64,000 nucleotides of DNA, from the NCBI GenBank assembly GCA_029858255.1, contig JAOUFJ010000005.1:1-64000 (forward strand). Direction: 5' to 3'. A program made the position numbers and the translations under genes. This document shows, piece by piece, positions 1 through 64,000 of this stretch. The notes beneath the pieces are model-generated. The model saw only the letters and a program-made list of their open reading frames with translations. It made no database searches and was not told the origin of the DNA. The first letter of the stretch is position 1, and every line of letters begins with the position of its first letter. This DNA is from a candidate division WOR-3 bacterium. GTDB taxonomy: Bacteria > Hydrothermota > Tepidihabitantia > SM23-42.

Positions 1-68
1 AACGATACCGTCTGAACCGCAAAACTCATGGAGATCAGTAACGCTAATAAACACATCACCTTCTGCAT
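1..68 (-). CDS. Secreted C25-type peptidase paralog, N-terminus only (cut by window edge)
   Basis: The ATG (complement of 66-68) follows an AAGGGGG ribosome site. The 22 visible codons encode a signal peptide beginning MQKVMCLLALL and ending in an SFA-like cleavage motif. The 68 bases match the start of the C25-like gene at 4419-4486 at 60 of 68 positions by my count, so this is very likely a third tandem copy of that family. The rest of the gene lies outside the window. The function beyond secretion is inferred from the paralog. Confidence 0.75.
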   Translation of the reverse strand, partial: MQKVMCLLALLISMSFAVQTVS

Positions 69-161
69 ACTACCCCCTTATAAAAGATGGTTGTTCGGTC
101 TACAGTATCGAAATACGTATCGTCCCACGGTTTGGTCTACCGAAACCGTATACCGATGAAT

Positions 162-181
162 GAATCGCATTTCGCAACCGA
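162..181. repeat. TTCG/AACCG dispersed repeat, copy 1
   Basis: The block GAATCGCATTTCGCAACCGA recurs with two changes at 11768-11787 and in a more diverged form at 441-467. The surrounding 100 bases are rich in CGAAACCG-like words in all three places. No function is evident. Confidence 0.5.
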
Positions 182-325
182 TAACCTTAACCATCACTTT
201 TTCGAATATCTTGCTGCGTCGTGAACGAAATCGTATAAAAATACATTTTAAAAAGATCATTCGGGGCTAATATTAATCAAATTAGCTAATATTATTCTTA
301 GCCCTGCAATACATTCTATCACATA

Positions 326-353
326 ATTCTATATATAGGGAAAGGGTTGTCAA
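326..353 (-). promoter_or_regulatory. Sigma70-type promoter of the left-edge peptidase gene
   Basis: On the minus strand TTGACA (348-353), a 16 bp spacer and TAGAAT (326-331). The start codon is at 68, so the transcript would have a leader of roughly 250 nt. Confidence 0.7.
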
Positions 354-440
354 CCGACAAAGATGGGTAATGGGTAAATGGCTACGATGCCCGTTTCGTA
401 TAGTGGTAACTTCCTGCGGTATGAAACCGAGACCATGTTT

Positions 441-467
441 CGACAACGTACCGCTTTTCGAAACCGA
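441..467. repeat. TTCG/AACCG dispersed repeat, copy 2
   Basis: This matches 11761-11787 at 22 of 27 positions. Both begin CGACAACG and end in AACCGA. Confidence 0.5.
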
Positions 468-520
468 ATGACGCAGACAAATAGAATATCAGAAGTTGAA
501 AGGATATGAAGTTGAGAATT

Positions 521-619
521 AACGACAGTAACGGGATTAGCGAAAATAACGAAACTAACGGAAATAGCGAGATTAGCGAAATTAGCGGTATTAACGCGAA
601 TAACGAAAATAACGTTTCT
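521..619. repeat. Degenerate 9-bp tandem repeat, 11 units
   Basis: Eleven consecutive 9-base units of the form aRCGnnnnt, such as AACGAAAAT and AGCGAAATT, run without a break. An open frame crosses it (506-709) and would read as Asn/Ser/Glu/Gly/Ile triplets. That frame overlaps the end of the opposite gene and does not look like a real protein. Confidence 0.8.
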
Positions 620-635
620 ATTTGGTCTTTGGTTG

Positions 636-685
636 TTAGGGTGGGGCCGGGCTGCTGTATTCTAGCATCCCAACCCCAACCCTTA
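636..685. repeat. Inverted repeat of the peptidase-island family, copy a
   Basis: The left arm TTAGGGTGGGGCCGGGCTGCT pairs imperfectly with the right arm TAGCATCCCAACCCC..TTA. It sits about 12 bases beyond the stop of the C25-like gene, where a terminator or REP-like element would be expected. Confidence 0.65.
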
Positions 686-697
686 GACGATTATTTG

Positions 698-3600
698 TTA
701 CTTGAGTAGCACGGTCTTCTGTACATCCTGGTAGTCATCGGTGTCGAGACGGACAAAATAAACACCAGCCGGCACCTTACGGCCCAGATCATCACAACCA
801 TCCCACTGCACCGTATAATAACCCGCCGCCTGCATACCATCGGCAAAAGTCCGCACTAAACGACCCGCCGCATCATACATCACCAGCTCAACCACCGCCT
901 CACGCGCCAACTGATAACGAATACTCATCACCCGCAACACCGGATTCGGATAGACCGCAGCTAACGCCGTCCGTAAAGGCACACCCGCTAACTCCATACC
1001 TTCCTCAACACCCGGCATCACCGTAATCCCAAAAAAGTGCATGATCGAATCCAATAACACCGCCCGCGTCGACGGCACCGCACCATCCACTAACATCCCT
1101 AACTCAAACGACGTCCCAACCGTCCGATACGTACCCGCATCATTGGCCACCCCACAATTGTAGTTGTTGTTACCATCCCGGAAAACCAGAAAACCACTAC
1201 CCGTCGGATTGATATGATCCATCCAGTTGTTCTCACCCGCATAATTGAAATTCATCCCGGCCGTAAAAGTACCCGCCTCACCAAGCACCGGCCCCATATC
1301 ATCACTACCATCCGAAATCGCACTGATACCAAACAACGGACAGAAATTATAACCACCACCCAGCGGATCATAATACCAAACATCACCACCCTCAAGATAC
1401 ATCCGACCACCCTGAGTCTGGAGATAATTCACTAACGCGGCCGCCTCGGCACTGCCGCTGTTGATCACAAAATTGCTGGCATAAATACCAACACAAACAA
1501 AAACCGACTGGTATAAGATCAAATCCGGCGCCAACGACCCACCAATATCACCGGTATAACCCAAACCATCCAGGATCGAATACATGTTCTGACCCGGGGT
1601 CGGCGTCGGATCCGGATTCCAAATGTAGTAATGCTTCTTACCGATCACCAAACTGAACTCCAGGGTGTCAACATAAACCCCCGAAGTGATGACGACCTGA
1701 AAATCAGCCGCGGTCCCGATCGGCGTCAAACTGTCCGCCGTGATCGTATACGGATCCGCACTGTTGTTCGAAGTATCCCCCGGCGCAACATCGTCAAAGA
1801 TACCGACATTGTCATTTATCGTGACAAAACCTGAGGTTGTCATTAGCAGAGAAGTAACGTTGCTGGCAGCTGCGCCACCTTCGTTCTCGATGGTCACGAC
1901 AATGTCGACCGTTTCACCCGGATCCACTATCCCGTTGCCGCCATCGATGACCGTGGCACTCTGATAGGTCAAAACCGGCGCGTAGACCGTGACCGCCGGG
2001 TATGAAGTGAACATACTGTCATTGGTGTCACAGAAGTTTAGTGTGAAGTTGATCGTGTGGCCATTCGGGCAGCATGGAATAATACTGAAGTTGTAGTAAG
2101 GATTCGAGAGTATCGAATCATCCTGCGCAATATTGCCATACCAGCTCGAATCGGTTGTCAGAACAGCGCACGTATCGGAGACTTCGAGCATGCCGTAAAC
2201 GCTCTGGGCAGTACCGATGCCTACATTCTTCGCCCAGATGCCTAAGTCAATCGTTTCTCCGGGATTGACAATACCGTCGCCATTTCCACCTGTCGCGTCG
2301 TCAACTATACTTCCGATATATGTCACATAAGGATAAGTACTTGATACGATCGGGACATCTGCAGCATAGCGATAATGGTTTGCCTTTGTTACCGTGACGA
2401 TCATTGTATTTCCAGGATTCTGAGAAGGAATGGTGATCGCTTGTGGTGTGCCGGTTCCTTCCTCGACCGCGATGATCTCGCCGTTTACTGTCAGGGCGAT
2501 TACTGAACTATCATCTGCCGTCACGGTGAAGGATGTGACACCTCCTGCCAGCGTAGGTGCATGAGCGACCGTCAGGTTTTGTGGTATTTCGGAGTAGAGG
2601 ACGGAGAAGGCGTCGCCGTGGTGGTGGAAGAGATGGTAAGTGACGGTTTTAGAACTGGTGTTGTAGGGCCAGTTCGACTGCTGGAGGAAGTATTTACCCG
2701 AGGTCATGGCCATGCAAGGCAACAGGTCAGGCTGTCCGATCGGAATCTGCGGACCCATCACCGGATACGCCGGCATGAAATCAGGCCAGAGACAATCATA
2801 CGAGCCCCAAACATAGGTATCATTGACAAATGAATACGAGATCTCACTCGCCGCGTTCAAACCCATCGCACCATACTGAATCCTGTGAAACTTCTCGGTG
2901 AAACACTCGCTCGACCAGATATATTTGCCGGTCAAACAGTTGCTCGAATTGACAAACGTGTACATCGTGTTGGTCAAACTGCTGAGATTGGAATTCGTAT
3001 ACGACGGCTCACCCCAACCGGTCTCCATACCATGATCACGATGCTGCAGCAGGAAACAACCCGAATTGATCGCATTGGTGATACCGGTCGCCGAACCATT
3101 ATTCCACCAGGAAGCATCATAAGGATTGGTGTCCGGGATATAACCCAAACCAGCCGTGCCAAAATAGGCAACGATCATATAGGTGTTGGAATTCGATGAC
3201 CAGGGACCACCAACCGTCGGCGTACCCAGATAGACCGCGTACTGCCGGGCCGGATCCTTGCCCTGCTCATTGATAAAATAACCACGAATGATCTCACCGC
3301 AAAGCTGGAACCAACGTTCGGTCTGCCAGCCAACCGCCATCAAGGGATTGTTGTAGAAGTTGGCCGCAGTGTAAGGTTGACGCTCGTAGCTCAAAAACTT
3401 GTTGATCATCGTGCTCAACTGCGACTCGGATTGCGCACAGATCCGGGCATGATGCATGTCCGGCATATGATCGCTGTTGACATCCGCATACATGTTGTCC
3501 GAAGCAACCCCGCTTCCGTACATTTGCGTGGTGATGCCATACAGGTCGCCGGACGAAGGATAATCAGATAAGAGCAGGAAAGCCGCCGGCGCCGGATCCC

Positions 3601-4486
3601 AGGTCGCATAAGCAGTGTTCAGAAAACTTTCGATCGCACTCGCCGAACTGCCACCGACCTCGGTCAAGGTAAACACCTCGCAACTGATCCCCTGCAACTT
3701 ACGCCAGGCCTTGATCGTATCTGCCCAAGCCTCAAAGACCGGATCATCCGGGATAATGATCACATACTCCCAACCATCCCGGGCATTCACTCGCTCCGGC
3801 GCATAAAAATCAATCGGCGGCAATGACGCATAATTCAATAGATGACCCTGCAAGATCGGCTCCCAAAACCGACTGCGTAAACGATCCTCACCAAACCGAC
3901 CATTACCACCAACAAAATCAAGGCGAAAACGCAAATCCTTGTATACCACTAACTCCTTAGTCACCGGATTGTACTGAAACGGCGTCACATTCATGATCAC
4001 CACATCAACGCCACGGATCTGCATCGGCTCACTGACCAAGACCGGCGAGGCCGGGAAATAAGCATCCCGACCGTAAACCGCTAAATCCTTCTCATAACGC
4101 AACGGCTTATCATCGGTCTCCAAAGGAATATTCGGCGCCGGCAAGACCTCAACTCCATGGTAAACCTCGGTCCGATAATCCAATAACACAACCTCAGCCC
4201 GCGCACCCTGCGGGATCGCGACATAACGCGTCGCACCACCCAAACTGGGCGCCCCCGCCTGAGGAATATAAACCGAAGCCAAACCATAACTCTGCATCGG
4301 CACCCCATCAAGCTCCATATCCTCGATCAACATCTCATGAAGACTGAAAACAATCTCCAACCCAGCCCGCGTCTCAGACACCACGTTGAACTGAGGATAC
4401 TCACCCCAACTACCCTCAAACGATACCGTCTGAACCGCCATAGCCATGGAGATCAATAAAACTAATGAACACATCACCTTCTGCAT
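698..4486 (-). CDS. Secreted C25 (gingipain-like) cysteine peptidase with C-terminal sorting-type domain
   Basis: 1262 aa. The ATG at 4486 is preferred over an upstream in-frame start (4555) because AAGGAGG precedes it and it opens a signal peptide (cleavage near AMA, residue 17). Residues about 20-230 look like a C25 propeptide. The catalytic region has a nucleophile-elbow-like LLLSDYPSSG segment, then HRDHG (His485) and SSNCLTG (Cys517). The 32-residue His-Cys spacing is like that of gingipains. After it come Ig-like repeats with NGIVDPGET motifs, and the last about 85 residues form a FlgD-like / type A sorting domain (YPNP, YDAAGRLVR, PAGVYFVRL, ending KTVLLK). Likely role: extracellular protein degradation. 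Base composition changes sharply inside the gene (see findings). Cleavage specificity cannot be told. Confidence 0.85.
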   Translation of the reverse strand: MQKVMCSLVLLISMAMAVQTVSFEGSWGEYPQFNVVSETRAGLEIVFSLHEMLIEDMELDGVPMQSYGLASVYIPQAGAPSLGGATRYVAIPQGARAEVVLLDYRTEVYHGVEVLPAPNIPLETDDKPLRYEKDLAVYGRDAYFPASPVLVSEPMQIRGVDVVIMNVTPFQYNPVTKELVVYKDLRFRLDFVGGNGRFGEDRLRSRFWEPILQGHLLNYASLPPIDFYAPERVNARDGWEYVIIIPDDPVFEAWADTIKAWRKLQGISCEVFTLTEVGGSSASAIESFLNTAYATWDPAPAAFLLLSDYPSSGDLYGITTQMYGSGVASDNMYADVNSDHMPDMHHARICAQSESQLSTMINKFLSYERQPYTAANFYNNPLMAVGWQTERWFQLCGEIIRGYFINEQGKDPARQYAVYLGTPTVGGPWSSNSNTYMIVAYFGTAGLGYIPDTNPYDASWWNNGSATGITNAINSGCFLLQHRDHGMETGWGEPSYTNSNLSSLTNTMYTFVNSSNCLTGKYIWSSECFTEKFHRIQYGAMGLNAASEISYSFVNDTYVWGSYDCLWPDFMPAYPVMGPQIPIGQPDLLPCMAMTSGKYFLQQSNWPYNTSSKTVTYHLFHHHGDAFSVLYSEIPQNLTVAHAPTLAGGVTSFTVTADDSSVIALTVNGEIIAVEEGTGTPQAITIPSQNPGNTMIVTVTKANHYRYAADVPIVSSTYPYVTYIGSIVDDATGGNGDGIVNPGETIDLGIWAKNVGIGTAQSVYGMLEVSDTCAVLTTDSSWYGNIAQDDSILSNPYYNFSIIPCCPNGHTINFTLNFCDTNDSMFTSYPAVTVYAPVLTYQSATVIDGGNGIVDPGETVDIVVTIENEGGAAASNVTSLLMTTSGFVTINDNVGIFDDVAPGDTSNNSADPYTITADSLTPIGTAADFQVVITSGVYVDTLEFSLVIGKKHYYIWNPDPTPTPGQNMYSILDGLGYTGDIGGSLAPDLILYQSVFVCVGIYASNFVINSGSAEAAALVNYLQTQGGRMYLEGGDVWYYDPLGGGYNFCPLFGISAISDGSDDMGPVLGEAGTFTAGMNFNYAGENNWMDHINPTGSGFLVFRDGNNNYNCGVANDAGTYRTVGTSFELGMLVDGAVPSTRAVLLDSIMHFFGITVMPGVEEGMELAGVPLRTALAAVYPNPVLRVMSIRYQLAREAVVELVMYDAAGRLVRTFADGMQAAGYYTVQWDGCDDLGRKVPAGVYFVRLDTDDYQDVQKTVLLK

Positions 4487-4514
4487 CTTACCTCCTTGGA
4501 AAAGATGGTAATTG

Positions 4515-4570
4515 GGTTGGGGTTTGGACGCTAGAAACGATATGGAGTCCAGCATCCTAACCCTGACCCT
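4515..4570. repeat. Inverted repeat of the peptidase-island family, copy b
   Basis: GGGTTGGGGTTTGGACGCTAGA faces TCCAGCATCCTAACCCTGACCC, an imperfect palindrome of about 22 bp arms filling the gap between the two C25-like genes. Confidence 0.7.
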
Positions 4571-4584
4571 CAGACCATTAGTTG

Positions 4585-7500
4585 TTATTTCAAAAGAACT
4601 GTCTTCTGCACGCTCTGATAATTTTCGGCAGAGAATTTAATAAAATACACACCGGCCGGCACCTTGCGACCACGGTCATCAAAACCATGCCAGTTGACCG
4701 TGTAATAACCAGGCTCTCTGGATCCGTCGGCCAGCGTTGAAATCAAACGGCCTGCAGCATCATAAACGCGTAAACTTATATTACCCTGCGAAGCGACCTG
4801 GTAGGAAATCGACATGCTTCTCATGAACGGGTTTGGATGAAGCGTCATCATCTGTGTGCGGGTAGGTAAAATCCCTGATTTGCCGTATTCTTCGACTCCG
4901 GGTGTCGGTGCTATCGTCGTGTACAGTATCGCGAATGCGTCGGTGATCTCTACGGCCAGACTATCATAGTTGTTGTTGTAATTGTACTGAATACCTACTG
5001 TCTGCGGTTCATTTTCGATGCCTATGGTGACACTCGTAGATAGTTGCAGAGCGGTCAGGTACTGCACCAGTATTTCACCGTCTCCAGTCGGCGTCGGATT
5101 ATACACAGGATCGTACAGGATTATCTCGAAGGTCTCGTGGTGGCCGAGTGTTGGGTAATGCTCGATCATGTAGAATTCGACGATGAATCTGTGGTTTGCC
5201 GCGTCGTAGTAATAATAGATGTCGCCCGGCTGTCCTGTCGTGCCCGGTTCCAGATAATCCCAGATGCCCGCGATCATTGACGGCGGACCATCGATGTTGG
5301 GAATACTGGTGTTTGAGAAATCATAGGAATCTGTCGAATCCATGGAGATCCATCCGTTTGAGCATATCGATATCCGGTTGTAGTCATTTCCGTAGAAACG
5401 GAAAGTGAAAGGAAGATCAACGACAGCAGTCTGATTGCGGATCAGATCAAGTGAGACACCGGCGTTCGCAGTCTGTGTTGAGTCGATCGCAAACCAGCTG
5501 TAGGCAGGTGATTGGGCATGCGGACCGCCTGAATAGAACGCGTAGTAATAGTTCGTGTCGGTTGGCACAGAGCGACCGACGCGTATAGAAAAATCAAAGG
5601 TATCTGCGCATACACCAGCCTGAACGGCAACCGTGAAATTAACCAGTGTACCAAACGGAATACTGCTGGCGGCATAGACCGTGAACGGATCCGAACTGTT
5701 GGATCCGGTATTGCCGATGCCAATCGTGCCAAAACTGCCGCTATTGTCGGTAATACTGATACCTGACGAACTACTGCTTAGTGTCGCAGTCACATTTTCC
5801 GCATCCGCGCCACCTTCATTCAGTACCGTCACTACAAGGTCAGCGGTTTCGCTCGGGTCGAGAATGCCGTTGTTCCATGCACCACCTACCACACTCACGG
5901 ATTGGTAAGTCAACATCGGGGCGTAAACCGTGAATGAGGGGTTGTACGTCCATGTGCTGTCATTAGTATCATGTATTTCAAGGGCGCACTCTATTGTGTA
6001 GCCATTCGCGCAGTTATTCGCTATCGTGAATGAATAGTCCGGCGTTGAGCGGGCAGAATCGAATTCGGCAATCGTGCCATACCAGCTTGAATCGGCCGTT
6101 ATGTTGATATACGGGTCAGAGCTGTTCAGTAAACCCTGGACTGACTGAAGGGTCTGGGGTCCCATATTCTTTAGATAAACGCCGTAGCCGATCGTCTCGC
6201 CTGGGTTTATCTGGCCATTACTTCCGGCACCAGTAAGTAGTGTGGAAGCAACAGTGGGAAATCCGTAACTTGTCGGTACAACCGGGAGGTCAGCTTCATA
6301 ACGATAGTAGTTGAATTTTGTTATGGTAACCTTTACCACAGAACCCGCAGGCTGAGACGCGATGGAAATGTTGACTGGCGCGCCAGTTCCTTCGGCCACG
6401 CCAATGATCTCGCCATCCACGGTCAACGCGATTATCGCACTGTCATCAGCCGTCACCTGAAAACTCGTCGCGGATGTGAGTATTCTTGGTGCATGGCTGA
6501 CCGCAAGTGAAGTTGGGATCTCGGAATAAATCACATTAAAGGCGTCTCCATTATGATGGAACAGGTGGTAAGTGATCGTCTTCACCGATGGGCTCGAGGG
6601 CCAGTTTGACTGCTGCAAGAAGTATTTGCCCGAGGTCATTGCCATGCAAGGCCTCAGATTACTATAGCCCAGCACCTCGGTTCCGTACAACGGATAAGCC
6701 GGCATGAATTGAGGCCACATTGCATCGTACGAACCCCACACATAAGTGTCATTGACAAAAGAATAGCTCACTTCGGTAGCCGCATTGAGCCCAAGCGCGC
6801 CATGCTCCATGCGATGGAATGCTTCAGCAAAGCACGGGTTCGGTATCGTATAATTACCAGTGCAGCAATTGCTCGAATTAACGAATACATACATGTCATT
6901 GGTCAGTCCGCTAAGGTGACTAACGCCGTAATCCGGTTCACCCCAACCATACTCATAGCCATGGTCGCGGTGCTGCAGCAGGAATGCACCTGAATTGATC
7001 GCTGCGTTTATGCCGGGTGCCGAGCCGCCGCTCCACCAGTTGGCATCATATGGGTTGTACGTAGCAGGCAGCCAGCCGAGGTTATAGAAATAGCTTACCA
7101 CGGTTCCCGTATTGGCGGCGGTTGACCAGGGTCCACCGACAACGGGCGTACCTGAATAAATTGCATACTCGCGCACCGGGTTTTTGCCCAGTCCATTGAT
7201 CATAAATCCGCGCACTACCTCGCTGCATAGTTGGAACCACCGTTCGGTTTGCCAACCACACGCCATTAAGGGCTCGTCATAGAAATTCGCCGCGGTGTAG
7301 GGGTTACGTTCGTAACTCAGGAATTTATTGATCATCGTGCTCAGATGCGTTTCGTTCTGTGCGGTGATACGTGCGTGATGCATATCTGGCAAGTGATTAC
7401 CGTCGACGTCAGCATAAATGTTGTCAGAAGCGCAGGGACCGGGGTAGCCAGTATACATAGGCGCCAGTATGCCGTACGTTTCACCCGAACTGGGATAGTC

Positions 7501-8424
7501 AGATAGCAGTAAGAAAGCGACCGGTGCCGGGTTCCAAGTAGCGTACGCTGTGTTCAAGAAACTCTCGATCGCTGTAGTAGAACTGCCGCCTACTTCAGTA
7601 AGAGTGAATACTTCGCATGAAATGCCCTGCTGCTTGCGGAACAACTTGATAGTATCTGCCCATGCCTCAAATACCGGATCGTCCGGTACGATTATTATAT
7701 ATTCCCAGCCGTCGCGCGCATTGACTCGTTCTGGCGCGTAGAAATCGATCTTGGGCAGGGAACCGTAATTTATCAAGTGCCCCTGGAGGAGAGGTTCCCA
7801 GAAGCGACTGCGCAAGCGGTCATCGCCAAAGTGTCCGTTACCTCCGATGAAATCAACCTTCACTCTGATGTCTTTGTAGACTATCAATTCTTTTGTTACG
7901 GGATTATACTGGAACGGCGTAATCCCTAACGATACTACATCCACACCTCTGATCTTTTCCGGCGGCGAGAGAATCACCGGTGATTCAGGATACAGAGCAT
8001 TACGGTTGTAGATCGTCGTATTCTTCTCATATCGAAGCGGTGAATCATCGTTTTCACTCGGGATGTTTGGCGCCGGTACAACATCGACATTGTGATAAAC
8101 TTCGGTACGAGAGTTGATGATGGTGAATTGCGCCCTGGCACCCTGGGGAATAGCGATATAGCGTGCCGTGCCCGACAGGTTCGGGGCGCCTTCATCATTG
8201 AAAAGGAAGATGCCGGGAACACCGAAGTTTTTCATCATCACACCGTCGACCTCGATGTCTTCGATCACCAATTCACGAATACTAAATACTATTTCCATGC
8301 CAGATGGATTCTCTGAGACAACGTTGAAAAGGGGGTACTGTCCCCAGTTGTCCTCAAATGCTACTACTTCAGCCGCAGTGGCTATGCTGACCATTGCAAC
8401 CATTAAGATCATAAAGCCTTTCAT
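4585..8424 (-). CDS. Secreted C25 (gingipain-like) cysteine peptidase, second full paralog
   Basis: 1279 aa from the ATG at 8424, preceded by AAGGAGG; an upstream in-frame start at 8487 has no ribosome site. Signal peptide of about 18 residues. The first about 900 residues align throughout with the neighbour at 698-4486, with catalytic HRDHG (His488) and SSNCCTG (Cys520) at the same 32-residue spacing. The region before the tail differs: instead of the neighbour's module it carries a 200-residue beta-rich segment (YYYAFYSGG, FTFRFYGNDY, ICSNGW, PTPTGDGEI) that closely matches the M28 peptidase at 8724-11675. It ends in the same FlgD-like domain (HPNPF, YDAAGRLIS, PAGVYFIKF, KTVLLK). Probably cotranscribed with the downstream paralog. 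Confidence 0.85.
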   Translation of the reverse strand: MKGFMILMVAMVSIATAAEVVAFEDNWGQYPLFNVVSENPSGMEIVFSIRELVIEDIEVDGVMMKNFGVPGIFLFNDEGAPNLSGTARYIAIPQGARAQFTIINSRTEVYHNVDVVPAPNIPSENDDSPLRYEKNTTIYNRNALYPESPVILSPPEKIRGVDVVSLGITPFQYNPVTKELIVYKDIRVKVDFIGGNGHFGDDRLRSRFWEPLLQGHLINYGSLPKIDFYAPERVNARDGWEYIIIVPDDPVFEAWADTIKLFRKQQGISCEVFTLTEVGGSSTTAIESFLNTAYATWNPAPVAFLLLSDYPSSGETYGILAPMYTGYPGPCASDNIYADVDGNHLPDMHHARITAQNETHLSTMINKFLSYERNPYTAANFYDEPLMACGWQTERWFQLCSEVVRGFMINGLGKNPVREYAIYSGTPVVGGPWSTAANTGTVVSYFYNLGWLPATYNPYDANWWSGGSAPGINAAINSGAFLLQHRDHGYEYGWGEPDYGVSHLSGLTNDMYVFVNSSNCCTGNYTIPNPCFAEAFHRMEHGALGLNAATEVSYSFVNDTYVWGSYDAMWPQFMPAYPLYGTEVLGYSNLRPCMAMTSGKYFLQQSNWPSSPSVKTITYHLFHHNGDAFNVIYSEIPTSLAVSHAPRILTSATSFQVTADDSAIIALTVDGEIIGVAEGTGAPVNISIASQPAGSVVKVTITKFNYYRYEADLPVVPTSYGFPTVASTLLTGAGSNGQINPGETIGYGVYLKNMGPQTLQSVQGLLNSSDPYINITADSSWYGTIAEFDSARSTPDYSFTIANNCANGYTIECALEIHDTNDSTWTYNPSFTVYAPMLTYQSVSVVGGAWNNGILDPSETADLVVTVLNEGGADAENVTATLSSSSSGISITDNSGSFGTIGIGNTGSNSSDPFTVYAASSIPFGTLVNFTVAVQAGVCADTFDFSIRVGRSVPTDTNYYYAFYSGGPHAQSPAYSWFAIDSTQTANAGVSLDLIRNQTAVVDLPFTFRFYGNDYNRISICSNGWISMDSTDSYDFSNTSIPNIDGPPSMIAGIWDYLEPGTTGQPGDIYYYYDAANHRFIVEFYMIEHYPTLGHHETFEIILYDPVYNPTPTGDGEILVQYLTALQLSTSVTIGIENEPQTVGIQYNYNNNYDSLAVEITDAFAILYTTIAPTPGVEEYGKSGILPTRTQMMTLHPNPFMRSMSISYQVASQGNISLRVYDAAGRLISTLADGSREPGYYTVNWHGFDDRGRKVPAGVYFIKFSAENYQSVQKTVLLK

Positions 8425-8451
8425 CAAACCTCCTTCAAACAATATAGTTAT

Positions 8452-8504
8452 TGGGTTAAGGTTGGGATGCTGGAGAAAAATCCACATCCCAAATCCTCAG
8501 CCCA
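8452..8504. repeat. Inverted repeat of the peptidase-island family, copy c
   Basis: TGGGTTAAGGTTGGGATGCTGG opposes CCACATCCCAAATCCTCAGCCCA. It lies in the 5' leader of the C25-like gene rather than after it, which argues against a simple terminator role. Confidence 0.65.
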
Positions 8505-8593
8505 TCTCTCTTTTAATAAAATACCGTATTCTGATTACATTCTGGCTGTGCAGCCCTCGCTAGAACATACCTCTTAAGTCTATTTAATCTATT

Positions 8594-8621
8594 ATTCTAC
8601 TTCCTCATTCTGATTTGTCAA
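8594..8621 (-). promoter_or_regulatory. Promoter of the C25-like pair
   Basis: Minus strand TTGACA (8616-8621), 16 bp, TAGAAT (8594-8599). The leader to the ATG at 8424 is about 165 nt and contains inverted repeat c. Confidence 0.7.
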
Positions 8622-8641
8622 CACGTAAAAATATGGTTAGC

Positions 8642-8710
8642 GGGTTGGGGTTGAGAGGCTAGACGCTAACAACGGATATTTTGTATATAGTCCCAGCATC
8701 CCAACCCTTA
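8642..8710. repeat. Inverted repeat of the peptidase-island family, copy d
   Basis: GGGTTGGGGTTGAGAGGCTAGA faces CCCAGCATCCCAACCC just beyond the stop of the M28 gene. Confidence 0.65.
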
Positions 8711-8723
8711 GAACCATTTATTA

Positions 8724-11675
8724 TTATCTCAAAAGCACGGCCTTCTTGACCTGGCGGGAATCAGCGGTCTCCAACCGGACAAAGTAGACACCGGCCGGCA
8801 CCCGACGACCCTGCGCATCCAGACCACGCCAAACCACCGACGCGGGCTGCCCAACCACCGACAACTCGTCCGATAAATCACAAACCAACCGACCCGATAT
8901 ATCATAAACACTCAACCGACCACCAACCATACCCGCCGCTAACACATAATCAATCCGCAATAGACCAGTAAATGGATTCGGCACCACCTGCGCTAAGGAC
9001 GTCCGCCAGACAACACCCGCCGACTTACCGTACTCCTCAACCCCTAAATAATCCGGCGGATAGGTCGTATACCGCACCGCAAACGAATCGGTCACCGCCC
9101 AAGCCCAGGCATGATACACCCCATCATAATAATACTCCAAACCAACCGTCTCAGCCGCATTCTCTAAACCAAAAGTCGCCCCAGGCTGCGCTAAACCAGT
9201 CAAATAATACACCATTACCTCACCATCACCAGTCGGCGTCGGATAATACAAAGGATCCAATAAAACCATCTGAAAGGTCTCCCGATCCCCAGTCGCCCCA
9301 TAATGCGCCACATCATAAAACTCAACCATCCAACGATGATTCACATCATCATAATACTGATAAATATCACCCGCTAACGACGGATCCAAATCATCCCAAA
9401 ACCCAGCCACCATCGCCCGCGGACCACCACTCGCCGGAATCCCCGTATTCGCACCAAACCGATAGGTCGAACTGCCTAACTCCAAAAACCCGTTCGAACA
9501 TATCCCCACCGAACCGTAATCCGTCCCATAATACCGGAAGGTAAACGGCAATGTCACCGTCACCGTATCCGCATCCTCATTCGTAATCTCCGAAACGATC
9601 ACCCCAGGCCCCGGCGGCGCTAAACCTAACCACGCAAACTCCGGCGCATACTCCTGCAAACCACCCGAATAATACGCATAATAATAACCCGTATCCGACG
9701 GCACCGGCTCACCAATCGCTAACTCAAACGGCAACGTATCCACATACAAACCCGCCACCACCACTAAATCACAATCCACCAACATCCCATACGGCGCACT
9801 CACACCCGCCGTCACCGTAAACGGATCCGAACTGTTGGCTATCGTATCACCGATTGTGATCTGACCGAAATTGCCTGAGTTATCAACTATCGTGATGTGC
9901 GAGGAATTGCTCATCAGGGTTGTACTGACATTCTGTGCAGGCGCGGCACCTCCATTGGTGAGTGTGATGACGAGATCCGCTGTTTCACCGGGTTCGAGTA
10001 TACCGTTGCCATTGATGATCGTATATTCGCAAAAAGTGATACTGGGCAGAGGGTTAATGAAGACCTGAAGCGAGTAATCCCAATTGCCAGTGTTACATGC
10101 TACACTAAGATCAAAGTCCGTTTCGTATCCATTGGGTACCGAGCCCGCTGCTGACATCTTGAATGACATCTCGACGGTCTCTTGCGAAAGAACGTTTCCT
10201 ATATAACAGCTGTCTTCCTGTAGAGTCACATAAGGACTGGTGTTGTTGATAAGCCCATAGGTATTCTTGGCCGTATCAACACCCATGTTGTAGATCTGAA
10301 TGACCAGATCGACTTCCTCACCGCTCTCCCACAGCCCGTTTCCATTACCGCCCGGTGCAGTATCGACGATCCAGTAGTCAGGCATCGTCAAGTATGCCGT
10401 TGCCAGGGGACGGGCCATCAGTGAAAGAGCTGCCACCTGAGCTTTTACTACTTCCGTACAGAAAGCGTTGTTGTTGTAACCAGCGCCGATCGTATCACCG
10501 GGTTCGTGATAATAAGGATTTGCCAGCGGGCTGTCTTCGATGTTACATACCGCAAGATATCCGTTCTGCCAGAATGGATGGTGGTCAGAGTTTGCGGCAG
10601 AAGTGACCATTCTTTTCCTGGTGAGCAGGGTAGTATAAGAATCGGCCGCCGCAATGATGAAATCTGCAAATGGCTCGCACGGCGGGTTGGAGATTTTCGC
10701 AATAACTTCTAAACTCTCAGGTTGAGCATTAACATAGGCGATCATGTCGGCATTTAGAACGCCTAGAATACTGTCACCCTGAGAACGGGCGAGTGAAGCG
10801 TAGTAATAGCTTCCATATAAGCCAAATTCTTCACCGGAGAAAGCTATGTACCTTATGGAATATTCGAACTGATAATCGCGCATGACACGCATTGCTTCAA
10901 TAACGCTGGCCGTGCCGCTCGCGTTGTCATCGGCACCTGGCGCAATGTTCGGCGAAAGGTAGGATGTCGCATCGAAATGTCCGCATATTACAGGGTAAAT
11001 GCTGTCCGGGTACAATGTTCCGGTTTTTACACCGACCACGTTCGGCGCGTGTCCGGTTGTGTGGTACTGAAAGTAAACAGAATCACATCCGTAGTCGCTG
11101 AATTTGCTGGCAATGTAATCGGCAGCGGCATCGCATGAGTCATGGGTCGAGTATCTGGTGACAAAATCCTGTAAACGTTGGACGACACTGAGAACACTAT
11201 CGGGATCGACCTGGTCGACGATCGTCTGCACAAGTGGGTTGTAGTAGAAACTCGTTGCCCGCTGGCCGCTCCTGACGATCGGCGTGAACATCAACCGGCT
11301 GATTTCCACTTTTTCCCTTATTAGTGCTTCCAGCATATCCGGCTTCATTTTGAGCAGATGCACCGAACCGTCGGTCATCAGAATTTCTCCATAGTCTGTT
11401 AGATCAAGGCGCTCGTCGGTTTTGTGTACAAGGTAATATCTTCCTTCCTCGGGGTCCTTTTCGATTATGGAGAATGAATATTGACGAAGTATATCGAGTT
11501 CATTATCGTCCACGATCAAGATAGCGGTATTGTCGAGTTCGGCGATCGGTCTCAGGCTATTTTCAAAAAGCGGGTCCAGTCTCTGCGCGTCCAGGTCGAC
11601 CTTGACGAGATAGTCGGCTGCAAATGCTGCCGTCATGAATAGAAACCATACAATAAACAATTTTCTAATTAACAT
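8724..11675 (-). CDS. Secreted M28 zinc aminopeptidase-like protein with C-terminal sorting-type domain
   Basis: 983 aa. ATG preceded by AGGAGG; signal peptide ending AFA (about residue 18). The M28 peptidase core has CGHFDAT (zinc His233), PGADDNASGT (Asp249), FSGEEFGLYG (catalytic and zinc Glu pair), NADM and SDHHPF. It is followed by two Ig-like repeats with GNGLWESGE and GNGILEPGET motifs, then the beta-rich module shared with the C25-like protein at 4585-8424 (YYYAYYSGG, FTFRYYGTDY, ICSNGF, PTPTGDGEV), and a FlgD-like tail (VPNPF, YDISGRLV, PAGVYFVRL). Family members release N-terminal amino acids or dipeptides. The 3' part (roughly 8724-9835) has extreme strand asymmetry compared with the 5' part. 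Confidence 0.88.
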   Translation of the reverse strand: MLIRKLFIVWFLFMTAAFAADYLVKVDLDAQRLDPLFENSLRPIAELDNTAILIVDDNELDILRQYSFSIIEKDPEEGRYYLVHKTDERLDLTDYGEILMTDGSVHLLKMKPDMLEALIREKVEISRLMFTPIVRSGQRATSFYYNPLVQTIVDQVDPDSVLSVVQRLQDFVTRYSTHDSCDAAADYIASKFSDYGCDSVYFQYHTTGHAPNVVGVKTGTLYPDSIYPVICGHFDATSYLSPNIAPGADDNASGTASVIEAMRVMRDYQFEYSIRYIAFSGEEFGLYGSYYYASLARSQGDSILGVLNADMIAYVNAQPESLEVIAKISNPPCEPFADFIIAAADSYTTLLTRKRMVTSAANSDHHPFWQNGYLAVCNIEDSPLANPYYHEPGDTIGAGYNNNAFCTEVVKAQVAALSLMARPLATAYLTMPDYWIVDTAPGGNGNGLWESGEEVDLVIQIYNMGVDTAKNTYGLINNTSPYVTLQEDSCYIGNVLSQETVEMSFKMSAAGSVPNGYETDFDLSVACNTGNWDYSLQVFINPLPSITFCEYTIINGNGILEPGETADLVITLTNGGAAPAQNVSTTLMSNSSHITIVDNSGNFGQITIGDTIANSSDPFTVTAGVSAPYGMLVDCDLVVVAGLYVDTLPFELAIGEPVPSDTGYYYAYYSGGLQEYAPEFAWLGLAPPGPGVIVSEITNEDADTVTVTLPFTFRYYGTDYGSVGICSNGFLELGSSTYRFGANTGIPASGGPRAMVAGFWDDLDPSLAGDIYQYYDDVNHRWMVEFYDVAHYGATGDRETFQMVLLDPLYYPTPTGDGEVMVYYLTGLAQPGATFGLENAAETVGLEYYYDGVYHAWAWAVTDSFAVRYTTYPPDYLGVEEYGKSAGVVWRTSLAQVVPNPFTGLLRIDYVLAAGMVGGRLSVYDISGRLVCDLSDELSVVGQPASVVWRGLDAQGRRVPAGVYFVRLETADSRQVKKAVLLR

Positions 11676-11767
11676 AAAAACCTCCTATGAAAGGTAGTTA
11701 TTCGTTGTACGGTATCGACATGCGAAACGGAAAACGGTATCGTTCATCGAAACCGTCCTTCGACAAC

Positions 11768-11787
11768 GAATCGCCCTTCGCAACCGA
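11768..11787. repeat. TTCG/AACCG dispersed repeat, copy 3
   Basis: Matches 162-181 with two changes, inside a leader (about 11700-11800) similar in flavour to the leader of the left-edge peptidase gene. Confidence 0.5.
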
Positions 11788-11817
11788 CCACCGTCAACCA
11801 ATATTTCATTAGTTATT

Positions 11818-11873
11818 GGGTTGAGATGCTGGAATCTTCAGACGAATCATGGTTAGCTTCCCTGCTTGAACCC
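11818..11873. repeat. Inverted repeat of the peptidase-island family, copy e
   Basis: GGGTTGAGATGCTGGAA faces TTCCCTGCTTGAACCC just after the M14 gene. This is the most diverged of the five copies. Confidence 0.55.
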
Positions 11874-11888
11874 AGAAAGTAACTTTCA

Positions 11889-13952
11889 TTATCTCAGCAA
11901 AACAATTTTCTCATATTGTTCATGGACACCAGCGCTCAGTTTCGCGAAATAGACACCGGCCGGTAGTTCCTGACCACTGTTGTCGTATCCGTTCCAGTTG
12001 ACTTCATGGATGCCAGCCTCATTGACGTCGGGCATAAGATTGCGAACAAGACGGCCGGCAGCATCGTAGATCTCAATATTGGCAATGGTTACGCCTGTGC
12101 CGTTCAGCTCTCCGGTTATCTGGAATCCGATCTTTGTCAACTGCCGGAATGGATTCGGCAGTACGTGGAAGCTTATGAATGAATGTGGTATTTCAACCAG
12201 TCGGTCGTCCGATATCCCTGTTGGATGCCCGGCATGAATTGCATCCAGGTCAAAACCTGCGTATTGTCCTCCTGTTATGTTCCCATCGTCGACGATTCGC
12301 AGATACCGCGCTTCAAACATACCTGCACTGGCGAGATCAAAACTCGCCGTGCCTGTATCTGAACCGCACGATAACCATGAACCGTTCCAATCATTACTTG
12401 CGTAAACTTGATAGCCTTCATCGGTTCCGTCATCTCCTTCGAATACGGTGAAATCGTCACCCGGTCCGTCGGTGATCAATGAATTCGGTGCCATGTCAAG
12501 AACGATATATCCCGATTGCCCCAGGGAAAACCACATGCTATCTGCGGGCCCGAGTGTATGTCGTGGTTGTGTTTTATTTCCCTGTTCGTCATGATTAGCG
12601 TAACGGTTCACGATGACTTTGAATGCATGGTGGTAAGTGGAATCGGGCAGGAGTAGGATGTCATCTATTGAAACGGTACTCTGAGGAGTCACGTTAACAT
12701 CGCTAATTGTTTTCGGCGCGTAGCCGTTTGCCGAGACCCTTAATTTATATGATCCCGGCTCGACCATCTTGTGAAAATCGCCAAGCATTGGATCCGCATA
12801 AATATCGATGCGGTCTGGATCGGTGAATTCAATTCTCGCACACAGTAAAGAATCGGTGAGCGAATCTTTGACGGTGCCGGTGATTCCCCATCCAGCACAC
12901 TCGCAGACCTCCATCAAAGCTTCACGGTTGGCAAAGCATATCTGGTCGATCGCCGTCGAAGACGAGGGTTCAAAGGTCTCTATGGTCCAGGCAAGGGCAC
13001 CATTCGTTCCGATAGTGTAGTCCTGTAACGAGCCTGGTGTCTGATACCAGTCGTAACCGTTGATCGCCACGAGGTTTGCCGAAGTGGCGTATGTTTCGGA
13101 CAACGTAATGATATGCTGGCTGTCTGCTGGGTCAGCCGGATGGTAATCCCAGGGGTAGTTGACGTACTGTGCGGACGAATGATAGTTATACTCAAGGGAA
13201 ATGTTGTTCTCTTCGAGGTGCTGCATCATGACCTGGCTTTCGACCTGTGATGATGGCCCAGGGCTGCCGCCCCAGCCGTCCCAGAAATAACCGTAGTCCC
13301 GGTTCAGGTCGACGTAGTTTGCGTTACGGCGCGTATTTGCCACCTTGCCGTCCGGGTTGAGAGTCGGCAGGATCCAGATCTCGTTACTGTCGACCAAAGC
13401 GTGCACTTCGGGAAGAACTGAGTAGTTTGTGAGCAAATGCCTCAGGAAATATAGCGTTATCTCGGTTCCGATGTGCTCATCGCCGTGGATATTGCCGCCG
13501 AGTCTGATTTCTGGTTCATTCTCTTCGATCTGAGGATTGTCTGTAACCCGCATTGCCCAGATGGCCCGCCCTTGAACACTGAAACCGGCCGTGTCGAGGC
13601 GGCAGATATTTGAATATTCGCTGACGAATGAATCGAGCACCGCGTAAAGCTGTTCATATGTATGGTAAAAACCCCGCTGGAAAATGTCGTCTTTGTATGC
13701 CTGGTAATCATCGATCAGGACAACTACATCATAACCCGCGCGCCTGAGTAAGGCTATCTCACTGTCGTTTACGAGCGCCCTGGCAAAGTCATCACCGGCA
13801 TCAACAATGGTCAGGCGATAATCACTCAGCGTGTAGATCATGTCGTGGGTTTGCAGCCCTATTTCAGCGAGTCTTATCGTTTCATTTCGTTCGGCGGATC
13901 CAATACTCAATAAAATCAAAGAAAATACTACTGACACGCGTAGTATGGACAC
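11889..13952 (-). CDS. Secreted M14 zinc carboxypeptidase with C-terminal sorting-type domain
   Basis: 687 aa from a GTG at 13952, chosen because GGAGG lies seven bases upstream and the GTG opens a signal peptide (VSILRVSVVFSLILLSIGSA). The longer in-frame extension would overlap the upstream gene. M14 core: GNIHGDEHIGTE gives zinc ligands His156 and Glu159, LNRDYGYFW the substrate-binding Asn-Arg, YHSSAQ the third zinc His and TIETFE the catalytic Glu (about residue 325). Then come a carboxypeptidase-regulatory-like beta domain (IEFTDPDRIDIYADP..GSYKLRVSANGYAPK), a discoidin-like segment and the FlgD-like tail (LPNPF, YDAAGRLVRNL, PAGVYFAKL). It starts 59 bases after the next gene's stop, probably as an operon. 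Confidence 0.88.
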   Translation of the reverse strand: MSILRVSVVFSLILLSIGSAERNETIRLAEIGLQTHDMIYTLSDYRLTIVDAGDDFARALVNDSEIALLRRAGYDVVVLIDDYQAYKDDIFQRGFYHTYEQLYAVLDSFVSEYSNICRLDTAGFSVQGRAIWAMRVTDNPQIEENEPEIRLGGNIHGDEHIGTEITLYFLRHLLTNYSVLPEVHALVDSNEIWILPTLNPDGKVANTRRNANYVDLNRDYGYFWDGWGGSPGPSSQVESQVMMQHLEENNISLEYNYHSSAQYVNYPWDYHPADPADSQHIITLSETYATSANLVAINGYDWYQTPGSLQDYTIGTNGALAWTIETFEPSSSTAIDQICFANREALMEVCECAGWGITGTVKDSLTDSLLCARIEFTDPDRIDIYADPMLGDFHKMVEPGSYKLRVSANGYAPKTISDVNVTPQSTVSIDDILLLPDSTYHHAFKVIVNRYANHDEQGNKTQPRHTLGPADSMWFSLGQSGYIVLDMAPNSLITDGPGDDFTVFEGDDGTDEGYQVYASNDWNGSWLSCGSDTGTASFDLASAGMFEARYLRIVDDGNITGGQYAGFDLDAIHAGHPTGISDDRLVEIPHSFISFHVLPNPFRQLTKIGFQITGELNGTGVTIANIEIYDAAGRLVRNLMPDVNEAGIHEVNWNGYDNSGQELPAGVYFAKLSAGVHEQYEKIVLLR

Positions 13953-14011
13953 AGATTTTCCTCCAACATATGGCTCTTGAATCTTGCTATTTTTATCGAC
14001 ATCGATACCGC

Positions 14012-16249
14012 TTAATGCAGTAGGATCGCCTTGCTCACTGTTTGTGCTGTAGCCCAATCCAGTTTGACAAAGTAGATACCACTTGGAACTGTTCTGCCTG
14101 AAGCATCCCGACCGTTCCAAGCAAGCGATGATGGATTTCCAGTTGCAGATAACTGGGCGGATAGGTCTCTGATCAGACGTCCTGCCGCGTCATAAATGCG
14201 CAAATGCGCAGCCTGAAGTTCTGCTTCACTGAGTGTGTAGTTGATTTGAAGCCGGTCAGTGAAGAGACTGTTCCCTAAGAATAGAGATGGAACGATTTTC
14301 TCTGGCTTTATTACTTCGTTTTGCTCGATGCCGGTCATGACTTCGGCGTAGACTAGACAGGAATAATCACCCCAGCCCCAGGTGGAGTTATAGCCGCGTA
14401 CCAAGTAGTAGTATTCGCCGCTCGGGTGACCTACAAAATCATAAAGGGTGTCGGCGATATCTGACATGACAGTATCTACATCGTTGAATAGACAAGTTGG
14501 ATAAATATCGTCGACATAGAAGCCAGTATTGAGCACTGCGCCATCGGTCATGGCACGGAACCTGATGTACACTGAACGTCCCACCCAGTTCTCAAGCGGG
14601 TAAGCTTTATGGATCCACCCGCCTGAATTTCCGTTAAACCTTGTGGTATCAAGATTAAACCACTCCTTTGTATTCTCGGAAACTTCTACCACGGCAACGT
14701 CATAATTCGTTTCGAGGTTATACCAGCACCAGAAGGTGACAGAATCGTCGTTGCTCACAAGAAGGGGATGGATACTCTGTACCGCATTGTTCATGTCGTT
14801 CACGCTGCCGGAAAAATAACTGTGCGTGCCTGAGTGCGCCTGGGTTGTCGACAGGGTGAATCCCTGAAGCAGCCACCGGTCTGTACCGGTCTCGAGGTCG
14901 TCTTCGATTATTGAAGGATCCGATAGTTCGAGCAACTCCCAGTACAGAGGGTTGTTGTGCTCGACGTTCCTGGGGTGCCAGGTAACTGAAAAGTCACTGG
15001 TCGTTTGACCGATCGGACAGATAGCGGGTGGCGGGACGACGCCTTCGGTCGCGATCATCAATGAGTCGGCAAATCCGGCCAGGTACTTTGCCGCTTTGAA
15101 GACCTGGCGCGAGATGAAATCAAGCTGGGTTTCATTCTGGTAGAAAGTTGTGCCGATCTCTGAACCGTAGAACAATGCTGAAAGCCCGGCCACGTAGTGA
15201 TTGTAGCCATATACCCAGTCGCGCGTGTTACCGGCACTCGGATAGGGGTTATAATAGGACTGGCCGGGATCGTATGTTCCGCCATAGAGACCCTGCATCA
15301 TACTCGCCATGTGATACCCTTTTTCATCGTAGAGTGTAGCATCCGGTGTGCCTTGCGGTTTGTATCCCCATGGATACATTACCTGCTCGCCATAGCTGTG
15401 TAATGAGAATCCAGTGGCGATCTTGTGTTCGCGTATGAAAGTGGTGTAAGCCCATATCTCGTCGCCGCTATAGGCAAACGCGCCGCAGAAGGTAGCATAC
15501 GAGGGGTTATGCGTGAGTTGATCTTCGTCCGCCGCGCCCCAGTAACCGGCTATTTCACCGTCACACGCGCCGCCATAATTCCGGTTGGGGTCAGCGCCGA
15601 TCGAACCGCCGAAAGGCTCGCGGTTCTTGCGCCATGAGAGTTGGGATGGGTAATCGTAGACATAACCGTCGACATTGATCAACGGGAAGCAGTAGATCTG
15701 TGTTCCGTTTATTATGTCAGTGATCTCGGCAACCTGTCCGTAGGAACGGATCATCGAATCGGCAAAGAAGAGCACGGCTTGAGGGGTCGCCCACTCTCGT
15801 GAATGATGGCACCCATCCAGCGTGAAACCAGGCTCGTCTTCTTCAAGTTGTGGGTTGTCCGATATTTTCACACCGTATATCCAGCGGCCTTCATAAGTCG
15901 TAAAAGGCAGTGAATCTAACATGCAAATGGATGGGTGGTCGAGGGCCATCTGCCTGAGTGAATCATTGATCTCAGCATAAGATAGGTAAGAACCTCGCAC
16001 CTGGTCCTTTTCGTATTCGAGGCTGAGTACGGTGACTTCATAAGGCAGACCAGACGCAACGATTTTACTGAGCAGTGCGTGGTCGGCCACCAAATCGTAC
16101 CATTCGCCATATCTACCGGCGGCGATATCCAAAGATTTTTTATCGATTCTTCCCAAATCATGCCATGAATTTGCATAGACCCGGACGATCATATCCTGGG
16201 CCATGGTAAGTGTCGACATCAAGAACATAATGGCAATGAGCCGTTTCAT
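14012..16249 (-). CDS. Secreted M14 zinc carboxypeptidase with C-terminal sorting-type domain
   Basis: 745 aa from ATG at 16249 (a TTG one codon earlier is also possible), signal peptide ending TMA. The M14 core has CHHSREWATP (zinc His149 and Glu152), DPNRNYG and LHSYGEQVMYPW (third zinc His). GSEIGTTFY probably supplies the catalytic Glu. A MAM/immune-inhibitor-like beta region follows (DDLETGTDRWLLQGF, HSYFSGSVND), then the FlgD-like tail (YDAAGRLIRDL, PSGIYFVKL, ending KAILLH). First gene of a two-gene unit with the M14 gene downstream. Probably digests peptides outside the cell together with the neighbouring C25 and M28 enzymes. Confidence 0.88.
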   Translation of the reverse strand: MKRLIAIMFLMSTLTMAQDMIVRVYANSWHDLGRIDKKSLDIAAGRYGEWYDLVADHALLSKIVASGLPYEVTVLSLEYEKDQVRGSYLSYAEINDSLRQMALDHPSICMLDSLPFTTYEGRWIYGVKISDNPQLEEDEPGFTLDGCHHSREWATPQAVLFFADSMIRSYGQVAEITDIINGTQIYCFPLINVDGYVYDYPSQLSWRKNREPFGGSIGADPNRNYGGACDGEIAGYWGAADEDQLTHNPSYATFCGAFAYSGDEIWAYTTFIREHKIATGFSLHSYGEQVMYPWGYKPQGTPDATLYDEKGYHMASMMQGLYGGTYDPGQSYYNPYPSAGNTRDWVYGYNHYVAGLSALFYGSEIGTTFYQNETQLDFISRQVFKAAKYLAGFADSLMIATEGVVPPPAICPIGQTTSDFSVTWHPRNVEHNNPLYWELLELSDPSIIEDDLETGTDRWLLQGFTLSTTQAHSGTHSYFSGSVNDMNNAVQSIHPLLVSNDDSVTFWCWYNLETNYDVAVVEVSENTKEWFNLDTTRFNGNSGGWIHKAYPLENWVGRSVYIRFRAMTDGAVLNTGFYVDDIYPTCLFNDVDTVMSDIADTLYDFVGHPSGEYYYLVRGYNSTWGWGDYSCLVYAEVMTGIEQNEVIKPEKIVPSLFLGNSLFTDRLQINYTLSEAELQAAHLRIYDAAGRLIRDLSAQLSATGNPSSLAWNGRDASGRTVPSGIYFVKLDWATAQTVSKAILLH

Positions 16250-16356
16250 CAATAACCCCCTGTTTGCTTGATGTGATTGCGAACGGTATCAAGTGATGGG
16301 TCTGAATATCGGGGAATAGTCCTGGGTATTCAACTCAACTTGCATTCCGTTCCTTT

Positions 16357-16384
16357 ATTATAATAACCAATTAAGCATTGTCAA
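16357..16384 (-). promoter_or_regulatory. Promoter of the M14 carboxypeptidase pair
   Basis: Minus strand TTGACA (16379-16384), 16 bp, TATAAT (16357-16362), leaving a leader of about 100 nt. Its -35 box is four bases from the -35 box of the divergent Nudix promoter. Confidence 0.8.
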
Positions 16385-16387
16385 CTA

Positions 16388-16415
16388 TTGATTTGGCCCA
16401 TATTCTGCCTATAAT
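16388..16415 (+). promoter_or_regulatory. Promoter of the Nudix gene, leaderless type
   Basis: TTGATT (16388-16393), 16 bp, TATAAT (16410-16415), then seven bases to the ATG at 16423. Confidence 0.75.
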
Positions 16416-16422
16416 TGTGGCG

Positions 16423-16818
16423 ATGGAGCATCGCAATCCAGTCCCCACTGTAGATATTATCATCGAAATCACGCGTAGAATCGTTCTCATAGCGCGTAAG
16501 AATCCGCCGTACGGTTGGGCTCTGCCTGGTGGTTTCATTGATTATGGGGAATCGGCAGAGGATGCGGCGCGTCGTGAAGCCAAAGAAGAGACAGGGCTAG
16601 AACTCACGGGATTAAGACAATTTCACTGCTATTCAAACCCGAAACGTGACCCGCGGCATCATACAATATCAGTGGTCTTCGTGGCACAGGCAACCGGGCA
16701 GCCAATGGCGGGTGATGATGCGGCTCATTTGGGTTTATTCGACCAGAATACCTTGCCCGAAGAAATCGCCTTTGATCACCGCCGGATCCTGGAAGATTAT
16801 TTCGAGAAGAAGTACTAG
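16423..16818 (+). CDS. Nudix hydrolase
   Basis: 131 aa. The Nudix box is complete: [21 protein letters not shown] plus TGL fits GX5EX7REUXEEXGU and binds the catalytic Mg2+. A TTG start at 16378 would lie upstream of the promoter -10 box, so the ATG at 16423, seven bases after TATAAT and without a Shine-Dalgarno, is chosen. The N-terminus ([23 protein letters not shown]) is like ADP-ribose pyrophosphatase or general house-cleaning Nudix enzymes. The substrate is not determinable. Four bases before the YhaO-like gene, so probably cotranscribed. Confidence 0.9.
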
Positions 16819-16822
16819 CATC

Positions 16823-17863
16823 ATGAGATTACTACATACGGCTGACCTGCACTTGAAGAAAGGTGAGGATGAACGCTTCGACGTACTTGCGTGGTTAATT
16901 GGAAAAGCAGGCGAGATAGGGGTGGATTATTTCGTAATTGCGGGAGATCTCTTTGACTCTGACACCGATGCTACAGTGATGAGACAGAGATTGAGAGGGG
17001 TATTCGATTCGGCAAAATGCAAGTTCATTGTTATACCAGGCAACCACGATGAGCATTCATTCGGTGCGGACTTTGAATACGGCAAGAATGTTATTCAGCT
17101 GACCGACAAACCTTATCAGATCGTCGAGGCGGGTGACGTCAAGATTTGCGGCATACCCTATCAGCACAAAAGATTCAGTGAATGCATCAAAGACCTTCCG
17201 TCTGGGATTGATATCCTGATTGCACACGGTACCCTGTATGATCCATTATACATTTTCTCGTTGCTCGACGACCCCGAGACCGAATACATGCCGATGTTCC
17301 CGTCTGATCTTCGGAATATCGCACGATATGCTGCAATGGGCCACTTGCACGCAAGTTTTATCGAACTGACGTACGGGGGCACGCGTGTCATATATCCAGG
17401 TTCTCCGATCGCATTGGGTAAGAAATGCGAGGGCGAGCGTAGCTACTGTCTGGTAGAGATCGACGGCGACCGGGTCGAAATCAAAAAGTGTAGCGTGGAA
17501 AATGCACCCTACTGGGTCACCGGGGAATTCTTCGTATATCCGGAGGCAGAACAACGTATTCTGAGTGACATCGAGAAATTTCTTAATGGTATAGATGATC
17601 CAATGGTCATGCCGAATGTTGTAGCAACAGGCTATATTGCAGAGAAAGAGAAGGAATTTTTGGATGCTCTTGAATCCATACGCAAAAAGTACGAGAAGAA
17701 ATTCAGGAAATTGGATTTAGCTTCACATATTCAATCGTGGGAAAAAGTGATCTCCAATCCGATCGTTCGGCGTTTTGTGGTCAAGACCGCTGACCTTGAA
17801 GATAGTATCCGTATGAAGGTGTTTGATATTTGTCTGCCGATTTTTGATAGAGTTTTGAAATGA
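16823..17863 (+). CDS. YhaO/SbcD-like DNA-repair metallophosphoesterase
   Basis: 346 aa from ATG 16823, right after the Nudix stop; an earlier in-frame start lies inside the Nudix gene. The calcineurin-like phosphoesterase motifs are HTADLHL, AGDLFDSD, PGNHDEHSFG, IAHGTLYD and MGHLHAS, the two-metal nuclease site of the Mre11/SbcD/YhaO group. Its stop overlaps the start of an SMC-like ATPase by four bases (ATGA), the usual pairing of nuclease and Rad50/SbcC/YhaN partner. Length is shorter than typical SbcD (about 400) and near YhaO. Probably trims DNA ends or hairpins with its partner. Confidence 0.85.
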   Translation: MRLLHTADLHLKKGEDERFDVLAWLIGKAGEIGVDYFVIAGDLFDSDTDATVMRQRLRGVFDSAKCKFIVIPGNHDEHSFGADFEYGKNVIQLTDKPYQIVEAGDVKICGIPYQHKRFSECIKDLPSGIDILIAHGTLYDPLYIFSLLDDPETEYMPMFPSDLRNIARYAAMGHLHASFIELTYGGTRVIYPGSPIALGKKCEGERSYCLVEIDGDRVEIKKCSVENAPYWVTGEFFVYPEAEQRILSDIEKFLNGIDDPMVMPNVVATGYIAEKEKEFLDALESIRKKYEKKFRKLDLASHIQSWEKVISNPIVRRFVVKTADLEDSIRMKVFDICLPIFDRVLK

Positions 17864-19944
17864 AGATCAGGAGCATTCGCATCAGAAAATATGGGCCCAT
17901 TCGGGAATTTACGATTGACCCGGGTTCTTTTGAGGTCATCTTTGGGCTAAACGAGGCGGGGAAGACGGCGCTGGTGGAGGTTCTGGCTCAGATTCTTTTC
18001 AAGAAAACAGCCGCAAATCTCAGATATGAAAAACCCGAACACACGGCTATCGAAGTAGAAGATGATGGTCATGCGTATAGTCTGCCGCAGAAGAAGGTCA
18101 ATACGGAACTGCCTGCTGGTGATGTAGCGAATCTCATGTACGTGCAAGCTTCGGAATCAACTGTGTTCGGTTCGCGTGGCGAGACACAGCTCTGGGATGG
18201 AATAAAAACGATGCTCAGCAAAGTAGGCGCCGGTGTTACATTCACAAAACTTGACGAGTATATATTCGATGCCGTTGACCTTCAACCGGTAAAGGGGGAA
18301 TGGAAACGTTCAAAACAGATCGCCATTGAAAACGAACTGCAGCGCAAGGAGGCGCTGGCCCTTTATATGAGAAAAATCGGTGAGGTTGGAAAGAAAGAAT
18401 CCGAGTTGGCAAAATTGACCGCCAATAGTAATGTTATCAAAAGGCGAATTGAAGAGATCGATCAGTACAGGAAATATATGAGCTACTCCGAGCTGGTCAA
18501 ATTGCATAATGCTTACAGGGAAACGAAGACCGTTGCTCAGGATTACGAACGCTATAAGTACGACTATCTCACAGAGTGGCAGAAACTTGATTTAGAGAGA
18601 AATGCCCGTTTAGGTGAGGGCAGAAAGGTGCAGGAGATCGAGGACGAGGTAAAACAACTCGAGCGGGATATTGTAGTTCTCCAGGGTGTCGACGAATACA
18701 TCACCAAGGAAGGCCTGAAGAACTGTACCGGAAGGCGCGAGGCGCAGAGGAGTCAGCCTTCCATTGCCGTACCTTCGATCATCATGCTGCTTGCGATAGG
18801 CCTTGCGGCGCTCGGTATATTTAATCTCGTGCCGCTCGGGCCCACCTTGATCTTTCTTGCTGGAGCGGTTTCTCTATTCGCTTACGTACTTTATCGACGT
18901 CATGCAGTGCGGAGGGTCCTGGCGGACAGCCGGGAGTATTTGAAAAAAGCACAAAGCGTATTTCCTGAAATGCGTACCATAGATGAATTGCCCGATAGAA
19001 TAGAAAAAAATCAGGAAGAGTTGATAACGAAGAGAACCCTGGTCGAAGAAAAAAGAAGAATAATCGAGCGCATGGCAATCGCGCGACCGGTTGATTTGAT
19101 CGAAAAAGAAATATCTCTTTTGTGCACCAAGACAGGACTTGCAGAGCTGGGCGACCTCGAAGTTAAATTGACCGAGAAAAGAAAAATTGATGACGAATTG
19201 ACTAGATTAGGAACGCGGCTCGCCGGGCTCCTGCAGGAAAATGATCCGAAGAAATGGGAAAGGATGATTAGTGAGCGGAAAGTCAAGCAACCCGCAGAAG
19301 AGCCCGACCTTTCAGCATATGGGGATCTCGTAGAAGAGCAGCAAATGACACAACGTCAAATTGACGGTCTGACCCGCGAAATAAGACTCTTCCGTGACGT
19401 GGAACAGGCGAGGGTCGATATAAGTGATGATCATGCTGCATTCGTTGAATTTGAGGAACTGGAGAGGAAATTAAGCGACTACGAACTGGAAAAAAAGGCG
19501 GCTTTTGCGGCACGGGAAATTCTCAGGGGTATGAGCGGAGAGCTCGATGAGTTCATACAAGACATCCTGCACGGGAAGGACAGTTTGAGTGAATACTTCC
19601 GTGCAGTGACCGACCGCTATGTGCGGGTGGTTGTCGAGAGCGAGAATTTTAAGGTAGAAGATAGATCAGGCAAAACTTATACTCTTGAGAGTCTCAGCAG
19701 TGGCACGCAGGACCAGTTGCTTATGTGTTTTCGCATGGCGGCATTGACAAAGGTATATTCAAAAGGTGCTTTTATGATTCTCGACGACGCATTCATCTTT
19801 GCAGATTGGCAGCGGAGAGAAAGGCTTGCCCGGCTGCTTAAGGATTTTGTCGAGAAGGGGAATCAAGTGATCTACCTGACCTCTGATGACCATACCCGAG
19901 ACCTCTTGGCTGGATACGGGGCACGGGTAACTGTATTGAAATAA
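17860..19944 (+). CDS. YhaN-like AAA/SMC-type ATPase with central membrane hairpin
   Basis: 694 aa. Walker A GLNEAGKTAL near residue 28; C-terminal ABC signature LSSGTQDQ and Walker B MILDDAF, as in Rad50/SbcC ATPases. The middle is coiled coil broken by two hydrophobic segments at about residues 302-347 (IIMLLAIGLAALGIF and LIFLAGAVSLFAYVLY). That central transmembrane hairpin is characteristic of YhaN rather than SbcC or Rad50, and the short length (SbcC is about 1000) agrees. Overlaps the phosphoesterase gene by four bases. Probably a membrane-tethered DNA-processing complex, inferred from family and context. Confidence 0.85.
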   Translation: MKIRSIRIRKYGPIREFTIDPGSFEVIFGLNEAGKTALVEVLAQILFKKTAANLRYEKPEHTAIEVEDDGHAYSLPQKKVNTELPAGDVANLMYVQASESTVFGSRGETQLWDGIKTMLSKVGAGVTFTKLDEYIFDAVDLQPVKGEWKRSKQIAIENELQRKEALALYMRKIGEVGKKESELAKLTANSNVIKRRIEEIDQYRKYMSYSELVKLHNAYRETKTVAQDYERYKYDYLTEWQKLDLERNARLGEGRKVQEIEDEVKQLERDIVVLQGVDEYITKEGLKNCTGRREAQRSQPSIAVPSIIMLLAIGLAALGIFNLVPLGPTLIFLAGAVSLFAYVLYRRHAVRRVLADSREYLKKAQSVFPEMRTIDELPDRIEKNQEELITKRTLVEEKRRIIERMAIARPVDLIEKEISLLCTKTGLAELGDLEVKLTEKRKIDDELTRLGTRLAGLLQENDPKKWERMISERKVKQPAEEPDLSAYGDLVEEQQMTQRQIDGLTREIRLFRDVEQARVDISDDHAAFVEFEELERKLSDYELEKKAAFAAREILRGMSGELDEFIQDILHGKDSLSEYFRAVTDRYVRVVVESENFKVEDRSGKTYTLESLSSGTQDQLLMCFRMAALTKVYSKGAFMILDDAFIFADWQRRERLARLLKDFVEKGNQVIYLTSDDHTRDLLAGYGARVTVLK

Positions 19945-19961
19945 ACACACAGCATAATCGC

Positions 19962-21098
19962 ATGACATTACCTTCTAATATTTGCGAAAAGTTGCTCGTC
20001 TGGGCCGGTATCGAAGGATTGACCTATGCCACAGAGTCTCATCACAGAAAGAGATTGCGTGTAATTAGAGATCAAATGAGACGACTGTCTTCTGATTTCG
20101 CGGAAGGTAAACCTTCTGAATCGAGGTATTCTAATGCATATTTTCTGTATAACTTTCCGTTGAACATCATGAAGATGATGCATGTTATTGGAGAAATTTC
20201 TTCGCGCTACTCACACTTCTTATTGAATAGGCCAAGGTACAGCATTCTTGATATTGGCTGCGGTGAAGGCGCGGGTATGTATGGAGCATACTATGCTCTA
20301 AAAAATCTTGATGACTCGTTGAAGATTCGAATCACCGGGATCGATCGCTCTGGCATTATGCTCGAGCATGCTCGGCAGATGGCTGCGCATCTCCGAAAAC
20401 ACGGTGAAGGAATCATAACAACATTCTTCAACCGTGATGCGGCAGATATTCGTAGTTCTTTGCCGCGGAAGAAGTATGATGTTATCATCTGCAATAACTC
20501 CCTTGCCGAAATATTCCGGGAAGATGTGATTCCAAAGAAATACATCGGTGTACTGTTCGGTCATCTTGCCAACGAAGGTTTGCTGGTGATAATTGAACCC
20601 GCACTGAAAAAGTTTGCGCGCCGCTTGATGCAATTGCGTGATGATCTGACTGGACATAAAGCTGCACAGGTAATTCTACCCTGCCTGCACGAAGGACATT
20701 GTTCGTTATTGCAGATCGATAATCGTGATGAGTGGTGTCACCAGTCTGTAGCATGGAAGCCACCTGCTTTTCTTCGAATCATTAATGAAGGACTCAACCG
20801 TGAGATCGATATGTTGAAGTTTGCGTATGTGGTGATAGCTAAAACGAAGGCGCGAGGGGTATGGCCGGGAGGTTACCGGGTTATCAGCAAATTGCTCAAA
20901 GAAAAGGGAAAGGTGAGGTGTTTCCTTTGCACGGAACACGGGAGGGTGGAGCTGGTGCGTTTGAATAGATCAAAGAGCACCAGTAACACGATGTTTGATA
21001 AAATAAAGAAAGGTGATGTGATAAAGTTGACAGATGTGGTCGAGCGCAAACCGGATTATTGGGAGGTCAGTGCACAAACGGTTATTGAACCCAGGTAG
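19962..21098 (+). CDS. Rsm22-like SAM-dependent methyltransferase
   Basis: 378 aa. The class I methyltransferase motif ILDIGCGEGAGM lies near residue 92, followed by ITGIDRS and YDVIICNNSLAEI. After the fold comes a cysteine cluster, PCLHEGHCSL and DEWCHQS, matching the arrangement of the Rsm22 family (mitochondrial small-subunit factor and bacterial relatives), which is thought to bind an iron-sulfur cluster. A C-terminal segment (RCFLCTEHGRVELVRL..GDVIKLTDV) looks like a small beta domain. Likely a ribosome- or rRNA-related methyltransferase, but no substrate is established for bacterial members. It follows the YhaN-like gene by 17 bases and ends at a strong terminator. Confidence 0.75.
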   Translation: MTLPSNICEKLLVWAGIEGLTYATESHHRKRLRVIRDQMRRLSSDFAEGKPSESRYSNAYFLYNFPLNIMKMMHVIGEISSRYSHFLLNRPRYSILDIGCGEGAGMYGAYYALKNLDDSLKIRITGIDRSGIMLEHARQMAAHLRKHGEGIITTFFNRDAADIRSSLPRKKYDVIICNNSLAEIFREDVIPKKYIGVLFGHLANEGLLVIIEPALKKFARRLMQLRDDLTGHKAAQVILPCLHEGHCSLLQIDNRDEWCHQSVAWKPPAFLRIINEGLNREIDMLKFAYVVIAKTKARGVWPGGYRVISKLLKEKGKVRCFLCTEHGRVELVRLNRSKSTSNTMFDKIKKGDVIKLTDVVERKPDYWEVSAQTVIEPR

Positions 21099-21104
21099 CA
21101 AAAA

Positions 21105-21129
21105 GGCCCCCGGTCATTGACCAGGGGCC
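21105..21129. terminator. Bidirectional intrinsic terminator
   Basis: GGCCCCCGGTC-ATTG-ACCAGGGGCC hairpin with one mismatch, preceded by AAAAA and followed by a T-rich tail, between converging genes. Confidence 0.8.
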
Positions 21130-21152
21130 ATGCTTTATTATTTCATTTTCGA

Positions 21153-22181
21153 TCAAAGACCCGGGCCGCAACCCCAGCATCCTCTGAATTTGGGACGGTA
21201 GGTGAAACCGATTGAGAATTTGAATCCTTGGTGGGGTCCTTCAATACCCGGCACGCTGGCAAAGTTTACTCGGTAGCGGGCGTCGAGCATTAACCTGATG
21301 TCGTATGTCCTGAAGAAGACAATACCGCCGCCGGCATTGAGAGTTAGTCCGTACCTAGATTCCTCAGGCAAGTTTGGGTCCTCGTAGTCAACTATGATCC
21401 AACCAAAGCCTAAACCACCGCCAAAATAGGGTGAAATGTCTTTCTTGCTCACCATGTAGAGGAGTGAGACTTCGGGGAAAGAAGCTTCTCCTACGTTTCC
21501 CTCCGTATCGCCGAGATCGCCAGGAAATGCGAAATGGCCGGCAATCTCTGCAACCAGATGTGGTGTTTCATACCAGTATAGACCGCCAAAATGATACATC
21601 AAGCCAGACTCACCATAGCCGGCAAGCGGCGTAAACATACCACTGGTGAAACCTACGGTATGGAACACACGGCGCCGTAGCGGTTCCTTCTCTTCTTCCT
21701 CGGTCACTAATTCTACCTCGACGGTCTCTTCTACTTTCTTCCTTTCGGAGATTGATTTTGCCAGTCTCTTTACTACTGTATCGAGGTCCTCAGCCGACTT
21801 GGCAGCAAGACTACCGGCCCAGATGATCTGACCGGTCGCCACGTTCACAACTGAAAGTTGAACAATGTGTTTTTCTCCCAGTGTAGAAACTGAGCCGTAT
21901 ATCACCTGTTCAACGTTCGCTTGCATTCCTGCTTCAACCGCGCATGTGGTCTGGTAACACTCAAGTACTTCGCCAGCCGCGGCATCCATGGCATCGGGAT
22001 TGAGCACGGTATGCCCGAGATTGGTGAGGTCACTGGTCAGCAGACTCGCCACGGTCTCGGTCGTTGCATAAGAAACGCCAACCGGTTTAAGATGCAGGAC
22101 TCCATATTTTGCCGCGTGTGCAGCAAATGGCAGGATCAAGATCATCGTCAGTGCAAACCATTTGATTCCATTGTTCCTCAT
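21153..22181 (-). CDS. Envelope protein: CsgG/TolB-N-like domain plus outer-membrane barrel
   Basis: 342 aa, ATG preceded by AAGGAGG. Signal peptide ending AHA (residue about 23). Residues 25-150 (YGVLHLKPVGVS, LTSDLTNLGHTVLN, VIYGSVSTLGEKHIVQLSVVN, TGQIIWAGS) have the pattern of CsgG / TolB-N-like domains found in lipoproteins and secretion-pore proteins. After a charged linker (VEETVEVELVTEEEEKEP), residues 180-342 alternate hydrophobic strands with Gly and aromatics (YFGGGLGFGW, LNAGGGIVFF, FKFSIGFTYRPK), like a small outer-membrane barrel. No specific family recognised; role probably structural. The 5' leader contains a GC-rich hairpin. Confidence 0.6.
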   Translation of the reverse strand: MRNNGIKWFALTMILILPFAAHAAKYGVLHLKPVGVSYATTETVASLLTSDLTNLGHTVLNPDAMDAAAGEVLECYQTTCAVEAGMQANVEQVIYGSVSTLGEKHIVQLSVVNVATGQIIWAGSLAAKSAEDLDTVVKRLAKSISERKKVEETVEVELVTEEEEKEPLRRRVFHTVGFTSGMFTPLAGYGESGLMYHFGGLYWYETPHLVAEIAGHFAFPGDLGDTEGNVGEASFPEVSLLYMVSKKDISPYFGGGLGFGWIIVDYEDPNLPEESRYGLTLNAGGGIVFFRTYDIRLMLDARYRVNFASVPGIEGPHQGFKFSIGFTYRPKFRGCWGCGPGL

Positions 22182-22205
22182 TATTCCTCCTTAGGATTTC
22201 ATTAT

Positions 22206-22246
22206 TGCTGCCGGCGGCCCGGGTTGAAAATCCTCAAAACCGCCGG
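22206..22246. other. GC-rich hairpin in the leader of the barrel protein gene
   Basis: GCCGGCGG and CCGCCGGC arms around a loop of about 23 bases, some 25 bases upstream of the start. It could be a leader regulatory structure or an upstream terminator; not recognised as a known riboswitch. Confidence 0.4.
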
Positions 22247-22299
22247 CGTTTCGACAAAAGAAACTTGGTAAAAGTCTTTTTAAGACATTATTACTTACT

Positions 22300-22400
22300 T
22301 ATATAGCAAAACATGTGCCAGCACAAATGTTTGAAATTACGTGGTTTATTCAAGGATAGCGCACTGATATAGTGCTGAGTGCACAATAATTGTGCAACGG
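22300..22400. other. Cluster of short GCAC hairpins downstream of the kinase-like gene
   Basis: Three small palindromes lie close together: TGTGCCAGCACA, GCACTGATATAGTGC and the perfect TGCACAATAATTGTGCA (22380-22396). They lie between the stop at 22463 and the leader of the next minus-strand gene. Confidence 0.4.
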
Positions 22401-22462
22401 ATAACCGATTGATATCAATACGGCATGTGTCTCGTCTTCTGTACTGACTTCCAATTAACGTA

Positions 22463-23950
22463 TCAATATGCGAATGAGCTCCCGCCGATAAATTCGCGCA
22501 GGATTGAATTGAAAGGCACATCCCGTTCTGACAGGTCATAGAACAAATTCAGAAAATCGCTCAACCTGTTCGCTTCTTCGTACTCAGCGGTGCCCTTTTT
22601 GACTCGCGTGATAATAGGCAGGCAGAATCTCTTTAACACGCATGGCTCGTATATCAATGCTGAATTGAACATCTCGTCAGCTTCTTCCTGAAGAGGATAT
22701 ATATTTTGTTCTTCACCCCTTCTTACACGGCTCCAGAGCTGGAGTACATTCTGAACGCGGTAGCCGCGGAAATGCGTGTCGCGCACTATTCTTCTTATCA
22801 TCCGTGTGTCGGTCGTGGAGATGCGGTTATGGTCATCTATGTTGAGCTGGGTCAGGGCACTAACATAGATCTTGAACTTCAACTTGCTGGCGATCTTGTG
22901 GGTCAATGCATCATTGAGACAGTGTATGCCTTCCAGCAAGACTAGATCGTAATCTGCCCCGCGGATGACCCGTCCCTTGATACGCCTCCCCGTTACGAAA
23001 TTGAACCTGGGTGTTGAGACCCCTTTGTCGCATGTTAGTTTCAGTAATTGGTCATTCAGTAGCGGGACATCTACCGCACCTATCGTTTCGAAGTCAAGTC
23101 CGCCCCATTTGTCTTTTGGGGTCTTGCTGTGAGGGTGAAAATAGTCATCCGTCGAAATCGTCAACGGCTTGACACCGTTGACGATGAGTTGTATGGCCAG
23201 ACGTTTTGTGAAAGTCGTTTTTCCGGCACTGCTTGGGCCGGCGATCAGAACTACTCTGCTATTCTCTTTGACGATTCGATCGGCGATATGTGCGATCTTC
23301 TTTTCGTGCAGTGCTTCTACTACCTTGATTATTTCCGGTCCGTTACCTCTTCTTATCGTAGCATTCAAAGGTCCGAGATCTTCTATGCCGAGTATCCGCG
23401 CCCATTCCACGTACTCATTGAATATACGGGCGAGTTTCGGCTGGGGTATAAAATCAGGGAGAACGGACATGTCATACCAAGCAGGGAAGACCATGATAAA
23501 TCCGGGCTTGAAATACTTCAGGTAAAAGAGGGATGCCCGGTCCGTTGAATCGAGCGGTGGGATCGCATACATGTCATAATAGTCGAGCAAAGAGAATAGG
23601 GTCACGTTCCGCTTCCGAATATTTCTGAGCAGTCTGACCTTGTCCGGCTGATTGAGATTGTTGAAGAGATAGGCCGCTTTCTTCACCGGAAAATCTGCCT
23701 GCTGTATCGGCAGGTCTTCTTTGACAAGCTGCCTCATCTGCCGTTCGATCTTTTTCACACTTTCTGCTTTGATCTTCCGGTTCAGCGTGCAGTAGAACCC
23801 TCCGCTCATCGAGTGCTCGATGCGTAATCTTGCTCTGGGAAATACACGCCTGACCGCGACGCACAGGATCAACGATAGCGATGATTGATATCTCCGCCAG
23901 AGATTCAGGCTGTGCAGGTCGTCCGAATGGGTGTTCTTCTTGGGGGCCAC
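22463..23950 (-). CDS. Uridine-kinase-like P-loop protein with N-terminal ThrRS-type domain
   Basis: 495 aa. GTG start at 23950, two bases after the YggS stop. The N-terminal about 200 residues (RIEHSMSGGFYCTL, ADFPVKKAAYLF) resemble the second additional domain of threonyl-tRNA synthetase. From residue about 230 comes a phosphoribulokinase/uridine kinase domain: Walker A AGPSSAGKTTF, STDDYFHPH, and the PRFNF..VLLEGIH core. This fused architecture is known from Thermotoga and clostridia as a 'nucleoside kinase'; its true substrate is not settled to my knowledge. It lacks the Cys/His metal set of an editing enzyme as far as I can see. Confidence 0.8.
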   Translation of the reverse strand: MAPKKNTHSDDLHSLNLWRRYQSSLSLILCVAVRRVFPRARLRIEHSMSGGFYCTLNRKIKAESVKKIERQMRQLVKEDLPIQQADFPVKKAAYLFNNLNQPDKVRLLRNIRKRNVTLFSLLDYYDMYAIPPLDSTDRASLFYLKYFKPGFIMVFPAWYDMSVLPDFIPQPKLARIFNEYVEWARILGIEDLGPLNATIRRGNGPEIIKVVEALHEKKIAHIADRIVKENSRVVLIAGPSSAGKTTFTKRLAIQLIVNGVKPLTISTDDYFHPHSKTPKDKWGGLDFETIGAVDVPLLNDQLLKLTCDKGVSTPRFNFVTGRRIKGRVIRGADYDLVLLEGIHCLNDALTHKIASKLKFKIYVSALTQLNIDDHNRISTTDTRMIRRIVRDTHFRGYRVQNVLQLWSRVRRGEEQNIYPLQEEADEMFNSALIYEPCVLKRFCLPIITRVKKGTAEYEEANRLSDFLNLFYDLSERDVPFNSILREFIGGSSFAY

Positions 23951-23951
23951 G

Positions 23952-24629
23952 CTAATTTCTAGGACCGAATATTGCAGTACCGACTCGGATCATGGTTGAT
24001 CCTTCGGCGATGGCAACCTCATAATCTGCGGTCATACCCATCGAGAGGACCGGAAATGGCTGGTCAAATTCCTGGGACATTTCATCTCGCAGATCGCGCA
24101 GCATACGGAAACAGAGTCTCGATGCTTCAGGGTTTTCAATTGCCCAGCCGGGGCCAATGGTCATCAAACCCCGTACATCGATCTTCTTGCATTTCTTTAC
24201 ACTCTCATAGAAATCGAAGGCCTCATTTGGAGAAATCCCGAATTTCGTAGGTTCTTTGGAGGTATTAATTTCGATCAAACATTCGATCTTACTGGTCGTG
24301 CGTTTTTCGATCTCCTGGGCAAGCCGCAGGGAATCGAGGCTCTGTATCATTTTGAAGATTTTCAATGCCTCCTTCACCTTGTTCGTTTGAAGATGGCCGA
24401 CCATGTGCCAATCAACCTTCTCGCCAATGACCGAATGCTTCTGACTTGCTTCCTGGACACGATTTTCCCCGAATATTTTGATGCCGCATGCGAGTGCTTC
24501 TTCGATTATCTCGGCCGGGAATGACTTGGAGACGGCAACGATGGTGATCTCGTCCGGATTCCGGCCGGAGCGGGCCGCGGCGCGATCGATCTGCATCATA
24601 AGCCTTTCAACGTTGTCTTTGATTGACAT
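23952..24629 (-). CDS. yggS: YggS/PLPBP-family pyridoxal-phosphate homeostasis protein
   Basis: 225 aa from ATG 24629; a TTG two codons upstream is less likely because it overlaps the end of the promoter -10 box. The PLP lysine lies in ITIVAVSKSFP (about residue 35), followed by GENRVQE, WHMVGHLQTNK, and C-terminal LSMGMTADYEVAIAEGST and VGTAIFG, all diagnostic of the fold-III PLP-binding YggS family. It controls PLP supply and amino/keto-acid balance and has no known catalytic activity. First gene of a minus-strand unit with the kinase-like gene. mRNA appears leaderless. Confidence 0.93.
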   Translation of the reverse strand: MSIKDNVERLMMQIDRAAARSGRNPDEITIVAVSKSFPAEIIEEALACGIKIFGENRVQEASQKHSVIGEKVDWHMVGHLQTNKVKEALKIFKMIQSLDSLRLAQEIEKRTTSKIECLIEINTSKEPTKFGISPNEAFDFYESVKKCKKIDVRGLMTIGPGWAIENPEASRLCFRMLRDLRDEMSQEFDQPFPVLSMGMTADYEVAIAEGSTMIRVGTAIFGPRN

Positions 24630-24634
24630 GGGCA

Positions 24635-24662
24635 ATTATACGAAATTTGTCCGTAGTGTCAA
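24635..24662 (-). promoter_or_regulatory. Promoter of yggS, leaderless type
   Basis: TTGACA (24657-24662), 16 bp, TATAAT (24635-24640), five bases to ATG 24629. Confidence 0.8.
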
Positions 24663-24684
24663 TCGTCGTTCATGCTATCACCAG

Positions 24685-24712
24685 TTGACTTTGTCTTTCT
24701 TTTTTGTATAAT
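24685..24712 (+). promoter_or_regulatory. Promoter of rpmB
   Basis: TTGACT (24685-24690), 16 bp, TATAAT (24707-24712), then a 17-base interval containing AAAGGAG before ATG 24730. This is a leadered promoter with a ribosome site, divergent from the yggS promoter. Confidence 0.8.
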
Positions 24713-24729
24713 TGAACGAAAGGAGCTAT

Positions 24730-24921
24730 ATGGCAAGGAGATGCGCAATCTGCGAGAGAGGTGCACGTGTTGGTTCGAAAGTCAGCCACGCGGACAATGT
24801 GTCAAAGAGGAAGTTCCGTATCAATCTACAAAGAGTTAAAGTAAAAATGGACGGAGAGATCAAAAGGATTCTTGTTTGCACCAGATGTCTGTCTGCCGGC
24901 AAAGTAAAGAAGATCAAGTAA
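24730..24921 (+). CDS. rpmB: 50S ribosomal protein L28
   Basis: 63 aa, a normal L28 length, with MARRCAICERG at the start (paired cysteines of the zinc-binding form), the NVSKRKFRINLQ core and CTRCLSAGKVKKIK at the end, giving a second CxxC. The ATG at 24730 has AAAGGAG upstream; an apparent earlier TTG (24712) lies on the promoter. Component of the large ribosomal subunit. Followed after four bases by the prenyltransferase gene. Confidence 0.95.
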   Translation: MARRCAICERGARVGSKVSHADNVSKRKFRINLQRVKVKMDGEIKRILVCTRCLSAGKVKKIK

Positions 24922-24925
24922 CCAA

Positions 24926-25858
24926 GTGCCAAGATTTAACCCATTTGATTATTTTTTCATTTTAAGACCCCTCATTCTTATCCCGGCCTGGAATTTTCTC
25001 CTGATCGGTGCGTATTTGGCCAACCGTCAGGCCGCCTTCACGATCGATATCGTCATAGGTTTGCTCGCCTACACTTTTGTTGCGGGTGGAGGCTATATTC
25101 TGAACCAAATAATGGATATAGAAACGGATCGCATGAACAAGAAACTCTTTCTTCTCACCAGCGGCTTCGTGACCCGGCGGGCAGCCTACGCCGAGATAAT
25201 CATCCTGTGGTTTTTGGCGCTCATCATGTCCTTCCGTTTCGGTTGGCTGTTTGTGGTTTTCATCATAGTCTCGATGTTGATGGGTGTTCTGTATTCGGTG
25301 CCTCCGATGAAATTGAAGGGCAAGCCGATCTTCGATACGCTGGCCAATGGTATCGGCTATGGTATGGTTAATTTTTCTATTGGCTGGTTGCTGGTGAGCA
25401 CCTTTGCTCCGTTGATGTTCATTCGTTTCTTGCCATATTGTCTCAGCATCAGTGCGGTTTTTATCAATACGACCATCGTCGATGTTGAGGGTGACCGCAA
25501 GGCAGGAGAATTGACGACGGGCGTGTTCCTGGGGTCCAAGCTTTCCAGCATTTCATCGACGCTCATCATGGGCGCGGCGATCGTTCTTGCCTATGTGCAA
25601 CGGGAATATATTTGCCTGATTCCGGCCGCCGTTTCCTGGCCCTTATTCGCATACGCAGCGGGCTATACGCTGCTCAGGGATGGAGTAAACAGGAAGGTGA
25701 CCATCGCATCGTTCAGATTACCAGGTCTGATTTTTACGGTGATCACGGCGTTATTGTATCCCATATATTTCGTGGTTTTATTTGTAATACTTGTTTCGAT
25801 GCGCATCTACTATAAAAAGCGCTTCGGCATGACGTATCCGACACTTGCCCGGGGTTGA
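24926..25858 (+). CDS. UbiA-family membrane prenyltransferase
   Basis: 310 aa, GTG start four bases after rpmB. About eight or nine hydrophobic segments. The two Asp-rich Mg2+-prenyl-diphosphate motifs are present: NQIMDIETDRMNKK (about residue 61) and NTTIVDVEGDRKAG (about residue 182). The family attaches prenyl chains to aromatic or other acceptors (quinones, chlorophyll, ether lipids). The acceptor cannot be read from sequence, and no quinone genes are nearby. Probably cotranscribed with rpmB, ending at the bidirectional terminator. Confidence 0.85.
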   Translation: MPRFNPFDYFFILRPLILIPAWNFLLIGAYLANRQAAFTIDIVIGLLAYTFVAGGGYILNQIMDIETDRMNKKLFLLTSGFVTRRAAYAEIIILWFLALIMSFRFGWLFVVFIIVSMLMGVLYSVPPMKLKGKPIFDTLANGIGYGMVNFSIGWLLVSTFAPLMFIRFLPYCLSISAVFINTTIVDVEGDRKAGELTTGVFLGSKLSSISSTLIMGAAIVLAYVQREYICLIPAAVSWPLFAYAAGYTLLRDGVNRKVTIASFRLPGLIFTVITALLYPIYFVVLFVILVSMRIYYKKRFGMTYPTLARG

Positions 25859-25904
25859 TCAAGATTGGCACATAGGTTTCATTCCATACGGGTACTTGGG
25901 TAAC

Positions 25905-25935
25905 AAAAAAGGGATGGTTTTGCCATCCCTTTTTT
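25905..25935. terminator. Bidirectional intrinsic terminator
   Basis: AAAAAAGGGATGG, a TTTTG loop and CCATCCCTTTTTT: a perfect 13 bp stem with A and T tracts, between the converging prenyltransferase and HU genes. Confidence 0.92.
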
Positions 25936-25948
25936 GACATTTGTTCTG

Positions 25949-26221
25949 CTATTTAACTGCATTTTTGAGGTCGCGCCCTGCCTTGAATTTCGGCGCCCTC
26001 TTTGCTGGTACTTCGATGGTCTCGCCAGTACGAGGATTACGGGCAGTTCTTGCCTTCCTCTTCGAAACGGAGAACGTTCCAAAACCCACCAATGCTACTT
26101 TGTCACCACTTCTTAAGGCGTTGGTAGTTGCTTCGACAAAAGTATTCAAAGCAATACCGGCAGCACGTTTGGAAATCTTCGCTCTTTGTGCCATCCTCTC
26201 GATCAATTCGGCTTTCGTCAT
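25949..26221 (-). CDS. hup: HU-family DNA-binding protein
   Basis: 90 aa, full HU length. MTKAELIERMA opens the helical dimer core, GFGTFSVSKRKARTARNP covers the beta arm, with the GETIEVPA tip and PKFKAGRDLK at the end. ATG preceded by GGAGGTGA. A nucleoid protein that bends DNA. Monocistronic, with its own promoter (26256-26283) and terminator. Confidence 0.97.
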   Translation of the reverse strand: MTKAELIERMAQRAKISKRAAGIALNTFVEATTNALRSGDKVALVGFGTFSVSKRKARTARNPRTGETIEVPAKRAPKFKAGRDLKNAVK

Positions 26222-26255
26222 AATTGTTCACCTCCTTCCGTTCATCATTATGTAT

Positions 26256-26283
26256 ATTTTACACGTAATTCTAAGTTTGTCAA
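26256..26283 (-). promoter_or_regulatory. Promoter of the HU gene
   Basis: TTGACA (26278-26283), 16 bp, TAAAAT (26256-26261), short leader with a ribosome site. Confidence 0.7.
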
Positions 26284-26339
26284 GTCCCAATTGACGTATT
26301 TCCAATGCTTGGCGAGACACTGCAACTTGCATTAAAAAG

Positions 26340-26367
26340 TTGACACGATGGCATTAATTATTATAAT
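26340..26367 (+). promoter_or_regulatory. Promoter of pfkA, leaderless type
   Basis: TTGACA (26340-26345), 16 bp, TATAAT (26362-26367), seven bases to ATG 26375. It excludes the in-frame ATG at 26348, which lies inside the promoter. Confidence 0.85.
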
Positions 26368-26374
26368 ATTTTCA

Positions 26375-27346
26375 ATGACTACGAAAATCGGTGTTCTTAC
26401 CAGCGGCGGTGATGCACCCGGAATGAATGCTGGAATACGCGCTGTAGTACGAACCGCGTTACATAACGGGTTCCATGTGGTCGGTATCAGGGATGGCTAT
26501 AATGGTCTGGTGAGGAATGAAATTGAAAAGTTCCATCGCGGTTCGGTAGCAAACATAATACAGCGAGGCGGAACGATATTGGGCACGGCGCGCTCCAAAG
26601 ACTTTGAGACCGAAGAAGGTATGGGACAGGCAAAGAAAGTGCTGGATGAACACGGTATTAATGCACTCGTCGTGATCGGCGGAGACGGTACGATGCGCGG
26701 CGCCAAGGAATTTTCCGAGAGACATGGTGTGAACATGCTCGGGCTGCCAGGCACGATAGACAACGACCTTTACGGCACTGACTACACAATCGGTTTCGAC
26801 ACCGCGATCAATAACGCGCTCGAGGCAATCGACCGCATAAGGGATACCGCTGCCTCGCTTGAAAGGCTTTTCTTTGTCGAGGTGATGGGACGCCTGTCAG
26901 GGTTCATAGGACTTGCAGTCGGGTTGGCCGGAGGGGCTGAAGACGTGATGATCCCGGAGACGCCGACCGACATCAATGCTCTTGCCAACAAGATAAATGA
27001 AAGCATCAAGCGGGGCAAGAAATCAAATATAGTGATAGTTTCCGAGGGTGATGAAGCGGGCAATGCATTTGAGATCGCGGAGAAGATAAAGTGCCTGGTG
27101 CACGAGGATTACCGCGTCGCCGTGTTAGGTTACATACAGCGTGGCGGGACACCGACGGCAAATGACCGCATACTTGCCTCCAGACTCGGATTTGCTGCCG
27201 TGGAAGCAGTAAAGAAGGGAATATTCGGCTGCATGGTGGGTGAGATTAATCAGAAGATTGTCTACACGCCGTTTGCTGAGACCTACGAGAAGAGAAAGAA
27301 GATCGATCCTACCTACATAAAGATAATCGAGGTCCTGGCGACCTGA
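26375..27346 (+). CDS. pfkA: 6-phosphofructokinase, ATP-type
   Basis: 323 aa from ATG 26375 (MTTKIGVLTSGGDAPGMNAG), seven bases after the -10 box. Substrate motifs are PGTIDNDL with the catalytic Asp, GFDTAINNALEAIDRIRDT, EVMGRLSGFIG, and RVAVLGYIQRGGTPTANDR. The nucleotide loop reads GGDGT. Glycine at the position that is Asp in pyrophosphate-dependent enzymes points to ATP use. Commits fructose 6-phosphate to glycolysis. The ribosome probably loads directly on the 5' end. Confidence 0.95.
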   Translation: MTTKIGVLTSGGDAPGMNAGIRAVVRTALHNGFHVVGIRDGYNGLVRNEIEKFHRGSVANIIQRGGTILGTARSKDFETEEGMGQAKKVLDEHGINALVVIGGDGTMRGAKEFSERHGVNMLGLPGTIDNDLYGTDYTIGFDTAINNALEAIDRIRDTAASLERLFFVEVMGRLSGFIGLAVGLAGGAEDVMIPETPTDINALANKINESIKRGKKSNIVIVSEGDEAGNAFEIAEKIKCLVHEDYRVAVLGYIQRGGTPTANDRILASRLGFAAVEAVKKGIFGCMVGEINQKIVYTPFAETYEKRKKIDPTYIKIIEVLAT

Positions 27347-27374
27347 TTTCCGAATATTTCCGCGCGAAGTCAAT

Positions 27375-28055
27375 TCAAATTAAATGATGCTGGGAAAATG
27401 AATAATATCCTTCCTCGGATATTATTACGTGGTCAACAACGTTTACGCCAACGATCTCGCCGGCTCTGCATATCCTTTCCGTGATCTTCAGATCATCCTC
27501 TGATGGCTTTAATATGCCGCTCGGATGATTGTGTACCAGGAAGATCGCGCTCGCACTTTCGTTTATCGCGAATTGGAATACTTCGCGCGGATGAACGAGG
27601 CTTGCGTCAAGAATTCCCTTTGAGATCGTGTGGTCATTTGTGAATGTGTTTCGTCCATCCACCGAGGCGACCTTGAATACTTCATATTTCAATCCACCAA
27701 TGAGCGGGTAATAGTACTTGTAGATATCTTCGGGATTCTTGAACCTGATCTTTGTGCTATTCTTGCTGGATAGCGAGCGCCTTCCCATCTCGAGCGCAGC
27801 CAGTATCGCAATTGCCTTTGCTCGTCCTATCCCGGGGATGTTTAGTTTCTCGATCTCACCAACTGATCTCTGGCTGAGTTTTTTCAGGCTGCCGAATCTG
27901 TTGATTATTTTCTTGGCCAGGTCTACAGCAGTAGTGTTTCTCGTTCCTTTACCGATGACAATGGCGAGCAGCTCGGTATCAGTCAGACCGTAGCATCCTC
28001 TTTCGAAAAACTTCTCTCGGGGACGGTCGCTTGCCGGCCAGTCCTTGATCTTCAC
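27375..28055 (-). CDS. radC: RadC-family JAMM/MPN protein
   Basis: 226 aa. GTG start directly adjoining the hppA stop. N-terminal helix-hairpin-helix pair (LNIPGIGRAKAIAILAA) and the MPN domain with the JAMM zinc motif in FLVHNHPSGILKPSEDD; DASLVHPREVF and EIVGVNVVDHVI are also typical. Despite the name, the radiation-repair role is doubtful in general. Third gene of nadE-hppA-radC. Confidence 0.95.
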   Translation of the reverse strand: MKIKDWPASDRPREKFFERGCYGLTDTELLAIVIGKGTRNTTAVDLAKKIINRFGSLKKLSQRSVGEIEKLNIPGIGRAKAIAILAALEMGRRSLSSKNSTKIRFKNPEDIYKYYYPLIGGLKYEVFKVASVDGRNTFTNDHTISKGILDASLVHPREVFQFAINESASAIFLVHNHPSGILKPSEDDLKITERICRAGEIVGVNVVDHVIISEEGYYSFSQHHLI

Positions 28056-30140
28056 CTATTTGAAGATGGCAAAACGGAGAATGAAACCCGCGAATACAAT
28101 GGAAACGGTAGACATCAGCTTAATGAGTATGTTGAGGGACGGGCCGGCAGTATCTTTGAAAGGGTCGCCCACCGTGTCGCCGACAACCGAAGCCTTATGC
28201 TCTGGAGAACCTTTACCTCCCAATTCACCCTTTTCAATATATTTCTTTGCATTATCCCACGCACCGCCTGAATTTGCCATCATTAGGGCGACTGCAAAAC
28301 CGGTGATGAGCGCACCAACGAGCAGTCCGATCACGCCGTTGGGACCCAGAAAGATGCCTATCACGATTGGAACCGTGACGACTAGTAATGACGGAACGAT
28401 CATTTCCTTCTGAGCGGCTACTGTACATAGATGGACGGCCTGGGCATAATCCGGCCGCGCTTTCCCTTCAAGTAAGCCCTTTATCTCTTTGAACTGGCGG
28501 CGCACTTCAATTACGATCTTACTGGCCGTTTCGCCGACCGCCTTTATCGTCCGCGAGCAGAACAGAAAAGGCATCATGCCGCCGATGAAAAGGCCTATTA
28601 TTACCTGAGGATTTGCCACGCGCAGGTCAAGGGCGGGGAAGATGCGTGCGATCTGGCTGCGGTATGCGGCCACGAGCGCGAGTACAGTCAGGGCGGCGGA
28701 ACCAATGGCAAAACCTTTTCCGGTCGCAGCAGTCGTATTACCGATGGCATCAAGAGCATCGGTTCGTGAACGCACTTCTTCTGGCAATTCGGCCATCTGA
28801 GCATTGCCACCGGCATTATCTGCGACCGGGCCATAGGCGTCGGTGGCAAGGGTGATACCCAGGGTCGACAGCATTCCGACCGCGGCGATTGCTATGCCGA
28901 ACAGGCCGTGCTCCGGATTGGTCGCACCGCCCGGCAAATAGAATGCAGCGGCTATGGCAATGGCCACCACGATGATTGGTGGTACGATCGACAGCATTCC
29001 CACACTAAGCCCTTCGAGTATTACCGTAGCCGGACCCGTCGTGGCTGCGGACGCGATGCCTCTCGTTGGTTTATAATTATCAGAAGTGAAAAACTCCGTC
29101 GAATATCCGATGAGAACTCCGCATGCAAGTCCAACGAGCACCGGCCAGTAGAAATTGAAATTTCCAGGCAGGAAATAGTATATGACGAATGCCGATATTA
29201 TTGCCATCAGTATACCGGCTGCCCACACACCCTTTCTGATGGCAAAGAGCAGGGCCCGCTGGCTGGCTTCTTCTCTGGTACGGACGAGGAAAGTCCCGAT
29301 CACCGAAGATAGCACTCCGGCCGCGGCAAGCACCAGTGGTATGACCACGCCACGCAGTCCCAGCCCGGCAGCAAAAGCCAGTGCCATGGCGGCGACGATA
29401 GAACCAACGTAGGATTCGTACAAATCAGCTCCCATACCCGCGACGTCTCCGACATTATCTCCGACGTTGTCGGCAATGGTCGCCGGGTTACGCGGGTCGT
29501 CTTCAGGAATATTCGCCTCGACCTTGCCAACTAAATCCGCACCGACATCGGCCGCTTTGGTGAAAATCCCGCCGCCGACACGCGCGAAAAGTGCCTGGAA
29601 TGAAGCGCCCATTCCATACGCGACGATTGTCTGGGTAACCACGAGCAAACGGTTATCAAGAGGAAGTCCCCGGTATATCCAGTTCAGGAGTATAAACCAG
29701 AAACTAAGGTCAAGCAGGCTCAATCCAACGACCACAAAACCCATTACACCACCTGATGCGAAAGCAACGCGCAGCGCGCTGTTCAGGCTCGTCCGCGCCG
29801 CGTTGGCGGTTCTGGCAGATGAATTTGTCGCCTGAGTCATACCGATGAAGCCGGAAAGCGCCGAGTAGAATCCACCGGTAAGAAACATAAAGGGGACGAA
29901 TGTTGGAAGCAACCTACTTAACGACAGCACGAGAAGAATTACGAACACGATCGCAAATATGATGGCAACGACTCGGTATTGTCTCTTCAGGTAGGCACGC
30001 GCACCTTCGCGCACGGCCTGTGCGATCTGCCGCATCATATCAGTGCCCTCGTCATGACGTTTCGTTGTTTTTGACAAATACAGCGCAAACAGCAGGGAAA
30101 GGAGCGACCCCATCGGCGCAAACATGACTATTGGTGACAT
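28056..30140 (-). CDS. hppA: Membrane-bound ion-translocating pyrophosphatase, K+-dependent type
   Basis: 694 aa with about 16 hydrophobic segments. The pyrophosphate-binding signature DDPRNPATIADNVGDNVGD lies near residue 212, and GDTVGDPFKDTAGPSLN near the C-terminus. At about residue 467 the sequence reads GNTTAATGKG. Ala after GNTT, where K+-independent H+ pumps have Lys, marks the K+-dependent subfamily, which includes Na+ and mixed Na+/H+ pumps. It couples pyrophosphate hydrolysis to ion export across the inner membrane. The start overlaps the nadE end region, with AGGAGG inside nadE. NAD synthesis releases pyrophosphate, so the pairing makes metabolic sense. Confidence 0.95.
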   Translation of the reverse strand: MSPIVMFAPMGSLLSLLFALYLSKTTKRHDEGTDMMRQIAQAVREGARAYLKRQYRVVAIIFAIVFVILLVLSLSRLLPTFVPFMFLTGGFYSALSGFIGMTQATNSSARTANAARTSLNSALRVAFASGGVMGFVVVGLSLLDLSFWFILLNWIYRGLPLDNRLLVVTQTIVAYGMGASFQALFARVGGGIFTKAADVGADLVGKVEANIPEDDPRNPATIADNVGDNVGDVAGMGADLYESYVGSIVAAMALAFAAGLGLRGVVIPLVLAAAGVLSSVIGTFLVRTREEASQRALLFAIRKGVWAAGILMAIISAFVIYYFLPGNFNFYWPVLVGLACGVLIGYSTEFFTSDNYKPTRGIASAATTGPATVILEGLSVGMLSIVPPIIVVAIAIAAAFYLPGGATNPEHGLFGIAIAAVGMLSTLGITLATDAYGPVADNAGGNAQMAELPEEVRSRTDALDAIGNTTAATGKGFAIGSAALTVLALVAAYRSQIARIFPALDLRVANPQVIIGLFIGGMMPFLFCSRTIKAVGETASKIVIEVRRQFKEIKGLLEGKARPDYAQAVHLCTVAAQKEMIVPSLLVVTVPIVIGIFLGPNGVIGLLVGALITGFAVALMMANSGGAWDNAKKYIEKGELGGKGSPEHKASVVGDTVGDPFKDTAGPSLNILIKLMSTVSIVFAGFILRFAIFK

Positions 30141-30141
30141 C

Positions 30142-30861
30142 CTACCTCCTCAAATGGAAGATTTTTGGCTTTTCTTTTTTGTGTGCCGTTTTTGTTATGA
30201 CTTCATGTAATTTACTGGCGGTCTCATCATCGATTTTACCGCCTTCGATCTTTCTGAGTGCGTTATCCATTTCTTCATAGGTAAAACCGATCTCTTTTTC
30301 ATCGGTCTGTCCAGACCAGAGACCAGCGCTCGGGATTTTTTTTATGATCGATTCGGGGATATTCAATTCCCTGGCTAGTTCTCTGACTTCGCCTTTATAT
30401 AGATCACCGATGGGCAGAATATCACATGCGCCGTCGCCGTATTTGGTGAAATAACCGAGCGAAATTTCGGTTTTGTTTCCGGTTCCGCAGACAAGGTAAT
30501 TGTGTAGGTTCGCATGGTAATAAAGAACGATCATACGCAACCGGGCTTTCAAATTGCCGAGGGCAAGGCGGTCGCCGTCGGGCATTAACTTCAAGAGATT
30601 GCTGTAAACAGTTGTCAGATCGATATATTGGGTCTTTGTATTCAGAACATCAGCTACATCGGCGGCATCATCAAGGTCTTTGACGTCAGATTCGATCGGG
30701 AGGATAAGCCCCAGACAATTGTTCGTCGTTTTTCTGACCAGCGCGGCGCAGACCGACGAATCCAGCCCGCCGCTCAGACCAAGCACAAAGCCTTGCGTAC
30801 CCGATTCCTCCAGTTGGCCTTTTAGCCAGTCAACGATTTGTTGAACAATATCCTTCCACAT
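30142..30861 (-). CDS. nadE: Ammonia-dependent NAD+ synthetase
   Basis: 239 aa from ATG 30861. A longer frame would start inside the promoter: its TAT AAT codons are the -10 box. The PP-loop LGLSGGLDSS (about residue 30) binds ATP; GTGNKTEISLGYFTKYGDGA and PSAGLWSGQTDE are the deamido-NAD and activation motifs. No glutaminase domain, so it uses free ammonia. Heads the nadE-hppA-radC unit; hppA begins one base after its stop. Leaderless-type mRNA (nine bases after TATAAT). Confidence 0.95.
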   Translation of the reverse strand: MWKDIVQQIVDWLKGQLEESGTQGFVLGLSGGLDSSVCAALVRKTTNNCLGLILPIESDVKDLDDAADVADVLNTKTQYIDLTTVYSNLLKLMPDGDRLALGNLKARLRMIVLYYHANLHNYLVCGTGNKTEISLGYFTKYGDGACDILPIGDLYKGEVRELARELNIPESIIKKIPSAGLWSGQTDEKEIGFTYEEMDNALRKIEGGKIDDETASKLHEVITKTAHKKEKPKIFHLRR

Positions 30862-30870
30862 TTTGTCATG

Positions 30871-30898
30871 ATTATAATAATAATACTGCAAAAATCAA
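30871..30898 (-). promoter_or_regulatory. Promoter of nadE-hppA-radC, leaderless type
   Basis: TTGATT (30893-30898), 16 bp, TATAAT (30871-30876), nine bases to ATG 30861. Confidence 0.75.
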
Positions 30899-30937
30899 GA
30901 TTAATGACTCCAACCATGCTGCTCTCCATGTTGCCCA

Positions 30938-30971
30938 TTTCGGTATTTAGCTAATTGGCTAAATACCGAAA
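30938..30971. repeat. Perfect inverted repeat
   Basis: TTTCGGTATTTAGC, loop TAATTG, GCTAAATACCGAAA. AT-rich with no T tract, so not an ordinary terminator; possibly an operator or a miniature element remnant. Confidence 0.7.
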
Positions 30972-31090
30972 TACACCAGCCTTTCATAATATATACAAGT
31001 TTGGGTGTCTGTTTAACAACTCCGTTCTGTATCGAGAACTGATATCTGAGATTTTTTAACAGAGAGGAAATTCGATTAAATGAGAATAAG

Positions 31091-31128
31091 GTCATTGCGA
31101 ATGCTGCAGAGTGGGGTGCGGCAATCTC
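31091..31128. repeat. REP-like half element
   Basis: Begins GTCATTGCGA and ends GCGGCAATCTC, the same ends as the fuller element at 46824-46902. Confidence 0.5.
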
Positions 31129-31161
31129 TTGTGTGTGCTCTGTTGCGTCTGATGGTGGTGA

Positions 31162-33549
31162 TTATTCCAGTTTAATAATCTTTTGGATATTATTTACTGA
31201 ATCTGCCTCGAAACAGCACCAGTAAACACCGGCGGGTAACACCCTGCCCGGATTGTCTCTACCGTTCCAAAATAAACGGTGGGATCCTGCGGCATACGGC
31301 TGATCGCATAGAGTACGCACAGCCCGGCCCAGAGCGTTATAGACTACACACTTCACGTGCTGATCACGAGCGAGTTCATAGGATAATGTCGTTGTGTGGA
31401 CAAATGGGTTTGGATACGGGACATTGAATACGTTACTGATCAATGGTACTACGACCGGCTTTTCCGCGCATCCTACGAAACCAATCCACGGGTCATAATC
31501 AACGTGGTCGCTCACCCTGTCACCGAGGCCGTTCGGATTATAGAGGGTATCGATATCTGATGTATCACGTGGACCGGTCGAATCGCCCCACCAATTATTT
31601 TCAGCGTAAATCCAGTAGTCGTTGTCTTCGTTGTAAATACCCCATTCAGTGTTTCCGTAAATTTCATTGAATTCCAATTGAGGATTGCCGCCAAAATAGC
31701 ACCAGATTCCTCGCTCGTTGTTGGATATAATACTATTCTTAATAATGACGGTGCCAGTGCGCGAGAGTGTCTTTTCGCCATTCCCTGCGATTGATTTCTG
31801 ATAGAGGTATTCTTCGGCACTGCGTGGTGATGTGACGAGAATGCCGAACCATCCGTTGCTGTCGATGTGGCAGTGTTCAATGATGCCCGACGTGTTAACG
31901 AAAGTGATTCCACGATTGGAATTTCTTATCGTGCTATGTCTGATTATCGTTGAATCGTTATAGCAATCAATGCCCCAACTCGAGTATTCGACAATGCAAT
32001 GTTCCATGATGCCAGTACGTGATCCAGACATGAAGCGTATTGCGCCCCAGCTACCTGGTGCGGGGTTTGCTAGGGGCGATGTGTAGGTGATTTTCGATTG
32101 TTCGGTGCCGCAGGCGATAAGTTGTCCATGCACCAACATCGAAAAAAATATTTTGAACGTATTACCTGGATTGATTGTAAAAATGCCTGTACTATCAATG
32201 ATAATATCCCCAAAGATCTCGCAGTCGACACCGCCCACTGCCGGATTCCAAACATATTCATCTTGGACAAGAACGTTGCCCTCGATATAGATGTCATGCG
32301 TGTTGTTTGCGAATTGGTTTGGCGTATGGAATATGGGCAATTTGGTCGGGTAACCGCCCATGTGTATGCCATAATCGTTATCAGTTATTGTGTTGGCGCC
32401 GAAATAAGCTTCTGATTCTAGCATATACGAATTGCCATAGCTTATACCAGCGACATTATCTGATATCTGGCAGCTGTCTACTGTAATGTTCCCGTTACAA
32501 AAGATACCGTCAATTTGATTATATCTCACAATCGAGTGCGAAATTCGCATCGGTGTCGCAGACGATGTTGTGACACCTCGACCATATTCGATGATGCAGT
32601 GATCTATCTTGGACGAATCGGTGGCCGAGCTGGAAAACCATATACCGTCCCAATCTCCCGGATTGGGGATAGGTTGGGACGAGGTGAACGTGATCATGCT
32701 ATCCGCAGTACCGCAGGCGATAAGTTGTCCGTTGACGGCAATCAAAGGTCCGTGCATCTTGAAGGTGTTGCCAGCTGTGATCGTCAATTTCCCGGATGCT
32801 GCTATTGTGAGGCCTGAGTGGAGCACGCAATCTACTCCGCCCACCGCCGGATTCCAAGTCATATCCTCGGTGATGTCAAACAACGATCCCCAGATCTCTA
32901 TGCCAATGCCGTTTTCACTGAAGTGATTCGATACTATGTAACATGGCATTGGACCATAATCGACATACACTCCACATGGATTGTTGCTGATGGCATTATT
33001 GCCTATCACAGGCAGAACGTTATCTACCATACCAATAGTGATTCCCGCTGCGGTATTATTCGTTATTTCGTTACTGTCTATCAACCCGCCTTTGATCTGC
33101 GATAGACCTTCGTTACAGTATCTGAGCAGCGAATTCTCAATGGCGAATACCTGTCCGCGGTCTATACCATATTGGGCATACTCGATGATACAATACTCCA
33201 GGTGACTTGAATCAACGCCCGGTGTAAAAAACCATATTCCGTACCAATCGCCAGTGCTCGGTGTCTGCTGATTTGATGTGAAAAGAATACTATCCTGTAG
33301 TGTGCCGCACGCAATAATGCGTCCGTAAATCTGAATACAGTGCCAATTCGATGCTTGTACTCTTACACCCGGCTGTATTGTCAGAGTGACTGTGTCGAGT
33401 ACGAAGATGTCGTCGATCAAGTTATAAATCGTATCCGGTGGGTTACCAGTAGGCCCCCAGACTGTATTGGTGGCGATGACGCCGCCTACATTGGTGACGG
33501 CAAATACTTGTGCCGTTATGATTACATACGTACATACTATTAGCTTCAC
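31162..33549 (-). CDS. Secreted right-handed beta-helix protein with C-terminal sorting-type domain
   Basis: 795 aa from GTG 33549, chosen for the GGAAGGAACT site just upstream and the signal peptide VKLIVCTYVIITAQVFA. It contains three tandem modules, each opening with a short LTI..GN/V element, then QLIACGT..S.I.FTS..P.PG.W..I.F and HCIIEY, followed by beta-helix coils (HSIVRYNQIDGIFCNGNITVDSC). Modules two and three are introduced by WNPAVGGVDC. The C-terminus is FlgD-like (YPNPF, YNALGRAVRTL, PAGVYWCCF). Beta-helix proteins of this kind bind or cleave polysaccharides or act as adhesins; no catalytic motif recognised, so function open. Confidence 0.75.
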   Translation of the reverse strand: MKLIVCTYVIITAQVFAVTNVGGVIATNTVWGPTGNPPDTIYNLIDDIFVLDTVTLTIQPGVRVQASNWHCIQIYGRIIACGTLQDSILFTSNQQTPSTGDWYGIWFFTPGVDSSHLEYCIIEYAQYGIDRGQVFAIENSLLRYCNEGLSQIKGGLIDSNEITNNTAAGITIGMVDNVLPVIGNNAISNNPCGVYVDYGPMPCYIVSNHFSENGIGIEIWGSLFDITEDMTWNPAVGGVDCVLHSGLTIAASGKLTITAGNTFKMHGPLIAVNGQLIACGTADSMITFTSSQPIPNPGDWDGIWFSSSATDSSKIDHCIIEYGRGVTTSSATPMRISHSIVRYNQIDGIFCNGNITVDSCQISDNVAGISYGNSYMLESEAYFGANTITDNDYGIHMGGYPTKLPIFHTPNQFANNTHDIYIEGNVLVQDEYVWNPAVGGVDCEIFGDIIIDSTGIFTINPGNTFKIFFSMLVHGQLIACGTEQSKITYTSPLANPAPGSWGAIRFMSGSRTGIMEHCIVEYSSWGIDCYNDSTIIRHSTIRNSNRGITFVNTSGIIEHCHIDSNGWFGILVTSPRSAEEYLYQKSIAGNGEKTLSRTGTVIIKNSIISNNERGIWCYFGGNPQLEFNEIYGNTEWGIYNEDNDYWIYAENNWWGDSTGPRDTSDIDTLYNPNGLGDRVSDHVDYDPWIGFVGCAEKPVVVPLISNVFNVPYPNPFVHTTTLSYELARDQHVKCVVYNALGRAVRTLCDQPYAAGSHRLFWNGRDNPGRVLPAGVYWCCFEADSVNNIQKIIKLE

Positions 33550-33566
33550 AGTTCCTTCCCTTGAGA

Positions 33567-33594
33567 AATATAACCAACGCGCAGTTCTTGTCAA
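33567..33594 (-). promoter_or_regulatory. Promoter of the beta-helix protein gene
   Basis: TTGACA (33589-33594), 16 bp, TATATT (33567-33572), short leader with a purine-rich ribosome site. Confidence 0.7.
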
Positions 33595-33682
33595 TTGAAA
33601 TAAACCGGGACTTTAGCTCTGCCTCAGGGAGAACAATAGAATTGTCGTTCTGCGTTTCAGAAGCCAAGCCTTCCGCGCCCCC

Positions 33683-33710
33683 TTGATTTTGGACATGAAT
33701 TACGGATAAT
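33683..33710 (+). promoter_or_regulatory. Promoter of polX, leaderless type
   Basis: TTGATT, 16 bp, GATAAT, then six bases to the GTG start at 33717. Weaker than the other promoters of this class (non-consensus first -10 base). Confidence 0.6.
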
Positions 33711-33716
33711 CTTACA

Positions 33717-35426
33717 GTGAAGAATAAAGAATTGGCGCGTGTTTTTGACCGCATTGCAGATGCATTGGAATTTAGGGGTGAGATGGTTTTTCGAGTTCTT
33801 GCCTACCGCAAGGCAGCACGGGTGCTGGATGAACTCGTTGAAGATGTTGAGGTCTTGCACCGCGAAGGTAGACTCGATGAGCTTCCAGGTATCGGTGCTG
33901 GGATCGCGAAGAAAATTGTTGAGTATCTCGAGACCGGTAAAATGAAGAAATATGCCGAGGTCACCAAAGGCATTCCTGATTCTTTGCTGAACATGCTCGA
34001 CATTCAAAATCTCGGGCCCAAAACCCTTGCCCTGGCGAATAAGATGCTGAAAGTGAAGACGATCGCCGACCTGAAAAAAGTGATTGCCAGCGGCAAACTC
34101 GCAGAACTTCCGCAGATGGGTGAGAAGAAGGTTGAGAATATAAGAAAGGGTATTGAACAGTATGAGAAGGGGCATGAGCGGCTCTCGATCGCAGTGGCAG
34201 AAAGAGTGGCATCCGAGGTCATCGCCTATCTGAAAGAAAATGCTACGATAAAGGATATCTCGCCGGCTGGTTCGCTGCGGCGCTGGAAAGAGACGATCGG
34301 TGATGTCGACGTGCTGGTGACCGGCAAGAATGGTGCAAAAATTGTCCGCGTGTTCACTGAATATCCAGCTACCGAGCGCGTGCTGGCAGCAGGTGATACT
34401 AAAGGTTCGATCATGGTCGAGGGCGGTGTACAGGTTGATCTCAGGATAGTCGAACCAAAGTCGTACGGTGCAGCTCTTCAATATTTCACCGGCTCCAAAG
34501 CACACAATGTCCGATGCCGCAACATCGCAAGAACCAAGGGAATGAAGTTGAGCGAATACGGATTATTCAAAGGTGAGAAAATAGTCGCGGGCAAAACCGA
34601 AGAAGAAGTTTATGAAAAACTCGGTCTTGGGTATATCCCGCCGGAATTACGCGAAGACCGGGGCGAGATCGAGGCCGCCCTTAAGAAAAAATTGCCCAGG
34701 CTAGTGGAATTGACTGATATCAAAGGCGACCTGCAGATGCACTCAGTATATTCCGACTCTTCCGCAACCATCGCTCAGCTCGCCGAGACAGCTGAACAAT
34801 TGGGTTATCAATATATTCTAGTCACGGATCACTCGCGGTCGGCAAAATACGCCCATGGTCTTGAGGTCGAGCGCTTGAAGAAACAGTGGAAAGAGATCGA
34901 TAGGATTAACAGGAAATCAAAAAAGGTGCACGTGCTCAAGGGTGTCGAAGTCGATATCCTGAAAGACGGAAGGCTCGATTACCCGGATAGTGTTCTCAAA
35001 CATTTGGACCTCGTCGTTGCGTCGATACATCAGGGGTTCAAAAAAAACGTGACCGAAAGAATGTGCTCGGCAATGGAAAACCCGTATGTCGATATTATCG
35101 GCCATCCGACCGGAAGGCTCATTTCATCCCGCGAAGGTTATGTCGTGGATATACAGAAAGTCATTGAAAAAGCGGTCGAGACCAGCACCTGGCTGGAGTT
35201 GAATGCTTTTTGGGACCGCCTCGACTTGAGCGATGCTAATCTTAGAGTGGCCAGGGATATGGGCGTCATGATATCGATTGGTACTGACGCGCATGATACG
35301 CAGGGATTGTTGTGGATGAAGTTCGGAGTCGCGAATGCGCGCCGTGGTTGGCTTGAACCCCGGAATGTAGTCAATACCTTTACCTTGAAGAAGTTGCTAG
35401 CTTCGAGAAAACTGCACGGAAAATAA
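33717..35426 (+). CDS. polX: Family X DNA polymerase with PHP nuclease domain
   Basis: 569 aa, GTG start. N-terminal helix-hairpin-helix segments (LPGIGAGIAKKIVEYL, LPQMGEKKVENIRKG), the nucleotidyltransferase site GSLRRWKETIGDVDVLV with the third Asp in VQVDLRIV, then the C-terminal PHP domain (KGDLQMHSVYSD, VTDHSRSAKYAHG, KGVEVDIL, DIIGHPTGR, GTDAH). The first metal motif reads DLQMH, a Gln where many PHP proteins have His. I believe this occurs in other PolX proteins. Used in gap filling and base-excision repair, with 3'-5' exonuclease or AP activity from the PHP part. Confidence 0.95.
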   Translation: MKNKELARVFDRIADALEFRGEMVFRVLAYRKAARVLDELVEDVEVLHREGRLDELPGIGAGIAKKIVEYLETGKMKKYAEVTKGIPDSLLNMLDIQNLGPKTLALANKMLKVKTIADLKKVIASGKLAELPQMGEKKVENIRKGIEQYEKGHERLSIAVAERVASEVIAYLKENATIKDISPAGSLRRWKETIGDVDVLVTGKNGAKIVRVFTEYPATERVLAAGDTKGSIMVEGGVQVDLRIVEPKSYGAALQYFTGSKAHNVRCRNIARTKGMKLSEYGLFKGEKIVAGKTEEEVYEKLGLGYIPPELREDRGEIEAALKKKLPRLVELTDIKGDLQMHSVYSDSSATIAQLAETAEQLGYQYILVTDHSRSAKYAHGLEVERLKKQWKEIDRINRKSKKVHVLKGVEVDILKDGRLDYPDSVLKHLDLVVASIHQGFKKNVTERMCSAMENPYVDIIGHPTGRLISSREGYVVDIQKVIEKAVETSTWLELNAFWDRLDLSDANLRVARDMGVMISIGTDAHDTQGLLWMKFGVANARRGWLEPRNVVNTFTLKKLLASRKLHGK

Positions 35427-35434
35427 CCGGCGTA

Positions 35435-36259
35435 TTAATATTTGTAGATCTTCTTGTCTGATGTTAATTCGTAGAGATTTACCTTTGCGTAAGCAGAGTA
35501 AATGGTGTTGGGATAGTCTGAGATTATCTCGCCGAATGTTTGAATCGCCATATCCCGATAGTCCACGGTATCGGTGATCTCATAAAGCACCCGGCTCAAA
35601 TATCCAATTTCTGACAGACCGAGCACGCGTTCATCCGGCGCCTGATACGCTGTACAGAAATCCTCCCACATACTCAGTTCTTGCTGGATTATTTGGACTG
35701 AATCCCGCCAGGGAAGGTGCTCGATACGGAAAATGTTGATGAGCCGGTACTGCGCCTTTGATGCGAATGGGTCATCGGGGAAATCCCTGACGATCATCCG
35801 GTAAATATCGCCATTGTAGTACTTCTGTTTGAGGCTCTCATTTTGCGCTATGCCTGGTATTGAATCATTATCATTCTTCTCAATTAGGGCTTCGAATGAT
35901 TGCGCCAGACAATAAAGAGCTTCGGCCAGATAATTCGAGCCGTCAAAATAGCGGGCGAAAATATCCAAGAGGCGCGCAGCTTTTTCATATTCGCCTTCAT
36001 CGAAATAGCCTCTGGCAAAAACAAATAACTCGTGTTCTCCTATCTCGCTATTCATGTCTACAAGCACATTCTTGTCTATTTCGCTGGATGTCGTGTCATA
36101 CCTGACCGTATACCTTTCGTCGAGGTCGTCGAGGATGTCTACCATATCACCCGTATTCAGAATGCGCATTTTGTGGTCATTGCCATAAAACCAGACGTTA
36201 TCGATGATTACAACGCCCGGATTGATCGAGATCACGAGGAAGACTAATGCTGGTATCAT
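35435..36259 (-). CDS. TPR-like (tetratricopeptide-type) exported protein, unknown function
   Basis: 274 aa. Hydrophobic start (MIPALVFLVISINPGVV) could be an uncleaved or short signal. Residues 25-60 may form an SH3-like beta domain (RILNTGDMVDILDDLDERYTVRYD). From residue about 80, helical repeats resemble TPRs of YfiO/BamD-like proteins (YFDEGEYEKAARLLDIFARYFDGSNYLAEALYCLAQSF; FPDDPFASKAQYRLINIF; GEIISDYPNTIYSAYAKVNLYEL). No lipobox cysteine. No family recognised. Its promoter is of the leaderless type and it converges with polX, with an eight-base gap. Confidence 0.65.
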   Translation of the reverse strand: MIPALVFLVISINPGVVIIDNVWFYGNDHKMRILNTGDMVDILDDLDERYTVRYDTTSSEIDKNVLVDMNSEIGEHELFVFARGYFDEGEYEKAARLLDIFARYFDGSNYLAEALYCLAQSFEALIEKNDNDSIPGIAQNESLKQKYYNGDIYRMIVRDFPDDPFASKAQYRLINIFRIEHLPWRDSVQIIQQELSMWEDFCTAYQAPDERVLGLSEIGYLSRVLYEITDTVDYRDMAIQTFGEIISDYPNTIYSAYAKVNLYELTSDKKIYKY

Positions 36260-36265
36260 TATTTA

Positions 36266-36293
36266 AGTATACGGAATCGACTCGAATAGTCAA
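36266..36293 (-). promoter_or_regulatory. Promoter of the TPR-like gene, leaderless type
   Basis: TTGACT (36288-36293), 16 bp, TATACT (36266-36271), six bases to ATG 36259. Confidence 0.75.
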
Positions 36294-36395
36294 TGGATTG
36301 TAATTCCGGTCAGCGCGAAATGAGATGGTAAGTAGTATGTAATATTAACTGCAGGATGCAGCAAAATCGACCCGGACGATGTATCATTGAATCAA

Positions 36396-36424
36396 TTGAC
36401 TTCATCATATTTTTGTGGTATCAT
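36396..36424 (+). promoter_or_regulatory. Promoter of the butyrate kinase gene
   Basis: TTGACT (36396-36401), 17 bp, TATCAT (36419-36424), then a 17-base leader containing GAGGAGG before ATG 36442. Confidence 0.7.
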
Positions 36425-36441
36425 AAAATGAGGAGGACCGA

Positions 36442-37515
36442 ATGGCTTTCAACATCCTTGCGATCAATCCGGGCGCAGGCTCTACACGCGTGGCGCTATT
36501 CGCCGACGAAAGAGCGATCTTCGAGGAAAACCTAAGACATGACCCGGGCGAATTGCTGAGATTTCCCAAGATAATAGACCAGTACGAGTTCCGTAAGGAT
36601 AAGATATTGCAGCTGCTGGAATCTGAAGAGGCGGATCTGAAATCGCTGCATGCCGTCGTTGGTCGTGGAGGTCCTTTCAAACCTTTGACCAGCGGCACGT
36701 ACGTTGTGAATGAGAAACTGATCCAGGATATAAAATCGGGCAATTATCAATCCGAACATCCGTCATTACTGGGGGCGGTGATCGCAAAGGAGATAGCGGA
36801 TGCGCTCAAGATCAAGGCATACTTCGTCGACCCCGTGTCGGTGGACGAATTCTGGGAACTGTCGAGATTCTCCGGTTTGAAGGAAATAAGGCGTAAGGCA
36901 CTGAGTCATGCATTGAATGTTCGCATGGTAGCAAAAAAAACCGCCGTTGCGTTGAAGAAACCATACAGAGAATGTAGTTTTATTATTATCCATTTGGGAA
37001 CTGGCATCACCGTGGCCGCTCACCTCAGGGGACAGCAGGTTGACTCGTCCAATGCGAACGAAGACGGACCCTTTTCACCGCAGCGAACCGGTGCTTTGCC
37101 GACAATACCTTTGGTGAAATTATGCTTGAGTTCAGGATGCCAGTACGATGATCTGAAGAAGAGGTTGAACCGTGAGGGAGGATTGTTATCTTATCTGGGC
37201 ACGGATGATATACAGGAAATCGAGCAGCGGATCACTAAGGGTGATAAGGAAGCCGAATCCGTATACAATGCCATGGTCTATCAGGTAGCCAAGGAAGTTG
37301 GTGCATACGCCGTCGTGCTGAAAGGGGAAATTGATGCCATCATCATTACCGGCGGGATCGCGAACTCGGAGAAATTCGTATCGCAACTGAAGGATTGGAT
37401 ATCATTTCTGTGCCCGAAATTCTTCGTGTATCCGGGTGAAGGGGAGATGGAGGCATTGGCCCTCGGGGTATTAAGGGTCTTGCGAAAAGAAGAACAAGCT
37501 AACGATTACACCTGA
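36442..37515 (+). CDS. buk: Butyrate kinase-type acyl kinase
   Basis: 357 aa, start preceded by GAGGAGG. Acetokinase-fold motifs: ILAINPGAGSTRVALF (phosphate loop 1), VGRGGPFKPLTSGTY, CSFIIIHLGTGITVAAHLRGQ, SSNANEDGPFSPQRTG and IIITGGIANSEKFV. The short length and the EDGPFSP..TG motif fit Buk rather than AckA (about 400). Makes ATP from butyryl- or branched-chain acyl-phosphate. No phosphotransbutyrylase gene is in the window. The following ior genes produce acyl-CoA from keto acids, so this may recover energy from amino-acid fermentation (inference). Confidence 0.93.
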   Translation: MAFNILAINPGAGSTRVALFADERAIFEENLRHDPGELLRFPKIIDQYEFRKDKILQLLESEEADLKSLHAVVGRGGPFKPLTSGTYVVNEKLIQDIKSGNYQSEHPSLLGAVIAKEIADALKIKAYFVDPVSVDEFWELSRFSGLKEIRRKALSHALNVRMVAKKTAVALKKPYRECSFIIIHLGTGITVAAHLRGQQVDSSNANEDGPFSPQRTGALPTIPLVKLCLSSGCQYDDLKKRLNREGGLLSYLGTDDIQEIEQRITKGDKEAESVYNAMVYQVAKEVGAYAVVLKGEIDAIIITGGIANSEKFVSQLKDWISFLCPKFFVYPGEGEMEALALGVLRVLRKEEQANDYT

Positions 37516-37516
37516 T

Positions 37517-37651
37517 GGGGACAGGCATACACTTTTTACATTTTTTGTATTGCAGGAAAATGCATTGCTTAATAGATACCTATTATCGTGTTCTTATCAA
37601 TATAATCGGGGTGTGAAGCACAAAAAGTGTAAAAAGTGTATGCCTGTCCCC
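37517..37651. repeat. 135-bp miniature element with 32-bp inverted ends
   Basis: The left end 37517-37548 (GGGGACAGGCATACAC, then TTTTTACATTTTTTGT) is the inverted copy of the right end 37620-37651 with one mismatch. The core carries no gene. The GGGGACAGGC/GCCTGTCCCC ends resemble those of palindromes dispersed by REP-associated tyrosine transposases, though none is encoded here. Sits directly after the buk stop and eight bases before the iorA -35 box. Confidence 0.8.
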
Positions 37652-37658
37652 GGGTTTG

Positions 37659-37686
37659 TTGACATTGTTAATTCTTTATGTATAAT
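37659..37686 (+). promoter_or_regulatory. Promoter of iorAB, near-leaderless type
   Basis: TTGACA (37659-37664), 16 bp, TATAAT (37681-37686), 11 bases to ATG 37698 with no ribosome site. Confidence 0.85.
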
Positions 37687-37697
37687 ACTGGCACATC

Positions 37698-39449
37698 ATG
37701 AAATCACTACTGTCGGGTAATGAGGCAGTTGCCCGGGGAGCATGGGAATCAGGATGCAGAGTAGCCACCGCATATCCGGGAACACCTTCGACCGAAATAA
37801 TTGAGAATATCACTAAATATAAAGAGATAAACGCCGAGTGGTCGATCAACGAAAAAGTCGCCCTTGAAATTGCGGCTGGAGCAAGTTTTGCGGGAGCGCG
37901 GGCGCTGGTGGCAATGAAACACGTGGGCCTGAATGTTGCGGCTGATCCTTTCTTCACAATGGGGTATTCAGGCGTGACCGGCGGAATCGTAGTGGTGTCG
38001 GCCGACGATCCGGGTATGTGGTCGTCACAGAATGAACAGGATAACCGTCACTACGGCCGTCATGCCAAAGTGCCTATTCTGGAGCCCTCGGATTCCAACG
38101 AAGCGAAGATTTTTACGAAACTTGGTTTTGAGATCTCCGAAAAATTCGATACTCCAGTATTGTTGCGTCTCACGACAAGAATATGCCACTCATCATGCCT
38201 GGTAGACCTCGAAAAGAGAAAGGAATCAGAAATAAAAGGGTATGTGAAAGATATCAAGAAGCGACTTGTTTTGCCGGCGCATGCGCGTGCTCTGCATTTA
38301 ATGGTCGAGGAAAGGCTAAAGAAACTTGCCGCGTACAGCGAGATTTTTCCGTTCAACAAAATCGAGTGGGGAAAAATGACGCTCGGTATCATTACGTCGG
38401 GCGTCGCGTATCAGTATGCAAAAGAGGTTTTTCCTGAAGCGAGTATCTTGAAGCTGTCCTTGACCCATCCGATCCCCAAAAAGTTGATTGAAAAATTCGC
38501 GCGAAAGGTTAGAAAGGTCGTCGTTGTTGAGGAAGGTGATCCTATTCTTGAGACCGAAATCAAAGCGATGGGAAGAAAGGTTACTGGCAAGGATAAGATC
38601 CCGTTGTGCGGCGAGCTCACGCCACAGATTCTGAGAACCAGTTTTTCGAAAAAGCGAAGGAGCAGTATCAAGCGAGCGGAAATTCCTGCACGACCGCCTG
38701 TTTTATGCCCGGGCTGCCCGCATCGTGGTGTTTTCTACATTTTCAACAAGCTTAAACTTGTGGCAACAGGTGACATCGGATGCTACACGCTCGGTGCTTT
38801 GCCGCCACTGAGTGCCATGGATACTTGTGTTTGTATGGGTGCATCGGTCACCAACGCGCAGGGTATGGAGAAGGCATTAGGTGGTGAATTCAGCCGGAAG
38901 TTGGTGGCGGTGCTGGGTGATTCGACGTTCTTTCATTCCGGCATCACCGGTCTTGTGAACGCGGTATATAACAAAGGATGTCTGAATCTTGTGATACTCG
39001 ATAATTTTACCACGGCGATGACTGGACATCAACCCCATCCGGGTACGGGTAGACTGGCCGGGGGCGAGCAGGGAAAACGCGTCGCGCCTGAGGATATTGC
39101 CAGGGGATGCGGCGTGGAGATGGTCAGGGTCGTAAATCCCAATGACCTGAGAGCAGCTGAATCAGCGTTGCGCGAGGCGCTCGATTACAAAGGTGTTGCC
39201 GTTCTGATCTTCAGAAGGCCCTGTGCTTTACTGGTGAAGCCAAGACTGCCCTACCGGATTGACACGGAACAATGCAATGGGTGCCGGCTCTGTCTGCGTA
39301 TTGGATGTCCGGCGGTCAGTTTGACCTTTCCTGCGAAGCGTGAGAAACCTCTTGCAGTAATAGATGAGTCACTATGCGTTGGATGCGGCCTGTGCGTGCA
39401 ACTTTGCCAGCGTAGTGCAATCCTCGTGACGAAAGAATCAGATGCATAG
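37698..39449 (+). CDS. iorA: Indolepyruvate:ferredoxin oxidoreductase, alpha subunit
   Basis: 583 aa. N-terminal pyruvate-ferredoxin-type domain (AYPGTPSTEIIENI), a central domain, then the thiamine-diphosphate-binding part (CPGCPHRGVFYI, GDIGCYTLGALPPL, AVLGDSTFFHSGITGLVNAVYN, DNFTTAMTGHQPHPG) and two C-terminal 4Fe-4S clusters (CNGCRLCLRIGCP and CVGCGLCVQLC). Oxidatively decarboxylates aryl pyruvates from aromatic amino acids to acyl-CoA with ferredoxin reduction, as an oxygen-sensitive enzyme. Overlaps iorB by eight bases. Confidence 0.97.
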   Translation: MKSLLSGNEAVARGAWESGCRVATAYPGTPSTEIIENITKYKEINAEWSINEKVALEIAAGASFAGARALVAMKHVGLNVAADPFFTMGYSGVTGGIVVVSADDPGMWSSQNEQDNRHYGRHAKVPILEPSDSNEAKIFTKLGFEISEKFDTPVLLRLTTRICHSSCLVDLEKRKESEIKGYVKDIKKRLVLPAHARALHLMVEERLKKLAAYSEIFPFNKIEWGKMTLGIITSGVAYQYAKEVFPEASILKLSLTHPIPKKLIEKFARKVRKVVVVEEGDPILETEIKAMGRKVTGKDKIPLCGELTPQILRTSFSKKRRSSIKRAEIPARPPVLCPGCPHRGVFYIFNKLKLVATGDIGCYTLGALPPLSAMDTCVCMGASVTNAQGMEKALGGEFSRKLVAVLGDSTFFHSGITGLVNAVYNKGCLNLVILDNFTTAMTGHQPHPGTGRLAGGEQGKRVAPEDIARGCGVEMVRVVNPNDLRAAESALREALDYKGVAVLIFRRPCALLVKPRLPYRIDTEQCNGCRLCLRIGCPAVSLTFPAKREKPLAVIDESLCVGCGLCVQLCQRSAILVTKESDA

Positions 39450-40035
39450 AAAAAAAATCAACGGAACCAGGAATATCGTTATATGCGGGGTAGGTGGTCA
39501 GGGTATCATTCTGGCTTCGGATGTATTATGTCACGCGGCTTTCCTGTCCGGGTATGATGTTAAGAAAAGTGAGGTACATGGTATGGCACAGCGTGGCGGG
39601 AGCGTCATTACCCATGTCCGCTTCGGTAAAGATGTGCACTCACCGCTCATTGAGCAGGGCACTTGCCATTATATGCTGGCTTTTGAGAAGCTGGAAGCGC
39701 TGCGTTATACTGACTACCTTGGCAGAGACGGTCATATCATTGTAGATGATCGGGAGATAGCGCCGATGAGCGTTCTGGTTGGCGATGCTAAATACCCGGC
39801 TGACATCGAACAAAAATTGCAGAAATTTGGCGCAGTGCATCTTATTGATGCCACGAACATTGCCATTGACTTGGGTAATCTTCGTGTTGTCAACATAATA
39901 CTACTGGGCGTGCTTTCAAATTTCCTGGATCTCGAAGATAGATACTGGCAGGATGCTATAAAGCAGAATGTCAAGGAACGATTCGCAGAATTGAACGTCA
40001 ATGCTTTTAACCGCGGCCGAGAGCTCACCGGTTGA
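39442..40035 (+). CDS. iorB: Indolepyruvate:ferredoxin oxidoreductase, beta subunit
   Basis: 197 aa. The pyruvate-ferredoxin oxidoreductase gamma-type fold begins IVICGVGGQGIILASDVL; KSEVHGMAQRGGSVITHVRFG is the family motif. Start overlaps the iorA stop (ATGCATAG), implying translational coupling and equal subunit amounts. Confidence 0.96.
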   Translation: MHRKKINGTRNIVICGVGGQGIILASDVLCHAAFLSGYDVKKSEVHGMAQRGGSVITHVRFGKDVHSPLIEQGTCHYMLAFEKLEALRYTDYLGRDGHIIVDDREIAPMSVLVGDAKYPADIEQKLQKFGAVHLIDATNIAIDLGNLRVVNIILLGVLSNFLDLEDRYWQDAIKQNVKERFAELNVNAFNRGRELTG

Positions 40036-40082
40036 ACCCCAGTCCACATTTACGATACGGAGTTGAATTCCAAGAAAAATAG

Positions 40083-40538
40083 ATGATAGTAAAGAGAATG
40101 AGCGTTGGCGACGAAGCGATTGCCAAACTTGCCATCCAGAAGTTGAAGAATGAAGCACCGATGCACTTACGGGTGCGTCTCGATACTGAATACCTGCGCG
40201 AATTCTTGTCATGCGAGAGGAATTACTTCCTGGTGACGTTGATTGGTGAACAGCCTGTGGGTTTCATTCTGGTATACCGCTTGATGAGGGTGGATAGGGA
40301 CCAGGATGTGATGTTGTTCTATGAGATCGTTGTCGATGTAAAAAATAGAAATCATGGAGTTGGCAAACTTCTGATCAAAGAATTGAAGAATATCTGCCGT
40401 GAGGAAAAGATAATGAAGATGTGGGTGCTGACGAACAGATCAAATCTGGCGGCTGTGGGATTGTATAAGGAAACCGGTGGCATTGAGGATGAAAGTGGCG
40501 ACGAGGTATCCTTCACCTATTTGCCTGATTACGAGTAG
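40083..40538 (+). CDS. GNAT-family N-acetyltransferase
   Basis: 151 aa. Acetyl-CoA-binding segment YEIVVDVKNRNHGVGKLLIKEL (Q/R-x-x-G-x-G/A motif varied to RNHGVGK) and the C-terminal LYKETGG turn. The general layout resembles aminoglycoside 3-N-acetyltransferase type I proteins, but that similarity alone does not indicate resistance; the substrate is unknown. Follows iorB by 47 bases and is six bases from a second GNAT gene. Confidence 0.85.
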   Translation: MIVKRMSVGDEAIAKLAIQKLKNEAPMHLRVRLDTEYLREFLSCERNYFLVTLIGEQPVGFILVYRLMRVDRDQDVMLFYEIVVDVKNRNHGVGKLLIKELKNICREEKIMKMWVLTNRSNLAAVGLYKETGGIEDESGDEVSFTYLPDYE

Positions 40539-40543
40539 AAGAA

Positions 40544-41041
40544 ATGCAGCACACTGAGATTGAATTCCTTTTACTGGATAAAAATAACGCGAGCGCGGTC
40601 AAAGAATGCGCCAAATTGATGTCTACATCCGAGCCGTGGATCACTCTAAGGCGTACCTTCGGTGATGTAATCAAAATTATCGAGGATGATACAAGCGAAG
40701 TGCATTTGATGAAGCTTCAAAACAAGATGATCGGTTTTGCGATCATAAAAATGCGCGGTGCGTTCGTCGGCTATATCCAGAGCGTTGTCATAGAACCCCG
40801 ATACAGGGGAAAGGGAATAGGAGAATGGTTCATAGGGTATCTCGAGAGGCGGATTCTGTCCGAACAGCCGAACATATTCATTTGTGTATCATCATTCAAT
40901 CGCGATGCAAAGAGGCTGTATGAGAGATTAGGATATGAGACGATCGGTGAACTCAAAGACTATATTGTACGTGGTTACTCTGAGATATTAATGAGAAAAA
41001 CGGTTTCGCCGTTCAGTGAATTTCATCCCGGACGTAAGTGA
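40544..41041 (+). CDS. GNAT-family N-acetyltransferase
   Basis: 165 aa. VGYIQSVVIEPRYRGKGIGEWFIGYLE holds the pyrophosphate-binding R-x-x-G-K-G/I-G loop; CVSSFNRDAKRLYERLGYETIGEL closes the fold. Not closely similar to the preceding GNAT. Ends by overlapping the next start (GTGA). Substrate unknown. Confidence 0.88.
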   Translation: MQHTEIEFLLLDKNNASAVKECAKLMSTSEPWITLRRTFGDVIKIIEDDTSEVHLMKLQNKMIGFAIIKMRGAFVGYIQSVVIEPRYRGKGIGEWFIGYLERRILSEQPNIFICVSSFNRDAKRLYERLGYETIGELKDYIVRGYSEILMRKTVSPFSEFHPGRK

Positions 41042-41844
41042 TCTCGATAGGTACTACATTCAACTACGCCATTCCCTTAAGAGACCAGTTGCCGCTGATA
41101 AAAAAGGCGGGGTTCACCCATATCTCACTGGGTGCAAAACTAGAGCATTCTAACTACCTGGAAAGCGAGGGGAAGAAAATCATCAGGACGATGGTCGAGA
41201 GCCACGGCCTTGCGGTTTGTTCGATCCATACGCCTTTTGGCAAAGACCTAGATATATCTTCACCGGATAAAGGTATTTCGGACCGTACTGTCGAGATATA
41301 CCGAAGGTGTATCGAGTCCGCCCAATTCCTCTCGGCAGGCATTGTCATATTCCATCCGACGGCTTATTTGAGTTCTGATCGTATCGATAAGCGTAAAGAC
41401 GTTTTGGTGGCAAACGTAGGAAAATTGCTCGATCATACCGGACAAGGATCCGTGAAATTGGCGGTCGAAAACGATAGCTACGAGCCGACGAACGATGTGT
41501 TGAGCCATTCATTGAACGAGATCGCGGATTCCAGGTATGGATTTTGTTATGATGCATCGCACGACAATCTTGTGGAACGGCCCCTGGCACTCTTGAAACA
41601 CTACGGCCACCGGCTTGTGACCACACATATTTCGGATAATCGCGGAAGAAAGGATGACCACATGCTGCCCTTTGAAGGGTTCTATGACTGGGATGGATTC
41701 TGCAAGGTTTTCACGCGGGTCTGTTTTGACGGAGTCTTCTTGCTTGAGGTGGAAATGAGGGAGTCAGCCTTCGAATCGCCGGTGGAATTTATCATTGAAG
41801 CATTCAGACGGGGAGAGAAACTAAGAAAGGCTTGCGGGAAGTGA
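41038..41844 (+). CDS. TIM-barrel sugar-phosphate isomerase/epimerase-like protein
   Basis: 268 aa, GTG start overlapping the previous stop by four bases. Xylose-isomerase-like / AP-endonuclease-2 fold: CSIHTPFG, VIFHPTAY, LAVENDSY, YGFCYDASHDNL, TTHISDNRGRKDDHMLPFEG and LEVEM, giving Glu/His/Asp metal ligands in the expected order. Could be a sugar isomerase, epimerase or endonuclease IV-like enzyme; the DHMLPFEG motif is more like the isomerases. Substrate not determinable. Confidence 0.8.
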   Translation: MISIGTTFNYAIPLRDQLPLIKKAGFTHISLGAKLEHSNYLESEGKKIIRTMVESHGLAVCSIHTPFGKDLDISSPDKGISDRTVEIYRRCIESAQFLSAGIVIFHPTAYLSSDRIDKRKDVLVANVGKLLDHTGQGSVKLAVENDSYEPTNDVLSHSLNEIADSRYGFCYDASHDNLVERPLALLKHYGHRLVTTHISDNRGRKDDHMLPFEGFYDWDGFCKVFTRVCFDGVFLLEVEMRESAFESPVEFIIEAFRRGEKLRKACGK

Positions 41845-42725
41845 AAAAACAAGACACAAGACGCCGACAGGGTATTGCTTACACGGCTATGGCATTCTTT
41901 ATATGGGGCGTGCTGCCGTTTTACTGGAAGGCGCTTGGAGAAGTTCCTGCACTTGAAATACTTGCTCACAGGATACTGTGGTCTTTTATCTTCATCGCAC
42001 TTATTCTGGCATTTCAGAAGAAGATCTTTGTCAGAAAGCTCTTAAGCGATAAGAATACGCGAAGGGCACTTCTTCTCACGAGTGGTCTGATCGGTCTCAA
42101 CTGGTTTACGTATGTCTACGCCGTGAATAGCGAACGTATCGTCGAAGCAAGCATGGGTTACTACATAAATCCCATTTTGAGCGTTTTTTTAGGGATCATC
42201 ATTCTCAAGGAACGGTTGAATTTGCTCCAGCTCGTGGCTTTCCTATTCGCTTGCGCAGGAGTCGTCTATTTAACCTTAGACTACGGAAGATTCCCATGGA
42301 TATCCGTACTACTTGCCTGTGCTTTTGCGCTTTATGGTTTGTTCAAGAAAACAACCGATGTTGATTCGATGTCCAGTTTGATGATCGAGACTATGTTGCT
42401 CGCGCCTATTGCGCTTTTTATCGTCATATACCAGACACTCACCGGCAGGGGTGCGTTGTTCAGTCTTTCCCTGTGTAGTGATCTCCTGCTCATTGGAGCA
42501 GGAGTAGTGACGACAATGCCGCTTTATTGGTTTGCTCAGGGTACGAAGCGGATTCGCCTATCGAGTGTTGGATTTCTACAGTACATTGCGCCGTCTCTCA
42601 TGCTCCTGATCGGTGTTTTCGTGTATAACGAAACCTTTACCTCCGCCCACTTAATAAGCTTCGGTCTCGTCTGGTGCGGCCTCATTCTTTACACGATTTC
42701 GCTGATGCGTGGGTCCGGAGCTTGA
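41841..42725 (+). CDS. rarD: RarD-like EamA-type permease
   Basis: 294 aa from GTG 41841, which overlaps the previous stop as GTGA, the same coupling seen at 41038; a TTG nine bases earlier is an alternative. Ten hydrophobic segments in two EamA repeats, with the RarD pattern FFIWGVLPFYWKAL, AHRILWSF, NWFTYVYAVNS, EASMGYYINPIL and LQYIAPSLMLL. Probably a metabolite or drug exporter/importer of the inner membrane. Substrate of RarD proteins is not established. Confidence 0.88.
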   Translation: MKKQDTRRRQGIAYTAMAFFIWGVLPFYWKALGEVPALEILAHRILWSFIFIALILAFQKKIFVRKLLSDKNTRRALLLTSGLIGLNWFTYVYAVNSERIVEASMGYYINPILSVFLGIIILKERLNLLQLVAFLFACAGVVYLTLDYGRFPWISVLLACAFALYGLFKKTTDVDSMSSLMIETMLLAPIALFIVIYQTLTGRGALFSLSLCSDLLLIGAGVVTTMPLYWFAQGTKRIRLSSVGFLQYIAPSLMLLIGVFVYNETFTSAHLISFGLVWCGLILYTISLMRGSGA

Positions 42726-42788
42726 AGCGGGTCCGTTCGAAATATGATTTCTACAAACGATTCCTGCGCGTTCACTGAAGATAATTCA

Positions 42789-42817
42789 TTGACATCTAAT
42801 GGCAATAGCAATATAAT
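42789..42817 (+). promoter_or_regulatory. Promoter of recO, near-leaderless type
   Basis: TTGACA (42789-42794), 17 bp, TATAAT (42812-42817), 12 bases to ATG 42830, no ribosome site. Confidence 0.85.
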
Positions 42818-42829
42818 TATTCAATATTA

Positions 42830-43567
42830 ATGGCTAATATCATCAAGTGCCGAGGTTTTGTACTCCGTACAGCGCCATTCAAGGAATCCAGCCTGATAGC
42901 GTCTGTGTTAACCAACAAATCAGGGAAGGTTAAGCTGCTGGCAAAAGGCATCCGGCGCCCTAAGAGCAAGATTTGCGGGGCGATGGAACCTTTCAGTTTT
43001 GATGAGGTTATCTTCTATAAAAGAGAATTCAAAGACATCTATACATTGAGCGATGCCGTAGTCATCGACAGTTTCCCGGAGATAAGAAGTGATCCCTTTA
43101 AAGTAAGCGGCGCAATGGTACTGTGCGAGTTCTATGATAAAACTCTTCCAATGGAGGAGACCGATACCATGGTTTTCACAGAGTTTCTTAGATTCCTCAA
43201 CGGGTTGCGCAAAGCCGGTTCGCAGGCAGTGCGCGCGCTGGTCATTGCCCATCTCATTAAGGCTTTCTCCAGTTCCGGTGTGATGCCGCATCTGGATGAT
43301 TGTGTTCGGTGCCACAAGCCAATTGGAAGCAGCAACGGCAAAATAGATTTCAGTGTTTCTGCGGGTGGGACCGTTTGTAGTAAACACCATGATGATACTG
43401 TGGTGCTGCTGAGTCGGCAGACCGTTGATGCACTCAAGAATACTTATCAGCGGGCGCACGTTCAAATCGATAGTAGTGCGTTGACCGAAATAGAGAATTT
43501 TGTAGCCGATTATATGTATGTCCATTTGAATAATCTGCGCCTGCATTCATTGAAGCACTTCAAGTAA
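42830..43567 (+). CDS. recO: DNA repair protein RecO
   Basis: 245 aa. OB-fold start KCRGFVLRTAPFKESSLIASVLTNKSGKV with KLLAKGIRRPKSK; the zinc module retains DDCVRCHKPI but the second pair reads GGTVCSKHH, so His may replace one Cys. Works with RecR to load RecA at gaps and to anneal strands. ATG close behind a perfect promoter. Confidence 0.93.
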   Translation: MANIIKCRGFVLRTAPFKESSLIASVLTNKSGKVKLLAKGIRRPKSKICGAMEPFSFDEVIFYKREFKDIYTLSDAVVIDSFPEIRSDPFKVSGAMVLCEFYDKTLPMEETDTMVFTEFLRFLNGLRKAGSQAVRALVIAHLIKAFSSSGVMPHLDDCVRCHKPIGSSNGKIDFSVSAGGTVCSKHHDDTVVLLSRQTVDALKNTYQRAHVQIDSSALTEIENFVADYMYVHLNNLRLHSLKHFK

Positions 43568-43639
43568 TGGCTGCACTTATAGCAGGTATTTTGGGGTTCA
43601 GTTTTCGAGATGATTTAGATTCTCGTACGAGGTGAAAAC

Positions 43640-44152
43640 ATGACGAATATTGTGCTCACCGGTCCACCCCGGATCGGCAAGACAACAATAGTAAAGGCGG
43701 TTATATCAGAACTAACAGATAGATGTGCGGGGTTTTATACCGAAGAAATCAAGGAGCAGGAAGAAAGAGTTGGATTCCAGCTCATGACCCTGAGTAAGAA
43801 TAGTTGTACTTTGGCGCACAGAGAAATAAGAAGTCATTCGCATGTCGGGAAATATGGTGTCGACCTCGATTGCGTTGAAGATGTGGGTGTTGTGGCCATT
43901 AAAAAGGGAATAAAGACCGGTAAGATCGTAATCATAGATGAGATCGGCAAAATGGAGGTATTGTCGCGGTCTTTCAGGCTTTCAGTTCTCGATGCCTTAG
44001 ATTCAAAGAGTCCGGTCTTGGCTACGATGTTGTTCAAACGGCACCCTTTTTGTGACAAAATCAGAGCGCGCAAGGATGTAGAGGTGCTCGAGGTAACCGA
44101 GGGGAACAGGGACAAGTTAGTAAAGATCATTCTGGACAAATTGTTGCAGTAA
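43640..44152 (+). CDS. THEP1-family nucleoside-triphosphatase
   Basis: 170 aa, ATG after GAGGTGA. Walker A LTGPPRIGKTT, GFYTEEIKE, and Walker B IVIIDEIGKME are diagnostic of the NTPase_1/THEP1 family found in thermophiles and in human cancer-related NTPase. Hydrolyses NTPs in vitro; physiological role unknown. Monocistronic-looking. Confidence 0.92.
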   Translation: MTNIVLTGPPRIGKTTIVKAVISELTDRCAGFYTEEIKEQEERVGFQLMTLSKNSCTLAHREIRSHSHVGKYGVDLDCVEDVGVVAIKKGIKTGKIVIIDEIGKMEVLSRSFRLSVLDALDSKSPVLATMLFKRHPFCDKIRARKDVEVLEVTEGNRDKLVKIILDKLLQ

Positions 44153-44191
44153 GCAGGTTGCGAAGAGACTTCCTGCTGATTTTATAAGTTA

Positions 44192-45184
44192 TTACTCTTT
44201 TTGGGAAGGCAATTCCAGAGGACAAACTTTAAGCTTCATTAGACTGCCGCCGCGCAGTACGGTTACCACATATTCAACGCCCGGAGGATTCTCATCAAGA
44301 AAACGGTGTAGATCGTCCACGTTAGTAATCTTCTCATGCACAATATTCAGGATAATGTCATTAGGCAGTATCTTGGCGTGATCTGCCGGGCTTTCTGGTG
44401 CAACATCTACTACACGGACACCACTTTCCTGTTGCAGTCTTAGCGCTCTTATTGTCCGTCGTGTAAGTGGTGACGGTTGTGCAACGACACCAAGGTAACC
44501 ACGGCTGACTTTGCCATTTGATATGAGCATTTGTACCACGCGCTTGATTATATTTATGGGTATCGCGAAACAAAGACCTTGTGCCGGGTAGATAATTGCC
44601 GTGTTCATACCGATTACTTCGCCGCGTGAGTTGACGAGTGGGCCGCCCGAGCTGCCCGGGTTTAGTGAAGCATCCGTCTGAACGATATTTTCGATTAGAC
44701 GGCCGGTGGTCGAGCGTAGTGTGCGGCCAAGCGCGCTTATGACGCCGGCAGTGACCGTGCACTGAAAGCCAAAAGGATTGCCGATAGCAACGACGAGTTG
44801 ACCCACTTTGAGAGTTTGGGAATTCCCCAATGACGCACAAGGAAGGCTCGAGCCTGGTATTCTCAAAACAGCAGTGTCAGTTGCCGGGTCAGTTCCTACG
44901 ATCCTGGCCTGGAATTTGCTGCCATCATTCAATCTTACATCAATTACGCTTGCTTTGTGAACGACATGCTCGTTGGTCAGCACATATCCATCCGGCGTGA
45001 TTATCAGTCCGGAGCCAGCACCGCTCGGCTGATTTCTTGCGTTGAACACGCTTATGTTAACTACTGCCGGGCTTATCGTTTCCGCAACACCTACCACCGT
45101 ACGTGAGTAGGCGTCGAGGAGAGCGCTATCATCCTTTTTTTCATTCTTTGCGCAAGGCAGATTTTTCTCGGTCAAAGTTGACAT
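44192..45184 (-). CDS. HtrA/DegP-like serine protease with one PDZ domain
   Basis: 330 aa. Trypsin-like domain with TNEHVV (His73), DPATDTAVL (Asp103) and NPGSSGGPL (Ser179, the usual Asn of GNSGG is Ser), then one PDZ domain (RGYLGVVAQ, APESPADHAKILPNDIILNI). The N-terminus (MSTLTEKNLPCAKNEKKDD) is polar with no signal peptide or anchor, unusual for this family, which normally works in the periplasm. Either a cytoplasmic form or the true start lies elsewhere. No strong promoter of the class seen nearby was found upstream. Confidence 0.9.
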   Translation of the reverse strand: MSTLTEKNLPCAKNEKKDDSALLDAYSRTVVGVAETISPAVVNISVFNARNQPSGAGSGLIITPDGYVLTNEHVVHKASVIDVRLNDGSKFQARIVGTDPATDTAVLRIPGSSLPCASLGNSQTLKVGQLVVAIGNPFGFQCTVTAGVISALGRTLRSTTGRLIENIVQTDASLNPGSSGGPLVNSRGEVIGMNTAIIYPAQGLCFAIPINIIKRVVQMLISNGKVSRGYLGVVAQPSPLTRRTIRALRLQQESGVRVVDVAPESPADHAKILPNDIILNIVHEKITNVDDLHRFLDENPPGVEYVVTVLRGGSLMKLKVCPLELPSQKE

Positions 45185-45240
45185 TTTGAAGTCCGCTATT
45201 TAGATTGTGTTGATTGTCCTGATGTTTATTGCATCGAATT

Positions 45241-46548
45241 CTACATGATATCCTGCAACGATTGCTGGTCAGGATCGAATTGCAGGTATTTTCTGAATGA
45301 TATACTGAAGAACATCGGAAGGTAACACAACAGAACTACGATAAAACTGGCTGAGATCAACAGCCTGATCGAGATGAATTCGGCCAGCACGCCACCCACG
45401 GAATAGGCGACCGGCATCAATCCGCCGGCAATGCTGCCGAGGAGCCCAAATACCTTGCCGCGTTTGTCCTGGGGTGTGGTCAATTGCAGAACCGTGCTGA
45501 TGAAAGTGTTCAGGATAGCGTTGACAAAACCGGTTATAAAGACGAGCGCACCCATTACAGGAAAATACAAGGTTACGGGCAGCAAGATCATCCCCACACT
45601 CATTAGCAGGTAGCATATAGAGAATACCTTGAACCTCTGTTCGGGTTTGAAATTGACGAGTGAGGTGAATAGGAAACCTAAGAATAATCCACCCGTGAAA
45701 AATCCCATGATGATACCGTAGAACACCGGACCGAGATGCTTTTCCTGATGAAAAAGCGGCAGGATGAGCATGATACCCATGACTGCGAAGAAGTTGATGA
45801 TGCCGGCGATAGCCATTAGCGTTCTCAAACCACGGAAATGCCAGACAAATTTGAGGCCGTCTTTCATGTCGGCGAAGAAATGAAGTTTTGCTTTTTCGTG
45901 GATGATCTTCGGTACCTTGATGAAGACCTCGGTTACGGCTGAGAACAGGTATGACAGCCCATTGAAGAGGAACATGAATGAAGCGCCGAGTATCTTGAAG
46001 AGAATTCCGCCGGCCGAACTGCCGATAATACCCGAAGCGGTCTGTATGATATTGAATACGGAATTCGCCTGCACCAGTTTGCTTTTATACACGATGTCAG
46101 GAATTATGCTGCCGACCGCCGGGTTGAAGAACGCACCGCAGGCGCCGATCGTCATTCCGGCTGTGAATACCATCCAGATCTCGATGAACCCGAGATACGA
46201 AGCGATGCCGATGAATACTACACAGATACCTCTTATCGCATCCATGATTACGAGCAGCCATTTGCGGTCACTGCGATCGACGACAACGCCGGCAAAAGGT
46301 GAAATAAGAACCCGCGGCAGGGAAGAGGCAGCCATTAGAGTGCCCATTAGCGCGGTGGAACCGGTGACATTGAGTATCCAGAAACCGAGGGCGATCGAAT
46401 ATGCTACATCACCTAAAGCAGAAACGAACTGCCCTTGCCAGAGCAGGAAAAAATTCATGTTCCAGAGTTTGGGTTTGCTTTCCTCTGGTTTAGCGGTTTC
46501 TTTTTCCTCCAATGGTTCTCCTTGTTCAGTTTGCTGAGATAAATTCAA
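45241..46548 (-). CDS. Major facilitator superfamily transporter
   Basis: 435 aa with 11-12 hydrophobic segments. WNMNFFLLWQGQFVSALGDVAYSIALGFWI, SPFAGVVVDRSDRKWLLV (the MFS A-motif loop) and PAVGSIIPDIV place it with the macrolide-efflux/enterobactin-exporter-type MFS_3 group. TTG start at 46548, seven bases after TATACT, so leaderless with a non-AUG start. A long charged N-terminus (about 25 residues, EQGEPLEEKETAKPEESKPK) precedes the first helix. Substrate unknown; an export role is likely by family. Confidence 0.88.
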   Translation of the reverse strand: MNLSQQTEQGEPLEEKETAKPEESKPKLWNMNFFLLWQGQFVSALGDVAYSIALGFWILNVTGSTALMGTLMAASSLPRVLISPFAGVVVDRSDRKWLLVIMDAIRGICVVFIGIASYLGFIEIWMVFTAGMTIGACGAFFNPAVGSIIPDIVYKSKLVQANSVFNIIQTASGIIGSSAGGILFKILGASFMFLFNGLSYLFSAVTEVFIKVPKIIHEKAKLHFFADMKDGLKFVWHFRGLRTLMAIAGIINFFAVMGIMLILPLFHQEKHLGPVFYGIIMGFFTGGLFLGFLFTSLVNFKPEQRFKVFSICYLLMSVGMILLPVTLYFPVMGALVFITGFVNAILNTFISTVLQLTTPQDKRGKVFGLLGSIAGGLMPVAYSVGGVLAEFISIRLLISASFIVVLLCYLPMFFSISFRKYLQFDPDQQSLQDIM

Positions 46549-46555
46549 TAGGTGC

Positions 46556-46583
46556 AGTATAGTGAATTACCGTAGTTAGTCAA
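46556..46583 (-). promoter_or_regulatory. Promoter of the MFS gene, leaderless type with TTG start
   Basis: TTGACT (46578-46583), 16 bp, TATACT (46556-46561), seven bases to TTG 46548. Confidence 0.7.
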
Positions 46584-46631
46584 TGGAATTGTCTGAAAGG
46601 AATGATTTGTTGACGGTCGTGCTGAGGCGGC

Positions 46632-46815
46632 AAAAGTGAACAGAATATAGCCCTTTTCCCTTTTGCGGTCTTCGGCAGGATCTACGACAGGTTGGGTTTG
46701 TTTACAATTTCACGCTTTTTTCACACTGATTTTATACTAATATGGGTGTAAAGGGTAAAAGTAAGCATAATATAGCCCTTGGCAGGGTCTCTGACACGTT
46801 GGTTGTGTTTACGAT
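46632..46815. repeat. Diverged direct repeat, two copies
   Basis: Copies at 46632-46708 and 46757-46815 share AAAAGT.A.CA.AATATAGCCCTT, GGCAGG.TCT..GACA.GTTGG and GTTTAC.AT. The first has about 18 extra bases in the middle. Confidence 0.6.
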
Positions 46816-46823
46816 AGTCTGTT

Positions 46824-46902
46824 GAGATTGCTTCACCTCGACTCTGTCGAGGTTCGCAATGACCGGGGTAGCTGTCACTGCGAGCGCATGCGAAGCAGTC
46901 TC
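46824..46902. repeat. REP-like palindromic element
   Basis: The left half starts GAGATTGCTTCACC, contains the perfect hairpin CCTCGAC-TCT-GTCGAGG and ends TTCGCAATGAC. The right half reads GTCACTGCGAGCGC..GCGAAGCAGTCTC, its inverted counterpart. Sequences of this GCAATGAC / GAAGCAATCTC type are widespread intergenic repeats in bacterial genomes. Confidence 0.75.
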
Positions 46903-46947
46903 AGGTAATGCGGACAATGTCATATTGGGTCTATTTGTTTTGTTATC

Positions 46948-46975
46948 TTGACAAATCAATGCGCGACATTACAAT
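46948..46975 (+). promoter_or_regulatory. Promoter of the Asp-box protein gene
   Basis: TTGACA (46948-46953), 16 bp, TACAAT (46970-46975), short leader with CAGGAGG before ATG 46995. Confidence 0.75.
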
Positions 46976-46994
46976 ATCAACAGCAGGAGGTTTT

Positions 46995-48701
46995 ATGAAA
47001 GCCTTACTTGTATTGTGTATATGTTATGCATTCATCTTTGCTGATACCTCGGTTAATATCGATGATGCTGTTAATGATGGCGCGTCCATTTTAGGACGGC
47101 CAACAGAGATGTTCTCAGACCGGGTAATGATCGATTCTGTCGGCAATATCCGCGCGATTCTTGGCAGCCAGGGTAAGAGCATTGCAGTGTCTGGCGGCGG
47201 TGAGGCAATCGCGGTTATCTACGGTGAACCGAGCGGTGATCCGAACAACACTATGCTTGTCAAGGTCGCCTATTCATTGAACGGCGGTGTCTCATGGACT
47301 ACGTATGGGCCGTTTTCGGGCGGAGGCCGAAGAATCTATAATGATGTTGCCTACACACCCAATTTTCATACTAATCCTGGCGAACTCTGGTTTGCCTTCC
47401 AATTTTGCACGCAAGGTTACATTGATGTCATGATAGAGGTCATGAAGGAGGAAAATCTCCCTGCGGCACCGTCGTTCTCGGTGCCAATAATTCCACCCAA
47501 TGCGCAGGCACCGGCTACCTATCCGTGGGAGCCGAGCATCGTGGTAATGCAGGATGACCCCACGCATCTTGTGCTCACGGCCTGGAGTTACCTCGCCAAC
47601 GGCAATGGCTGGGCATACTGTTGGATAAGTAATGATGGTGGTTATGGATGGAGTGATACTATACCCATGGTGCAGATCAGCGCCGATGGTTCAGCAGGCG
47701 CCCTGGCTGCAGGTACAGACGAGTACTTGTTCTACACGTACCTCGACTACTACACTTTCAGCGGAACCGATTCGACGCCCTATCCGCACTATACCGAATC
47801 GACGGACGGCGGCTATACATGGAGTGACGGAGCACCGATTACTATTTTCCCGGCCAATACCTCGTCTCAGTACTGGTGGCACGAATTCGATTGCATCGTG
47901 GTCGATAGCGAACCGTGGGTAGTTCATAATGATATAGGTGTCGGCGGCACGGGTGGACCGCATATCGCAAAAGCGACCGGTTCGCCAGGCAACTGGACAT
48001 GGGATATATGGCATCAGGATACGGTCGGTTTCGACTCAACCTGGATTGGGGATACCCTTTACTATTGCGCCCCTAGTCAGTATCCTTCTTTGTCCTACGA
48101 TCCGGTATTCGGCAGGGTACTGGCAAGCTGTAAATCATACATCTACGTTGGTAATACGGTCAACTGGGCGATGTACGACGGGGCGCATATTCAGGGCGTA
48201 TATACCGATGATGGTGGCAGTTCCTGGCATATTACCGATGCACTGTCTACAGCGAACACGGGGGAAATCATTTGGGACGACTGGAATGCGACTGAGACTG
48301 CCGATTGGCTGGGGTACTCGGGCCCTTATCTCAAAAACTACTCCATATGGGTGCTTGAAGACCCGAATACGGAGGCTGGTGAACTTTATTTTGAGAGCTG
48401 GTCAATGCCCGCTATTGAGGAGACCGGTGATTTATCCGTCAGCATCCTTGATTTTGAGATATTCCCTTCTGTCGTCACGAACGCCGGCGTAGTAAGATTC
48501 ACGATGCAAATTGCTGGGTATGTCTCAGTACGAGTATATGACGTGAGCGGTCGCACAGTCGAGGGTATTTTCGACGGGTATCTCGATAGGGGTACTCACA
48601 AAGTAGATCTGCGCACGGATTATCTGTGCAGTGGCACATACTTTACCGTGCTGCAAACCGAGTTTGGTCAGCAGGTGGAGAAGTTTGTTGTAGTAAGATA
48701 A
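46995..48701 (+). CDS. Secreted Asp-box (sialidase-like propeller) protein with C-terminal sorting-type tail
   Basis: 568 aa from ATG 46995 (GCAGGAGG upstream, signal peptide MKALLVLCICYAFIFA). Four Asp-box motifs (SLNGGVSW, SNDGGYGW, STDGGYTW, TDDGGSSW) mark a six-bladed propeller as in sialidases/BNR proteins. The catalytic Arg triad of sialidases could not be identified, so activity is uncertain. The tail (residues about 485-568) is a diverged FlgD-like domain: VRVYDVSGRTV, CSGTYFTVL, ending EKFVVVR. Confidence 0.75.
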   Translation: MKALLVLCICYAFIFADTSVNIDDAVNDGASILGRPTEMFSDRVMIDSVGNIRAILGSQGKSIAVSGGGEAIAVIYGEPSGDPNNTMLVKVAYSLNGGVSWTTYGPFSGGGRRIYNDVAYTPNFHTNPGELWFAFQFCTQGYIDVMIEVMKEENLPAAPSFSVPIIPPNAQAPATYPWEPSIVVMQDDPTHLVLTAWSYLANGNGWAYCWISNDGGYGWSDTIPMVQISADGSAGALAAGTDEYLFYTYLDYYTFSGTDSTPYPHYTESTDGGYTWSDGAPITIFPANTSSQYWWHEFDCIVVDSEPWVVHNDIGVGGTGGPHIAKATGSPGNWTWDIWHQDTVGFDSTWIGDTLYYCAPSQYPSLSYDPVFGRVLASCKSYIYVGNTVNWAMYDGAHIQGVYTDDGGSSWHITDALSTANTGEIIWDDWNATETADWLGYSGPYLKNYSIWVLEDPNTEAGELYFESWSMPAIEETGDLSVSILDFEIFPSVVTNAGVVRFTMQIAGYVSVRVYDVSGRTVEGIFDGYLDRGTHKVDLRTDYLCSGTYFTVLQTEFGQQVEKFVVVR

Positions 48702-48710
48702 GTTATTGCT

Positions 48711-49769
48711 TTAATCGAGCGCCTGTTCGATTATCCCGCCGCCGATAACCAGGTCATCCCGATAAAACACGATCGACTGCCCGGGTGTGATCGCCCACTG
48801 CGGTTTCTTGAAAATGACCCTAACGCTGTTCTTGTCCATTGGCTCGACACACGCTTCACTGAGCGGCGAGAAATAGCGAATTTTTGCAGTGACATGGAGG
48901 TCGCACTCCAGGGTGTCGAATGGTATGAAATTGAGGTCAGTCGCGATCAACTCGCATTTGAACACTTCTTTTCTATCACCGACTTGGATTGTGTTGTTCT
49001 CTGCGTCGATCCTTGTCACATAATACGGGTATTTATGGCTAATACCGAGACCGTGTCGCTGGCCTATTGTATAATGAACAATTCCTTTATGCTGACCTAC
49101 TACCTTGCCTTCTTCATTGATGACCGGACCTGGTTCTTGAGGCAGCAATTTTCTCAAGAATGATGCATAATCACCTTCAGGAATAAAACATGCATCCTGA
49201 CTCTTCTTACGTTTCGCTGTTGGCAGACCGTGCTTGCGCGCCATTTTGCGTACTTCTTCCTTGGTGAATTCACCGAGCGGGAGTATTGTTTTGGATAACT
49301 GTTCCTGTGAAAGCCGGTATAGAAAATAGGATTGTTCGTTCTTATCCTTACCTCTCTTCAAGAGATATCGCCCATCTTTTTTCTCGATGCGCGCATAATG
49401 ACCAGTGGCGATCTTCTCGATGCTCGTTATATTTGTTTTCTTCAGCAGCAAGTCAAATTTCAGTAGTTGATTGCAGAGCACACATGGATTTGGAGTTCTC
49501 CCTCGTCCATACTCGGTGGCAAAATTATCGACGATCAGTTTATTGAATTCCTTCTCAAGATCGACACGATGGAAGGGGATTTCGAGATTCTGGGCGACGC
49601 GGGTGGCAAGGTCGATATTTTCTTGTTTGACTCCTTTAAACACCATGGTCGCTCCTTCGACATCGTATCCGGCATCCTTGAGCAGAGCAGCCGCGGTCGA
49701 AGAGTCGACCCCGCCGCTAAGTGCGACGAGTATGCGGGTTTTCCTGTTTACGGTGGTATCTATCTTCAC
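48711..49769 (-). CDS. mnmA: tRNA-specific 2-thiouridylase
   Basis: 352 aa, GTG start. PP-loop VALSGGVDSSTAAALL, first catalytic Cys in TPNPCVLCNQ, second in KKSQDACFIPEGDY, GQRHGLGI and GGGIIEQA at the end. Makes s2U34 in tRNA for Lys, Glu and Gln with a sulfur carrier. GTG sits nine bases after a -10 box (TAATAT), so probably leaderless. Its promoter is divergent from the next gene. Confidence 0.96.
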   Translation of the reverse strand: MKIDTTVNRKTRILVALSGGVDSSTAAALLKDAGYDVEGATMVFKGVKQENIDLATRVAQNLEIPFHRVDLEKEFNKLIVDNFATEYGRGRTPNPCVLCNQLLKFDLLLKKTNITSIEKIATGHYARIEKKDGRYLLKRGKDKNEQSYFLYRLSQEQLSKTILPLGEFTKEEVRKMARKHGLPTAKRKKSQDACFIPEGDYASFLRKLLPQEPGPVINEEGKVVGQHKGIVHYTIGQRHGLGISHKYPYYVTRIDAENNTIQVGDRKEVFKCELIATDLNFIPFDTLECDLHVTAKIRYFSPLSEACVEPMDKNSVRVIFKKPQWAITPGQSIVFYRDDLVIGGGIIEQALD

Positions 49770-49778
49770 TTGAGTTCC

Positions 49779-49807
49779 ATATTAGCGTAAAAGACAAATG
49801 CCGTCAA
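49779..49807 (-). promoter_or_regulatory. Promoter of mnmA, leaderless type
   Basis: TTGACG (49802-49807), 17 bp, TAATAT (49779-49784), nine bases to GTG 49769. Confidence 0.6.
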
Positions 49808-49819
49808 GTGCATGCGTGG

Positions 49820-49846
49820 TTGACTTCTCCTTATTTTTCATATAAT
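49820..49846 (+). promoter_or_regulatory. Promoter of the 49854-53158 operon, leaderless type
   Basis: TTGACT (49820-49825), 15 bp, TATAAT (49841-49846), seven bases to ATG 49854. The spacer is one shorter than the local norm. Confidence 0.7.
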
Positions 49847-49853
49847 ATACTCG

Positions 49854-50804
49854 ATGAGGTTTCCCTCAGGCCGCCCGATAATCGAGAATACGAGGCTCGA
49901 ATTCATCAATCTCAACAATGTCCTAACGGCATCGAAAAGAGAGAGAGCACACCGTATCATAGGATATATAGCGATATTCTACCACGATATTTCGGAATTG
50001 ATCTTCTTGAATCAGGGTGAGCCATTCAATGCAGCAAGGATCGGGCCGGACACAAGGGAGATCGTGCCCATTGGCGAAATAGTGGAAAAGGCTAAGAAGG
50101 CAACTTCGGGGACCTTGAGCGAGTATGCAACCGATGAAATACTGCTCAAGTTGATCATTTCTTCGATAATGTTGAAGCCGCTTAAGAGTTCTATAGATTT
50201 GACGAGGATCCAGCCGAGGATTTTTCTCGATAAGTTGAAGAACACTAAGTTCAATGGTTTCATCTGGATGAGAGTGGGGTTGGAGGAATCATTCGCTTAC
50301 TTTGAAAACGGTGTTATACCGGGTTGTTATATTGCTGGACATCAGGAGATTGCCCCGGAAGAGGAAATATATCCGATCCTCTTGAAACCCGAGACAAAGG
50401 TCGCGGTTTTCGACCGGGTCGAAAAAGCCGTTGCCGAGCAAGCCACGCCCGCACAGGTCGACATGTTCTGCAAAATCTTCACGGCGTTGTTAAAAGCCTA
50501 TGCCCACCCTCTTGGTCAATCCCTCGTTCTGCGCAGCGCCCTGGCTTCGAAAAGCACTGCCCAGAAGGAATTTCCCTTCATCGAGAAATTCGATGTTGAG
50601 TCCGACCTGACTTTCCGTGGCGAGGTGGTCGTCGAACCTAAATCCTTTGCCCAGGGCATGGCTCGCATGTTCGATCTTATCTGTGAATCATTCTCAACCT
50701 TCCTTGGTAAGGAAAGTGAATTAATAGCACGGAAGATATTGACTGATTACCGATTTGCACTGAAGACCATGAGATTTTTTGATTACACAAAACTCAAGAT
50801 TTGA
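49854..50804 (+). CDS. Conserved-looking protein of unknown function
   Basis: 316 aa. Not recognised. Soluble, mixed alpha/beta, no signal peptide. The N-terminal 65 residues look like a small beta-alpha domain ([49 protein letters not shown]). A central part ([30 protein letters not shown]) and a helical C-terminal part ([32 protein letters not shown]) follow. First gene of a tightly overlapping unit with rsmI, a phosphatidyltransferase and hflX, and shares its last base with the rsmI start. Leaderless-type mRNA. Confidence 0.8.
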
Positions 50805-51469
50805 TGCCTCTTTTCATAATTACTACACCGATCGGAAACATGAAGGACATGACAGAAAGAGCGGTAGAAACACTGCGAGAGGTGGATTTGGTTGCTTGTG
50901 AGGATACCAGGCGGGCCGGTGTATTGTTGAAGAAATATTGTATCAAAAAGAAATTGATATCTTACTACGAACAGAATGAAAGAAGGAGGGTTCCCCAACT
51001 CATTGCTTTGCTCAAACGGGGTGAGAAAATAGGTTTGATCACCAATGCCGGAACGCCGCTCTTATCCGATCCAGGGTTTTTGTTGGTCAGGGAAGCTATC
51101 CGGCAGGGGATTCAAATTCATTCTATACCGGGGCCGTCGGCTATAACCGCTGCCCTTGCAGTTTCAGGACTGCCGGTAGATAGATTTATCTTTGAGGGGT
51201 TCTTATCGAAAAAAAGCGGACAGCGCAGGCGGGTTTTAGAACAGCTGAAAATGGAAAAGCGCACGATAGTTATTTTTGAGTCACCGCAGCGGCTGGACAG
51301 ATTACTGAGAGAAATCCTTGAGGTTATCGGTGACCGCAGGGTTGTGCTGTGCCGTGAATTGACCAAGTATCATGAGGAAACAGTGTACGGACATGTCAGC
51401 ACGGTATTCGAAAAGCTGAATTCAAGGAAAGGCGAGTTTACGATCGTCCTGGAAGGCAGCGATGACTGA
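50804..51469 (+). CDS. rsmI: 16S rRNA (cytidine-2'-O)-methyltransferase RsmI
   Basis: 221 aa from ATG 50804 (TGATG overlap). Tetrapyrrole-methylase fold: [70 protein letters not shown] and IFESPQRL, all standard RsmI blocks. Modifies C1402 of 16S rRNA (by homology). Shorter than E. coli RsmI (286), lacking most of the C-terminal extension, which is common. Confidence 0.95.
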
Positions 51470-52043
51470 GATCAAGGAAATCGGCAGAAGGTTTTTCGTC
51501 CGGCCGATAGTAGCTTTGCTAATGGCGCTCAGGATTCATCCCAACGTGATCACGATGGCCAGTTTAGTATTGGCAATAATTGCATTCTTTTTCTACAAAG
51601 GCGGAATTTTTTGGGCGGGAGCGATATTTCTCTTCTGGTGCGGAGTGTTCGACAGCTTTGACGGCGAGATTGCACGTCGAAGAAATCTGACCTCAAAGCT
51701 CGGAAGTTTTCTCGACTCCACGGTCGACCGCGTCAACGAATTCATAATCTATTTTGGCCTCTATTTATACTACCATGATAAGGCGAGTTACATACAGTTC
51801 TGGATCCTGATCGCCATTTTCGGTTCGATGATGGTCAGTTATACGCGCGCCCGTGCAGAGGGTTTGGGTATTTCGCCCCAGGTCGGTCTTTTCGAACGGT
51901 TTACGAGAATCGTTCTGCTAATTACAGGTTCGGTGCTCGGTCCGCGGTTCATGCCTTATGTCATAATCATCCTGGCGATCGGAACGATTCAAACGACAGT
52001 GCGCCGTATCTACTTTGTTAAACAAAAATCAAGCCCGGAGTGA
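51462..52043 (+). CDS. CDP-alcohol phosphatidyltransferase-family membrane protein
   Basis: 193 aa with about six hydrophobic segments. The CDP-alcohol signature is complete: [10 protein letters not shown], then eight residues, G-S-F-L-D-S-T-V-D, giving D-G-x2-A-R-x8-G-x3-D-x3-D. Overlaps rsmI by eight bases. Probably makes a phospholipid headgroup linkage (PgsA or inositol-phosphate-synthase-like); the acceptor alcohol is not determinable. Its presence next to hflX by overlap suggests translation coupling. Confidence 0.9.
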
Positions 52044-53158
52044 GACAAGAGAGGATTCTGGATAGCGGCCAGGACGGCAGGGAAAGGGTTCTGCTGGTTT
52101 CGGTGGTGGACTCCAGGACCAGGCGCTGGCGTGTTGTGCAATCATTGGAGGAATTAGCCAGCCTGACGAACACGGCCGGAGGCGTGGTCATCGAAAGTCT
52201 GATGCAAGCAAGGCGCCGGTTCGATCCGGCTACCTTGCTGGGGGTCGGTAAAGCGAGAGAGCTGGCCGAAATCAGTGAAGAGCTCGCCATTGACCTGCTC
52301 ATATTTGATACCGAACTCTCTGCGGCGCAGATACGGAACATCGAAGACATCGTGAATGTGCGGGTGATCGACCGTACTACGCTGATACTTGATATTTTTT
52401 CAAAACACGCGAGGACCAAGGAAGCGAAACTGCAGGTCGAACTCGCCCAATTGGAATATCGCCTGCCGAGATTGGTTGGTATGGGTGTTGAATTTTCAAG
52501 GCTCGGTGGTGGTATTGGTACGAGAGGTCCAGGCGAGAGGAAATTGGAGGTGGACCGGAGACGTATCAAGGAGCGGATCTCCACTCTGAAGAGGATGTTG
52601 AAGAAGATCGAACACTCGAAAGAAGTTCAGAGAAAACGCAGGGCCGATATTCCCAAAATTGCCGTCGTCGGCTACACCAATGCCGGCAAATCTTCGCTCG
52701 TCAACGCACTGACTCGTTCCAAACTCGTGACCTCGGAGCAATTGTTTTCCACCCTCGATTCAAATACCAAGGTGCTTTTTGTGCCGCCGAAATACAAGAT
52801 GTTAATAAGTGATACGGTTGGTTTCCTGAAAGACCTGCCGCATAATCTGATTGCCTCTTTTCATGCGACTCTTGCCGAAGTGCTTGAGGCTGATATCTTA
52901 GTGCATATTGTCGATGCTACTTCCGAGGACCTTGAAGAGAAGATAGTGACCGTGTGCAATGTGCTTGAAGAGATCAATGCTGACAAGAAACCGAGAGTGC
53001 TGGTTTTTAATAAGATCGACAGGATTTTCGACGAGGAAAAGGAACGGTTCCAAAGTAGATTTCCAGAGGCGATGTTTGTTTCGGCCTTGAAGAATTCAGG
53101 TCTCGATCCGCTAAGAGAGAGATTGCGTGCGCATTTCTTCCCTCATGATTCTGTGTAG
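52040..53158 (+). CDS. hflX: GTPase HflX
   Basis: 372 aa, GTG start overlapping the previous stop. N-terminal HflX domain (GGVVIESLMQARRRFDPATLLGVGKARELAE, RTTLILDIFSKHARTKEAKLQVELAQLEYRLPRLVG, GGGIGTRGPGERKLE), then the GTPase: VGYTNAGKSSL (G1), LDSNTK (G2 region), SDTVGF (G3), FNKID (G4), SALK (G5). Rescues stalled ribosomes. Fourth gene of the rsmI unit. Confidence 0.96.
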   Translation: MRQERILDSGQDGRERVLLVSVVDSRTRRWRVVQSLEELASLTNTAGGVVIESLMQARRRFDPATLLGVGKARELAEISEELAIDLLIFDTELSAAQIRNIEDIVNVRVIDRTTLILDIFSKHARTKEAKLQVELAQLEYRLPRLVGMGVEFSRLGGGIGTRGPGERKLEVDRRRIKERISTLKRMLKKIEHSKEVQRKRRADIPKIAVVGYTNAGKSSLVNALTRSKLVTSEQLFSTLDSNTKVLFVPPKYKMLISDTVGFLKDLPHNLIASFHATLAEVLEADILVHIVDATSEDLEEKIVTVCNVLEEINADKKPRVLVFNKIDRIFDEEKERFQSRFPEAMFVSALKNSGLDPLRERLRAHFFPHDSV

Positions 53159-53162
53159 TATC

Positions 53163-53190
53163 TTGACCGCATGCACTATTGCGTTATAAT
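53163..53190 (+). promoter_or_regulatory. Promoter of the delta-prime gene, leaderless type with GTG start
   Basis: TTGACC (53163-53168), 16 bp, TATAAT (53185-53190), five bases to GTG 53196. Confidence 0.8.
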
Positions 53191-53195
53191 AACAG

Positions 53196-54143
53196 GTGAC
53201 TGACTACCTCGACGATGTTGTCGGACAGGAAACAGCAAAGACGTTCATCCGCACTGCAATAAAGAAAGATAATCTCTACAATCTCCTTTTTGTCGGCCCA
53301 CGCGGTGTTGGCAAGCGGACCATGGGTTTTGCCCTGGCGAAAACCCTGAACTGTCCACCGCATTCTCAAAATTTCAATCTAATCGCTCCTATACCTTCCA
53401 GAATAAAAGAAAAGAGCGATAAGATACATGAGTATTCGCAAAAGTATCTGCCCGATAACCCTGTTGTTGCGACGGAAGACCGTGTGTCGATACTCATTGA
53501 GCAGATCAGAAATCTGGATCGACGTTTGATGCACATGCCCAGTCTGAATACAAAACGTATTGTGCTGATCCTCGAAGCCGATCAGATGACGGATGAGGCA
53601 GCAAATTGTTTCCTGAAGACGCTCGAAGAACCGCCGGTCGACACGATCTTCGTGCTCACCAGTTCGCGGCCTGAGTATGTATTGCCGACGATACGTTCCC
53701 GCTGCCGCATCGTTCCCTTCACTTACCTAGCGGTGGACCAGATAAAGAAAATCGTTTTTGACGGTGCCGATGATTTCATGCTGGGTAGTGCCGGTGAAGT
53801 ACTTTCCTTCCGCGAAAGCAGCATTGTTGATGAGGCCATCGATGTTTTTAAAAAGACCCCGCTGACATTAAGGGCTGCAGCAGATCTCGCGTACAGTTAT
53901 CATAGAAAAAGGGTCGTGGAACTCTACTATCCATTGCTGCTTTTATACCGTCTGGTTCTCTATAAGAAATTGAATATCGTCGGCAGCACCCGGTACGACC
54001 GCGATGTGAATGTCAAGGCGAAAAGGGTGGCGACCGACAAGGTGATACAAGCCATCAGATTATTGAACGACAACATTATCTTGATAGAGAGTAATGCGAA
54101 CAAATTGCTGCAATTGTTCAATGTTTTATTGAGATTACCCTAG
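53196..54143 (+). CDS. holB: DNA polymerase III delta-prime-like clamp-loader subunit
   Basis: 315 aa, GTG start. AAA+ fold: VVGQETAKTFIRTAI, P-loop FVGPRGVGKRTMG (Ser/Thr after GK is Arg, so ATP binding is probably lost, as in typical delta-prime), RIVLILEADQMTDEAANCFLKTLEEPP, and TSSRPEYVLPTIRSRC with the SRC sensor motif that delta-prime supplies to its neighbour. The zinc cysteines of DnaX are absent, which also favours delta-prime. Followed after eight bases by the Mut7-C gene. Confidence 0.85.
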   Translation: MTDYLDDVVGQETAKTFIRTAIKKDNLYNLLFVGPRGVGKRTMGFALAKTLNCPPHSQNFNLIAPIPSRIKEKSDKIHEYSQKYLPDNPVVATEDRVSILIEQIRNLDRRLMHMPSLNTKRIVLILEADQMTDEAANCFLKTLEEPPVDTIFVLTSSRPEYVLPTIRSRCRIVPFTYLAVDQIKKIVFDGADDFMLGSAGEVLSFRESSIVDEAIDVFKKTPLTLRAAADLAYSYHRKRVVELYYPLLLLYRLVLYKKLNIVGSTRYDRDVNVKAKRVATDKVIQAIRLLNDNIILIESNANKLLQLFNVLLRLP

Positions 54144-54151
54144 TTTTCGCC

Positions 54152-54601
54152 ATGGCGAAAAAATTCATCTGTAACGGCATGCTGGGCAAATTATCAAGAT
54201 TACTGAGAATAATAGGAGTCGATTCCACGTACACAAACGAAGGGATGGCGATTCTCTTGCTTGCTCGCAAGGAAAGCCGTGTCATAATCACCCGTAACAC
54301 CAGATTGCGCGGCAGGAACGGTGTTTTTTTTCTGGATAAAACGGTCCCAGAAGAGCAGCTCTCTGCGGTGGTGGATGCTTACAACCTCTGGAGTGAGATC
54401 AGGCCCTTTTCGCGCTGTGTCATCTGCAATGACGAATTGATACCGATAGAAAAAGATGCGGTAAAAGGAAGGGTTCCGTTTTTCACCTATAAGCACTTCG
54501 ATGAATATGCAAAATGCCCCCGATGTGAGCGGATCTACTGGAAAGGTAGCCACTATAAGAACATGTTGAAAGAGGTGGACACCGTCTTGATGAGGGATTG
54601 A
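54152..54601 (+). CDS. Mut7-C RNAse-domain protein
   Basis: 149 aa, a typical length for stand-alone Mut7-C proteins. KFICNGMLGKLSRLLRIIGVDSTY begins the PIN-like fold, followed by LLLARKESRVIITRN with the acidic/Asp-equivalent region, and a C-terminal zinc ribbon: CVICNDEL and CPRCERIYWKGSHY. Predicted ribonuclease or toxin-like nuclease from family; substrate unknown. One base before the SpoIID gene. Confidence 0.9.
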   Translation: MAKKFICNGMLGKLSRLLRIIGVDSTYTNEGMAILLLARKESRVIITRNTRLRGRNGVFFLDKTVPEEQLSAVVDAYNLWSEIRPFSRCVICNDELIPIEKDAVKGRVPFFTYKHFDEYAKCPRCERIYWKGSHYKNMLKEVDTVLMRD

Positions 54602-54602
54602 G

Positions 54603-55712
54603 ATGAAGAGGGCATGGCTCTTAAATACATTGCTGATTTTGGTTGCGTTCCTGAATTGCATGCCGTATGTTGGTAAAGACCGTGCAGGAAAGCTGGTGAG
54701 GGTAGCGGTCGAATGCGGTGTGGATGAGGTGCATGTGAGCGGTGTTTACAAAAAAAGATACTACAGTAATCATAGGATCACGCAGGCCGGGGATTTACCC
54801 ATCCTTTTCGGGCCTAAGGACGGGAAGGTGTCCGTCAATGACCGCGATTACCGTGGAAGCGTGGAAGTGCGAAAGATCGACGGCAATCTGTGGGTGATAA
54901 ATGTTCTTGATTTTGAGTCTTACTTGAAAGGCGTGGTGCCTTGTGAGATCGGAGGGATCTCGGAGAGGCAGCTTGAGGCCGCAAAGGCTCAGGCAGTGGC
55001 GGCGAGGACGTATGCACGGGCGCACATCGGCCAGTACTCGGAATTGGGATTTGACCTGTATGCGACAGTACAGGATCAGGTTTACAAAGGAATCTCCTGT
55101 GAAAGGGTATTGACCAGCAAAGCAGTAGAAGGTACGGCTGGAGAGGTGCTCTTTTATGGTAATCAGCCGATCGAAGCCAAATACCACTCCACATGCGGCG
55201 GCAGGACTGCGGATTTTAGCGATGCTTGGTCAGGCGCTTCACCGCCGTATTTACGTAGTGTCGTGTGTCGTTATTGCACAAAAAGCCCGCATTACGAATG
55301 GAAGAAGGTGATGGCAAAAGCAGATTTCTTCGCCCACATAAGAAATCGCTTGAGCCGGATAAACATCACTCTTGAACGGAGCGAGTTGATACATTCGTTC
55401 AGGATCACGAGAAGCAGACGTAGCCACAGGATCAAAGAGCTCTTTCTGACAACGAACAAGAATGAATACAAGATTCCGAACTATCGAATAAGGACGCTGT
55501 TCGGAGAACCTGGTGATCCTGGGGGGCTGTTGAAATCAAACTACGTCTACGTGAGAACAGAAGGTGATCGGGTGATAATCGAGGGCAGAGGTTTTGGACA
55601 TGGCGTTGGTATGTGTCAATTCGGTGCTATAGAAATGGCGAACCAGGGTAAGAATTACCGGCAGATACTGTATCATTACTATCATGGTACAAGGATAAGG
55701 AAGGTTCGGTGA
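54603..55712 (+). CDS. SpoIID/LytB-domain lipoprotein
   Basis: 369 aa. Lipoprotein-type signal MKRAWLLNTLLILVAFLNC with Cys19. SpoIID core: INVLDFESYLKGVVPCEIGG (the conserved Glu of VVPxE), LEAAKAQAVAARTYAR, ATVQDQVYKGI, YHSTCGGRTADFSDAWSG, and C-terminal GRGFGHGVGMCQFGA. In sporulating bacteria SpoIID trims peptidoglycan; here, in an apparently Gram-negative cell without spore genes, it likely acts on denuded glycan during division (as in LytB). Last gene of the unit. Confidence 0.92.
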   Translation: MKRAWLLNTLLILVAFLNCMPYVGKDRAGKLVRVAVECGVDEVHVSGVYKKRYYSNHRITQAGDLPILFGPKDGKVSVNDRDYRGSVEVRKIDGNLWVINVLDFESYLKGVVPCEIGGISERQLEAAKAQAVAARTYARAHIGQYSELGFDLYATVQDQVYKGISCERVLTSKAVEGTAGEVLFYGNQPIEAKYHSTCGGRTADFSDAWSGASPPYLRSVVCRYCTKSPHYEWKKVMAKADFFAHIRNRLSRINITLERSELIHSFRITRSRRSHRIKELFLTTNKNEYKIPNYRIRTLFGEPGDPGGLLKSNYVYVRTEGDRVIIEGRGFGHGVGMCQFGAIEMANQGKNYRQILYHYYHGTRIRKVR

Positions 55713-55766
55713 TCGTCCGTTCGGCTGTCCAACAAAAGGTTCCTTTAATCGGATGCATAAGAGGGG

Positions 55767-55794
55767 TTGACAAAATAGGTTATTTCAATATAAT
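55767..55794 (+). promoter_or_regulatory. Promoter of the TPR/coiled-coil gene with palindrome at the start site
   Basis: TTGACA (55767-55772), 16 bp, TATAAT (55789-55794). The perfect 12-bp palindrome AGACTTAAGTCT (55800-55811) lies exactly at the expected start of transcription. Confidence 0.8.
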
Positions 55795-55865
55795 ATGACA
55801 GACTTAAGTCTAAGATATGATGTTGACTTGAAATACATGGGGGGTATAGTGAGAAGGAGCGCGCA

Positions 55866-57185
55866 ATGATATCGCCACGCAAGGAATATGCTATAGGTCA
55901 GATACTCAAAAATGCCAATGATCTTGAGATCAAAGGTAAGGTACCTGATGCCATCAAGGAAGTAAAAAAGGCAGTTGATTTGAATCCCGAGGACGGCAAC
56001 CTTTACAACCGTTTGGGCGATCTGTACATGAAATTGGATGAGAAAGAAGAATCAATTTCGAATTTCCGGAAGGGTGTCGAGGCCTTTCGAAGGGATAATT
56101 TCCTGCGAAATGCACTCGCTTTGAGTAAGAAGATATTGCGATATGAACCGGATGGCTTTGACATGTATTATACGATTGCCGATCTCCATACCGAACTCGA
56201 TGAGAAGCAGGATGCTGCTCAATACATTTTCGAATACATTGACAAACAGGCTGATCAGCAGAAGAAGAAAGAGATACTTAATGCGATTGACTATCTCAAG
56301 AGCCTGGAATTAAGGGACGAGAGACTTCTTAAACGGATCACCGAATGCCAGAATTTGGTGCAAAAAGGCGAATTGGAAAAAATTCATTCGAGCGAAATCG
56401 TTGCCGAGACGGCTGTTGCGGAAAAACCCAAGCGCGTTGAATCTCCGGCTGCGGTAAAGGTCGAAGCACAGCCTCAAAAGCGGGCAGTGAATGATGAACG
56501 CATTGCAGAATTCATCAAAGAATCTAACGGGGTACAGGTACTGAGAAAAGACATTGGCCAACTCGATGCATCTGTCAGGGAGGTCGAGCAGGCAGTGGTT
56601 TCGCTCAAGGAAGCGATCCGTTTGGACGAAATTGCCGCCACGCTCAAGAATTCCCTTGGTGCTTTGTCAGGCGACCAAAAAAAGGCTCTTTCGGTTATGC
56701 AGCAGTCAATCACTGATAATCTGGATAAGATTGAGAAGTCTGTGAAAGCATTGTATCAGAGTTCGGATAAGAGCATGCAGGACCTTCATGCTAATCTGGA
56801 CAGCTTGAGTAAAGCGTTGGCCAGTCTTAGTAAGAATCAGGCGAACATCGCGCAGCAACTCAACACCAATCTAGCAAATTTGAACGTCAACTTCAAGACA
56901 TTGACCGATAATTCACTCGATGTGATGAAGTCGGTGCAGGAAAGTTACAAACAGGCGACCGACGATATGTGTTGCCGTTTGGATGACACAAAAGACGCCA
57001 GTGGTAAATTGGTCAAATCAACCAACGATATGAAACAGGAACTCAGTGAGACGTCGAATTCCTTGTCAAAATACATGATTGCTCAGGAGTCAAAGGAGAA
57101 AAAACGGGACCGGTACATGACCATCATTCTCGTCATCAGCGCAATAATTTGTGGGTTGTTTGTAGTCTCCCTGATTTTCAAGTAA
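55866..57185 (+). CDS. TPR and coiled-coil protein with C-terminal membrane anchor
   Basis: 439 aa, ATG after AAGGAG. Residues 8-160 are TPR-type helices (KGKVPDAIKEVKKAVDLNPEDGNLYNRLGDLYMKL, LHTELDEKQDAAQYIFEYI). Residues about 220-400 form a long heptad coiled coil with repeats such as DLHANLDSLSKALASLSKNQANIAQQL. A single hydrophobic anchor (MTIILVISAIICGLFVVSLIF) ends in the last 22 residues, so the bulk should be cytoplasmic. Resembles methyl-accepting or polar scaffold architecture but contains no signalling motif I can name. Function unknown. Confidence 0.8.
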   Translation: MISPRKEYAIGQILKNANDLEIKGKVPDAIKEVKKAVDLNPEDGNLYNRLGDLYMKLDEKEESISNFRKGVEAFRRDNFLRNALALSKKILRYEPDGFDMYYTIADLHTELDEKQDAAQYIFEYIDKQADQQKKKEILNAIDYLKSLELRDERLLKRITECQNLVQKGELEKIHSSEIVAETAVAEKPKRVESPAAVKVEAQPQKRAVNDERIAEFIKESNGVQVLRKDIGQLDASVREVEQAVVSLKEAIRLDEIAATLKNSLGALSGDQKKALSVMQQSITDNLDKIEKSVKALYQSSDKSMQDLHANLDSLSKALASLSKNQANIAQQLNTNLANLNVNFKTLTDNSLDVMKSVQESYKQATDDMCCRLDDTKDASGKLVKSTNDMKQELSETSNSLSKYMIAQESKEKKRDRYMTIILVISAIICGLFVVSLIFK

Positions 57186-57204
57186 TCTCCGGTAGAGATA
57201 CTGG

Positions 57205-58315
57205 CTAGACCTTTGCCCGCATGCTGAGATAGGCGTGTATAAAACCATCGATTTCACCATCCATGACCTTATCCGCCTGCGAAGTTTCGTAATCTGTACG
57301 ATGGTCCTTGACGAGTTTGTACGGGTGGAATACGTATGAGCGTATTTGATGGCCCCAGGCGATTTTTGTTTTCTGTTTGTTCAATTTTTCGATCTTTTCA
57401 TCTTCTTGCCTCTGATAATAGTCGTAAAGCCGGGACCGTAATATCTTCATGGCATTAGTTTTATTCTGAAATTGCGACCGTTCGTTTTGACATTGAACTG
57501 CAATTCCCGTTGGAATGTGGGTGATCCTGACTGCCGAAGAGACTTTATTCACATTCTGCCCGCCGTGTCCGCCGGCCCGGTATGTGTCGATCCGCAAATC
57601 GTCATCGTTGACCTCAACACTGATATCTTCTACTTCAGGGTATACGAATACTGAAGCAAAGGAAGTGTGACGCCGCGCGTTCGAGTCGAATGGCGATATG
57701 CGCACCAGCCGGTGGATGCCAACTTCTGCCTTGAGCAAACCATAGGCGTATTTACCAACTACTTCGATGGTGGCCTCTTTTATCCCGGCCACATCACCCG
57801 GCAGGAAATCAAGCATCCGGTGTGTGAAGTTCTTCATCTCAAACCAACGCGTGTACATACGGAGCAACATTTCAGCCCAGTCACATGACTCGGTCCCGCC
57901 GGCACCAGGGTGGATCGTGAGAATACAGTTTTTCGCGTCATCCTCTTTGCCCAGTAGCAGCTTCAATTCAATGTCCCTGAGTTTGCCTTCTATTTTTCTC
58001 GCCTCGGCGGTCGCTTCGGCCAGCATTTTTTCATCGATTTCCTCTAGCTCTATCAAACCAGATAGAAGTTCGATGTCCGCCCCAATTTCTGTGACTGCCT
58101 GGAGCCAGAACTGTTTATCGTTTATTTCCGACATGATTTTCTGAGCTTCGGTTTGATTTGCCCAGAATTCCGGGTTTGAGGTTTTGGTCTGTAGTTTCTT
58201 TAGTTCTTGCTCGAGTTTCTGAAGGTCAAAGATGCTCCTTCAGACCATCAAATCTCGTCTTGAGTTTTTTTATTTCATCGACGGTTACGACATTCGAATC
58301 AGACGGCTTGTTCAC
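57205..58315 (-). CDS. prfB: Peptide chain release factor 2, expressed by programmed +1 frameshift
   Basis: Full product about 369 aa, the normal RF2 length, from two frames. Frame one starts at GTG 58315 (GGAG upstream inside rpmE) and reads 29 codons to CTT, then meets TGA (58226-58228). Skipping one base continues in the frame that runs to 57205. The second part carries the codon-recognition and catalytic segments: [35 protein letters not shown] with the GGQ that triggers peptidyl-tRNA hydrolysis, and [11 protein letters not shown]. An apparent start at 58134 is just an internal Met that drops the first 60 residues. Recognises UGA and UAA. Third gene after rho and rpmE. Confidence 0.95.
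58225..58240 (-). promoter_or_regulatory. prfB programmed frameshift site
   Basis: On the minus strand AAGGAG-CAT-CTT-TGA-C: internal Shine-Dalgarno-like AAGGAG (58235-58240), three bases, slippery CTT, in-frame UGA, C. This is the same order and spacing as the E. coli prfB site. High RF2 levels terminate at the UGA; low RF2 lets the ribosome shift +1, so the protein regulates itself. Confidence 0.93.
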
Positions 58316-58318
58316 CAG

Positions 58319-58555
58319 CTACTCCTTCGATTTACTCGCTTTTGCCGGCGCTGTTTTTTTTGCAGCATATCGTCTCTTGAATTTTTCCACCCTGCCCGCA
58401 GAATCGACGATTTTCTGTCGTCCGGTGAAAAATGGGTGGCACTTTGAACAAAGATCAACGCTGATTTTTTCAACCGTCGATCTCGTTTCGACCCGATTAC
58501 CACAAGCGCAGGTTACTACACAGGACATGTATTTTGGGTGAATTTTCTTTTTCAT
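58319..58555 (-). CDS. rpmE: 50S ribosomal protein L31
   Basis: 78 aa: [17 protein letters not shown] with Cys16, [20 protein letters not shown] giving the zinc-binding C+ form, then [18 protein letters not shown], a short Lys/Ala-rich tail. The C+ type carries zinc and is used when zinc is available. Lies between rho and prfB; prfB starts three bases after it, so all three genes form one operon. Confidence 0.97.
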
Positions 58556-58570
58556 ATTAAATTCTCCTTA

Positions 58571-59824
58571 TTATTCATTACTCATGGATTCGAGGAATTC
58601 TTTGTTCGTTTTGGTCCGGGACATCTTTTCCGCAAGGAATTCCATCTGTTCTATTGTGTTCATCTCAGAAAGTAGTTTACGCATGATCCACAATCGATTG
58701 ATCTCAAAGTCCGCCAGCAGCAACTCCTCTTTCCTGGTTCCTGATTTGTATAGATCGAGGGATGGAAAGATCCTTCGATCAGAAAGTCTCCGGTCGAGTA
58801 TCAATTCAAGATTACCAGTGCCTTTGAATTCTTCAAAGATCACCTCATCCATTCTGGATCCAGTATCGATCAGTGCTGTTGAGACTATTGTCAGACTACC
58901 ACCTTCTTCGATGTTCCTTGCCGCTCCGAAGAATTTCTTTGGTTTTTGCAGTGCGGTGGAGTCGAGACCGCCGGACAAGGTCTTACCGGAGTGAGGAACA
59001 ACGGAATTGTGAGCACGGGCGAGTCGGGTCAGACTGTCGAGAAGTATGACGACGTCCTTTTTAGTCTCGACCATGCGTTTCGCCCGCTCGAGAATGATCT
59101 CGCCGACTTCGGTGTGGCGCTCCGGTGTTTCGTCAAACGTTGAGGAGACGACTTCGGCATCAACCGAGCGTTCGAAATCAGTTACCTCCTCCGGTCTTTC
59201 ATCAATAAGCAGTACAATGAGATATATCTCGGGGTGGTTCGTCGTGATTGAGTTCGCGATTTTTTGCAGTAACACCGTCTTGCCAGCCCGAGGTGGTGAT
59301 ACTATTAATCCGCGCTGACCTTTGCCAATAGGCGTGAACAGATCAACGATACGCATCGAGCGGTCATTCTTACCCTCGATCTCCAGGTGAATGCGTTCGT
59401 TGGGGTACAGGGGAGTCAGATTGTCAAACAGTACGCGCTCGCGGAATTCGGAAAGCGGTATATTGTTTATGTGTTCAATTTTGATCATCGCGAAATAGCG
59501 TTCGCCTTCGCGCGGCGGACGGGCAAGACCCCTGATGTGATCGCCGACCTTGAGGTTGAATTTTCGTATCTGCGAGATTGACAAATATATGTCATCCTGG
59601 CTCTGCAAATAGTTGTAATTGGGCGATCGCAGGAACCCATAACCTTCGGGATGGATTTGCAGCACTCCTTCAACCGGTACGAGCTCGGACCGCTTCGTCT
59701 CCGCTTCGATAATTGCATGTATCAGATCAGGTTTTTTGAGATCTGTGAAACTGGCTAGACCCAAATCCTTTGCAATATCATGCAGTTCTGTTACCTTTCT
59801 CTTCTTTAAATCATCTATTTCCAT
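58571..59824 (-). CDS. rho: Transcription termination factor Rho
   Basis: 417 aa, the usual size. N-terminal Rho-N helix bundle ([18 protein letters not shown]), OB-fold cold-shock RNA site ([22 protein letters not shown]), then the RecA-like motor: [17 protein letters not shown] (Walker A), [16 protein letters not shown] (Walker B), [14 protein letters not shown], and [24 protein letters not shown] as the Q/R-loop region. ATP-driven hexamer ending untranslated transcripts. A 135-nt leader precedes it, as expected for an autoregulated gene. Confidence 0.97.
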
Positions 59825-59959
59825 TAATCACCTTCCATTTGTGGTCAGTTTAAGTATTGATAATTTTTGCTAAATGCAGTTTTATTTTGTTCAATGCTGA
59901 CCTATGGGCAACTTAAATTGGTAGCCTACTATATGGATTCAGTACCGTTCAACTATGAG
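59825..59959 (-). promoter_or_regulatory. rho leader region
   Basis: About 135 nt between the promoter -10 box and ATG 59824, rich in A and T, no evident hairpin. Space for Rho-dependent self-control is plausible but unproven. Confidence 0.4.
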
Positions 59960-59987
59960 ATTATACTTGTATTTTGCGTTTTGTCAA
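59960..59987 (-). promoter_or_regulatory. Promoter of rho-rpmE-prfB
   Basis: TTGACA (59982-59987), 16 bp, TATAAT (59960-59965). It sits directly after the nadA stop, so nadA transcription may read into rho. Confidence 0.8.
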
Positions 59988-59991
59988 TACC

Positions 59992-60900
59992 CTATTTTAT
60001 CTTGAGCATTCGCTCGATTGAACTCAGTGCTTGCCTTCGCGTCTGCTCGTCGATCTCGATCTTGTGTTCATCACGTTCAAGTGACCACATGATCTTCTCA
60101 ACCGTGGTCAGTTTCATGTTTGGACATATCGCGTTCGGACTACCCGGTATGAACTCCTTGGCAGGATTCTCCTTCTTGAGCCTATGTAACATGCCCAGTT
60201 CAGTACAGATTATGAACTGTTCTGCATCATTTTCCTGGGCATACGTGATCATCTGGGACGTTGAGCAGATAGTATCAGCTACTTCCTGTACGTCGAGGCG
60301 ACATTCTGGATGGGCGACGATTCTTGCATCGGGGTATTTATCTTTCAACTTCATCAATTCTTCTCTTGAAAAGACCATGTGGGTCGGGCAATATCCTGGC
60401 CAGAGAATGAATTTCTTATTCGGTGACCTTTTCGCAATATACGAACCCAGGTACTGGTCTGGAATGAAAAGTACCTTGTTTTCACTCAGTGATTGTGCGA
60501 CTTTCATTCCATTGGCTGAGGTGCAGCATATGTCACTCAATGCTTTGACATCGGCGTTTGAGTTCACATAGCACATCACCGCGGCGTTTGGATTATTTTT
60601 CTTCTCGTCCGATAACTGCCCTGGTGTTATCATATTCGCCATCGGACACCCAGCGTGCTGATCGGGCATGAGGACCGTTTTATTGGGATTGAGTATCTTG
60701 GTAATCTCAGCCATGAAATAGACCCCACAGAGGAGAATGGTATCCTGGGTAATACCTTGTGATATTCTGGCAAGCTCCAGCGAGTCGCCGACATAATCGG
60801 CAATATCCTGGATCTCAGGCAATTGGTAATTGTGCGCAAGAATGATGGCATTTTTCTCTTGCTTGAGTCTGGCGATCTGTTCGGTGATGTTACGTGTCAA
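59992..60900 (-). CDS. nadA: Quinolinate synthase
   Basis: 302 aa, TTG start two bases after the M23 gene's stop. NAIILAHNYQLPEIQDIADYVGDSLELARI, CGVYFMAEI (first cluster Cys), HPECRLDVQEVAD (second), and PNAICPNMKLTTVEKI (third), making the 4Fe-4S site. Condenses iminoaspartate and dihydroxyacetone phosphate to quinolinate for NAD. NadB and NadC are not in the window, though nadE is. Confidence 0.96.
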   Translation of the reverse strand: MTRNITEQIARLKQEKNAIILAHNYQLPEIQDIADYVGDSLELARISQGITQDTILLCGVYFMAEITKILNPNKTVLMPDQHAGCPMANMITPGQLSDEKKNNPNAAVMCYVNSNADVKALSDICCTSANGMKVAQSLSENKVLFIPDQYLGSYIAKRSPNKKFILWPGYCPTHMVFSREELMKLKDKYPDARIVAHPECRLDVQEVADTICSTSQMITYAQENDAEQFIICTELGMLHRLKKENPAKEFIPGSPNAICPNMKLTTVEKIMWSLERDEHKIEIDEQTRRQALSSIERMLKIK

Positions 60901-60902
60901 TT

Positions 60903-61808
60903 CTAATCTACTATCGCTTCTGCGGATAGAATGTAGTTGATGGGGTTTACAGCACTGTGGGACAGGCGAACTTCATAATGGAGATGAGGTCCGGTCGATC
61001 TGCCCGTGTTTCCTACATATCCAATGACGTCACCGCGTCTTACCTGCATGCCGGAATTGACTCTGACACGTTGACAATGGGCGTACATTGTCATGAATCC
61101 GTACCCGTGGTCGATTTCGACACACAAACCATAATCTTTTTTGTTACCTGCGTATCGAACGATACCGCTGGCAGGAGATACAATGGGGGTGCCAGTAGGT
61201 GCGGCAATATCCAATCCCTCGTGCATTTTCACCAGGCCGGTAAATGGATCGACCTGATAGCCGTAGCCGCGGATCATCCATCCCTGCACCGGCATGATCG
61301 ATGGCGTGTGATCCCTGAGAAATGCCTTCTCACGAAGAAAGTTAACCAGCTCCACGTAGCTCGTTCTTTGGAGACGGGCTCGACCGACAAGATTATCCAG
61401 CGTTTCCGAGATGTAGGTGAGGTTTTTCTTAACATTCGCGGACAGATCTTCCTGCGCGAATTCAGGCGTAAACCCTCCCACTCCCATATCGCGCAGTTCT
61501 TCATCGATCGGCTTGAGCGGTGCATAGGTACGGAGCTTGTTGTCATAGATCTTAATGCTGTCGATCACCGTCTGCAGACCAGAGAGTTCATTCTCAATTC
61601 GTTCAATCTCTTCCTGCACGACACGATTTTCGTTCAGAACCTGTGACAACCGGTTACGGTCGACTTCCTTCTTTGCATAACTGGTCAGGCTGTAGAAGAA
61701 AGATGTGATTATCAGCACACACACGACCGTGATGACTATCAAATACCCCGTTTTGATGCGGAGATTCGTAGTTTTGCTTCCCTTTCCAGGTATTAAAATA
61801 ATGTCCAA
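60903..61808 (-). CDS. M23-family (LytM) envelope peptidase
   Basis: 301 aa. One N-terminal membrane segment (TGYLIVITVVCVLIITSFFYSL, residues about 20-42), then coiled coil (LSQVLNENRVVQEEIERIENELSGL) and the C-terminal M23 domain: KMHEGLDIAAPTGTPI (zinc His and Asp), MTMYAHCQ and GPHLHYEV (HxH). All metal ligands are present, so it is probably an active peptidoglycan endopeptidase or an activator of division amidases. TTG start preceded by CCGGAGC; nadA follows in the same transcript. Confidence 0.93.
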   Translation of the reverse strand: MDIILIPGKGSKTTNLRIKTGYLIVITVVCVLIITSFFYSLTSYAKKEVDRNRLSQVLNENRVVQEEIERIENELSGLQTVIDSIKIYDNKLRTYAPLKPIDEELRDMGVGGFTPEFAQEDLSANVKKNLTYISETLDNLVGRARLQRTSYVELVNFLREKAFLRDHTPSIMPVQGWMIRGYGYQVDPFTGLVKMHEGLDIAAPTGTPIVSPASGIVRYAGNKKDYGLCVEIDHGYGFMTMYAHCQRVRVNSGMQVRRGDVIGYVGNTGRSTGPHLHYEVRLSHSAVNPINYILSAEAIVD

Positions 61809-61824
61809 ATCTTTGCTCCGGCTA

Positions 61825-61852
61825 ATTATACCGAGTCACCATAGAAAGTCAA
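61825..61852 (-). promoter_or_regulatory. Promoter of the M23-nadA unit
   Basis: TTGACT (61847-61852), 16 bp, TATAAT (61825-61830), leader of about 10-16 nt with a GGAG site before TTG 61808. Confidence 0.8.
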
Positions 61853-61863
61853 GCATACCGGTA

Positions 61864-63546
61864 TCATTCCCTGTCCATCGGTATTTTGACTTTTTTATCG
61901 TGAGCGAAGCGGATTGCCGCTTCATAGCCAGCATCGAAGTGGCGCGCGATACCGATACCCGGGTCATTTGTCAGTACTCGGTTGATACGCTCGTCCATGT
62001 CAGCGGTGCCGTCGCAAACCAGCACCTGTCCTGCGTGGATCGAGTAACCGATGCCGACTCCGCCGCCGTGGTGTACCGAAACCCATGAGGCACCTGAAGC
62101 GGTATTCAGCAGACCGTTCAGAATTGGCCAGTCAGCTATAGCATCTGAACCGTCGAGCATTCCTTCGGTCTCGCGATAAGGTGACGCTACCGAACCGGTG
62201 TCCAGGTGGTCCCTGCCTATTACTATCGGGGCAGCGATCTTGCCGGTTCTTACGAGGCGGTTTATCTCCATGCCGAACCGGTCACGCTCACCATATCCGA
62301 GCCACATGATACGAGCCGGCAAACCCTGGAAAGGGATTTTCTTCTGCGCCAGTTCGATCCATCTGCGTATCGACGGGTCGCCACCGAACATCTTGAGGAC
62401 GACTCCGTCCAGATTGTGTATATCGCGCTTATCGCCAGACAATGCCGCCCATCGGAAAGGACCGCGTCCATGACAGAACAGAGGTCTGATGTATTCGGGC
62501 ACGAAACCCGGTATTGCGAAGGGATTTTCGACGCCGGCTTTCTTTGCCTGCCCGCGTATGTTGTTACCATAGTCGAAAGCAACCGCTCCTTTCTTCTGTA
62601 TCTCGAGCATTGCCTCCATCTGTCTGGCGATCGATTCGAGCGCGCGTTTCTTGTATTCTTCAGGATCTCTTGCACGCAACGAGTTGGCGTCGTCGAGGCT
62701 CATGCCACCCGGAACATATCCGTTCAATTCATCATGTGCCGATGTCTGGTCGGTCAGGATGTCGGGTATGATATTTCTCTTCAGGAGTTCGGGTTCGATT
62801 TCAGATGTGTTACCGACCAGACCGACCGAACGCGGTTGTTTTCTCTTCACCGCTTCAAAGACAAGATCGAGGGCCTCGTCAAGATCGTCAACCATGAAAT
62901 CGCAAAAACCCTGGTCAACGCGCTTCCGAATGCGTGCTGGATCAACTTCGATAGCGAGGATCACGCCCTCATTCATAGTGGCAGCCAGGGGTTGGGCGCC
63001 GCTCATTCCACCCATGCCTCCGGTTAGAATCCACTTGCCTTTCAAACTTCCACCAAAGTGTTGCCGCGCGCATGCGGCAAAGGTCTCATAAGTTCCTTGA
63101 ATAATGCCTTGAGTGCCGATGTAGATCCATGAACCCGCAGTCATCTGTCCGTACATAATCAGACCGAGCGCTTCGAGTTTACGGAAATAATCCCAATTTG
63201 CCCAGTTGGGCACTAGCAGCGAGTTTGCGATCAGTACCCGGGGCGCATGTTTGAACGTACGGAAAACGCCGACTGGCTTGCCCGACTGGACCAGTAGTGT
63301 TTCATCGTTCTCGAGTTTCCTGAGTGTGTCAACGATCGCGTTGTAGCATTTCCAGTTCCGGGCGGCTCTACCGCTTCCTCCATAGACGACCAGTTCTTCT
63401 GGTTTTTCTGCGACCTCAGGATCGAGGTTGTTCTGCAGCATCCGGAGCGCAGCCTCTTGTTGCCAGCTCTTGCACGTTATTTTGGTTCCATGTGGTGCGG
63501 ATACAGGTTTGTACGCGTAATCTTTGATGGTACTGGTTTTCTTCAT
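61864..63546 (-). CDS. hutU: Urocanate hydratase
   Basis: 560 aa, normal length. NAD-binding and active-site blocks: [109 protein letters not shown] and [14 protein letters not shown]. The catalytic Cys lies in PLFCHGRG. Converts urocanate to imidazolonepropionate in histidine breakdown. No other hut gene in the window. ATG with AGGAGG and its own promoter. Confidence 0.97.
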
Positions 63547-63561
63547 GAGACCTCCTGGTTC

Positions 63562-63590
63562 ATTCTATGTGAAAAAGAATGATTTGTCAA
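63562..63590 (-). promoter_or_regulatory. Promoter of hutU
   Basis: TTGACA (63585-63590), 17 bp, TAGAAT (63562-63567), short leader with a CAGGAGG site. Confidence 0.7.
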
Positions 63591-63625
63591 GTTGACCGCC
63601 CTCGGTGTACTTGTCTCAGCTGTTG

Positions 63626-63653
63626 TTGACTCACCGTGCAAAATATGTATAAT
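63626..63653 (+). promoter_or_regulatory. Promoter of the right-edge lipoprotein gene, leaderless type
   Basis: TTGACT (63626-63631), 16 bp, TATAAT (63648-63653), seven bases to ATG 63661, no ribosome site. Confidence 0.85.
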
Positions 63654-63660
63654 AGCCAGG

Positions 63661-64000
63661 ATGAAAAAAATTGTATTGTTGGTGTTCATGTTATTGCTGA
63701 CTTGCGTTTCGAATGAATCGAAGGCAAAAAGGATACTCGACCAGGGGTTGAGCGATGCATCGCCCTTTGTACGGGTCAGTGCGGCAAAAGCGTTGATGAT
63801 GCTTGGCGATGTTCGGGGTAACAGACTGCTGATGGAAATGGCCGCGCAGGATGAAACAGAGCTGCAGGTGAACGCACTGAATGCTCTATACGAGGCAGGC
63901 TATGGAGAGCTCGAGCCGGTGGTGATCGGCCTGTGCAGTAACCCAAGCGCGGCTATTCGCGAGGCGGCATACCGGATCGTGGCTTCGAGCGATGAGCAGG
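63661..64000 (+). CDS. Lipoprotein with HEAT-like repeats (cut by window edge)
   Basis: 113 codons visible, open at the right edge. Lipoprotein signal MKKIVLLVFMLLLTC with lipobox LLTC (Cys15). The rest is alpha-helical repeats of HEAT type: SDASPFVRVSAAKALMMLGD, QDETELQVNALNALYEAGY and NPSAAIREAAYRIVAS. HEAT-repeat lipoproteins usually act as binding scaffolds in the envelope; the partner is unknown. Directly behind a strong promoter, so it starts at its own 5' end. Confidence 0.85.
   Translation, partial: MKKIVLLVFMLLLTCVSNESKAKRILDQGLSDASPFVRVSAAKALMMLGDVRGNRLLMEMAAQDETELQVNALNALYEAGYGELEPVVIGLCSNPSAAIREAAYRIVASSDEQ

What the first reader, a model, noticed from the sequence alone, without database searches (positions are those of the whole stretch)
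698..9835. Abrupt blocks of extreme strand-asymmetric composition inside the peptidase genes
In parts of the island the plus strand is very poor in G. For example, 9121-9180 has 22 C and 5 G, while 10021-10080 in the same M28 gene has 9 C and 17 G. The skewed blocks cover about 698-1830 and 2750-4486 (both ends of one C25 gene) and about 8724-9835 (3' part of the M28 gene), switching within tens of bases. The neighbouring C25 paralog (4585-8424) lacks the skew. This affects synonymous positions and indicates patchwork origin, gene conversion or a local mutation/selection process.
Basis: partly seen in the sequence, partly recalled or inferred. Interest (0 to 1): 0.7.

Follow-up and report, generated by a model that had tools for sequence, protein, structure and literature searches.

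The report
G/T-biased recombining tracts in duplicated genes
Stretches of about 1-1.7 kb inside these secreted-peptidase genes are written almost only with codons ending in G or T; the same bias marks the elongation-factor genes and one transposase family across this bacterial order, and the sequences involved look repeated and recombining, which points to an undescribed, strand-biased force acting on duplicated DNA.

Summary
On the coding (minus) strand, three blocks have third codon positions that are 74-88% G/T ("K3"): window 701-1792, 2741-4486 and 8727-9833. Ordinary genes have about 50%. The host is a candidate division WOR-3 bacterium. The blocks are not one-off. The same codon dialect is carried by C-terminal modules of C25/M28-type peptidases in congeners, by tuf (EF-Tu) throughout the order, and by IS256-type transposases. 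In a 97%-complete congener tuf is the only such gene. Block edges are recombination breakpoints: identity to other genes jumps there, and copies 95-99% identical lie at broken contig ends. Co-transcribed ribosomal genes next to tuf are normal, so transcription-linked mutation fails. Ribosomal proteins and EF-G are normal, T replaces C, and there is about one tRNA gene per anticodon, so ordinary translational selection is unlikely. Best reading: duplicated sequences kept alike by gene conversion, shuffled as modules, with a conversion or selection bias towards G/T on the coding strand, sometimes followed by a short A/C-rich tail. That the bias tracks duplication is supported but partly inferred from contig breaks. 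Its direction is unexplained; RecA's preference for TG-rich single strands is a testable candidate.

The parts
698..4486 (-). Gene A: C25 (gingipain-type) peptidase with propeptide, Ig-like domains and sorting domain; likely start ATG at 4486 after AAGGAGGT (ORF open to 4555)
2741..4486 (-). G/T-ending block 1 (propeptide and C25 domain); strongest at 3566-4486 (codons 24-330), weaker to 2741
   Evidence: K3 0.74 against 0.45 downstream, change point 2740/2741; codon table
2576..2695 (-). Inverse (A/C-ending) tail of block 1, codons 621-660; K3 7/20 then 1/20
   Evidence: same flip in a bin65 gene
1793..2740 (-). Ordinary segment of gene A between the blocks (K3 0.45), including the inverse tail
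701..1792 (-). G/T-ending block 2 (C-terminal module of gene A); K3 0.74 then 0.85; 85-91% DNA identity to a bin65 gene with another N-terminal half
4585..8487 (-). Gene B: C25 paralog without block (K3 0.51); no near-identical copy found in the genome
8724..11675 (-). Gene C: M28 peptidase with C-terminal sorting domain
8727..9833 (-). G/T-ending block 3 (C-terminal module of gene C), K3 0.88; parts 95-99% identical to the ends of contigs C24 and C21
1..99 (-). Start of a further A-like paralog, cut by the contig end (84% DNA identity to the start of A)

Best explanation
The blocks are segments of duplicated or repeated coding sequence that are homogenised and exchanged by homologous recombination (gene conversion, plus shuffling of C-terminal modules between peptidase genes). 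In this bacterial order such sequences are pushed towards G or T (keto bases) on the coding strand. SHOWN: the shared dialect in modules, tuf and IS256-type transposases; block edges coinciding with identity jumps; near-identical copies only at contig ends; absence of the dialect from single-copy neighbours and ribosomal genes. INFERRED: that gene conversion is the recombination process; that duplication, not expression, is the common factor; that the bias arises because strands rich in G/T convert their partners more often. RecA filaments are most stable on TGG repeats and least stable on CCA repeats in vitro (PMC3763553), so a G/T-rich coding strand would invade well and its complement poorly. 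UNKNOWN: why the coding strand is always the favoured one, and what makes the short A/C-ending tails.
For: Same codon set in window blocks, bin65 blocks and bin77 tuf. tuf K3 0.72-0.89 in nine genomes of families f1/f2, while rpsJ/rplC/rplD directly after it are about 0.45. All 167 pattern hits in G008 lie in tuf. Bimodal codon index, no continuum. Identity jumps at block edges. High-identity copies only at contig ends: C21 99%, C24 95%; C29 begins with a copy of A's 3' end and flank. Two contigs with different upstream genes end in the same tuf start, so two tuf copies. Lineages with a well assembled single tuf (f3, f5, f7) have K3 0.49-0.54. G-T changes are the commonest third-position difference within tracts (21 of 49; 46 of 97), so G and T behave as equivalent while A and C are disfavoured. 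IS256-type transposases, not expected to be highly expressed, are G/T-rich in five genomes. tuf gene conversion is a measured process with tracts on this scale (PMC5485169) and recurs in 29 orders (PMC6053082).
Against: Copy number is mostly inferred from contig breaks. The IS256 copy of G019 sits inside a long contig as the only match, and most IS110-type transposases in the same order are ordinary, so being a mobile repeat is not sufficient. No data show conversion itself or its direction. Conversion bias known in bacteria is towards G+C; here G+C does not change. The inverse tails and the link to the coding strand are not explained.
Confidence: 0.48

Rival explanations
1. Translational selection: the dialect is the preferred codon set of the very few most abundant proteins (EF-Tu, dominant secreted peptidases). 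Partial blocks arise when modules of a highly expressed gene are spliced by recombination into less expressed ones.
For: EF-Tu is usually the most abundant protein; a specific codon set recurs; tracts avoid Shine-Dalgarno-like strings and TA across codons more than synonymous shuffles; tRNAs with C34 exist for G-ending codons; slow synonymous divergence in tuf.
Against: Ribosomal proteins, EF-G and RpoA are not shifted, even beside tuf; no intermediate genes; T- over C-ending codons for Phe, Tyr, Asp and His is opposite to the usual bacterial preference (my knowledge of the codon-bias literature); about one tRNA gene per anticodon suggests weak selection; a transposase shares the dialect; nonsynonymous sites are skewed 3:1 in the modules.
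Confidence: 0.22
2. Strand-asymmetric mutation in place: the coding strand of these tracts is often single-stranded (R-loop, D-loop or resected end), and deamination of C to T and A to G accumulates; the other strand is exposed beyond the switch point, giving the inverse tail.
For: Direction of change matches deamination on one strand; nonsynonymous skew in weakly constrained modules; strong neighbour dependence, alike in tuf and modules; strand flip at block ends.
Against: G-T transversions are the commonest change within tracts; four-fold sites after C become G (0.53-0.89) rather than T, which transitions alone do not give; co-transcribed neighbours are unaffected.
Confidence: 0.14
3. Foreign DNA: the blocks come from an organism or mobile replicon whose genes all use G/T-ending codons, and were recombined into local genes.
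For: Mosaic genes, transposases with the same dialect.
Against: No genome-wide G/T-ending relative appeared among 41 relatives; tuf carries the dialect in every readable genome of the order with its native neighbours, which repeated import does not explain.
Confidence: 0.08
4. Assembly artefact: the mosaic genes are chimeras joined at repeats.
For: Contigs and scaffold gaps often end in such tracts, and the shared piece of block 3 could in principle swap partners between C5, C24 and C21.
Against: The same edge as in A occurs in the bin65 assembly with another N-terminal gene; tuf shows the dialect over its whole length with normal flanks in many assemblies; the dialect itself cannot be made by joining.
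Confidence: 0.03

Closest known systems
Concerted evolution of tufA/tufB by gene conversion (Salmonella and 29 orders; PMC5485169, PMC6053082)
   Same: Duplicated tuf; near-identical copies; tracts of about 1 kb limited by the homologous region
   Different: There no strand-specific composition is described; here duplicated tracts carry an extreme G/T-ending dialect, and peptidase modules share it
GC-biased gene conversion
   Same: A recombination-linked fixation bias at synonymous and nonsynonymous sites would look like this
   Different: G+C is unchanged; the bias is for G and T on the coding strand, hence strand-specific
Translational codon selection in highly expressed genes
   Same: Extreme synonymous bias and slow synonymous change in tuf
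   Different: Ribosomal proteins exempt, T preferred to C, edges inside reading frames, shared with a transposase
Modular secreted peptidases with C-terminal sorting domains (gingipain-type C25)
   Same: Domain order and C-terminal sorting-domain matches
   Different: Found in WOR-3; modules exchanged between unrelated catalytic domains carry a distinct codon dialect
GT-rich islands around Chi / RecA preferred pairing sequences in E. coli (PMC3763553 and references in it)
   Same: G/T-rich coding strand, TGG-like triplets favoured by RecA
   Different: In E. coli these islands were traced to ordinary codon usage; here they depart from ordinary codon usage in a few genes only

Membership tests
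Concerted evolution / gene conversion tract | Paralogs within the genome more alike than orthologs between species | tested here: met
   Block 3 against C24 and C21 95-99% within the genome; against bin65 85-93%. Only short pieces are comparable within the genome.
Concerted evolution / gene conversion tract | Abrupt fall of identity at tract ends | tested here: met
   63% to 92% at window ~9834; 56% to 85-91% at ~1793
Concerted evolution / gene conversion tract | Two or more copies of every affected sequence in the genome | tested here: inconclusive
   Supported by contig ends for tuf, A and C modules; IS256 of G019 is the only match in its genome
GC-biased gene conversion | Raised G+C in converted tracts | tested here: not met
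   Third-position G+C 0.57 in blocks against 0.55 in background; block G+C 0.52-0.53 against about 0.50
Transcription-associated mutation | Skew across the whole transcript, including co-transcribed neighbours | tested here: not met
   rpsJ, rplC and rplD after tuf are ordinary
Translational codon selection | Graded bias that includes ribosomal proteins | tested here: not met
   Ribosomal proteins and EF-G K3 about 0.5; index bimodal
Diversity-generating retroelement target | Adenine-specific change near the gene end with a template repeat and a reverse transcriptase | tested here: inconclusive
   C is lost as well as A, which does not fit; reverse transcriptase and template repeat were not searched for
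Type IX secretion substrate | C-terminal type A sorting domain above cut-off | tested here: met
   TIGR04183 33.4, 31.9 and 28.1 bits against cut-off 23 for A, B and C; the secretion machinery itself was not looked for

The most novel reading that the evidence does not exclude
A strand-polar, keto-biased gene-conversion drive: in this WOR-3 order duplicated coding sequences evolve towards G/T on one strand because G/T-rich strands are better recombination donors (for example through RecA filament stability), so copy number alone leaves a codon signature readable from a single genome, with a flip to A/C beyond the usual initiation side.
Probability: 0.2. Interest if true: 0.85.

Novelty: new variant of a known kind. 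Interest (0 to 1): 0.66.

Why it matters
Biased gene conversion in bacteria is argued about mainly in terms of G+C. A bias that is neutral for G+C, strand-specific and confined to duplicated tracts would be a natural experiment separating conversion bias from mutation and from translational selection. It would also let repeated, recombining genes be spotted from codon composition, and it explains why assemblies of these uncultured bacteria break in tuf and in peptidase modules. If instead the cause is expression, it would be an unusual preferred-codon set (T over C, with ribosomal proteins exempt).

Tried and rejected
Amino-acid composition as the cause: rejected, third positions at conserved residues are shifted. 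Replication-strand skew: rejected, tuf carries the bias on either strand and flanking genes are normal. Transcription-associated mutation: rejected on rpsJ/rplC beside tuf. A general 3'-end effect as the cause of the tails: rejected, 319 ordinary genes have K3 0.48-0.51 up to the stop. tRNA gene numbers as the cause: 46 tRNAs, about one per anticodon, no special set. A single repeated motif or Chi-like octamer: k-mer tests against synonymous shuffles showed depletion of TA and of Shine-Dalgarno-like strings and context effects, no dominant motif. 'All repeats are G/T-rich': not upheld, most IS110-type transposases are ordinary. The periodic-K pattern search also hit lysine-rich reading frames in antisense, so hits were checked against reading frames. 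One script failed on a file name, one region request on its length and one script on a division by zero; all were redone.

Full report
CHECK OF THE OBSERVATION. The quoted base counts are exact, and the three skewed blocks have GC skews of -0.32, -0.19 and -0.41, against a minimum of -0.107 for any 1.1-kb window beyond the first 11 kb. All three genes run on the minus strand. Read in the coding direction the blocks are G+T-rich at third codon positions (K3): 0.74-0.85 and 0.74 in the two blocks of gene A (C25), 0.88 in gene C (M28), against 0.51 in gene B and 0.46-0.50 in four other genes. Change points fall at window 1792/1793, 2740/2741 and 9833/9834, with likelihood ratios far above 200 shuffles. 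G+C is almost unchanged. The bias acts at positions where the amino acid is conserved, and also on the protein: compared with gene B, the block in C has 134 first- or second-position differences from A/C to G/T against 47 in the opposite direction, while the upstream part of C has about 70 against 78.

HOST AND GENES. Relatives of gene A identify the host as a candidate division WOR-3 bacterium (the bin1061, bin65 and bin77 chromosomes are relatives). Genes A and B are gingipain-type C25 peptidases with propeptide, and C is an M28 peptidase; all three match the type A sorting domain. The genome has over 100 places related to gene A, most of them to its C-terminal domain.

THE SAME DIALECT ELSEWHERE. 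A scan for runs of G/T at every third base in the window's genome returned the blocks above, the first 40 codons of EF-Tu at the ends of two contigs, and a lysine-rich gene read in antisense. In the 97%-complete congener G008 all 167 hits lie inside tuf. tuf has K3 0.72-0.89 (mostly about 0.84) in nine genomes of two families of the order, 0.49-0.54 in families f3, f5 and f7, and 0.60-0.70 in f4 and f8. The codon set of the window blocks, the bin65 blocks and bin77 tuf is the same: GCG, CCG, ACG, TCG/AGT, GGT, GTG/GTT, GAT, GAG, AAG, CAG, TAT, TGT, TTG/TTA. On an index built from the window blocks, 684 ORFs of the genus and family average -0.81 (sd 0.27). tuf and most module ORFs score +0.02 to +0.60; three ORFs in which the block covers only part of the frame score -0.27 to -0.20 overall, with best 60-codon stretches of +0.48 to +1.04; the next ORF is at -0.41. 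Because the index was built from the window blocks, their own scores are not independent; those of tuf and the bin65 modules are. IS256-type transposases of five genomes of the order are also G/T-rich (about 0.73 to 0.9), while most IS110-type transposases are not.

EDGES ARE RECOMBINATION BREAKPOINTS. In gene C the alignment with the gene at the end of contig C24 is 63% identical before the block edge and 92% after it (third positions at shared residues: 62% differing before, 3% after). Against a bin65 gene it is 49% before, 85-93% inside, and 64% in the last 100 codons. Gene A against a bin65 gene with a different N-terminal half goes from 56% to 85% and then 91% at window ~1793. Near-identical matches to the region elsewhere in the genome are only at contig ends: C21 99% over 116 bp and C24 95% over 102 bp. 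Contig C29 starts with an almost exact copy of A's stop codon and 3' flank, and the window's first bases hold the start of an A-like gene; a near-identical tandem copy of A therefore probably fills the gap. Two contigs with different upstream genes end in the same tuf start, so tuf is duplicated. N gaps in the bin65, bin77 and bin1061 scaffolds also fall in or beside such tracts. The simplest reading is that the tracts are repeats that break assemblies.

POLARITY. tuf in f1 genomes is about 84% G/T-ending up to some 15-25 codons before the stop. In the last 14 codons of seven f1/f2 genes it is 19 of 98, against 52 of 98 in other families; the one f2 gene is an exception with 9 of 14. Gene A shows the same flip at codons 620-660, inside the reading frame, and a bin65 gene shows it at the homologous place. 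Module ends fall to 0.35-0.6 over the last 20 codons. Ordinary genes show no such trend. I have no proven explanation for the tails.

WHAT KIND OF FORCE. Co-oriented rpsJ, rplC and rplD directly after tuf are ordinary, as are rpsL, rpsG, fusA, rpsM, rpsK and rpsD, so neither transcription nor ordinary selection on abundant proteins fits well. There are 46 tRNA genes in G008 covering G34, U34 and C34 anticodons, about one gene each. Between related tuf genes the commonest third-position change is G-T (21 of 49; 46 of 97 at larger distance), so the two keto bases look interchangeable while A and C are disfavoured. Neighbouring bases matter: C survives mainly before A (0.41 against 0.07-0.17) and A survives mainly after T (0.25-0.29), alike in tuf and modules. 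Part of this is a general avoidance of TA across codons, also visible more weakly in background genes.

MECHANISM PROPOSED. Gene conversion between duplicated tuf genes is a measured process: double-strand break, RecA-coated 3' strand, tracts limited by the homology of about 1.2 kb (PMC5485169), and it recurs in 29 orders (PMC6053082). RecA filaments are most stable on TGG repeats and least stable on CCA repeats (PMC3763553). If G/T-rich strands are favoured as invading strands, repeated conversion would drive duplicated tracts towards G/T on one strand. The first part (duplication, recombination and dialect go together) rests on the data above; the second part (RecA preference as the cause) is a hypothesis. 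The chief rival is selection on the most abundant proteins followed by shuffling of modules; EF-Tu fits it, ribosomal proteins and the transposase do not. In-place mutation on exposed single strands explains the flip but not the dominance of G-T changes.

VERDICT. The finding is confirmed and larger than described. Known kind: concerted evolution by gene conversion. New: a strand-specific G/T bias with almost no G+C change, shared by tuf, secreted-peptidase modules and some transposases of one bacterial order. Six of ten allowed literature searches were run and returned no description of it; subscription journals and preprints are largely outside that library.

Noticed in passing
window 1-99 and G000 contig C29 (L217): The window's left contig end holds the start of an A-like gene, and contig C29 begins with a near-copy of A's stop codon and 3' flank; C5 and C29 are probably neighbours joined by a near-identical tandem copy of gene A.
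   Followed up: partly
L089 7075-8691 and L092 8292-9770: N gaps join unrelated reading frames next to G/T-ending tracts (for example a YjeF_N domain run into a secreted protein with FG-GAP repeats and a sorting domain); automatic annotation there would create false fusion proteins.
   Followed up: partly
L098, L187-L191: IS256-type transposases in five genomes of the order use the same G/T-ending dialect (up to 95%), fading towards the gene end, while most IS110-type transposases do not.
   Followed up: partly
L230 1333-2280: An IS110-type transposase in G030 is ordinary for most of its length and G/T-rich only in its last ~100 codons, another within-gene switch.
   Followed up: no
L136, L138, L139 (family f6): nusG and rplK next to tuf have K3 about 0.7-0.8, higher than tuf itself; probably ordinary replication-strand skew in that family.
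   Followed up: no
L029, L034, L035 and other loci: Relatives of the same C25 gene family occur in Bacteroidales and Cloacimonadota genomes; the WOR-3 and Cloacimonadota ones checked (L023, L029, L033, L036) have no G/T-ending blocks.
   Followed up: partly
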